Shown here: in pieces, positions 1-33,767 of the stretch
Numbering within the stretch: the first letter of the stretch is position 1
How the letters are laid out: each line of letters starts with the position of its first letter
From: Clostridiales bacterium
GTDB lineage: Bacteria > Bacillota > Clostridia > Christensenellales > Borkfalkiaceae
Assembly: GCA_015069485.1 (NCBI GenBank)
Contig: SVIM01000020.1
Location: 1-33,767, forward strand
Direction of reading: 5' to 3'
DNA: 33,767 nt
Notes under the pieces: model-generated
Told to the model about the DNA's origin: nothing
The model's database searches: none
What the model saw: the letters and a program-made list of their open reading frames with translations, nothing else
Translations under genes and position numbers: made by a program

Positions 1-66
1 AAATTTTCAAAAGTGTAGCACACTATACTTTCAAAAGAAAGCCGTGTGTTTTGCAAAGCAAAAAGT

Positions 67-94
67 AAAGGATAGCAAAATTTTGCTATCCTTT
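67..94. terminator. Perfect 28-bp palindrome, terminator-like
   Basis: Arms at 67-80 and 81-94 (AAAGGATAGCAAAA and its exact complement) have no spacer, so in RNA they fold with a tight A/T loop. A short T run follows on the plus strand and an A run precedes it, so it could act in either direction. It probably ends a transcription unit lying upstream of the window. Confidence 0.55.
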
Positions 95-159
95 TATAAT
101 GTCTAAAAAATCCCTATGAGTGACGCAATAATGCGCCCGCTTTTTTCTGCCGTTTTGGT

Positions 160-196
160 AAGGGGGCGCAAGCCAAGTGGCTTGCTCCCCCTTTTT
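160..196 (+). terminator. Strong intrinsic terminator
   Basis: AAGGGGG (160-166) and GCAAGCC (168-174) pair with GGCTTGC (179-185) and CCCCCTT (187-193), with one C/T mismatch (167/186) and a 4-nt loop, followed by a T run. No open gene is seen in 1-306, so it most likely ends a unit entering from the left. The rest of 1-254 shows nothing else I can support. Confidence 0.75.
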
Positions 197-254
197 AAAC
201 TTTATTTTGCGTGGTAAAATTATTTAAAGAATAAATTATTATAAAAGCGTTCCG

Positions 255-283
255 TCATATATCGCCCTAATTCGGCATATTAT
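255..283 (+). promoter_or_regulatory. Putative sigma-E promoter of spoIIID
   Basis: TCATAT (255-260), a 15-nt spacer and CATATTAT (276-283) resemble the mother-cell sigma-E consensus (ATA-type -35, CATAnnnT -10). Transcription would start near 290, just ahead of the AAAAGGGGG ribosome-binding site. In Bacillus subtilis spoIIID is sigma-E dependent, which supports the call. No competing sigma-A promoter is obvious. Confidence 0.5.
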
Positions 284-306
284 TTTATTAATAAAAGGGG
301 GCTTTT

Positions 307-555
307 ATGTGGGAATATATAGTTAGCAGAATAAGGTTAGAGGCGGAATATATCGTTCAAACGGGCAGCACCGTGCGCGCAACCGCCGCCTATTTTAATA
401 TTAGCAAATCAACCGTCCATAAGGACGTAACCGAGCGTTTAATTGAAATTGATAATCAGCTTTATACCGAGGTTAGAAAGGTTTTAAATAAAAATCTTTC
501 CGAGCGTCATATTCGTGGCGGTATTGCAACCAAAAACAAATATGCAAAAAAATAA
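307..555 (+). CDS. spoIIID: Sporulation transcriptional regulator SpoIIID
   Basis: Small DNA-binding protein of 82 residues, matching the usual SpoIIID length (about 80-95). The family works in the mother cell after engulfment, repressing early sigma-E genes and helping to switch on sigK. The helix-turn-helix lies at about residues 19-45, including the family-typical SKSTVHKDVTERL, followed by the conserved RHIRGG and TKNKY blocks near the C-terminus. The start is ATG 307, preceded by an excellent Shine-Dalgarno (AAAAGGGGG) and a sigma-E-like promoter. It stands alone; the next unit is the Y-like RNA. The plus-strand reading frame overlapping its end (515-700) has no family resemblance. Identification is very secure; regulation by sigma-E is inferred. 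Confidence 0.95.
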   Translation: MWEYIVSRIRLEAEYIVQTGSTVRATAAYFNISKSTVHKDVTERLIEIDNQLYTEVRKVLNKNLSERHIRGGIATKNKYAKK

Positions 556-677
556 AATACAATCCTGCGCCAAAATTTTCGCCAAAATTTACGCCGTAAT
601 TAAATTGGGTGGCATATATGCGCCATCTAACAGGGTTTTACGGCAAAAAAATAACTTAAAAAATTTTTTTAAAACTA

Positions 678-706
678 TTGAATACTTAAAAAATATGTGA
701 TATAAT
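678..706 (+). promoter_or_regulatory. Sigma-A promoter of the Y-like RNA
   Basis: TTGAAT (678-683), a 17-nt spacer and a consensus TATAAT (701-706). Transcription would start at about 711-714, at the first base of the closing helix of the RNA. The spacing and the coincidence of start site and helix argue that the RNA is made from its own promoter. From 556 to 677 I see no gene, only A/T-rich sequence with a weak hairpin near 608-630. Confidence 0.8.
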
Positions 707-712
707 TAATTC

Positions 713-857
713 GTAGCGGACAGCTATACGGGTTTACTTCAATCTAAAGGTCGAAGCCGGAGGTTGAAGGTTCAACTCCTTCCGCCCTTTGGGCGTGGCT
801 CAACTGGAAGAGCGCCGGCATTTATATAATTCGTAAATTTCGTCCGCTATATTTTTT
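713..857 (+). ncRNA. YrlA-like bacterial Y RNA: permuted tRNA mimic
   Basis: The sequence folds as a tRNA in permuted order. Anticodon-stem strand GCCGG (756-760), 5-nt variable loop (761-765), T stem GAAGG/CCTTC (766-770/778-782) with canonical T loop TTCAACT, acceptor strand CGCCC (783-787), a TTT loop (788-790), acceptor strand GGGCG (791-795), T796 and G797 as positions 8 and 9, D stem GCTC/GAGC (798-801/810-813) with D loop AACTGGAA containing the GG pair, G814 as position 26, then CCGGC (815-819) closing the anticodon stem. Instead of an anticodon loop, the strands run into helices 731-737/833-839 and 713-721/842-850, separated by a 9-nt bulge (722-730), then T852-857. This helix-bulge-helix plus tRNA-like module is the published plan of bacterial Y RNAs. 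It is not a functional tRNA: there is no anticodon loop and no free acceptor end. Confidence 0.88.
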
Positions 858-865
858 AGGTTATT

Positions 866-2944
866 ATGAAAGATTTATTTATAAATTACTTATTTACAAA
901 GCATTATTTTGTAAGCGATACGGCCACAGACGAGGAACACTCGTTTGAGGCTTTATTTGCATTAGCCCAAAATTTTAACATTAAAATCGTAAAGGGGCAA
1001 AGCCTTGCAAGCATATCTCACCTTAAGGTTGCCGAAAACGGACTTGGCTATAAAGTACCCGATTCCTTTTATAAAAACTTCCCCGATTCAGTTTGGAATC
1101 TTATTCAAAGGCATAGGGCAACGGGTGTAAATTTGTTGCTTTACGACCAAGTTATTCATTATGTAATGACCTACGGCTTGCGTGATTTTAGCAACCCCGG
1201 CTATTCCGTTTTTGAAGAGGACTTTGAAAAAATTGCCTTTAAGGAAGAAACCCCTATAAAGGAATTTTCCGTTTTAACTGAAGAAGAAGCGGTTAAAATT
1301 TTATCCGAGTACGCGGACGACCTTTTAAACAGTACCCGTCCCTTAAACTGCGAGCAGTTCGATTTGCTTTTAAATTTTATATTAGATTACGGCTACGAGG
1401 TGCGCTATTGCGCAAGCAAAAATACGGCTATTAAGCTTATTTTAAGCACGAAAAATGCAGAGCTTTCAAAATTTATTTCCCTTGCCGATATTATTGCTTT
1501 GGTGGACGAGCTTAATTTTAAAACCTATAAAAACAGGCAAATTAACAAGCTTAATTTAAAAAACGAGCACCGTAAGCTAATTGCAAAATTTTTAGATAAA
1601 AAGTTAAGCGGTAACTGCGCCGATATTAGTCAATGCTTTGAAAAGCAGGCAATATGGCAGGGGCTTTTGCATCATATTCACTACAAGCCCACCACGGAGC
1701 TCGGCAAAAGTTTCGTAAAGCAAATTAGGGAAGGTAAAAATATTTCCGCCTATTCCGCCTTTGAACGCGCTATGCAAAAGGGCGATATTAACGGGGCGGT
1801 AAATACCCTTTTAAGCGAAAAGGGCTCGGGCGCGCTTCTTCGCAATTTAAATTATATTCTTTCCCGCTGTCAAACTGATGAACAAGTAAACTTCGTTTTA
1901 AATAATCTTCAAACTAATAACCCTTTAATTTTAATTCAACTTTTATACAGCTATAAAAATTACGATGGCAGAAGGCGTAGGGCTTTTACCTTCGCCAAGC
2001 ATAATTTGCTGTGCTTGCACGAAGAAACTGCCGAAGAAAAGAAAAAGCGTAAATCGGTAATCCTTAAAAAAAGGCGCACACAAATTGCCAAAATTCTTTT
2101 GCAAAATTTAAAAAATATTTACAAAAATAAGCTTGGCAAGGTTTTTATTGACGCTGGTATGGAAAACTTTGCTCTCCCCTTAGAAGAATCGACCTCTTCA
2201 ACCGGCTACGGCACGCTTGCAAAGGGCTCGAAAATTAATATGGAGCAAGGCAAAAAAATCAGGGCGTTTACTTATTGGGAAAAGGTTAACGATATCGATT
2301 TAAGCATTATCGGCTTAGATAAAAAAGGCAACCAAACGGAATTTTCTTGGCGTAACATTTCAACTGTTTCGGCAGAGCAAAAGCACGACGCTATCGCCTT
2401 TTCCGGCGACCAAACCTCCGGCTACAACGGCGGTTCAGAATTTTTTGATATTCAAGTAGAAAATTTTATAAAGGAATTCCCCGATATTCGCTATTTGGTA
2501 TTTTGCAACAACGTCTATTCGGGCACGCCGTTTAGTAACTGTATTTGCAAGGCGGGCTATATGCTTAGGGATATTGACGAAAGCGGTATGGTTTTCGAGC
2601 CTAAAACGGTTAAAACCTCGTTTACTATTAACTGCGAAAGCACCTTTGCTTATCTGTTTGCGTTCGACCTTAAAAAAAGTCAATTTATTTGGCTTAATAT
2701 TACGGGCGATAGCAAAAACAGAATTGCAGGCACTTCAAGCATAAGGTTCGTAATGGAAAATTTTACCGCAACCGAAGTTATAAATTTGTCTTCGCTTTTT
2801 AAAATGATGGCAACCAAGGTTGTAAAAACGCCTGAAGAAGCCGATATAATCCTTTCCGATAACGATATACCCGTTTCAAGCAGTCAGCAAATTATTCGTA
2901 GCTACGACTTTGAAAAAATATTAGCGTTAATTAATAATAATTAA
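866..2944 (+). CDS. Helical-repeat protein with C-terminal TerD-like domain
   Basis: 692 residues. Residues 1 to about 400 look all-helical and carry a block (AYSAFERAMQKGDINGAVNTLL, then GALLRNLNYIL) reminiscent both of helical modules in actinobacterial TerD-fused proteins and, weakly, of the TROVE fold. A basic linker (RRRR..., KKKRK..., about 370-405) follows. From about 460 to 640 it resembles TerD: DIDLS near 476, FSGD near 511, GGSEFFDI near 522, and VFEPKTVKTSF. TerD domains bind calcium and belong to stress systems; the role of this fusion is unknown. No VWA domain is present, unlike Ro60/Rsr, and no other ter genes are in the window. ATG 866 lies 8 nt after the T run of the Y-like RNA, with a weak AGG ribosome site (858-860). 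Because of this neighbour I infer RNA binding; that is not shown by the sequence. The gene is alone between two terminators. Confidence 0.72.
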   Translation: MKDLFINYLFTKHYFVSDTATDEEHSFEALFALAQNFNIKIVKGQSLASISHLKVAENGLGYKVPDSFYKNFPDSVWNLIQRHRATGVNLLLYDQVIHYVMTYGLRDFSNPGYSVFEEDFEKIAFKEETPIKEFSVLTEEEAVKILSEYADDLLNSTRPLNCEQFDLLLNFILDYGYEVRYCASKNTAIKLILSTKNAELSKFISLADIIALVDELNFKTYKNRQINKLNLKNEHRKLIAKFLDKKLSGNCADISQCFEKQAIWQGLLHHIHYKPTTELGKSFVKQIREGKNISAYSAFERAMQKGDINGAVNTLLSEKGSGALLRNLNYILSRCQTDEQVNFVLNNLQTNNPLILIQLLYSYKNYDGRRRRAFTFAKHNLLCLHEETAEEKKKRKSVILKKRRTQIAKILLQNLKNIYKNKLGKVFIDAGMENFALPLEESTSSTGYGTLAKGSKINMEQGKKIRAFTYWEKVNDIDLSIIGLDKKGNQTEFSWRNISTVSAEQKHDAIAFSGDQTSGYNGGSEFFDIQVENFIKEFPDIRYLVFCNNVYSGTPFSNCICKAGYMLRDIDESGMVFEPKTVKTSFTINCESTFAYLFAFDLKKSQFIWLNITGDSKNRIAGTSSIRFVMENFTATEVINLSSLFKMMATKVVKTPEEADIILSDNDIPVSSSQQIIRSYDFEKILALINNN

Positions 2945-2950
2945 AATTTT

Positions 2951-2984
2951 TAGGTGGCTATTTTTCAGTAGCTACCTATTTTTT
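2951..2984 (+). terminator. Terminator of the TerD-domain gene
   Basis: TAGGTGGCTA (2951-2960) pairs with TAGCTACCTA (2969-2978) through one G-U pair and an 8-nt loop, then T2979-2984. It lies 6 nt after the stop codon. Confidence 0.8.
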
Positions 2985-3011
2985 ATACAATTTTAGCAAT
3001 TTTGCAAAAAT

Positions 3012-3026
3012 TTGAACTATATTCAA
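3012..3026. promoter_or_regulatory. Palindrome matching the tetR-region operators
   Basis: TTGAACTATATTCAA is a 15-bp palindrome (arms TTGAA/TTCAA) followed by TAAATTA. The same design occurs at 13402-13416 and 13479-13493 beside the TetR-family gene. Here it sits about 95 bp upstream of the leuA promoter. A role as a TetR operator is inference from sequence similarity alone. Confidence 0.4.
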
Positions 3027-3121
3027 TAAATTATTTAAAATTTTAACGCGCGTTTAAAAGCGCATTTATATTAAGTGGCATTTGCAAAAACAATACCTTA
3101 ATGTAAAACATTAAAAATCTA

Positions 3122-3150
3122 TTGACAAATTTTTAATAATATGCTATTAT
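3122..3150 (+). promoter_or_regulatory. Sigma-A promoter of the leuA T-box transcript
   Basis: Consensus TTGACA (3122-3127), a 17-nt spacer and TATTAT (3145-3150). Transcription should begin near 3157, about 20 nt before the T-box Stem I. Confidence 0.85.
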
Positions 3151-3156
3151 ATATTT

Positions 3157-3575
3157 AACTTAATAATTTATAATGCGATGAAGCGGAGTAGTAGTACTTT
3201 TTTGGGGTTAAGAGAGTTATCGGGTGGTGTAAGATAACCGAAGAAAATTTGCGAACTCGCCGCCGAGCAGATTTACTCAACAAGCAAGCGTGCCGCTTGA
3301 CCAAAGTATCTTAATTACTAATAATCAAGTCAAGCCGTTCGCAATTCAACAAGCGTTCCGCTTGACCAAAGTATCTTAATTACTAATAATCAAGTCAAGC
3401 CGTTCGCAATTCAATAAGCGTTCCGCTTAATTAAAATGCTTAAGTAGGTAAATACGGTTTCCCGCCGTAAAACGGGTAGGGCGTGTATGCGCCCCTAAGG
3501 CAGCAAAGGCTGTAAAGAAGAGTGGTACCACGCGGCGCGGCGTCTCTTTAATAGAGATTCCGCGCTTTATTTTTG
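3157..3575 (+). promoter_or_regulatory. Leu-specific T-box leader with terminator
   Basis: The leader senses uncharged tRNA. Stem I base GCGG (3183-3186) pairs with CCGC (3260-3263); the AGTA motif is at 3187-3190, and GAA plus the specifier codon CTC (Leu) at 3256-3258. A hairpin GTTATC/GATAAC (3216-3238) lies inside Stem I. Stem III is GGGCG/CGCCC (3479-3494). The T-box sequence AAGAGTGGTACCACG (3518-3532) carries UGGU, complementary to an ACCA tRNA end as expected for tRNA-Leu. The terminator is GCGCGG/CCGCGC (3535-3540/3560-3565) with an inner TCTCT/AGAGA stem and a T run 3566-3575. It is unusually long because of a tandem duplication (separate entry). Specifier, tRNA end and downstream gene (leuA) agree. 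Confidence 0.93.
3288..3429 (+). repeat. Tandem 65-bp duplication inside the T-box leader
   Basis: Two near-identical 65-bp units (3288-3352 and 3353-3417) differ at about two bases and are followed by the first 11-12 bases of a third. Each unit can fold into its own hairpin, with CTTGAC pairing GTCAAG and outer GCG pairing CGC. The repeats lie between Stem I and Stem III, where T-box leaders usually carry Stem II or the IIA/B pseudoknot. Confidence 0.93.
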
Positions 3576-3588
3576 AATAGGTATAAAT

Positions 3589-5247
<1,659 letters not shown>

Positions 5248-5268
5248 TATATGCCACTCAATTCAAAT

Positions 5269-5296
5269 AAAAGTGCCTTTTTGGGCGCTTTTATTT
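5269..5296 (+). terminator. leuA terminator
   Basis: AAAAGTGCC (5269-5277), loop TTTTT, then GGCGCTTTT with one G-U pair, running into a T-rich tail. It lies about 20 nt after the leuA stop. Confidence 0.75.
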
Positions 5297-5400
5297 TGCC
5301 ATAATTTAAAGGCAAAATTCACACGATTATAATAATTATACGCTTGACTAAAAACAGCGTATATGTTAAACTATAATTACTAAACAAAAGGAGAAATTTT

Positions 5401-6345
5401 GTGTATCCTCACGCAGTAATAACTATTTTCGGCCAGGGTATATACCTATACGGTATATGTATGGCGTTGGGACTAATAACCTGCTTCGTCTTTTTAATGA
5501 AGGCGTTTCAAAAACAAAATTTTAACGATAATTCTATCGACGTAATTTTGTTAGTAGGCATCTTCGGCGTTGTGCTCGGTTTATTTTCGGCAATGCTTTT
5601 CCAGTCTATTTACGATTTTATCGCAAACCCCGAAGCAGGCTTTAAGCTTGGCGGAATGACCTTCTTGGGCGGATTAATCGGTGGTGTCGTTGGCTATCTT
5701 GCAGTATATTGGCTTTACATTTATGTAATTGCGCCCCGCACAAAAATTAAGTGGTTGCAAAACAATATGAACGCCGGCATAACCGACGCTCTTCCCATAA
5801 TCCCCGTAGGCATAGTGCTTGCGCACGCGTTTGGCAGACTCGGTTGCTTTTTTGCAGGCTGTTGCCACGGCGCGCAAACGGACGCTTGGTACGGTATCGA
5901 TTTCCCCAGCATAGCAGGTACGGCAAAATATATTCCTACACAGCTTTTCGAGTGTATTTTCCTATTGCTTTTGGCGTTTATAATGATAGTGCTTTTTTAT
6001 AAGTACAAATTCAACTGCAACTTTGGCGTTTACTGCATTGGTTACGGCATATGGCGCTTCTTAATTGAATATATCCGCGACGACTACCGTGGCGAATTAG
6101 TGCCCGGCTTAACCCCCTCGCAGTTCTGGTGCATACTTATGGTTGCGCTTGGAATAGGTTATTTCTTCCTTTATAAGTACTTGTTTAAGGATAAAATGAA
6201 GCACCCCGAGCTTCAGCCCTCGGTTTACAAAAAGGCAACGGCAAACGGTGCTTCTCAAGAGAAGGTGGAAGAGGTAATTAGCCAAGAAGTTCAAGTAAAC
6301 AGCCAAGAGATGGAAGTAACCAACCAAGAGGTTGAAGGCGAATAA
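5401..6345 (+). CDS. lgt: Prolipoprotein diacylglyceryl transferase (Lgt family)
   Basis: Polytopic membrane enzyme that moves a diacylglyceryl group from phosphatidylglycerol to the lipobox cysteine of prolipoproteins. 314 residues with about seven hydrophobic segments. The Lgt signature is HAFGRLGCFFAGCC (about 142-155), with the key Arg at 146; a second conserved block is YGIWRFLIEYIRDD. The segment that usually reads F-H-G-G or F-Y-G-G reads FLGG (about 88-91), so the position of the E. coli His103 is a Leu here. The last 40 residues are a hydrophilic Glu/Gln-rich tail with a repeated SQEV/NQEV motif, beyond the usual end of the family. The start is GTG 5401, chosen for AAAGGAG at 5387-5393. 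It is alone between two terminators. I am fairly sure of the family; full activity is not certain. Confidence 0.85.
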   Translation: MYPHAVITIFGQGIYLYGICMALGLITCFVFLMKAFQKQNFNDNSIDVILLVGIFGVVLGLFSAMLFQSIYDFIANPEAGFKLGGMTFLGGLIGGVVGYLAVYWLYIYVIAPRTKIKWLQNNMNAGITDALPIIPVGIVLAHAFGRLGCFFAGCCHGAQTDAWYGIDFPSIAGTAKYIPTQLFECIFLLLLAFIMIVLFYKYKFNCNFGVYCIGYGIWRFLIEYIRDDYRGELVPGLTPSQFWCILMVALGIGYFFLYKYLFKDKMKHPELQPSVYKKATANGASQEKVEEVISQEVQVNSQEMEVTNQEVEGE

Positions 6346-6382
6346 TCTAAAAAACAGTAAAACTAAATACGGTTTAACTAAC

Positions 6383-6413
6383 GCGCCGAGCAGGCTTAAA
6401 ACCTGCTCGGCGC
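6383..6413. terminator. 12-bp perfect hairpin after lgt
   Basis: GCGCCGAGCAGG (6383-6394) and its exact complement (6402-6413) flank a 7-nt loop. Only AACTTTA follows, so the T run is poor; it is still the likely end of the lgt transcript. Confidence 0.6.
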
Positions 6414-6439
6414 AACTTTATATATTGCGTAAACGCTTT

Positions 6440-6469
6440 GGTATAACTTATTAAAAATTTCACATACTT
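6440..6469 (+). promoter_or_regulatory. Putative sigma-G/F promoter of spoVT
   Basis: GGTATA (6440-6445), a 17-nt spacer and CATACTT (6463-6469) fit the forespore sigma consensus. Transcription would start near 6476, about 17 nt ahead of the spoVT ribosome site. In B. subtilis spoVT is transcribed by sigma-G. Confidence 0.5.
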
Positions 6470-6503
6470 TACCTTGCAATGTAAAATTTGTTAAGGAGAA
6501 AAT

Positions 6504-7049
6504 ATGAAAGCAACTGGAATAGTTAGAAGAATAGACGAGCTTGGCAGAGTAGTAATCCCCAAGGAAATTAGAAACACTTTAAGGTTAAAATCGGGCGATC
6601 CGTTAGAAATTTTTACCGAGAGGGACGAGCTTATGCTAAAAAAATATTCACCGATAGCGTCTTTAGAACAGTTTTCTGAAGGAACGGCAAAAAGCTTAAG
6701 CGATATATCGGGGCATCTTGCGTTAATTTGCGATACGGACGGCGTTTTATACGCTTCAGGCAACGGCAAGCGTAATCTTTACGGCAAGGCTCTTTCTAAA
6801 AAAATGGAACAAATTTTAGAAGGCAGAAAAAGTTATATCGCCAACCTTGCCGAAGGCGGTGATATCGTTCCCATATGCGAAAACACCGAAAACGATATAA
6901 CTGCGCAAATAATAGTGCCTATCGTTAGCGGTGGCGACTGCTTGGGCGCGGTGGCGTTAATTTCTACCGAGCAAGGCGCAAAAATCGAATCAACTATCGC
7001 TAAGCTTGCCCAGCTTTCGGCAACCATATTAGCAACTCAATTCGATTAA
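6504..7049 (+). CDS. spoVT: Stage V sporulation protein T
   Basis: Forespore transcription regulator that tunes the sigma-G regulon, with activating and repressing effects in B. subtilis. 181 residues, the normal SpoVT length. Residues 1-52 form an AbrB/SpoVT swapped-hairpin DNA-binding domain (ATGIVRRIDELGRVVIPKEI is very typical). Residues about 55-178 form the GAF-like domain, with a GDCLGAVALIS core strand near the C-terminus. ATG 6504 follows AAGGAG (6493-6498) at a good distance. A sigma-G-like promoter lies upstream. The order spoVT, flippase, mazG matches the B. subtilis spoVT-yabM-yabN neighbourhood, which strengthens all three calls. Confidence 0.96.
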   Translation: MKATGIVRRIDELGRVVIPKEIRNTLRLKSGDPLEIFTERDELMLKKYSPIASLEQFSEGTAKSLSDISGHLALICDTDGVLYASGNGKRNLYGKALSKKMEQILEGRKSYIANLAEGGDIVPICENTENDITAQIIVPIVSGGDCLGAVALISTEQGAKIESTIAKLAQLSATILATQFD

Positions 7050-7056
7050 TTTTTTA

Positions 7057-7170
7057 AAAAAGCGTATAAGCGTCGCAATTACCGTAGCACGGCAAAAGCC
7101 TAAAACAGTTTTAAAAATAAGTAAGCGTTTAAGGTTTTCGTGCGCAATTTTGCCCGCTTCTACGCTTTTT
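7057..7170 (+). other. Structured 114-nt intergenic element
   Basis: A 16-nt inverted repeat with a single mismatch (7057-7072 and 7155-7170) encloses a second nested set of pairings: GCACG, AAAA and CCT on the left with AGG, TTTT and CGTGC on the right (about 7087-7101 and 7131-7145). The distal end is a T run that ends 7 nt before the next start codon. It could be an RNA leader hairpin, an unusual terminator, or a MITE-like remnant. I cannot decide between these. Confidence 0.5.
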
Positions 7171-7177
7171 ATTACAT

Positions 7178-8536
7178 ATGTTTAAGGGCAAGCAATCGTA
7201 TTTAATGGGTGCAATAATAATTTCTGCAGGCGGCTTCGTTTGCAAAATTATAGGCGCTATGTACAGAATTCCTTTAACCGCGCTATTAGGTGGCGAGGGT
7301 ATGGGCATTTACCAAATGGTGTACCCGTTATATTGCATTTTGCTAACCGTTTCCGCATCAGGTATTCCAACGGGTATTGCTCGCTTGGTTGCTTCGGGCA
7401 ACGGCGAAGGGGCAGAAAAAAAGGCGTTTTTAATTTACGGCTCAATAGGCGTTTTAGGCTCTTTACTAATGTTTGCCTTTTCGGGCGCGCTGGCATCCAT
7501 TATGGGGGAAGAAGCCGTAAAAAGCTGTTGTCGCGCTCTTTCGCCCGCGGTATTTTTCGTGTCTGTTTTATCCGTCGTAAGGGGATATTTTCAAGGTAAA
7601 AGCAACATGGTCCCCACCGCCGTTTCTGAGGTAACGGAGCAAATTATTAAGGTGGGCTTGGGTTGCCTTTTAGCCTATATTTTCAAAAATAATTTAACCC
7701 TAGCAGTCGCATCCACCCTATTTGCCGTAACCGTGGCGGAATTAGTTACGGCAACCTTTGCAATTATCGCTTATTTAAGGCATAATAAGGGGGGAATAAG
7801 CAAAAATTCGCAAAAAACCCCACCTGCAAAAAGCATATTAAAATATACGATTCCGCTAACCTTAACGGCAATGGCAATGCCCCTTTCACAGTTTGCTGAA
7901 AGCGCCGTTGCTATTCGCCTTTTAAGGCAAATAACGCAGGAAGCAACCGCGCTATTCGGCATATTTTCAGGGTGCGCAATAACGATAATAAATTTACCCG
8001 TTTCAATAAGCTACGGGCTTGCGGCGGCAAGCGTACCGCAAATTGCGCCCTTCGTTTCAAGCGGTCAAATAAAAAAGGCAAAACGCCTTGCCTATAAGGC
8101 GCTTTTATTCACCCTTGCAATTTCCTTACCCTGCGCAATCGCCCTTTATTTTTTTGCGCCGTTCGCGGTGGAAATAATTTTTAAAAGCCTGCCCCCTTCG
8201 CAAAAGCAAACGCTTATTTATTTAGTAAAAATAATGTCGCAAAACGCAGTAACCTCTTCGCTCGTGCAAACCTCGTCAGCGTGCTTAACGGCGTTGGGAA
8301 AGCCGTTAAAAAACGCCGTAACGCAATGGGGGGTGTGTATTTTAAGGGTTATTTTAACGGCGGTTTTAATTAAATTTACAACTCTTTCGGTGGTAGGTGC
8401 GGCAATCTCGGCAAACTGCTGTTATTTGGTTGCAGTAATTTTAAATTTTTGCTATATTATTAAAGAAGGAGCAAAAAATGAAAATTACGCTTATAGGTCT
8501 GGGCACAGACGAAAACGATTTAACCTTAAAGGGTAA
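7178..8536 (+). CDS. SpoVB/YabM-like lipid II or polysaccharide flippase
   Basis: Integral membrane protein of the MOP exporter superfamily (MATE-like fold; SpoVB/MurJ/RfbX relatives), expected to flip lipid-linked cell-wall or cortex precursors across the membrane. 452 residues with 12 or more hydrophobic segments. The N-terminus (GAIIISAGGFVCKIIGAMYRIPLTALLG, shortened here to key parts: GGFVCKIIGAMYRIP) and GIYQMVYPLY are typical of SpoVB. Its place between spoVT and mazG matches B. subtilis YabM. No Shine-Dalgarno is visible before ATG 7178; the structured element above ends 7 nt upstream. Its 3' end overlaps mazG by 59 bp, suggesting translational coupling. It could serve as SpoVB, YabM or a MurJ substitute. 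Confidence 0.85.
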   Translation: MFKGKQSYLMGAIIISAGGFVCKIIGAMYRIPLTALLGGEGMGIYQMVYPLYCILLTVSASGIPTGIARLVASGNGEGAEKKAFLIYGSIGVLGSLLMFAFSGALASIMGEEAVKSCCRALSPAVFFVSVLSVVRGYFQGKSNMVPTAVSEVTEQIIKVGLGCLLAYIFKNNLTLAVASTLFAVTVAELVTATFAIIAYLRHNKGGISKNSQKTPPAKSILKYTIPLTLTAMAMPLSQFAESAVAIRLLRQITQEATALFGIFSGCAITIINLPVSISYGLAAASVPQIAPFVSSGQIKKAKRLAYKALLFTLAISLPCAIALYFFAPFAVEIIFKSLPPSQKQTLIYLVKIMSQNAVTSSLVQTSSACLTALGKPLKNAVTQWGVCILRVILTAVLIKFTTLSVVGAAISANCCYLVAVILNFCYIIKEGAKNENYAYRSGHRRKRFNLKG

Positions 8537-9893
8537 ACAAGCCCTTGACAGCGCGCAAAAAATTATGGCGCGCACAGCGCTTACTAAATCCTATAATAGC
8601 CTTAAAGGCTATAATGTGGAAGCGCTCGACCATATTTTTACCACCTCACGCTCGTTTGAAACCTTAAATAAAAAGCTGGCAAACGCCGTTTTAAACGCCG
8701 CAAAAAACTGCGAAGTGGTTTATTGCGTCGACGGTGCGGTTAGCGAAGATATCGCTTGCAAAATTATTGCAAAGCGCCATAAGGATTGTGTTGTTATCGA
8801 AGGCGTTTCAAAAACTGCGCACGCCGCGTCGCTCGCAAAAATTCAAAGCACGCAAATTTGCGCTCTTTCCGCTTACGATATTAAAAATATTAAGCCCTCA
8901 AGCGCAACGGTCGTTTACGATATCGACAGCGCGTTTATCGCAAGCGAGGTAAAGGAGGTGCTTTCCAGCCTTTACGGCGAAGAAAGCCCTTGCGTTTTTA
9001 TTTGCGCAAACAAAGCCAAAAAAATAAAAATTTACGAATTAGATAGGCTTAAAAATTACGACTATTCCTGCTCCGTTGCGGTAGAGCATAATAGCTTTTT
9101 AACTCGCGAAAAATACGATTATTGCGATTTGGAAGAAATTATTCGCATACTTCGCGCCCCCGGCGGATGTCCTTGGGACAGGGTGCAAACGGTGGAGAGC
9201 ATAAGGAAGAATATAATTGAAGAAGCTTACGAATTAGTTGACGCAATAAATAAAAAGGATGCGGATATGATTAGGGAAGAAAGCGGTGATTTGCTTCTTC
9301 AAGCCGCATTTGTAACCGTTATGATGGCGGAAACAGGCGAATATTCAAGCATGGACGTCACCACCGAGGTCGTAAAAAAATTAATTTTCCGTCACTCCCA
9401 CATATTCGGTAAGGACAAGGCGGAAAGCGCCGACTCTGCCCTTTCCGTTTGGGAAAAGAACAAAACCGTAGAAAAAAATCAGCAAACCTTTGGCGAAACG
9501 GTGCTTGCCGTGCCCACGGCTTTCCCTGCGTGTATGCGCGCCCAAAAGGTGCAAAAGCGCGCGGCAAAATCGGGCTTCGATTTTTCTTCTGCCGAGCAGG
9601 CAGCCCAAAAAATTAACGAAGAGCTTTTAGAGCTTTTATCTGCAATAAAATCCAACAATCCTGCAAATATCGAAGAAGAAGCAGGGGACTTAATGTTTTC
9701 AGTAATAAACACCTGCCGTCTTGCAGGGGTAGATTGCGAGCAAGCGTTATCTCAGTCCGTCGAAAAATTTATAAAGCGCTTCGTGGCGTGCGAAGAGCTT
9801 GTTATTGCCGACGGAAAGGATATTACAAAGCTTACCGAAGAAGAACTCGATAAATATTATATAAAGGCGAAAAATGCACTTAAAACCAATTAA
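8478..9893 (+). CDS. mazG: MazG/YabN nucleotide pyrophosphohydrolase fusion
   Basis: 471-residue two-part protein. Residues 1 to about 205 resemble the tetrapyrrole (SAM-dependent) methylase fold of B. subtilis YabN, but the usual P-G-x-P turn reads DGAV (85-88), so methylase activity is doubtful. Residues about 215-465 contain a duplicated MazG domain that hydrolyses NTPs, including aberrant ones, to NMP and pyrophosphate. The metal-binding motifs are EEAYE (248-252) with EESGD (267-271), and EELLE (381-385) with EEAGD (400-404). GGCPWD (229-234) is a MazG hallmark. The start is ATG 8478 with AAGGAG 8 nt upstream, inside the flippase gene; the end overlaps dus by 20 bp. The likely operon is spoVB-mazG-dus. 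Confidence 0.93.
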   Translation: MKITLIGLGTDENDLTLKGKQALDSAQKIMARTALTKSYNSLKGYNVEALDHIFTTSRSFETLNKKLANAVLNAAKNCEVVYCVDGAVSEDIACKIIAKRHKDCVVIEGVSKTAHAASLAKIQSTQICALSAYDIKNIKPSSATVVYDIDSAFIASEVKEVLSSLYGEESPCVFICANKAKKIKIYELDRLKNYDYSCSVAVEHNSFLTREKYDYCDLEEIIRILRAPGGCPWDRVQTVESIRKNIIEEAYELVDAINKKDADMIREESGDLLLQAAFVTVMMAETGEYSSMDVTTEVVKKLIFRHSHIFGKDKAESADSALSVWEKNKTVEKNQQTFGETVLAVPTAFPACMRAQKVQKRAAKSGFDFSSAEQAAQKINEELLELLSAIKSNNPANIEEEAGDLMFSVINTCRLAGVDCEQALSQSVEKFIKRFVACEELVIADGKDITKLTEEELDKYYIKAKNALKTN

Positions 9894-10815
9894 AATAGGC
9901 AACTTAATAACGCCCAACAATATTTTTTTAGCACCGCTTGCAGGCTACACCAACGCGCCCTTTAGGCAAACCTGCTACGATTTTGGCGCAGGGCTTACCG
10001 TAACGGAAATGATTTCTGCAAAGGGGCTTTGCTACAATAGTCAAAATACCAAGGATATGCTGGTTTTTACCGAAGAATATACGGGCATAAAGGCAGTACA
10101 GCTTTTTGGCGCAGAGCCTGAATTTATGGAAAGAGCGGCGCTTTCAGAAGATATTGCACCCTTTGATTTAATAGATATTAATATGGGTTGCCCTATGCCA
10201 AAAATTTATAATAACGGCGAAGGTAGCGCGCTTTTAAATAATATTCCCTTGGCGAAAAAAATTATTAAAGCGTGCAAAAAAAGCGGTAAGGCCGTTTCGG
10301 TAAAATTCCGTATCGGCGTTAATAATTCAAGCATAGTTGCCACCCAATTTGCAAAAATGTGCGAAGATGCCGGGGCGGATTTAATTTGTATTCACGGCAG
10401 AACTAAGGATAAAATTTATTCCGGCGAGGTGAATTTTGAACAAATCGCCAAGGCAAAGCAAGCGGTAAAAATCCCCGTTATTGCCAACGGAGGAGTTTTT
10501 TGCAAAAATGACGCCGAAGAGCTTTTACAAAAAACGGGGGCAGACGGCGTTGCCGTTGCTCGTGGCGCAATGTACGCCCCTTGGATTTTTGAAGAAATTT
10601 GCGGTGGCGAGCATAAGGATAAAAAGCAAGCGGTAATAAAACAGCTTTTGCAAACCAAGCAAATTTTAGGCGAACGCTTTGCAACCGTTTTTATGCGTAA
10701 AATGGTAGGCTTTTACATAAAGGGGCAATTTGGCGCAAGTGCAATAAAAGAAAGGCTTTTTAAATGCGACAACACCGACGAGGTTTTGCAAATAATAAAC
10801 CAAATTAACTTTTAG
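9874..10815 (+). CDS. dus: tRNA-dihydrouridine synthase (DusB type)
   Basis: FMN-dependent enzyme reducing uridines in the tRNA D loop. 313 residues, normal for the family. Visible motifs are the flavin-binding APLAGYTNAPFR at about 20-31, EMISAKG, NMGCPMPKI with the catalytic Cys at about residue 109, the VKFRIG strand, IHGRTKDKIYSG, and the ANGGV phosphate-binding loop. The gene overlaps the end of mazG by 20 bp and is followed by a strong terminator, so it closes this operon. It resembles DusB (GC-rich 'NMGCP' group); the exact uridine position modified cannot be told from sequence. Confidence 0.94.
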   Translation: MHLKPIKIGNLITPNNIFLAPLAGYTNAPFRQTCYDFGAGLTVTEMISAKGLCYNSQNTKDMLVFTEEYTGIKAVQLFGAEPEFMERAALSEDIAPFDLIDINMGCPMPKIYNNGEGSALLNNIPLAKKIIKACKKSGKAVSVKFRIGVNNSSIVATQFAKMCEDAGADLICIHGRTKDKIYSGEVNFEQIAKAKQAVKIPVIANGGVFCKNDAEELLQKTGADGVAVARGAMYAPWIFEEICGGEHKDKKQAVIKQLLQTKQILGERFATVFMRKMVGFYIKGQFGASAIKERLFKCDNTDEVLQIINQINF

Positions 10816-10839
10816 TTTTTTATTAATGTAACTAAATTT

Positions 10840-10882
10840 GCCCGAGGGCGGCTAAAAGACGCCCTCGGGCTACTTATTTTTT
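10840..10882 (+). terminator. Terminator after dus
   Basis: GCCCGAGGGCG (10840-10850) and its exact complement (10860-10870) enclose a 9-nt loop, followed by TACTTATTTTTT. Confidence 0.9.
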
Positions 10883-11015
10883 ACGGACGCCAACTTTTTC
10901 ATCTCTACGATAAATTAGCAAAAGCAAGGCTAATGCTTTCCGTAAACTATTTTGCATACGACGAGGTTTTACAAACTTCGTCATTTTTTTATTTTTTTCG
11001 GGCGAAAATAAGCTT

Positions 11016-11021
11016 TATAAT
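11016..11021 (+). promoter_or_regulatory. -10 element close to the spoIIGA start
   Basis: A perfect TATAAT ends 10 nt before the preferred ATG 11032, so transcription would begin about 3-4 nt before the start codon. No good -35 lies at 17 nt (poly-T there), as expected for an activator-dependent promoter. In B. subtilis spoIIG needs Spo0A and has an abnormal spacer. A TTCGTCA (10978-10984) is one base from an inverted 0A box. All of this is weak. Confidence 0.35.
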
Positions 11022-11031
11022 AGCAACTAAG

Positions 11032-11820
11032 ATGCAGGTTTATATCGAGCTTGCGCTCCTTGAAAATTTTTGTATGGATTTTTCACTTTTAGTCTGCGCA
11101 AAGCTAATAACAAAAAATATCGCACGCTATTATAGGGTGTTTTTAGGCGCTTTGGTCGGCGCAATTTTCGCCGTCCTATTTCCGCTAATTTCCTTTAACC
11201 AAGCCGTCGTTTTAATTTTAAAAATTTGCGCGGGCATAGTAATTTGCCTAATCGGCGCAAGGTTTATAAAGGTTAAAGCGTTTATAAAATTCGCGTGCGT
11301 ATTTTTCGCGTTAACCTTTTTATTAGGTGGCGCGCTAACTGCAATATTTTCCTATTTTAACCTTAACTACGCTAACGGCGCAGGCTTTTTAATTTCTTCA
11401 ATCCCCGTGGGAATACCGCTATTTTGCATAGTTTTGCTTATGCTTGGGTGTAAGCGTTTGGCTAACAAAATAATTTCTAAAAATAGCAAAATAAGCGTTA
11501 AATGCCATATAGTACGGGGGCAATCAAGCGTTTTAGTTAGCGGATTTTACGATAGTGGAAACAAGGTTTACTTTAAAGGCTCGCCCGTTTCGGTTATAGA
11601 TTTATCGGTGGCTGAAAAAATTATCGACATTAATGGAATATTTGACCTCGTTTTAATTCATACTGTTGCGGGGAGCAAAAAAATTAAAATTTTTACTGCC
11701 GACGAAATTATATTATATACGGGCGAAAAAACGCATAAAATAAAAAACGTAACCTTTGGGATAAGTCCCAACAAAATTTCTTGCGCGGTGCTTCATCCCG
11801 ATTTGTCGGAGGCAATATAA
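11032..11820 (+). CDS. spoIIGA: Sigma-E processing peptidase SpoIIGA
   Basis: Membrane aspartic protease that removes the pro-sequence of sigma-E in the mother cell after a signal from the forespore (SpoIIR). 262 residues from the chosen start. The N-terminal half has five hydrophobic helices beginning YIELALLENFCMDFSLL, which matches the family start and is why I chose ATG 11032 over ATG 10933 (an extra 33 residues with no family counterpart). The C-terminal half is the protease domain with the active-site DSGN (Asp about 174). No Shine-Dalgarno precedes 11032, and a TATAAT lies just upstream, so the start is uncertain. The sigE gene begins 2 nt after the stop, the standard spoIIG operon. 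Confidence 0.9.
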   Translation: MQVYIELALLENFCMDFSLLVCAKLITKNIARYYRVFLGALVGAIFAVLFPLISFNQAVVLILKICAGIVICLIGARFIKVKAFIKFACVFFALTFLLGGALTAIFSYFNLNYANGAGFLISSIPVGIPLFCIVLLMLGCKRLANKIISKNSKISVKCHIVRGQSSVLVSGFYDSGNKVYFKGSPVSVIDLSVAEKIIDINGIFDLVLIHTVAGSKKIKIFTADEIILYTGEKTHKIKNVTFGISPNKISCAVLHPDLSEAI

Positions 11821-11821
11821 A

Positions 11822-12517
11822 ATGTTTAAAAAATTAAAACTGCTTTTATTAAAAATTTTTAGGCGCAATACGCTCGACTACATTTGTGGAACGGAGGCGC
11901 TTCCTTTGCCCTTTTCTACCGAGGAGGAATGCGATAAAATTTCCCGCTTGGAAAAGGGGGACGAAGATGCAAAATCCGCGCTCGTAGAGCACAATTTACG
12001 CCTTGTCGTTTACATAGCAAAAAAATTTGAAGGCTCGGGCGTCGACGGCGACGATTTAGTTTCCGTTGGCACAATCGGCTTAATTAAGGCAATCAATTCC
12101 TTCCGTTCCGATAAAAATATAAAGCTCGCCACCTACGCTTCAAGGTGTATCGAAAACGAAATTTTAATGTATCTTCGTCGCACCTCACGGCAAAAGCAGG
12201 AAATAAGCTTTGACGAACCGTTAAATACCGACTGGGAGGGCAACGAATTATTGCTTTCCGACGTTATGGGTACGGACGCCGACGTTGTTTATTCCGACGT
12301 TGAAGGGGGCGTAGAGAGGGAGCTTTTGCGCTCTGCCCTATTAAAGCTTCCCTCGCGTGAGCAAAAAATTATGAATATGCGTTTTGGCTTAAACGGCAAC
12401 GAAGAAATGACGCAAAAGGACGTTGCCGACGAGCTTGGCATTTCTCAAAGCTACATCTCCCGTTTAGAAAAAAAGATTATACATAAATTAAAAAAGGATA
12501 TTTCCCGCCTTATTTAA
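11822..12517 (+). CDS. sigE: Sporulation sigma factor E (pro-sigma-E)
   Basis: Mother-cell early sigma factor. 231 residues, close to the usual 239. The N-terminal pro-sequence is basic and hydrophobic (MFKKLKLLLLKIFRR) and leads to YICGTEALPLPFS, the site near which SpoIIGA cleaves in B. subtilis (YIGGSEALPPPLS). Region 2 (LRLVVYIAKKFEG, DLVSVGTIGLIKAI, KLATYASRCIENEILMYLRR) is complete, and region 4 has LPSREQKIMNMRFG and the helix-turn-helix MTQKDVADELGISQSYISRLEKK. Its ribosome site (GGAGG) lies within the end of spoIIGA, so the two are translationally close. The sigG gene follows after a hairpin at 12563. Confidence 0.97.
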   Translation: MFKKLKLLLLKIFRRNTLDYICGTEALPLPFSTEEECDKISRLEKGDEDAKSALVEHNLRLVVYIAKKFEGSGVDGDDLVSVGTIGLIKAINSFRSDKNIKLATYASRCIENEILMYLRRTSRQKQEISFDEPLNTDWEGNELLLSDVMGTDADVVYSDVEGGVERELLRSALLKLPSREQKIMNMRFGLNGNEEMTQKDVADELGISQSYISRLEKKIIHKLKKDISRLI

Positions 12518-12562
12518 ACAAACTAAAAATAATAAAAACATAGCTTGGCGCAATTTGTCGCA

Positions 12563-12601
12563 CCCCCTTTAAATTTTACATAATTTTAAAGGGGGTTTTT
12601 T
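12563..12601 (+). terminator. Terminator hairpin that contains the sigG ribosome site
   Basis: CCCCCTTTAAA (12563-12573) pairs with TTTAAAGGGGG (12585-12595), with A/T pairs possible in the loop, followed by T12596-12601 and immediately the sigG ATG at 12602. The 3' arm AAAGGGGG is the only Shine-Dalgarno for sigG, so one structure could both end sigE transcription and hide the sigG start on readthrough transcripts. Confidence 0.85.
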
Positions 12602-13369
12602 ATGCAAAAGGTAGTAATTTGTGGCGTAGATACTTCAGGGCTTCCGCTTCTTTCGCAAAAGGAGCAGGAAGAGCTTATGATAAAAATTAAAAACGGCGAT
12701 ATTTCCGCAAGGGAAAAATTTATTGTGGGCAATATGCGCCTCGTTTTGTCGTTAGTTAGAAGGTTTTGGGCTAAAAACGCAAACTCGGACGACGTTTTTC
12801 AAGCAGGGTGCATAGGGCTTATAAAGGCGATAGACAATTTTAATATTTCCATAGGCGTAAAATTTTCCACCTACGCCGTGCCAATGATAATCGGCGAAAT
12901 TAAACGCTATCTTAGGGACGGAAATTCCCTGCGCGTTGCCCGTTCCATAAGGGACACTGCGTACAAAATTTTAAAGGTGAGGGAAAAGCTTGAAGAAGAA
13001 AACGAGATGGTAACCTACGATAAAATTGCCGAAAGTATGAATATAGCCGTTTCGGAGGTAGCGTATGCGTTAGACGCAATCTCCGACCCCGTGTCTTTAT
13101 ACGAGCCGGTGTATAATAAGGCAGGCGATACCTTACTTTTAATGGACCAAATTTACGACGAAAAGAATAACGACGAGGTGTGGACGGAAAATACCGCCTT
13201 ATACGAGGCGATTAAAAGCTTAGACGACAGGGAAAGGAACATTTTAGTTTTGCGCTATTTCGAAGGTAAAACCCAAACGGAAATAAGCAAAGAAGTAGGT
13301 ATTTCGCAGGCGCAGGTTTCGCGCTTGGAAAAATCTGCCCTAAAGCAAATCAAGGCAAATATATGTTAA
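12602..13369 (+). CDS. sigG: Sporulation sigma factor G
   Basis: Late forespore sigma factor. 255 residues, near the usual 257-260. The family-specific N-terminus VVICGVDTSGLPLL matches the SigG opening; region 2 has NMRLVLSLVRRFW, DDVFQAGCIGLIKAIDNF and KFSTYAVPMIIGEIKRYLRDG, and region 4 has SLDDRERNILVLRYF and EISKEVGISQAQVSRLEK. This separates it from SigF and SigE. It sits directly behind sigE as in B. subtilis. The start ATG 12602 follows a T run, with the Shine-Dalgarno inside a hairpin. A sigma-F promoter specific to sigG was looked for and not recognised. Confidence 0.96.
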   Translation: MQKVVICGVDTSGLPLLSQKEQEELMIKIKNGDISAREKFIVGNMRLVLSLVRRFWAKNANSDDVFQAGCIGLIKAIDNFNISIGVKFSTYAVPMIIGEIKRYLRDGNSLRVARSIRDTAYKILKVREKLEEENEMVTYDKIAESMNIAVSEVAYALDAISDPVSLYEPVYNKAGDTLLLMDQIYDEKNNDEVWTENTALYEAIKSLDDRERNILVLRYFEGKTQTEISKEVGISQAQVSRLEKSALKQIKANIC

Positions 13370-13401
13370 AGTAGCAATCTTTTGCGCATTTTTATAAGCA
13401 T

Positions 13402-13416
13402 TTGTACGATATTCAA
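13402..13416. promoter_or_regulatory. Upstream operator-like palindrome of tetR
   Basis: TTGTACGATATTCAA has the same layout as the palindrome at 13479 and shares ATATTCAATAAATTA with the site at 3012. It lies about 30 bp upstream of the tetR -35 element. Confidence 0.4.
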
Positions 13417-13444
13417 TAAATTACAAAATAAATAAAAATTACGC

Positions 13445-13474
13445 TTGACAGCCGTATTTTAGTTGTGCTATAAT
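13445..13474 (+). promoter_or_regulatory. tetR promoter
   Basis: TTGACA (13445-13450), an 18-nt spacer and TATAAT (13469-13474). Transcription would begin near 13481, inside the palindrome at 13479-13493. Confidence 0.8.
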
Positions 13475-13478
13475 AAGT

Positions 13479-13493
13479 TTGAACAATGTTCAA
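13479..13493. promoter_or_regulatory. Putative autoregulatory operator of tetR
   Basis: TTGAACAATGTTCAA is a perfect 7-1-7 palindrome overlapping the predicted transcription start of the TetR-family gene, the usual place for a TetR repressor site. Confidence 0.6.
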
Positions 13494-13519
13494 TAAGGTG
13501 TTTTACTAAGGAGAAGGCT

Positions 13520-14116
13520 ATGGCAGAGGATATAAAAAAATCAACCAAGGCAGAAGAAAAGCGTAACGAAATTATTTCCGCCGCACTCGATTTGTTCTTT
13601 TCAAAGGGCTACGAAGCAACTACGGTTAGGATGATTCAAAACAGGGTAAACCAGCCCGTTGGGCTTTTTTATTACTATTTTCAATCAAAGGACCAAGTTT
13701 TCGAAGCCGCAATGGAAGTATTTTTTGAAAAATACGAAGCAAAAATGCAAAAAATTATTTCCGATAATTCTAACGGCCCTTACAATAAAATTACGAAATA
13801 CATTAATTTTATCGACTACTTTACTCAAAGCTTTAGGGATAAGTATTCCGGAAAAATCCATTGGAGCGTTTTAAGCTCCCTTTGGGAATACACCATAAGA
13901 ATTATGCGCCGTTATATAATGGTAATTTTGCAAGGCTATAGCCGTATCGGCTTAATTTACAAAACCCAGGCAGACTTGGAAATCGTTGCAAACATAATCG
14001 CTTACAGCGTTGGTGGTAGTATTTTATATCAAAACAAGCAAGCCTTTGAACGCCAAAAACCCGAATTGTTTAGAAATATTGCAATGCTAACCACTATTCC
14101 TTTAGATAGATTATAA
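13520..14116 (+). CDS. TetR/AcrR-family transcriptional regulator
   Basis: 198 residues from ATG 13520, chosen for AAGGAGAAGG just upstream; a longer frame back to 13463 would overlap the promoter. The N-terminal TetR domain has KRNEIISAALDLFFSKGYEATTVRMI, then the recognition helix region VNQPVGLFYYYFQSKDQVFEAAM. The C-terminal ligand-binding domain is helical and not assignable to a known effector; the aromatic-rich YYYF and the WEYTIRIMRRY stretch fit a hydrophobic ligand. A palindrome over its own promoter suggests autorepression. No transporter or enzyme gene is adjacent on the same strand before the terminator at 14356, so its target is unclear; matching palindromes at 3012 and 13402 are candidates. 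Confidence 0.88.
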   Translation: MAEDIKKSTKAEEKRNEIISAALDLFFSKGYEATTVRMIQNRVNQPVGLFYYYFQSKDQVFEAAMEVFFEKYEAKMQKIISDNSNGPYNKITKYINFIDYFTQSFRDKYSGKIHWSVLSSLWEYTIRIMRRYIMVILQGYSRIGLIYKTQADLEIVANIIAYSVGGSILYQNKQAFERQKPELFRNIAMLTTIPLDRL

Positions 14117-14529
14117 TACTTTAAAGGTATAATAAGTAAAAGCGTTATAAGCATAGGTAAAGCAATTTTTAGGTAAATAATTGCGTTTTAACCCCGTGTT
14201 TACGGTTAGCCTTGTGTTCACGGTTAGGCGTTTAATTTTAAACGCCACCTGCAATTAAAAATTTGCCGTCGGTTTAGCATCTCCGTTTTTTATAAAGCGG
14301 TAGGCTTGTTCTTCGGTTTTATACTTTTATTTTTCAGTTTTTTACTCCTGTATTTCTGCGCCCCGCAAATTTTTGCGGGGCGCAGTTCTTTATTCTTGCT
14401 TTATTATTACCTTCGCGGTGCCTTATTATTGCCTTATTATTACTTTATCGTTACATAATTTTTACCGTATTATTACCTTACCGTTACCTTACCGCAATCA
14501 AAAAAATTAAAAAAATTTTATAAAAGGTA
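14117..14529. other. Gene-free stretch with short repeats
   Basis: No coding frame with family resemblance. It contains a near-tandem repeat of GTGTTYACGGTTAG (about 14199-14228), a 9-bp hairpin GGCGTTTAA/TTAAACGCC (14227-14246), a strong terminator (separate entry), and from about 14395 a run of CCTTATTATTRC-like microrepeats rich in pyrimidines. I see no RNA family here. Confidence 0.5.
14356..14390 (+). terminator. 14-bp perfect terminator hairpin
   Basis: CTGCGCCCCGCAAA (14356-14369) and its exact complement (14372-14385) with a 2-nt spacer, then TTCTTTATTCTT. It probably ends the tetR transcript, about 240 nt downstream of the stop. Confidence 0.8.
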
Positions 14530-14558
14530 TTGACAGTATTAAAATTCGGTGCTATACT
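14530..14558 (+). promoter_or_regulatory. Promoter of the gntR-ABC operon
   Basis: TTGACA (14530-14535), a 17-nt spacer and TATACT (14553-14558). The predicted start, near 14565, falls in the direct repeats at 14562-14588. Confidence 0.85.
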
Positions 14559-14561
14559 GCT

Positions 14562-14588
14562 AATACAGTTAATACAATTAATACAGTT
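14562..14588. repeat. Three 9-bp direct repeats, probable GntR operator
   Basis: AATACAGTT, AATACAATT and AATACAGTT stand head to tail directly downstream of the -10 element and before the gntR start. Position over the transcription start suggests autoregulation by the downstream GntR/YtrA-type repressor; this is inferred. Confidence 0.6.
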
Positions 14589-14609
14589 AAACGGTGTTTG
14601 GAGATTTTT

Positions 14610-14969
14610 GTGTTTATTAAACTTTTGGGAAAAAAGAGCGTATATGAAGATATTTGCGACCAATTTATTCGTTATATCGAGCTTGGCGTTTTAAAAGAAG
14701 GGGAAAAATTGCCCTCTTGCCGTCAGCTTGCTATGAGCTTGGGCGTAAATCCCAACACCGTTTCGCACGCGTACGAAATTTTAGAAAAAAAGGGCTTCGT
14801 CGTTTCTTTTGAAAAGCGTGGCGTATATGTAAAAGCGGGCACAACGGAGCAAAGCAAATTAATTTTAGAAGCAAAAGAACAAATTAAAAGGCTTTACGAT
14901 TCTGGCTTATCATATAACTTAATAAACGAAATCATTGCCGAAGTATATAAGGAGGATAATGATGATTGA
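14610..14969 (+). CDS. GntR-family regulator, YtrA type
   Basis: 119 residues from GTG 14610, chosen for TTGGAG 6 nt upstream. The winged helix covers residues about 12-76: YEDICDQFIRYIELGVLKEG, then KLPSCRQLAMSLGVNPNTVSHAYEILEKKG and GVYV. The short C-terminal helical tail is typical of the YtrA subfamily, which lacks a large effector domain and usually represses an adjacent ABC transporter operon. The next gene (ABC ATPase) starts inside its last codons, giving tight coupling. Direct repeats upstream are its likely operator. In B. subtilis YtrA relatives respond to cell-wall antibiotics; that inducer cannot be assumed here. Confidence 0.92.
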   Translation: MFIKLLGKKSVYEDICDQFIRYIELGVLKEGEKLPSCRQLAMSLGVNPNTVSHAYEILEKKGFVVSFEKRGVYVKAGTTEQSKLILEAKEQIKRLYDSGLSYNLINEIIAEVYKEDNDD

Positions 14970-15840
14970 AATTAAAAATTTAACGAAGCGTTACGACGAC
15001 TTCGAAGCGCTATCCAACCTAAATTTAACGATTCCGAGCGGTAGTATATTTGGATTAATAGGTGTAAACGGTGCAGGTAAATCAACTCTGCTTCGCACCC
15101 TTGCCGGCGTTTTTAAGGCTGAAGAAGGGCAAATTTTTTACGATGGAGAAGAGGTATATAACAACGAAAAATTAAAAAGGCAAATCTTTTTTATGCCCGA
15201 CGAGCCCTATTACGCCACGGGTATGAACGGCGAAAAATTAGCCGAGCTTTACCGCTCGTTCTACGATTTTAACAACGAGGTGTTTCTTAACTTCGTAAAA
15301 GAATTTTCCCTTAATTTAAAAACGCCTATTCGCTCCTTTTCCAAGGGTATGAAGCGAAGATTATTCGTAAGCATAGCCTTTGCTTGCTCGCCGAAATATT
15401 TGCTTTTAGACGAGGTTTTCGACGGATTAGACCCCGGCGCAAGGCTTCAGCTTAAGCGTGGGCTTATCGATATGTTAGATAAAAATAAAGGCACGGCGAT
15501 AATAGCCAGCCACTCGCTTCGCGAGCTTGAAGATATTTGCGATTGCTTTGGGCTTATCGACGGCAAAAGGGTGGTCGATTCGGGTAGCCTTTCGAATTAT
15601 TTAGATCAAATTTATAAGTTCCAAGTTGCCTTTAATTCGCCCATATTAAGGGGGCAATTAGATTTTGAAGTGCTTTCGTTTGAACAAAATGGCAGGGTGG
15701 CAACCATTACTGCAAAGGGCGAAAAGCAACAAATAATAAATAAAATTAAAGCGCTTAATCCCATTTTAATAGACGAAATGCCCGTTGATTTTGAAGAATA
15801 TTTCATTTCAAAAATTTCTAAAACGCAAGGGGGTAACTAA
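14962..15840 (+). CDS. ABC transporter ATP-binding protein
   Basis: 292 residues from ATG 14962 (AAGGAGG 6 nt upstream; ATG 14959 is the alternative). All nucleotide-binding motifs are intact: Walker A GVNGAGKST (34-42), Q-loop replaced by FMPDEP (77-82), signature SFSKG (125-129), Walker B YLLLDE (146-151) and the switch His in ASHS (about 184). Residues 210-292 are a C-terminal extension seen in YtrB/EcsA/CcmA-like exporters. The Q-loop carries Met-Pro where Gln is usual, a variation common in this subfamily. It follows the GntR regulator with an 8-bp overlap and precedes the permease by 1 nt, so it should form an exporter with it; the substrate is unknown. Confidence 0.93.
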   Translation: MIEIKNLTKRYDDFEALSNLNLTIPSGSIFGLIGVNGAGKSTLLRTLAGVFKAEEGQIFYDGEEVYNNEKLKRQIFFMPDEPYYATGMNGEKLAELYRSFYDFNNEVFLNFVKEFSLNLKTPIRSFSKGMKRRLFVSIAFACSPKYLLLDEVFDGLDPGARLQLKRGLIDMLDKNKGTAIIASHSLRELEDICDCFGLIDGKRVVDSGSLSNYLDQIYKFQVAFNSPILRGQLDFEVLSFEQNGRVATITAKGEKQQIINKIKALNPILIDEMPVDFEEYFISKISKTQGGN

Positions 15841-15841
15841 T

Positions 15842-16912
15842 ATGAAAAAGTATTTTTTATACGAGGTTAAGCAAGCGCTTCTCCCCACTATAATTTTTAC
15901 CGCAATTGCTTGTGTTATATACATTTTAAGTATAGAGCCTTCCTACTTTATATTAAGTATAGAGCCTTCCTACTTTATATATAGCGACGGCACGGCTGGC
16001 TCCTGCTGTGTTTTCAGCGTTCAAACGATACTTATGGTGCTTTGCACCATTACCCCCATTTTAAACTTTGCTTTCAAGGGCAAGGCAAGGGAGGTGGACT
16101 TGTGGTATTCAATGCCCATTTCCCGTGAAAAGCTTTATGCAGTAAAGTCGGCAATAAGCATTTTGCAAGCGTTAATTCCCTACACCGTAGCGTACTGGTT
16201 AGGCTTTTTATACGTAATAGCGCACAAAAACATCTTTTTCTTGCAGTACTATTTTTACCTTTATTTAATTTCGCTTGCGTTGGCGGTATCGCTTATAGGC
16301 TTAAACGCGTTTTTCTTCACCCGCGCAAACAATCTCGTGGACGGAATTGCAAATATATTCTTTATCTCCTGCGTAGGCGCGCTATTAGTCTTTTATATTT
16401 ATCAACTGTTTCCAATTAAATCAACCGACCCTTCGTTTTGGTTTACTTATAGCCCCATAACGGCAACCACGACTATGTTTAGCGAATTAATCCAAACGGG
16501 CGAATTTGTAATAGGCTATATTACAATTAACCTCCCTTCAGGCGAAACCTACGAAATGGCACGCCATTTAACCTTTGCGTGTATGCCCGTTATGCACACG
16601 GTATTCGGCGTTTTGGGCGCAGGCAGCTGGTTCGGTTTATTCTATATGCTAAAGCACGACAAGGCAGAAAATTCCGAAAGAATTTCCACAAGCCTAATCG
16701 GCTACAAAAGCTTTATACCTATTTACGTAGCGTTAATAACGGGGCTAATAGGCTTCGAAGGCTATATGAGCGCCCTTTTTATAGCAATAATCGTGGCGCT
16801 CGGTGCAATAGCGTATTTTGGTTATAAGCGTAGCTTTAAGCTAGCAAAAAACGATATTATAGCCTTGTGTACTTCGGTAATCGTAGGCGTTATTTTATCT
16901 ACTTTAATTTAG
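15842..16912 (+). CDS. ABC transporter permease of the GntR operon
   Basis: 356 residues from ATG 15842 (AAGGGGGT upstream; the frame extends back to 15785 but that overlaps the ATPase). About ten hydrophobic segments, with the pattern F-K-G-K-A-R-E-V-D-L-W-Y-S-M-P-I-S-R-E near residue 85 that is typical of ABC-2/YtrC-like permeases (DxxxSxPxxR). It presumably forms the membrane channel for the preceding ATPase. Between the first two hydrophobic segments a 9-residue sequence, LSIEPSYFI, is repeated exactly (see repeat entry). A terminator follows at 16968. Substrate unknown. Confidence 0.85.
   Translation: MKKYFLYEVKQALLPTIIFTAIACVIYILSIEPSYFILSIEPSYFIYSDGTAGSCCVFSVQTILMVLCTITPILNFAFKGKAREVDLWYSMPISREKLYAVKSAISILQALIPYTVAYWLGFLYVIAHKNIFFLQYYFYLYLISLALAVSLIGLNAFFFTRANNLVDGIANIFFISCVGALLVFYIYQLFPIKSTDPSFWFTYSPITATTTMFSELIQTGEFVIGYITINLPSGETYEMARHLTFACMPVMHTVFGVLGAGSWFGLFYMLKHDKAENSERISTSLIGYKSFIPIYVALITGLIGFEGYMSALFIAIIVALGAIAYFGYKRSFKLAKNDIIALCTSVIVGVILSTLI
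15926..15979 (+). repeat. 27-bp in-frame tandem duplication
   Basis: 15926-15952 is repeated exactly at 15953-15979, duplicating LSIEPSYFI in the ABC permease. Exact identity indicates a recent slippage event or a contraction/expansion tract; the frame is kept. Confidence 0.95.
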
Positions 16913-16967
16913 AGTTTTTAGCGTTAGTCAAGGCATATTACCGCCTCAATTAAAAATATTTCCTTTT

Positions 16968-17010
16968 AATGCGCCCAACTATTTAAATACAATGGGTGCA
17001 TTATTATTTT
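16968..17010 (+). terminator. Terminator of the gntR-ABC operon
   Basis: AATGCGCCCA (16968-16977) pairs with TGGGTGCATT (16993-17002) through one G-U pair, followed by ATTATTTTT. Confidence 0.7.
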
Positions 17011-17025
17011 TAACTCGAATATGTT

Positions 17026-17054
17026 TTGACAATACTTTTATTAAATGGTAAAAT
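17026..17054 (+). promoter_or_regulatory. Promoter of the YwaF-like gene
   Basis: TTGACA (17026-17031), a 17-nt spacer and TAAAAT (17049-17054). Confidence 0.75.
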
Positions 17055-17137
17055 AAGTAAGTAAATAATCGTATTTTGTACACGCCGTTGGTAGGGCTTG
17101 GTAAGCGTTTTACAGCGGTTAACTAACGAGGAATTTT

Positions 17138-17935
17138 ATGAGAGAATTTTTTGGATTAGAATATATTGATGGCGGATACCACTTTATTCGTTCTGCCGAA
17201 GGCGCGTGGTCTTGGCAGCACCTAACGTTTGTGTTTAGCCTTATTGCTTTAATGATAGCGCTTGCAATATTATTTGGATTAAAAAATAGGGGCAAAACGG
17301 ATAAACAAAAAAACGGCGTATTAATTGCTTGCGCTTTTTTAATTAACGCATTTGAAATAGTAAAAATAATAGTGCTGTGCATAAGGTGCCAAAACGCTAT
17401 GCATTGGCTATACGTACTGCCTTTATTTTTATGCAGTCTTCAATTAATAGCTCTTCCGTTAGCCGCTTTTTGTAAGGGAAGAGTAAAGGAAGCAAGCTTG
17501 GATTTCGTGGTAATTTTTGGTATATTAGGCGCAATATTCGGCACTATTGGCGCTGCGCAAAACTATAACGCTTATCCCGTACTTTCAATGGATAACGTCT
17601 TTTCTGGCATCACCCATTCAATCTCAGGTTTTGCGTCTCTTTACATATTAATAGTCGGCATGGCAAGTATGAAAAAGAAAAACTTTATAATAACGCTTTC
17701 TATTTTGCTTGGAATTTCCGTTTTAGCGTACGTGGCAAATATAATTTTAGACTATAACTATATGTTTTTAATGCGTGACGACGGCACACCGTATAGCATT
17801 TTTTATAACCTTGTAAACGGAAACCCCGTGGCGTATCCTTTAATCGTCGTCGGTTTATTCGTAGTGTATATGTCGTTGTATTATTGGATATATTACTTGG
17901 TTATAAATAAGTTAAACAAAAGTAAAATATCGTAA
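17138..17935 (+). CDS. YwaF/TMEM164-like membrane protein (TIGR02206 type)
   Basis: 265 residues with about seven hydrophobic helices. The layout fits the YwaF/TIGR02206 family: WQHLTFVFSLIALMI early, the signature LPLFLCSLQL (about 97-106), GILGAIFGTIG in the next helix, a THSISGF-type segment, and NYMFLMRDDGTPYSIF near residue 205-220. The bacterial family has no firmly established role; the eukaryotic relative TMEM164 acts in ether-lipid acyl transfer, so a lipid role is possible but unproven. ATG 17138 follows GAGGAA and a sigma-A promoter. It stands alone and is followed by a terminator at 18034. Confidence 0.7.
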   Translation: MREFFGLEYIDGGYHFIRSAEGAWSWQHLTFVFSLIALMIALAILFGLKNRGKTDKQKNGVLIACAFLINAFEIVKIIVLCIRCQNAMHWLYVLPLFLCSLQLIALPLAAFCKGRVKEASLDFVVIFGILGAIFGTIGAAQNYNAYPVLSMDNVFSGITHSISGFASLYILIVGMASMKKKNFIITLSILLGISVLAYVANIILDYNYMFLMRDDGTPYSIFYNLVNGNPVAYPLIVVGLFVVYMSLYYWIYYLVINKLNKSKIS

Positions 17936-18033
17936 AATTACGTTGTATTTTAAGGCGAAATTAAAAGTTTGCTATCGGGCGAAATTAACAGCTGTTTTAA
18001 AAATTGATAGGCTAATATATGGCAAATAATTAA

Positions 18034-18062
18034 AAAAGCGAGTGAATTTTTCACTCGCTTTT
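18034..18062. terminator. Terminator after the YwaF-like gene
   Basis: AAAAGCGAGTGAA (18034-18046) and its complement (18050-18062) with a 3-nt loop; T-rich on the right and A-rich on the left, so it can work both ways. Confidence 0.8.
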
Positions 18063-18166
18063 ATCTTATACGTAACTGCATAAAACTGCAAACGGGGACG
18101 GGGGTGGTTGTTAGTTTTTAAAGCGCAAATATTAAATAGGTTAGTTGTTATAACTCTAAAATAAAA

Positions 18167-18192
18167 AAGGCGAGCAGTTATTTGCTCGCCTT
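18167..18192 (-). terminator. Terminator of the GGGtGRT operon
   Basis: AAGGCGAGCA (18167-18176) and its complement TGCTCGCCTT (18183-18192). Read on the minus strand it is followed by TTTTTATTTT and lies just after the GGGtGRT stop. Confidence 0.85.
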
Positions 18193-18209
18193 AAAATTAT
18201 AATTTTAAA

Positions 18210-19211
18210 TTACTTGCTCATACCTTCTTGCACTGCAACTGCAACTGCAACGGTAGCGCCAACCATGGGGTTGTTACCCATACCAATTAAGCCCATCATT
18301 TCAACGTGAGCGGGAACGGAGGAGGAGCCTGCGAACTGAGCGTCGCCGTGCATTCTACCCATAGTATCGGTCATGCCGTAAGAAGCAGGGCCTGCCGCCA
18401 TATTGTCGGGGTGAAGGGTTCTACCAGTACCGCCACCGGAAGCAACCGAGAAGTATTTAACGCCGTTTTCGGTACACCATTTTTTGTAAGTGCCTGCAAC
18501 GGGGTGCTGGAATCTGGTGGGGTTGGTGGAGTTACCAGTAATGGAAACGGAAACGTTTTCAAGCTTCATAATAGCAACGCCTTCGTTTACGTTGTCAGCG
18601 CCGTAGCACTTAACCTTTGCTCTGGGGCCGTCGGAGAATGCTACGCTGTCAACAACCTTAACTTCTTCTGCGTAAGGATCGAACTGAGTTCTTACGTAGG
18701 TGAAGCCGTTAATTCTGGAAATAATATAAGCAGCGTCTTTGCCTAAACCGTTTAAGATTACTCTTAAAGGCTTAACTCTAACTTTGTTTGCGTTTTCTGC
18801 AATTTTAATCGCGCCTTCTGCAGCCGCAAAGGATTCGTGGCCTGCAAGGAAACAGAAGCAGTCGGTTTCTTCAGATAAGAGCATAGAGCCTAAGTTGCCG
18901 TGGCCTAAACCAACTTTTCTGTTTTCAGCAACGGAACCGTTAATACAAAAAGCTTGTAAACCGATACCGATTGCAGCGGCCGCGTCAGCAGCCTTTACGC
19001 AACCCTTTTTAATAGCGATTGCAGCGCCAACGGTATACGCCCAAACTGCGTTTTCAAAGCAGATAGGCTGGGTGCCTCTAACTATAGCGTCGCAGTCAAC
19101 GCCCTTTGCAAGGCAAATGTCTTTACATTCTTCAATAGAATTAATACCGTATTCCTTTAAAACGCCTAAAATTTTGGCTTCTCTTCTTTCATAGCTTTCA
19201 AAAAGTGCCAT
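18210..19211 (-). CDS. GGGtGRT protein, function unknown
   Basis: 333 residues of a conserved family named after the motif seen here as GGGTGRT (near residue 262), followed by a long conserved tail (HPDNMAAGPASYGMTDTMGR and GSSSVPAHVEMMGLIGMG). Conserved cysteines occur at DICLAKGVDCDA and near QPICFEN. No catalytic assignment is known to me. The partner gene, 2 nt upstream, is a NifU-like scaffold, and this pairing is recurrent in anaerobic Clostridia, so a role in Fe-S cluster or metallocofactor handling is the reasonable guess. The start is well supported by AAGGAGG in the end of the upstream gene. Open frames on the opposite strand within 18306-19194 are shadows. Confidence 0.88.
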   Translation of the reverse strand: MALFESYERREAKILGVLKEYGINSIEECKDICLAKGVDCDAIVRGTQPICFENAVWAYTVGAAIAIKKGCVKAADAAAAIGIGLQAFCINGSVAENRKVGLGHGNLGSMLLSEETDCFCFLAGHESFAAAEGAIKIAENANKVRVKPLRVILNGLGKDAAYIISRINGFTYVRTQFDPYAEEVKVVDSVAFSDGPRAKVKCYGADNVNEGVAIMKLENVSVSITGNSTNPTRFQHPVAGTYKKWCTENGVKYFSVASGGGTGRTLHPDNMAAGPASYGMTDTMGRMHGDAQFAGSSSVPAHVEMMGLIGMGNNPMVGATVAVAVAVQEGMSK

Positions 19212-19213
19212 AA

Positions 19214-19939
19214 TTAGTCAACCTCCTTGTCCGTTCTGGGGTCGATGTGCTTAACTGCGCCTTGTTCCTTGGTATATCTGCCGTAGGTGCCAATAGCTTT
19301 TTCGTAAGCTTCGACGGGGCTTAAGCCCTTTTTAATAAAGTCGGTCATTTTGCCTAAGGATACGAATTTATAACCGCAAACTTCGTTGTTCTTGTCAAGA
19401 GCCATAGCTATCACGTAACCTTCAGCCATTTCTAAATATCTGGTGCCCTTTAATCTGGTGCCGTACATAGTACCAACTTGGGAGCGAAGACCTTTACCTA
19501 AATCTTCCAAGCCTGCGCCAACGGGAAGACCGTCGTCAGAGAAAGCAGACTGAGTTCTGCCGTACACGATTTGTAAGAACAATTCTCTCATAGCGGTGTT
19601 AATAGCGTCGCATACAAGGTCGGTGTTTAAAGCTTCCAAAATGGTTTTGCCGGGTAAAATTTCAGAAGCCATAGCTGCGGAGTGAGTCATACCGGAACAA
19701 CCGATAGTTTCTACTAAAGCTTCTTCTATAACGCCGTCTTTTACGTTAAGAGTAAGCTTGCAAGCGCCCTGTTGGGGTGCGCACCAGCCGATACCGTGGG
19801 TAAGGCCCTTGATGTCCTTGATTTCCTTTGCCTGAATCCACATTCCTTCTTCGGGAATAGGAGCGGGACCGTGTTCGAATCTGCCCGAAACACCCTTGGC
19901 AACGCAAATCATATTTTCAACGTCTTTTGAATATTGCAT
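19214..19939 (-). CDS. NifU-like iron-sulfur cluster scaffold protein
   Basis: 241 residues from the ATG at 19939 (CTTGGAGGAACAGT upstream); a longer frame from 19999 would begin at the -10 element. The N-terminal half is a NifU_N/IscU-type domain with Cys residues at GIGWCAPQQGACKL and ETIGCSGMTHSAAMA; the latter resembles the IscU/SufU cluster-binding Cys region, although the typical triplet spacing differs. The C-terminal part (GYKFVSLGKMTDFI, then a Lys/Asp-rich tail) is specific to the group that accompanies GGGtGRT proteins. It heads a two-gene operon with GGGtGRT, with its own promoter on the minus strand. A perfect GCGGTAAACCGC palindrome lies in its leader (19962-19973). Confidence 0.85.
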   Translation of the reverse strand: MQYSKDVENMICVAKGVSGRFEHGPAPIPEEGMWIQAKEIKDIKGLTHGIGWCAPQQGACKLTLNVKDGVIEEALVETIGCSGMTHSAAMASEILPGKTILEALNTDLVCDAINTAMRELFLQIVYGRTQSAFSDDGLPVGAGLEDLGKGLRSQVGTMYGTRLKGTRYLEMAEGYVIAMALDKNNEVCGYKFVSLGKMTDFIKKGLSPVEAYEKAIGTYGRYTKEQGAVKHIDPRTDKEVD

Positions 19940-19989
19940 TACTGTTCCTCCAAGTTTTAAAGCGGTAAACCGCATAATTTTCTTTATAC

Positions 19990-20018
19990 AGTATAACACA
20001 AAAATTTAATTATTACAA
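19990..20018 (-). promoter_or_regulatory. Promoter of the NifU-like/GGGtGRT operon
   Basis: On the minus strand TTGTAA (20013-20018), a 17-nt spacer and TATACT (19990-19995). The palindrome GCGGTAAACCGC (19962-19973) lies between start site and ribosome site. Confidence 0.75.
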
Positions 20019-20081
20019 TTAAATAATCAATAAAAAAGTACCTTAACGCTAAAAATTTTGCAAACTTATCGTAACTTTCTG

Positions 20082-20109
20082 TTTACAAAGGTAAAAATCG
20101 TATTATAAT
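20082..20109 (+). promoter_or_regulatory. Promoter of mcsA-mcsB-clpC
   Basis: TTTACA (20082-20087), a 16-nt spacer and TATAAT (20104-20109). No CtsR heptad pair (GGTCAAA type) is seen around it. Confidence 0.7.
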
Positions 20110-20140
20110 AAAGGTGTAAGGATTTTTTTAGGAGAAGAAA

Positions 20141-20629
20141 ATGCTCTGTCAGCGTTGCAAAAAAAGGGAGGCTACCATAAGCCGTAAAGAAAATATTGAT
20201 AAAAAAGATTACGTCTTTTATTATTGCAAACAATGCTATACTGAGTTTTGCGGTCCGCTCGCTTTTTCCGCAGGCGAAAGCTTTGCCGACATTTTAAGGG
20301 ACGATAAAAAAAATATTGCCAAATGTCCCGTATGTCATACTACGATAGAAGAATATCAGCAAACGGGGCTTTTAGGCTGCGCAACCTGCTACGACGTTTT
20401 AAAGCAAGAGCTTTTGCCTTACATAAGGCGTATTCAAGGCAAGGATATGCACGTGGGCAAGGTTTTAAAGGAAGACCACAATAAGCACGATTTAATAAAG
20501 GAGCTAACCGCCCTGCAAGAAAAAATGGAAAGGGCGTTAAAGGGTAAGCGCTTTATAGAAGCAAGCTTAATCAACGCCAGAATAGTAGAAATAAATAAAA
20601 TTTTATACGGGGGTAGATTAGATGATTGA
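20141..20629 (+). CDS. mcsA: McsA, activator of protein arginine kinase
   Basis: 162 residues. Zinc-binding partner that activates McsB. Four CxxC pairs are intact: C3-C6, C29-C32, C62-C65 and C80-C83. The C-terminal third carries a UVR motif (about 118-155: LIKELTALQEKMERALKGKRFIEASLINARI, split here into the core EKMERALKGKRFIEAS). The start ATG 20141 follows TAGGAGAAGA. The mcsB start codon lies inside its last codons (8-bp overlap). The usual upstream ctsR is missing: the upstream neighbour is a divergent, unrelated operon. McsA and McsB normally mark damaged proteins for ClpCP; the downstream clpC completes that pathway. Confidence 0.94.
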   Translation: MLCQRCKKREATISRKENIDKKDYVFYYCKQCYTEFCGPLAFSAGESFADILRDDKKNIAKCPVCHTTIEEYQQTGLLGCATCYDVLKQELLPYIRRIQGKDMHVGKVLKEDHNKHDLIKELTALQEKMERALKGKRFIEASLINARIVEINKILYGGRLDD

Positions 20630-21635
20630 TTTTACCCTAGGCACGCAGGTTTCCACCCGTATTCGCCTTGCAAGGAATTTAGAAGGATATCCCTTCCCCT
20701 CGCATTTAAAGGACGAAAGAAAGGCAAAGGAAATTATAAGGCAGGTCAGCGCCGCGCTAAATAGGCTTGACGAGTTCTCGCTTTACTATATGGACGATAT
20801 TTCGCCAAGCTTAGCAGGGCTTTTAAAGGAAAACCACCTTATAAGCCCGGCGTTAATAAAAAATCAACGCATATCGGCGGCGTTAATCAACGGTGAAGAA
20901 AGCGTTTCAATAATGATTAACGAAGAAGACCACTTGCGTGAGCAATGTATAGTAAAGGGCTTCGATTTAAGCCTTGCATACGAAACTATGTCGGAAATAG
21001 ACTCAAAAATAGCAAGCTCAATTAAGTTCGTTTACGACGAGCAATTCGGCTATTTAACGGCTTGTCCCACCAACATAGGCACGGGTTTAAGGGCTTCGGT
21101 TATGCTTTTTCTGCCCGCAATAACCATAAACGGAGAAATGGATAAGGTAATAAACAGCGTTTCGCGTTTAGGGTTAACCGTAAGGGGCTTATACGGCGAA
21201 GGCTCGGAAGCGGAAGGGTATATGTATCAAATTTCAAACGAAGTAACCTTGGGCGTTACGGAGGAGGAAATTTTAAGCGAGGTACAGTCGGTTACGGAAA
21301 AGCTTACGGAGCTTGAAGCGAGCGAAAGATATAAGCTTTTAAACGGCGAAAACGCTTTAGATATAAAGGATAAATGCCTGCGCTCTTACGGAATATTAAC
21401 CAACTGCGCTAAAATTTCAATAGAAGAGCTGGTAAAGCTTTGCGCCAATATAAAGCTGGGGGCTTGCCTTGGCTATCTAAACATTAGCGAAGTTTCTGCA
21501 ATAGACGATTTAGTAATAAAAATGCGCCCTACCAACATAGACAGAGCAACGGGCTCGGCGTTAACGCAAGTGGAAATGGATAAATACCGCGCGGAGTACG
21601 CAGGTAAAAAGTTAAAATCGCTTATAATCTTATAA
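20622..21635 (+). CDS. mcsB: Protein arginine kinase McsB
   Basis: 337 residues. Phosphorylates arginines on misfolded proteins, creating the degradation tag read by ClpC. It has the bacterial phosphagen-kinase fold: STRIRLARN (11-19) for nucleotide binding, and LTACPTNIGTGLRASVMLFLP from about 145 with the reactive Cys near 148 and the ATP-binding Arg. The end carries RAEYAGKK. The C-terminal region is complete (usual length about 350). It overlaps mcsA by 8 bp and is followed by two back-to-back hairpins before clpC. In this organism the absence of ctsR nearby means its classical role in inactivating CtsR may not apply. Confidence 0.95.
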   Translation: MIDFTLGTQVSTRIRLARNLEGYPFPSHLKDERKAKEIIRQVSAALNRLDEFSLYYMDDISPSLAGLLKENHLISPALIKNQRISAALINGEESVSIMINEEDHLREQCIVKGFDLSLAYETMSEIDSKIASSIKFVYDEQFGYLTACPTNIGTGLRASVMLFLPAITINGEMDKVINSVSRLGLTVRGLYGEGSEAEGYMYQISNEVTLGVTEEEILSEVQSVTEKLTELEASERYKLLNGENALDIKDKCLRSYGILTNCAKISIEELVKLCANIKLGACLGYLNISEVSAIDDLVIKMRPTNIDRATGSALTQVEMDKYRAEYAGKKLKSLIIL

Positions 21636-21656
21636 GCGCCGTCGCGTTTAGCGACG
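21619..21656 (+). other. Two adjacent hairpins across the mcsB stop
   Basis: CGCTTATAA/TTATAAGCG (21619-21627/21630-21638) spans the stop codon, and CGTCGC/GCGACG (21640-21645/21651-21656) follows with a 5-nt loop, ending 16 nt before the clpC ATG. No T run follows, so these are more likely RNA stability, processing or translation elements than a terminator. Confidence 0.55.
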
Positions 21657-21672
21657 AAAGAATGGTGAATTT

Positions 21673-24195
21673 ATGCAATATATGGACAGATTTTCAACAA
21701 ACCTTCAAAAGGTAGTAAAGCTTGCCGAAGAAGCGGCAAGAATTTATAGATGTAGCTATATCGGAAGCGAGCATTTAATGTTCGCAATGTTAAATTACCC
21801 CGAGTGCACGGCATATAAAATTTTAAACTCGTGCGGGGTAAACGAAAGCGATTATAGGGGCTATTTCGTCCGTTCGATAGATACCAACTCTAATATTCAA
21901 GGCTTAACGCCCAGAACGAAATCTATGTTCGAAAAGGCAATTTACCTTTCGATAGATATAAACGGACAAAACTCCCTTGCGGGAACGGAGCATATGTTGC
22001 TTGCAATAATGGCTTCCTCAAACTGCCTTGCAATGCGCATACTAAACGCTCTCGGTGTAAGCGTAACTATGCTTACAAAAAAGGTAGAGCAGGTGATTAG
22101 CAACGGCGAAGGTGACAGCTTGCAGGAAGAGGAGGACGGCGAAGAGGAAAATTTATTCTTTAACGGTAACGGATATTCTGCCTCTCAACGCTCCCAACAC
22201 GCTACTAAAAGCAACGACGCAAAGCTCGATAAGGCTTTACAGCAGTACGGCACCGATTTAACGCAAAAGGCAAAGGAAGGAAAAATCGACCCCGTTATAG
22301 GAAGAAAAAAGGAAATTGATAAAATAATCCAAGTGCTTTCTCGCCGTACCAAAAACAACCCCGTATTAATCGGCGAGCCGGGCGTTGGTAAAAGCGCCGT
22401 GGTAGAGGGCTTGGCGCAGGCTATCGTAAATAATCAAGTGCCCGAGCTTTTAAAAAACAAAACGGTATTCTCGCTCGATTTAGCAAGCATGGTTGCAGGT
22501 GCAAGATACAGGGGCGATTTTGAAGAAAGGCTTAAGGGCGCAATTAACGCAATAAAATCAAACGGAAGCGTAATTTTATTTATTGACGAAATACACAATT
22601 TGGTGGGCGCAGGCACGGCTGCCGAAGGCAATATGGACGCGGCTAATATATTAAAGCCTATGCTTGCCCGTGGCGAGCTTCAAACCATAGGCGCAACCAC
22701 CTTGGAAGAATACAGAAAGTATATCGAAAAGGATGCGGCGTTAGAGCGTCGTTTTACTCCCGTACAGGTGGAAGAGCCCTCCGTTGAAGACACGGTTTCT
22801 ATTTTAAGGGGGCTTAGAGATAAGTACGAGGCGCACCATAAGGTAGTAATCACCGACGAGGCAATAATCGCCTCCGCAACGCTTTCAGATAGGTATATTA
22901 CCGACCGTTTTCTTCCCGACAAGGCAATAGACCTTATAGACGAAGCGGCTTCAAGGGCAAGGCTAAACAGCTATAACAGCCCCGACGAGGTTAAAGAATT
23001 AGAAGAAAGATTAAAGCGTTTAAACCTTGAAAAGAACAAGGCGGCAAAGGGCGAAAATTATACTCAAGCGCAACAGCTCGTAGAACAAATTAACGAGGTT
23101 CAAGCAAAAATCAAACAGCTAAAGGACGAGTGGAAGGGTGAAAAGCAAAACAGCTCGCCCACCATCAACAGCGAAGATATCGCAGAAATCGTCAGCGGTT
23201 GGACGGGCGTTCCCGTAGTAAAATTAACCGAGCAGGAAAGCGAAAAGCTTTTAAAGCTTGAAGAAAATTTACACAAGCGCATAATCGGTCAAAACGAAGC
23301 CGTTTCTGCAATTTCAAAGGCTATCAGAAGGGCAAGGGCAGGGCTTAACGAGCCCAACAAGCCCATAGGCTCCTTCATATTCGTAGGTCCTACGGGCGTA
23401 GGTAAAACCGACCTTGCCAAGGCGCTGGCAGAAACTATGTTTGGCGACGAAAAGCTAATGATAAGATTAGATATGTCGGAATTTATGGAAAAGCACTCCG
23501 TTTCAAAGCTTATCGGCGCGCCTCCCGGATACGTCGGCTACGACGATAGCAACGGCGGTCAGCTTACCGAAAGGGTTAGAAGAAAGCCTTATAGCGTAGT
23601 ATTGTTCGACGAAATCGAAAAAGCCCATCCCGACGTATTTAACGTCTTGTTACAAATTTTAGACGACGGTAGGCTTACCGACAGTAAGGGCAGGGTTATA
23701 AACTTTAAAAACACCATTATTATAATGACCTCCAACGTCGGCGCAAGCCAAATAAGAAAGATGTCATCCTTGGGCTTTTCCTCTAATGAAGAAACGGACG
23801 GCTACGACGATATGAAGGATAAAATCAACGAAGCCTTAAAGGAACAGTTCAAGCCGGAATTCTTAAACAGATTAGACGATATTATAATCTTCCATAAGCT
23901 TTCAAAGCAAGAAGCGGCGGCTATTTGCCGAAAGATTACCGACGCTCTTTCCGCCCGCTTAAGATTAAGGAACATTACGCTTATCGTAACCGACGCCGCT
24001 ATGGAAAAATTAGTGGAAGACGGATACAACGATATGTTTGGCGCGCGTCCCTTAAAGCGCATAGTGCAAAAGCATGTAGAAGATAGGCTTTCGGACGAAA
24101 TTTTAGCAGGCAACGTTCTCCCTGGCGAGGTAGTTACCGTGGATTTATTCGAAGGTGAATTATCCTTTAAATCGGAAAAGCGCACGGAAGACTAA
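21673..24195 (+). CDS. clpC: ATP-dependent Clp protease ATPase ClpC
   Basis: 840-residue AAA+ unfoldase that feeds tagged proteins to ClpP. Order: two Clp N-repeats (about 5-150; in ClpC these bind phosphoarginine), AAA-1 with Walker A GEPGVGKSA near 233 and Walker B LFIDEIHN near 302, a middle coiled-coil/UVR region (about 425-480: LEERLKRLNLEKNKAAKGE), and AAA-2 with Walker A GPTGVGKTD near 572 and LFDEIEKAHPD near 644. SSLGFSS near 699 corresponds to the ClpP-binding loop. The spacing and middle domain separate it from ClpB. The ribosome site before ATG 21673 is weak (GGTGA); ATG 21682 is an alternative. It is the last gene of the mcsA-mcsB-clpC unit. Confidence 0.96.
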   Translation: MQYMDRFSTNLQKVVKLAEEAARIYRCSYIGSEHLMFAMLNYPECTAYKILNSCGVNESDYRGYFVRSIDTNSNIQGLTPRTKSMFEKAIYLSIDINGQNSLAGTEHMLLAIMASSNCLAMRILNALGVSVTMLTKKVEQVISNGEGDSLQEEEDGEEENLFFNGNGYSASQRSQHATKSNDAKLDKALQQYGTDLTQKAKEGKIDPVIGRKKEIDKIIQVLSRRTKNNPVLIGEPGVGKSAVVEGLAQAIVNNQVPELLKNKTVFSLDLASMVAGARYRGDFEERLKGAINAIKSNGSVILFIDEIHNLVGAGTAAEGNMDAANILKPMLARGELQTIGATTLEEYRKYIEKDAALERRFTPVQVEEPSVEDTVSILRGLRDKYEAHHKVVITDEAIIASATLSDRYITDRFLPDKAIDLIDEAASRARLNSYNSPDEVKELEERLKRLNLEKNKAAKGENYTQAQQLVEQINEVQAKIKQLKDEWKGEKQNSSPTINSEDIAEIVSGWTGVPVVKLTEQESEKLLKLEENLHKRIIGQNEAVSAISKAIRRARAGLNEPNKPIGSFIFVGPTGVGKTDLAKALAETMFGDEKLMIRLDMSEFMEKHSVSKLIGAPPGYVGYDDSNGGQLTERVRRKPYSVVLFDEIEKAHPDVFNVLLQILDDGRLTDSKGRVINFKNTIIIMTSNVGASQIRKMSSLGFSSNEETDGYDDMKDKINEALKEQFKPEFLNRLDDIIIFHKLSKQEAAAICRKITDALSARLRLRNITLIVTDAAMEKLVEDGYNDMFGARPLKRIVQKHVEDRLSDEILAGNVLPGEVVTVDLFEGELSFKSEKRTED

Positions 24196-24235
24196 TTTAA
24201 GCCTATTTTAAAAACTTTAATCCCTAAACTAAAAA

Positions 24236-24272
24236 AGCCCCACCAAGCAAAATTTTTACGCTTGGTGGGGCT
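24236..24272. terminator. 13-bp hairpin after clpC
   Basis: AGCCCCACCAAGC (24236-24248) pairs exactly with GCTTGGTGGGGCT (24260-24272) around an 11-nt A/T loop. The A run before it and only AAATTT after make it a better terminator on the minus strand, though nothing is encoded there; it most likely ends the clpC transcript. Confidence 0.65.
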
Positions 24273-24341
24273 AAATTTAATACCATATGCTAAAACATTT
24301 TAAAAACTAGTTAAAAATCTATTTATTTTTGCAATTTAATA

Positions 24342-24350
24342 TGTTATAAT
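24342..24350 (+). promoter_or_regulatory. Extended -10 promoter of proS
   Basis: TGTTATAAT: TG one base before a perfect TATAAT (24345-24350). The -35 position (TTTATT, 24322-24327) is poor, as usual for extended -10 promoters. Confidence 0.6.
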
Positions 24351-24401
24351 ATTAAATAATAATCAAATTTTAGTTAAAAAGATATATTTTTGGAGAATAT
24401 A

Positions 24402-25829
24402 ATGGCAAAAGAAAATTTTGTTGAACAAATTGCTGATATAGAAAAGGATTTCCCCCAATGGTACACCGACGTCGTTAAAAAGACGAAGCTCGTAGATTAC
24501 GGCCCCGTAAAGGGCACTATGGTAATTCGCCCTTACGGCTACGCCATTTGGGAAAATATCCAACGCGAGCTTGATAAACGCTTTAAGGAAACCGGTCACG
24601 AAAACGCTTATTTCCCCTTGCTTATTCCTATGAGCTTTTTTACCAAGGAAGCGGAGCACGTTGAAGGCTTTGCGCCCGAAGTTGCGGTAGTTACCCACGC
24701 AGGCGGGGAAGAATTAGCCGAGCCTTTGGCAATTCGTCCTACCTCCGAAACGGTTTTCGGCAATATGTATTCCAAATGGCTTCAATCTTATAGGGATTTG
24801 CCTATTATGATAAACCAATGGGCAAACGTTATGCGTTGGGAAAAAACCACGCGTCCCTTTTTAAGAACCTCCGAATTTTTATGGCAAGAAGGTCATACCT
24901 GCCACGCAACCGAAGAGGAAGCGTTGGAAGAAACTATGAAGATGCTTGGCGTTTATAAAGAATTTGCCGAAAACTGCCTTGCTATTCCCGTTTTAACGGG
25001 CAAAAAGACGGAAAAGGAAAAGTTTGCAGGCGCAGTTGCTACCTTTGGTATGGAAGCAATGATGAAGGACGGTAAAAGCTTGCAAGCAGGCACTTCCCAT
25101 TATTTAGGTCAAAACTTTTCTAAGGCGTTCGAAATTAAGTTCTTGGATAAGGACGGCGTTCAAAAGCATGCGTACACCACTTCTTGGGGCGTTTCAACTC
25201 GTCTTATCGGCGCTTTAATTATGGCTCACGGCGACCAAAGGGGGCTTGTAATTCCTCCCGTAGTTGCTCCTACGCAAGCGGTAATCGTTCCTATCGCAGC
25301 CAAAAAGGGTGGCGTTATGGAAGCGTGCTATCAGCTTAAGTCCGACCTTCAAAAGGCGGGCGTAAGGGTTGTTTTAGACGAAACCGATAATAGCCCTGGC
25401 TGGAAGTTTAACGAGTGGGAAATGAAGGGCGTGCCTTTAAGAATAGAAGTAGGCCCTCGCGATTTAGAGCAAGGCAAGGTAGTTATTTTTAGAAGGGACA
25501 CCTGCGTTAAGGATTTCTATGCGCTTGACGGCGTTATCGAAACCGTTAAAGAATTACTTCAAGCCGTGCAAAAGGATATGCTTGAAGCGGCAAGGGTTCG
25601 CAGGGACGAAAGAATAGTTTACGCTAACGATATGTCGGGCATATTAGCGGGTGTAGAAGGCGGAAACTTCGTAAAAGCAGGCTGGTGCGGATGCCGTGAA
25701 TGCGAAGATAAAATCAAGGCGGAAACGGCGGCAACCGCGCGCGTTTACGCCGAGGGCGAAACTGCCGAAACCTGCGCCGTTTGTGGCAACAAAGCAAAGC
25801 ATATGATTATTTACGCAAGGGCATACTAA
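24402..25829 (+). CDS. proS: Prolyl-tRNA synthetase, eukaryote/archaea-like type
   Basis: 475 residues. Charges tRNA-Pro. This is the short ProS class without the bacterial editing insertion, with class II motifs FFTKEAEHVEGFAPEVA, RPTSETVFGNMYSKW, RWEKTTRPFLRTSEFLWQE (motif 2) and HGDQRGLVIPP (motif 3). After the anticodon-binding domain there is a C-terminal zinc-binding module with CGCREC and CAVC, ending in the characteristic Tyr. The start ATG 24402 was chosen for TTTTGGAG upstream; a TTG at 24390 is unlikely. It has its own extended -10 promoter. Clostridia commonly have this type, sometimes with a second bacterial-type copy; no second copy is in this window. Confidence 0.95.
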   Translation: MAKENFVEQIADIEKDFPQWYTDVVKKTKLVDYGPVKGTMVIRPYGYAIWENIQRELDKRFKETGHENAYFPLLIPMSFFTKEAEHVEGFAPEVAVVTHAGGEELAEPLAIRPTSETVFGNMYSKWLQSYRDLPIMINQWANVMRWEKTTRPFLRTSEFLWQEGHTCHATEEEALEETMKMLGVYKEFAENCLAIPVLTGKKTEKEKFAGAVATFGMEAMMKDGKSLQAGTSHYLGQNFSKAFEIKFLDKDGVQKHAYTTSWGVSTRLIGALIMAHGDQRGLVIPPVVAPTQAVIVPIAAKKGGVMEACYQLKSDLQKAGVRVVLDETDNSPGWKFNEWEMKGVPLRIEVGPRDLEQGKVVIFRRDTCVKDFYALDGVIETVKELLQAVQKDMLEAARVRRDERIVYANDMSGILAGVEGGNFVKAGWCGCRECEDKIKAETAATARVYAEGETAETCAVCGNKAKHMIIYARAY

Positions 25830-25911
25830 AGTTAAGCGTTATAGCTCAAGCAAAATTTTTGTAAACTTATTCGTAATTAAATCGTATAATACTTAAGAAA
25901 AGGAGAAAATT

Positions 25912-26544
25912 ATGAGCTTTTGTATAAAGTGTGGCACGGAACTTGCGCCCAACGCATTATTTTGCCATAACTGTGGCGAAAAGGTTCAAGTTCAAGCGCA
26001 AAGCAAGGTTTATTCCGTATATATGCGCTCGGGTAACGAAGTAAACGCTACTGCGCAACCTAAACAAGTAGAGGAACAGCCTCAACAAGCAGTGGAACAA
26101 CCTCAACAAGCAGTAGAACAGCCCGAACAAGTAGTAGAACAGCCCCAGCAGGATGCTTACCAACCCCAAATGCAACAGCCTGATTCTCAGGTAATGGTAA
26201 CCCCTGCAATGCAAGCAGGCAAAGCAAAGTTCTGCACTCATTGTGGTAGTCTTATCGACGAGCACGCAGTAGTTTGCGTAAAATGCGGTTGCAATACAGA
26301 CGAAAAAAATACTCCCGTTAGAAAGAAGTTTAACGGCTTGGCAATCGCAGGCTTCGTGCTTTCCTTCTTCGATTGGTTTTGTTTTCTCGGTTTAATTTTT
26401 AGTATTATTGCATTAGTAGTAATTAATAAAAAGGATCAAAGAGGCAAAGGCTTGGCTATTGCGGGTATAGTAATTTCTGCAAGCTCACTTCCTGTAACAG
26501 TATTTATGGCTTGGGTGTATTTAGCACTTCTTTTTGGATTATAA
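25912..26544 (+). CDS. Double zinc-ribbon membrane protein (DUF4190-like tail)
   Basis: 210 residues of unknown function. An N-terminal zinc ribbon (CIKCGTELAPNALFCHNCG, residues 4-22) is followed by a Gln-rich linker in which a 7-residue unit (AVEQPQQ-like) occurs about four times, then a second ribbon (CTHCGSLIDEHAVVCVKCGC, about 105-124), and two hydrophobic helices (about 142-205) with GLAIAGFVLSF and GKGLAIAGIVIS, the repeated DUF4190 pattern. Likely anchored in the membrane with ribbons in the cytoplasm. ATG 25912 follows AAAGGAG. It is monocistronic, with TATAAT at 25885-25890 but no clear -35, and a strong bidirectional terminator behind it. Confidence 0.85.
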   Translation: MSFCIKCGTELAPNALFCHNCGEKVQVQAQSKVYSVYMRSGNEVNATAQPKQVEEQPQQAVEQPQQAVEQPEQVVEQPQQDAYQPQMQQPDSQVMVTPAMQAGKAKFCTHCGSLIDEHAVVCVKCGCNTDEKNTPVRKKFNGLAIAGFVLSFFDWFCFLGLIFSIIALVVINKKDQRGKGLAIAGIVISASSLPVTVFMAWVYLALLFGL

Positions 26545-26570
26545 GATAGTAATAATTATTCAAAACAAAT

Positions 26571-26599
26571 AAAAACCGTAGCAAACGCTACGGTTTTTT
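26571..26599. terminator. Bidirectional terminator between convergent genes
   Basis: AAAACCGTAGC (26571-26581) and GCTACGGTTTT (26586-26596) with an AAAC loop, T run to 26599 on the plus strand and T-rich on the minus strand. It serves the zinc-ribbon gene and the converging radical SAM gene. Confidence 0.92.
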
Positions 26600-26647
26600 T
26601 AATTAATTCAAGCATAGTATGGGGGCAATTTTAATTTATAAGGCAGT

Positions 26648-27553
26648 TTATAATTTATATAAGTCGCCTTGCCTTACGCCGTTTTCTTTAAAATATTTAT
26701 TCAGTTCGTTTAAAACCTTCTTTTTATCGGCAGACCATTTCGGTTCAACTAAAATTTTTTTAGGGGCGTCGCCGGTAATTCTATGAATAACTATTTCCGG
26801 CTTTAAACTGCGTATGCAAAGCGACAGTAGCTTAAAATATTGCTCCTTTTCAAGTGGAAGGTATTTTCCCTCCTCGTAAATTTTATTTAGCACCGTATTT
26901 TGTAAAATATGCAAAAGCTGTAATTTAACGCCGTCGCAACCGCTTTTATTAACGGCGTCAACGGTATTTAAAAGGTCGTTTTCATCTTCGTCAGGCAACC
27001 CGATAATTACGTGCGTTATTACGCTTAATCCCACCGCCTTAAGCCTTTTAACCGCATCAAAATAAACCTCCGTTTTATATCCGCGATTAATTTTTTTTGC
27101 AGTCGTATCATTAGTAGTCTGCAAGCCAAGCTCAATAAAAACGGGCTTAATTTTATTTAAATTTTCAAGCAAGCGCACAACCTCGCCGTCCAAGCAATCG
27201 GGGCGAGTAGCAATGGAAAGAGCGCAAATTTTGCTATGCGTAACGGCAGGATAAAATACGCTTTTTAAGTATTCGATAGGGGCGTAGGTGTTGGTGTAGC
27301 TTTGAAAGTATGCAATAAATTTTTTAGGCTTTTTATCTATCACCCTTAAAATTGCCCTTTCAATTTGCTCGTTTATATCGCCGTAATTTTTTTCGGCAAA
27401 ATCACCGCTACCGCCTTCGCTACAAAAAATACATCCGCCCTTATTTTCCTTATTGCGGTTGGGGCAGCTCATTCCGCCGTCCAATGCAATTTTATAAGCC
27501 TTTGCTCCAAATCTTCTTTTAAAATATTCGTTGGCAGAATTAAAAATTTCCAT
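26648..27553 (-). CDS. Radical SAM protein, TIGR01212/YtqA type
   Basis: 301 residues from the ATG at 27553. The [4Fe-4S] cysteines are C30, C41 and C44 (SCPNRN... GGCIFC), the long spacing typical of the TIGR01212 subfamily rather than the standard CxxxCxxC. Further family marks are SYTNTYAP, IATRPDCL, ELGLQT, THVIIGLPDED and the C-terminal HRITGDAP. Family members (YtqA in B. subtilis) are widespread; the reaction is not established to my knowledge, though tRNA modification is suspected. There is no Shine-Dalgarno; a full promoter ends 6 nt before the ATG, so the mRNA seems leaderless. The frame could extend to 27580 but that would include the -10 element. Confidence 0.9.
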   Translation of the reverse strand: MEIFNSANEYFKRRFGAKAYKIALDGGMSCPNRNKENKGGCIFCSEGGSGDFAEKNYGDINEQIERAILRVIDKKPKKFIAYFQSYTNTYAPIEYLKSVFYPAVTHSKICALSIATRPDCLDGEVVRLLENLNKIKPVFIELGLQTTNDTTAKKINRGYKTEVYFDAVKRLKAVGLSVITHVIIGLPDEDENDLLNTVDAVNKSGCDGVKLQLLHILQNTVLNKIYEEGKYLPLEKEQYFKLLSLCIRSLKPEIVIHRITGDAPKKILVEPKWSADKKKVLNELNKYFKENGVRQGDLYKL

Positions 27554-27559
27554 AAAATA

Positions 27560-27588
27560 ATTATACCACAACAAACGCAAAATTGCAA
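27560..27588 (-). promoter_or_regulatory. Promoter giving a leaderless radical SAM mRNA
   Basis: On the minus strand TTGCAA (27583-27588), a 17-nt spacer ending in TGG, and TATAAT (27560-27565), an extended -10. The seventh base after the -10 element is the A of the ATG. Confidence 0.75.
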
Positions 27589-27670
27589 TATCAAAAAATA
27601 AAAAATTAAGTTAGTTAAGGCATATTATGGGGGTAATTTCCATAATTTTTTAAAAATAAGCCACAAAAAT

Positions 27671-27703
27671 AAAAAAGCCACAACCCAAGGTTGCGGCTTT
27701 TTT
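27671..27703 (-). terminator. Terminator of the hyd operon
   Basis: On the minus strand AAAAAAGCC-GCAACC pairs with GGTTG-GGCTTTTTT, with one A/C mismatch and a 3-nt loop, followed by ATTTTT. It lies directly after the hydA stop. Confidence 0.85.
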
Positions 27704-27713
27704 ATAAAAATTA

Positions 27714-29438
27714 TTAAATCTTTTTATCTGCTTTATAGGTGGTGTGTAAAATTTGATGAGCCTTGTGGCTGTTAGGGAAGCCAAGATAATCGTCGTATAA
27801 AATATCCATAGCAGGGGAATCTTGCGAACGGCGAATTTCGTTTTTAGCGTCGGCGTTATACAACGCTTTAGCCCTTGCTTCCTTAAGCTCAACCGAGTTT
27901 CTCACACTGTCGGGTAAGGTGGGCTGACCACCGCCGTTTACGCAACCGCCGGGGCAGGACATAATTTCAATAAAGTCGTACTTCTTTTTGCCGGACTTAA
28001 TGTTTTCAATAATCTTTTTAGCATTGTCAAGTCCACTTGCAACGGCAACCTTAATGGTGTGGCCTGCAACTAAATAGGTCGCTTCCTTAATGGGGTTACT
28101 GCCACGCATTGCAAAGAAGTCTAAAACCTCAAATTTACCGTCAAGCATATGAGCAGCCGTTCTTAAAGCCGCCTCCATAACGCCGCCCGTTGCGCCGAAA
28201 ATTGCGCCCGCGCCCGTTGCGTATGCAAAGGGGTTATCAAATTCTTCGTCTTCAAGCTCGTTAAATTTAATGCCCGCAGTTTTAATCATTCTTGCAAGCT
28301 CACGCGTAGTAATTGCAACGTCAACGTCGCCCTTCATTTCTTCTCTGCTACACTCGTATTTTTTAGCCGTGCAGGGAATAACGCTTACAACGAACAAGTT
28401 TTTAGGGTTAATGCCGTTCTTTTCCGCCCAGTAAGTCTTTAAAAGTGCGCCAAACATCTGTTGGGGAGATTTACAGGTGGAAAGGTGGGGGATCATTTCA
28501 GGGTAAGATTGTTCTACGAACTTAACCCAAGCAGGACAGCAAGAGGTAAACATAGGCATAGGCTTGTTCGTTTTAATGCGGTTAATAAGCTCGCTCGCCT
28601 CCTCCATAATGGTAAGGTCGGCGGTAACGTCCATATTAAATACTGCGTCGGGGTGCAAACGGCGTATTGCTGCAATCATTTTGCCTTCAACGTTAGTGCC
28701 TACGGGCATATCGAACGCTTCGCCTAAGGTAGCTCTAACCGAGGGTGCAGTAAAGAATATAACTTTTTTAGTCGTGTCGGAAAGTGCGTTCCAAACCTCG
28801 TCAACGTTGCTCTTTTCCGAAAGAGCGCCAACGGGGCAGTCAACTACGCATTGTCCGCAACCAACGCAGGGGGAATCAACCAAGGGTCTGTCAAAAGCGC
28901 TACCGATATGCACGTTAAATCCTCTATCGATAGGACCTATTGCCTGAATACCTTGCTTTTTACAAGCGTTTACGCAACGCATACAGTTAATACATTTATC
29001 GTTATCTCTTACTATATAGGGGGTAGAGTCGTCTATGGGTAAAACGTAATCTTCGCCCTTAAATCTATCTTCGTCAACGCTATAGCCAAGCGAAAGTCTT
29101 TGCAATTCACAGCTGTGGTTTCTTTCGCACGAAAGGCACTTTTTCTTGTGCTTACTTAAAATAAGCTCAAGCGTCATTTTACGGGACTGACGGCATTTAT
29201 CGGTATTAGTTCTAACCTCCATACCCTCTGCAACGGGGTAAACGCAAGCTGCAACCAAGCCCCTTGCGCCCGTGGCTTCAACCACGCACATACGGCAAGA
29301 GCCCATTCTGGAAACGTCCTTTAAAAAGCAAAGGGTAGGTATTTCGATATGAGCCTTTCTTGCAGCCTGTAAAATAGTACTGCCTTCTTCAATGCTAACG
29401 GGAATACCGTTTATTTTTAAATTAATCATTTTTTGCAT
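27714..29438 (-). CDS. hydA: [FeFe] hydrogenase catalytic subunit HydA
   Basis: 574 residues; reduces protons or oxidises H2, here probably in an NADH/ferredoxin-linked (bifurcating) trimer with HydB and HydC. Order: [2Fe-2S] domain (C37, C48, C51, C65), His-Cys3 cluster site (about H96-C108: HKKKCLSCERNHSC), two [4Fe-4S] clusters (CINCMRCVNAC and CVGCGQCVVDC), then the H-cluster domain with L1 TSCCPAW, L2 VIPCTAKKYE and L3 EIMSCPGGCVNGGGQ. L2 begins Ile-Pro-Cys where Met-Pro-Cys is usual. The maturases hydEFG are not in this window. The start at 29438 follows AGGTGAAAGG; it begins 11 nt after hydB ends. Frames on the other strand are shadows. Confidence 0.95.
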   Translation of the reverse strand: MQKMINLKINGIPVSIEEGSTILQAARKAHIEIPTLCFLKDVSRMGSCRMCVVEATGARGLVAACVYPVAEGMEVRTNTDKCRQSRKMTLELILSKHKKKCLSCERNHSCELQRLSLGYSVDEDRFKGEDYVLPIDDSTPYIVRDNDKCINCMRCVNACKKQGIQAIGPIDRGFNVHIGSAFDRPLVDSPCVGCGQCVVDCPVGALSEKSNVDEVWNALSDTTKKVIFFTAPSVRATLGEAFDMPVGTNVEGKMIAAIRRLHPDAVFNMDVTADLTIMEEASELINRIKTNKPMPMFTSCCPAWVKFVEQSYPEMIPHLSTCKSPQQMFGALLKTYWAEKNGINPKNLFVVSVIPCTAKKYECSREEMKGDVDVAITTRELARMIKTAGIKFNELEDEEFDNPFAYATGAGAIFGATGGVMEAALRTAAHMLDGKFEVLDFFAMRGSNPIKEATYLVAGHTIKVAVASGLDNAKKIIENIKSGKKKYDFIEIMSCPGGCVNGGGQPTLPDSVRNSVELKEARAKALYNADAKNEIRRSQDSPAMDILYDDYLGFPNSHKAHQILHTTYKADKKI

Positions 29439-29449
29439 TACCTTTCACC

Positions 29450-31339
29450 TCACTTTCTAATTATAGCGTCAAACTTACAGTTGCTAAGGCATAATCCGCA
29501 CTTAACGCATTTTGCGGTATCAATAACGTGGGGAACTTTAACCTTGCCTTCAATCGCCTTAACGGGGCAGTTTCTTGCGCAAAGCGTACAGCCCTTACAT
29601 TTTTCTTCGATAATGTGGTAGGTAAGTAAAGCCTTGCACACGCCTGCAGAGCACACCTTCTTTTCAATGTGCTCAACGTATTCGTCCTTAAAGTAATGAA
29701 GGGTAGAAAGCACGGGGTTGGGTGCGCTTTGACCTAACGCGCAAAGGGAAGATTGTTGCATATGCTTAGAAAGCTCTTCAATCTTTTCAATATCGCCGGG
29801 CTCGCCCTTGCCTTCGGTAATTTTAGTTAAAAGCTGTAACAATCTCTTAGTACCGATTCTGCAAGGGGTACATTTTCCGCAAGATTCGTCCGCAGTAAAT
29901 TCAAGGTAGAACTTGGAAATATCTACCATACAGGAATCTTCGTCTAAAACGATCATACCGCCAGAGCCCATCATTGAGCCTATTGCAAGTAAGCTGTCGT
30001 AATCAATGGGTACGTCAATGCATTCTGCAGGAATACATCCGCCCGAAGGACCGCCCGTCTGCGCAGCCTTAAATTTTTTGCCGTTGGGAATACCGCCGCC
30101 AATTTCTTCAACTATTTCCCTTAAGGTAGTGCCCATAGGTACTTCCACAAGGCCTACGTTAGTAATTTTTCCGCCAAGCGCAAAAACCTTTGTACCGGTA
30201 GAGTTTTTAGTACCGATAGAAGAGAACCAAGCCGCGCCGTTTAAAATAATAGGGTTAACGTTTGCCCAGGTTTCAACGTTGTTTAAAAGGGTAGGCTTTC
30301 CAAAAAGACCTTTAACCGCAGGGAAGGGAGGACGGGGCTTAGGTTCGCCACGGTGTCCTTCAATACTTCTAATAAGCGCAGTTTCTTCACCGCAAACGAA
30401 CGCGCCTGCGCCAAGTCTTATTTCAATGTCAAAATCAAAGCCCAAGCCTAAAATATTTTCGCCAAGTAAGCCGTATTCACGCGCTTGCTTTAAAGCTATT
30501 CTAAGGCGTTCAACCGCTACGGGGTATTCTGCTCTTACGTAAATAAAGCCGTGCTTTGCGCCGATTGCATAGCCGGCAATAGCCATTGCTTCCAATACGC
30601 AATGGGGGTCGCCTTCCAAAACGGAACGGTCCATAAACGCGCCGGGGTCGCCTTCGTCCGCGTTGCAGGCAACGTACTTAATTTCGTTTTGCGAAGCCTT
30701 TGCAAAAGACCACTTTCTACCCGTAGGGAAGCCTGCACCGCCACGGCCTCTTAATCCGCTGGCAAGCATTTCGTTAATAACGTCGTCGGGCGTCATAGTG
30801 GTTAAAACCTTTTCAAGCGCAGCGTAGTCGCCTGCTGCAATAGCTTCTTCAATATCTTCAGGTGCAATTACACCGCAGTTTCTAAGCGCAATTCTAACCT
30901 GCTTTTTATAGAAGGGAGTTTCAGAAAAAGGTATAATTCCGTTTTCGGTAACCGTACCCTGATATAAAAGCTCTTTAACTATTTCGCCACCCTCAACAAG
31001 GTGCTTTTCAGCAACCGTTTTAACGTGCTCGGGCGTCATTTGCGCATAGAACGCGCCTTCGGGATAAACTATCATAATAGGGCCTAAAGCGCACAAGCCA
31101 AAGCAACCCGTCTTTACGATTAAAATATCCTTAATGCCAAGCTCTTCTAAGGATTTTTCAAGCTGAGCGATAACCTTCATAGAAGAGGAGGAGGTACAGC
31201 CCGTACCGCCGCACACCAAAACCTGCTTTCTGTAGCCGGTATGCTTGCAAAGCTCTTCGCCCTTTTCTTTAACGACGCGTCTAACTTCAATAAGCTCTTT
31301 TTTCGCCGCCCTTATGGCGTCAAGTTCCTTAATCGTCAT
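29450..31339 (-). CDS. hydB: NADH-binding hydrogenase subunit HydB (NuoF-like)
   Basis: 629 residues. Flavoprotein that exchanges electrons between NAD(H) and the hydrogenase; in bifurcating enzymes it is the site of FMN chemistry. Order: N-terminal thioredoxin-like [2Fe-2S] domain (VCGGTGCTSSSS and KTGCFGLCALGP), then the NuoF core with GRGGAGFPTGRKW for FMN and ACNADEGDPGAFMDR, a [4Fe-4S] site ESCGKCTPCRIGT, and a C-terminal two-cluster ferredoxin domain (CKGCTLCARNCP and CVKCGLCLSNC). This composition is characteristic of HydB rather than complex I NuoF, which lacks the outer domains. It overlaps hydC by 4 bp. Confidence 0.95.
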   Translation of the reverse strand: MTIKELDAIRAAKKELIEVRRVVKEKGEELCKHTGYRKQVLVCGGTGCTSSSSMKVIAQLEKSLEELGIKDILIVKTGCFGLCALGPIMIVYPEGAFYAQMTPEHVKTVAEKHLVEGGEIVKELLYQGTVTENGIIPFSETPFYKKQVRIALRNCGVIAPEDIEEAIAAGDYAALEKVLTTMTPDDVINEMLASGLRGRGGAGFPTGRKWSFAKASQNEIKYVACNADEGDPGAFMDRSVLEGDPHCVLEAMAIAGYAIGAKHGFIYVRAEYPVAVERLRIALKQAREYGLLGENILGLGFDFDIEIRLGAGAFVCGEETALIRSIEGHRGEPKPRPPFPAVKGLFGKPTLLNNVETWANVNPIILNGAAWFSSIGTKNSTGTKVFALGGKITNVGLVEVPMGTTLREIVEEIGGGIPNGKKFKAAQTGGPSGGCIPAECIDVPIDYDSLLAIGSMMGSGGMIVLDEDSCMVDISKFYLEFTADESCGKCTPCRIGTKRLLQLLTKITEGKGEPGDIEKIEELSKHMQQSSLCALGQSAPNPVLSTLHYFKDEYVEHIEKKVCSAGVCKALLTYHIIEEKCKGCTLCARNCPVKAIEGKVKVPHVIDTAKCVKCGLCLSNCKFDAIIRK

Positions 31340-31833
31340 GCCTGTGCCTCCCTATATTTATCTAAAATACCCTTAACCATATCGGGTGTAAGTTTTCCGT
31401 AAACCTCGTCGTTAATCATCATAACGGGCGCAAGACCGCACGCGCCTACGCAACGGCAGCTGTCAATGCTAAACAAGCCGTCCTCGGTGCATCCTCCGCA
31501 TTTAATACCAAGCTGCTTTTCAAGCTCTTCCAAAATTTTATCCGAGCCCTTTACGTAGCAAGCCGTGCCAAGGCAAATGCTAATGCGGTATTTTCCCTTG
31601 GGTTGAAGGGAAAACTGCGAATAAAAGGTTACTACGCCGTAAACCTCCGAAAGGGAAATGTTAAGCCCTTCCGCAATAACCGTTTGTACTTCAATGGGTA
31701 AATAGCCGTAAATTCCTTGCGCTTCCTGCAAAATATGCATAAGGCAACCGGGAATTTTTTTGCTTTCTTCAATTACGGCTTTAAGCTTATTAAGCTGTTC
31801 TTCCGTTCCTTTAAATTTGGATGAAGCGTTCAT
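31336..31833 (-). CDS. hydC: Hydrogenase subunit HydC (NuoE-like)
   Basis: 165 residues, thioredoxin-like [2Fe-2S] protein of the NuoE family, electron carrier of the HydABC complex. Cluster cysteines are in CLGTACYVKG and CRCVGACG. The N-terminal helical part (LQEAQGIYGYLP and VYGVVTFYSQF) is typical. First gene of hydC-hydB-hydA; the start has a strong CTGGAGG ribosome site and the gene is preceded by a promoter and a Rex-like palindrome, so the operon probably responds to the NADH/NAD+ ratio. Confidence 0.95.
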   Translation of the reverse strand: MNASSKFKGTEEQLNKLKAVIEESKKIPGCLMHILQEAQGIYGYLPIEVQTVIAEGLNISLSEVYGVVTFYSQFSLQPKGKYRISICLGTACYVKGSDKILEELEKQLGIKCGGCTEDGLFSIDSCRCVGACGLAPVMMINDEVYGKLTPDMVKGILDKYREAQA

Positions 31834-31876
31834 ATATTCCTCCAGTTAATTAACTTAAAATTTTTATCACCTGCGT

Positions 31877-31905
31877 ATTATATCATAATTTACTAATTTA
31901 TACAA
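31877..31905 (-). promoter_or_regulatory. Promoter of hydCBA
   Basis: On the minus strand TTGTAT (31900-31905), a 17-nt spacer ending in TGA, and TATAAT (31877-31882), an extended -10. Confidence 0.8.
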
Positions 31906-31920
31906 GCGTAAAACGTCTAA

Positions 31921-31938
31921 TTGATAATAAATTATCAA
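31921..31938. promoter_or_regulatory. Rex-like operator upstream of hydCBA
   Basis: TTGATAATAAATTATCAA is an 18-bp palindrome that fits the Rex layout TTGWTAA-N4-TTAWCAA. It sits 15 nt upstream of the hyd -35 element. Rex senses NADH/NAD+ and commonly controls fermentative hydrogenases in Clostridia. The rex gene itself is not in the window. Confidence 0.7.
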
Positions 31939-32506
31939 TATTTTTTTAGCAATTTAACCGTTAAATGTAAAACTTTGCCACCCCGCTAAAATCAAGGCAA
32001 TATATACGCCTAAATTATAACGGGCAAAAGAGTGTAATATATAGGGGAAATATATAAGGTAGAATAGGTGGCGCAAAGATAGGTGTTAAGGGTAAGTGGC
32101 AGAAGTAAAGGTAATAAAGATAGGTAAAAAAAACGCGCCGACCAAATTTTTTGGTCGGCGCATCAAATAGATAAATATAAATTTGACACTACGGCGTGCG
32201 CTTGTATTTACAATAACAATACCAAAGTTTGAAATCGTGGGGGCTTTATAAGTTTACTTACGCCATATAAAAAACACTCTGCGCTTGGGCAGAGTATATA
32301 AAAAGGTCATATAAAAAGTTGGGTTTTAAGGTTGGGTAGCTACAAGCAAAAAATATAACAAAAAAGGCACTTTCTTTTTAAAAGTGCCTTATTTATGTGA
32401 GTAATCTGAAATTTTGATACCATTTTTTGGTGGGTGCAAATTTTAGAGTTTTGGGTGCATTTCCATGAAAGGCTTTGCACCCATTTTTAGTTCGATAAAA
32501 TGGAGT
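31939..32506. other. Intergenic region with minus-strand terminators
   Basis: No gene is supported. A 12-bp hairpin GCGCCGACCAAA (32135-32146) with its complement (32150-32161) is followed on the minus strand by a T run. A second hairpin AAGGCACTTT/AAAGTGCCTT (32364-32390) has T runs on both sides and is the likely terminator for the CPBP gene. TGGGTGCAAA (32431-32440) and TTTGCACCCA (32474-32483), plus TGGGTGCAT at 32452, form an additional inverted/direct repeat set next to the stop. Confidence 0.6.
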
Positions 32507-33289
32507 TTATATAAATAAAATCCAAATAAATTTAGATACGATGTGGCAGCCACCGTGAGCTAACATTGAATAACGCAAGCCGTATTTTCTGTATAACCAG
32601 CCAAACAGCAAACCCAAGCCGCCATTCAACAGGAAGCATCTAACGATTATCATTGGTGTTAGCCCAAATAGCTGTGCAGTTGCAGGTAAGTGTCCTGCAG
32701 CAAACAAAAGCGCTGCAATCACATTCGCCACAACTAAAATTGCGACCGTCGGCTTATCATGCTTCTTTCCAAATAATTTATGAAGCACAAATGCAATTAG
32801 TGACAACCAGAAAAGCCTCAGCAACACTTCTTCTATAATCGCACCGTATGTCACGGTTGCCAGCAGATATGTAATCGTAGGTTTTACTGCATAGGAATCC
32901 ATAATTGCCTCTGAATAATTACCAAAGAACAGCATATCAGGTAAAATCATTGCAAGACCGCCAATAACAGCAATAACAATGGAAGCAGCCAAAGGCTTTT
33001 TGCTTATGGTTCTTTCGTCTTTCCAAAGTCCTGTCTTCTTACCAAGCCAAATACCGATAGCCCCCAACACAATGCCATAACCGGCAGATTGGATTGCTGT
33101 AATGACACCCATAAGAATATCAGCGGGAGCTTGACCGAGTCCGGCAGCATTCAGTTCGTCAAGTAGCTGCTGCTTAATATCTGCAGGATAACTATCCAAC
33201 ATATATATTCCTGTGAAGAAACCGCCAAGAAGCCCTATCACCGCAAAGAATAACAGTGTTTTCCAATAAGCTTTTAAAAATCTTATCAT
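32507..33289 (-). CDS. CPBP-family intramembrane glutamic protease
   Basis: 260 residues with about eight hydrophobic segments. The CPBP (Abi/Rce1) motifs are present: EEVLLR (motif 1, about 153-158), FAAGH (motif 2, about 197-201) and HGGCH near the end (motif 3). The family includes the eukaryotic CAAX protease Rce1 and bacterial proteins involved in bacteriocin self-immunity or signal processing; the substrate here is unknown. It follows the XRE-type regulator gene by 10 nt on the minus strand, a pairing that suggests one operon and regulation by that protein. Base and codon use look less skewed than in the rest of the window, suggesting acquisition. Confidence 0.88.
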   Translation of the reverse strand: MIRFLKAYWKTLLFFAVIGLLGGFFTGIYMLDSYPADIKQQLLDELNAAGLGQAPADILMGVITAIQSAGYGIVLGAIGIWLGKKTGLWKDERTISKKPLAASIVIAVIGGLAMILPDMLFFGNYSEAIMDSYAVKPTITYLLATVTYGAIIEEVLLRLFWLSLIAFVLHKLFGKKHDKPTVAILVVANVIAALLFAAGHLPATAQLFGLTPMIIVRCFLLNGGLGLLFGWLYRKYGLRYSMLAHGGCHIVSKFIWILFI

Positions 33290-33299
33290 TTGCTACCTC

Positions 33300-33767
33300 T
33301 TATTCTTTGTTTATCACTTTTTTGCACCAAGTGCGCTTGTTGCATTTGGGGCACTTTAGGTAACGGGTAGTTCCCATGTGCATCGCATTAAGTGCCTGCG
33401 TATAGGTAGGCACAATCTCGTGACCGCAATTTTTACATTTGTAAGCACCCACACTGACCTCAAGCTTTAATGCATAGAAGCACGGTATCAAAAACACAAC
33501 GCAAACACCAAGAATTGTGACAAGCTGCCACACTCCTTCGGGAATCAAAAATGCAGCAATAAAGATACCTGCAAGCAAAGCGGTGATACTTACAATCATA
33601 ATTGCCCACATAGATGACCAAATCGTTTTGTTTTTCTTCTCTAATTCTTTCGCCATATCAAGCAAAAGCTGTTCGTTTTTCTGATTGTTATTTTCCATAT
33701 TGATTTTCTCCCCACTTAATAATTCGTTTACGGTAATGCAAAGGATATCACACAGCTCAAGCATAAT
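33300..33767 (-). CDS. XRE-type regulator with TM and zinc ribbon, 5' partial
   Basis: The window shows the last 155 codons; the gene runs off the right edge, so ATG 33764 is probably internal. The visible start, MLELCDILCITVNELLSGE, is the last helix of an HTH_XRE DNA-binding domain (usual ending L-x-x-L-x-x-x-L-x-V-S-V-x-E-L-L-x-G). Then come a charged linker, two hydrophobic helices (about residues 50-92), and a C-terminal zinc ribbon (CKNCGHE ... CPKCNKRTWCKK). This three-part layout is common in gut Firmicutes as a membrane-associated regulator preceding small membrane proteins. The downstream CPBP gene is its probable operon partner. Confidence 0.8.
   Translation of the reverse strand: MMLELCDILCITVNELLSGEKINMENNNQKNEQLLLDMAKELEKKNKTIWSSMWAIMIVSITALLAGIFIAAFLIPEGVWQLVTILGVCVVFLIPCFYALKLEVSVGAYKCKNCGHEIVPTYTQALNAMHMGTTRYLKCPKCNKRTWCKKVINKE

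Follow-up and report, generated by a model that had tools for sequence, protein, structure and literature searches.

What is the small RNA encoded immediately ahead of a 692-residue protein gene in this Clostridiales contig, and what might its tRNA-like part be for? The window, by which we mean the whole stretch of 33,767 nucleotides analyzed here (contig SVIM01000020.1), had been read in an earlier note as containing a permuted tRNA mimic of YrlA architecture. The RNA and the adjoining gene comprise the following features.

678-706, + strand: possible sigma-70-type promoter, TTGAAT-17-TATAAT, 10/12 in a consensus scan
713-857, + strand: Y-RNA-like small RNA with a permuted tRNA-like head and a U-tail, about 145 nt if it runs over this whole interval
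714-721, + strand: 5' strand of stem1, pairing with 842-849 (sequence, RNAfold, covariation)
722-726, + strand: AGCUA (AGCTA in the DNA), 5' side of the internal loop, common to other copies
727-734, + strand: 5' strand of stem2 (8 bp), pairing with 828-835 (pairing script, covariation)
735-740, + strand: UACUUC (TACTTC in the DNA) after stem2, found in exactly this form in 100 of 135 copies
756-819, + strand: permuted tRNA-like domain (sequence, RNAfold, YrlA model, covariation)
756-760 and 815-819, + strand: anticodon-stem stub, GCCGG with CCGGC (sequence)
761-765, + strand: variable region of 5 nt, AGGTT (sequence)
766-782, + strand: T arm with loop TTCAACT at 771-777 (sequence)
783-795, + strand: acceptor hairpin, CGCCC 783-787 with GGGCG 791-795, closed by UUU, five pairs double-changed
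796-797, + strand: T796 and G797, in the place of U8/9 (sequence)
798-813, + strand: D arm with loop AACTGGAA, GG at 806-807 (sequence)
814, + strand: G814, equivalent to position 26 (sequence)
836-841, + strand: 3' side of the internal loop, AAUUUC (sequence, pairing script)
842-849, + strand: 3' strand of stem1 (sequence, RNAfold, covariation)
852-857, + strand: run of six T after stem1, possible end of the RNA (sequence)
866-2944, + strand: ORF of the 692-aa partner protein, with a Ro60/TROVE-like ring and a TerD fold by predicted structure

The sporulation regulator gene spoIIID (307-555) lies directly ahead of the RNA and the partner gene.

RNAfold places all of these helices, those of the tRNA arms as well as the basal ones, in the minimum-energy structure (-47.5 kcal/mol), compared with a mean of -37.9 kcal/mol for shuffled sequences (z -2.60; 2 of 200 shuffles were equally good). 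The tRNA-like domain runs in the order stub, variable region, T arm, acceptor hairpin, T796 G797, D arm, G814, and stub. The tRNA hallmarks listed by the earlier note, namely the TTCAACT T loop, the GG of the D loop, T796, G814, and the 5-nt variable region, were confirmed by sequence, as were the acceptor closed by TTT at 783-795 and the U-tail at 852-857; the acceptor hairpin has neither a free 3' end nor a CCA. As predicted there, the element escapes tRNA finders: ARAGORN reports no tRNA in the window and the RF00005 score is 19.2 bits, below 29, so that the RNA does not qualify as a contiguous tRNA with an anticodon. The proposed promoter fared less well. A TTGAAT-17-TATAAT match does exist, but 1.5 pairs of -10/-35 sites at 10/12 are expected in shuffled sequence; it is therefore no better than chance and says little for a promoter of the RNA's own. 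A scan for intrinsic terminators with a loop limit of 8 returned none; by eye, the basal stem followed by the six T is terminator-like.

Searched permissively against 4227 Rfam families, the region 560-900 of the window matched YrlA (RF02553) best (34.2 bits, E 6.3e-6, at 740-843), below that family's gathering score of 69 bits. No Rfam family reaches its gathering score anywhere in the window, and in the region searched permissively none outscores YrlA, in line with the earlier reading, against which a better fit to another family would have spoken. Matches inside the segment to the L31 leader (E 0.034), tRNA (E 0.16), and trypanosome LSU (E 0.62), also below gathering, were judged to be chance. 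According to the available part of PMC8394870, YrlA consists of a basal stem of paired 5' and 3' ends, on which Rsr sits, and a tRNA-like domain engaged by PNPase, with a total of 90-150 nt. The window RNA has a basal stem of paired ends, falls within this length range, and carries a permuted tRNA-like domain that comprises the D, T, and acceptor arms, as seen by RNAfold, Rfam, and covariation; the T-loop and D-loop bases, which bear on YrlA's trait of being a substrate of DusA and TruB, can be read in the sequence. It further shares with RF02553 an internal loop, a second stem, and the capping of the acceptor arm. Unlike YrlA, however, RNAs of the window type have an AGCUA/UACUUC/RAUAUC basal consensus that departs from the printed RF02553 consensus, their heads are interchangeable, with the tRNA part as one kind among several, tandem arrays are common, and the gene linked to them encodes no recognizable Ro60. 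Membership of the YrlA group, as originally claimed, thus holds for the architecture and the best Rfam match but not for the score.

Relatives of the partner protein provided 89 loci for comparison, made up of the best 80 of 120 relatives from a contig scan and nine from viral contigs; given the near-duplicates L096/L097 and L102/L103, locus counts are not fully independent. The best 80 of 120 are mostly from Lachnospiraceae or Clostridia, with a few from Oscillospiraceae, Eubacterium, Coriobacteriia, and planctomycetes. In these loci plus the window, a pattern describing the two-stem base found 154 matches on the gene's strand and 4 on the opposite one, versus a total of 12.7 in shuffled sequence, and the majority are no farther than 600 nt ahead of the gene. 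The pattern itself held GCTA and TA[CT]T[TC], so the invariance of AGCUA and UACUUC is partly by construction. By means of a pairing script, 173 copies could be resolved; 144 are located near the gene, and 143 of these have a stem2 of 8 bp. GAUAUC and AAUAUC are the most frequent forms of the 3' side of the internal loop. Since pairing and part of the motif are built into this script as selection criteria, neither its pairing rates nor its motif letters are independent; covariation was therefore tested on MAFFT alignments with slid and shuffled controls.

In the short-copy alignment (A4; 54 of 88 short copies), 86.7% of cells pair, compared with 34-48% in slid controls, and 274 cells are double-changed, compared with 94.5 in shuffles. 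The long-copy alignment (A5) holds 30 of 35 long copies, with L016, L045, L069, L071, and L099 left out, and alignments A3 and A6 hold the window and 50 of the 89 loci, hand-picked against redundancy and split or truncated frames. In the 30 head-bearing copies, one of them from the window, 33 pairs were assessed: pairing holds in 95.0% of cells (slid, 36-44%), and double changes number 214 cells (shuffled, 59.3; slid, 24-46), occurring in 28 pairs and in each of the six helices. Compensatory changes in related loci, the absence of which the earlier note had named as an argument against its own reading, are present far beyond chance, and the covariation of every tRNA arm supports the permuted mimic it described. 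What it missed is that the conserved unit is the AGCUA/UACUUC two-stem module, on which the tRNA-like part sits as one of the interchangeable heads.

A covariance model built from the 54 short, short-headed copies (R1) gave 106 matches in 72 of the 89 loci, every one on the gene's strand; 47 are training copies and 59 are not, and 7 of the 54 training copies are missed at E 0.05. On the window itself, whose head is unlike the short ones used for training, R1 scores 11.9 bits (E 0.65), and in other loci it matches in 4 of 26 sources, weakly in one. By pattern or R1, the module is present in 79 of the 89 loci. Four of the ten loci without it have at most 2 nt of upstream sequence; in L036, L053, L054, L068, L072, and L094, neither search found one. 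Among ten further homologs from the order, YrlA-type matches were obtained in L003 (34.8 bits), L005 (46.6 bits), and L012 (38.1 bits) and R1 modules in L006 and L007, and L002 gave no YrlA match. A YrlA match of 27.4 bits in L008 was dropped since it overlaps a true tRNA gene, and one of 23.6 bits in L006 (E 0.79) was left uncounted. Over 396 genomes of the order, the module pattern hit 56 places in 48 genomes and a backward-pattern control a comparable number, about 68 places; outside the gene's loci the pattern is therefore at background, and this insensitive test saw no excess of modules without the protein gene.

The heads vary between copies. With a strict pattern, permuted-tRNA heads number 30, distributed over 27 of the 89 loci, and heads with a T arm only number nine; the remainder are hairpins or plain loops. 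The T-arm-only copies (L017:4900-4984, L018:3932-4012, and seven more) look like a half-way tRNA mimic. No anticodon loop occurs in any of the 30 aligned heads. By eye, most resemble tRNAs with a short variable arm; the head at L043:4831-4977 has a long one, and the D-arm letters of L043 and L093 are what we take to be typical of leucine tRNAs. Judging by such letters, heads in different loci are apparently of different tRNA type. Compared with 31 tRNA sequences of its own genome, from the loci of 30 of its 36 tRNA places, the window head agrees best with tRNA-His (31/61); on this sequence comparison, it is not a copy of any of them.

The ATG of the partner ORF starts 8 nt past the end of the T run. 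In the predicted structure, residues ~128-442 appear to form a helical ring whose best structural matches are Ro60, and residues ~457-629 adopt a TerD fold; a Foldseek search by itself returned nothing from the PDB at E 0.001. At the sequence level, no Pfam family is found in the protein at E 0.001, and matches up to E 10 are weak (best E 0.0098, below the cut-off) and do not include TerD, for which PDB profile matches are likewise weak (E 0.93 and 1.7). TROVE (PF05731) matches neither the window protein at E 10 nor any of 10 family members at E 1, and hhalign against four TROVE proteins gave 0.3%. A canonical Ro60 as neighbor is thus unsupported by Pfam, PDB sequence, and profile searches. 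Ro60 carries a VWA domain at its C terminus; the partner protein lacks one, and a predicted TerD fold takes its place. It may resemble Ro60/Rsr in the predicted helical ring and does so in the linked Y-like RNA, and the proximity of a few homologs to RtcB, rtcR, or tRNA genes. The earlier note had also overlooked this product, a Ro60-like/TerD protein by prediction, with no recognizable Ro60.

The partner protein matches NCBIfam NF041916 (96.7 bits, E 1.1e-27) far below the cut-off of 600, so by sequence it is a homolog but no member by the curated threshold. The match spans residues 295-617 against profile positions 389-710 of 842, leaving the N-terminal region of the profile outside, and 10 of 10 family members scanned match as well. 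The family title, MXAN_6230/SCO0854 family RING domain-containing protein, is silent on any RNA partner, and within our partial literature coverage we found no paper that mentions SCO0854 or MXAN_6230. In four viral contigs, two of them near-identical (L101-L104, ~6001-8156), the protein lies in two overlapping frames, with the break near residues 343-363; a programmed frameshift or a split gene may be the cause.

A few homologs are close to RtcB, rtcR, or tRNA genes. RtcB ORFs occur in 4 of the 89 loci: in L017, the last sense codon of RtcB ends at 4759 and the first module begins at 4764, and in L020, RtcB genes flank the protein gene on both sides within 1 kb. On a Variovorax plasmid, three small genes separate the homolog from an opposite-strand rtcR ~1.3 kb away. 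In Rhodococcus phage Weasels2, the homolog adjoins tRNA genes, with RtcB following ~3 kb downstream, and in Rhodobacter and Ruegeria phages, it is surrounded by tRNA genes and has a nucleotidyltransferase nearby. The genome to which the window belongs encodes RtcB on a different contig. A Ro-type protein, a Y RNA, and RtcB are likewise grouped in the Salmonella rsr-yrlBA-rtcBA RNA repair operon described in the part of PMC7790460 available, whereas here the protein family is a different one and RtcB is adjacent in few loci.

Our preferred explanation, which we hold to be likely, is a Y-RNA-type scaffold docked on the adjoining Ro60-like/TerD protein, its head presenting a tRNA elbow to a third party. 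We infer that the protein, a predicted Ro60-like ring fused to a TerD domain, binds the module, whose two-stem base (stem1, the AGCUA/RAUAUC loop, the 8-bp stem2, and UACUUC) would be the docking site. The distal head, a permuted tRNA without an anticodon, would recruit the partner by offering its elbow; candidates are enzymes that bind or modify tRNA, nucleases (PNPase, for example), and effectors that damage tRNA. The role may be RNA damage handling, the particle tethering or gating its partner during damage or repair, as proposed for Ro60-YrlA. A constant module beside a Ro60-like gene combined with variable heads fits a scaffold, and partners that are tRNA enzymes or nucleases attacking tRNA would suit an elbow that lacks an anticodon.

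Less probable, though deserving consideration, is a decoy or bait, in which the head, an uncleavable tRNA stand-in, serves to titrate or sense tRNA-targeting enzymes of phage or toxin origin, with the TerD-type protein as effector; the locus might then be a defense or counter-defense module, a suggestion we regard as equally tentative. The distribution of the partner protein favors it: homologs are scattered (3 of 61 relatives, 11 of 396 genomes of the order, and, in a profile search of the class, 3 of 391, own genome included each time) and extend to viral contigs, phages, and plasmids. By tblastn, distant homologs occur in 22 plasmid records and in 9 phage records, two of them duplicate entries of a phage; queried with phage homologs, two viral scans returned 1 and 0 loci. 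The missing anticodon loop and the apparent variation in tRNA type point the same way, and PMC7790460, in its accessible part, proposes that the tRNA-like domain of YrlA could competitively inhibit an anticodon nuclease. However, no PADLOC model matches the window protein and 10 members gave one weak match, no widely shared neighbor offers itself as effector (among the 14 largest clusters listed, other neighbor families occur in at most 9 of 89 loci each, at varying positions), and many copies have no tRNA head.

That the hairpin is a cis-acting leader, a 5'-UTR element for autoregulation or attenuation of the downstream gene with no function in trans, seems rather improbable to us. The RNA does lie immediately upstream, and 76 of 89 loci have a module no more than 700 nt ahead of the gene. 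Yet 51 of these 76 have at least two upstream copies, often with different heads (L104 has six), and a leader has no need of a tRNA head. The module stands elsewhere in three loci, downstream of the gene in L042 (7130-7264) and L046 (7111-7185) and ~2.5 kb upstream of the ORF in L032 (2449-2516), and these copies therefore argue against a pure leader role.

We give very little credence to an ordinary YrlA, that is, a standard RF02553 RNA serving a standard Ro60 and PNPase beside an unrelated gene. The shared architecture and the top Rfam rank speak for it; against it stand the missed gathering score, the conserved linkage to a TerD-type protein, the short modules of L033, L034, L069, and L073, which have no Rfam match, and the window's genome (97% complete), in which we found no TROVE family protein. 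A decayed or rearranged, functionless tRNA gene, which tRNA-like arms without an anticodon might bring to mind, is hardly conceivable because of the compensatory changes in all six helices, and no recent copy was seen among the 31 own tRNA sequences compared.

The gene and its RNA look related to the Ro60/Y RNA particles, which handle damaged RNA, a kinship that seems to have been overlooked. The chances seem to us evenly balanced that SCO0854/TerD proteins of several phyla and phages form a second, so far unrecognized class of Ro60-like RNPs with Y-like RNA arrays, the heads being scaffolds or decoys; the odds are the same that this class has one docking module with interchangeable heads, several tRNA-mimic types included, and acts in RNA damage and phage conflict. 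A paper joining this protein family to Y RNAs was not found in our partial literature coverage, which is no proof of novelty. Bacterial Ro60/Y RNA particles are usually recognized by the TROVE family. If TerD-type proteins are cryptic Ro60 counterparts and have Y RNAs of their own, such RNPs would be more widespread than that family shows, with a notable spread in gut and rumen Clostridia and large phages, and the TerD domain, for which the available part of PMC7824862 suggests no more than a possible role as ligand sensor, would be placed in an RNA context. The interchangeable heads would form a natural series for testing the purpose of the tRNA mimic, a question that PMC7790460, as far as its text was available, leaves open for YrlA.

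Finally, the upstream regions of 14 distant phage and plasmid loci were read for hairpins. Two-stem hairpins of the same plan, several in tandem, were found in four Streptomyces plasmids (L123, L125, L126, L127), a Deinococcus plasmid (L128), mycobacteriophage WXIN and a viral relative (L115, L124), Lactobacillus phage LpeD (L113), and two alphaproteobacterial phages (L114, L117). With an apical motif picked by eye after reading the sequences, the hairpin count exceeds all 12 shuffles in 7 of the 14 regions (L113, L115, L117, L124, L125, L126, L128), does not in four (L114, L120, L123, L127), and is zero in L116, L119, and L121. For L123 and L127, the argument is that four of the five Streptomyces loci examined, L120 being the fifth, conserve the hairpin at one and the same position. 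In a small sample of seven mycobacteriophage copies, 100% of cells pair and six are double-changed, and YrlA-type matches below gathering lie upstream of the alphaproteobacterial phage genes. The module thus likely, though not yet as an established fact, extends beyond close homologs.

By description only, these loci can be likened to phage-borne Rsr/Y RNAs: the portion of PMC12282133 available proposes an Rsr-like protein with abundant nearby ncRNAs (Y RNAs) in Listeria phage CKA15 and refers to Chen 2014 for mycobacteriophage Y RNAs, and that of PMC7824862 treats jumbo-phage TROVE proteins as an RNA-repair platform with a tRNA-like partner. Rhodobacter phage RcXuper (L114:2153-2455) and Ruegeria phage RpAliso (L117:1646-1867) each carry, upstream of the Y-like hairpins and the TerD-type gene, a permuted tmRNA (RF04321) that scores above gathering.
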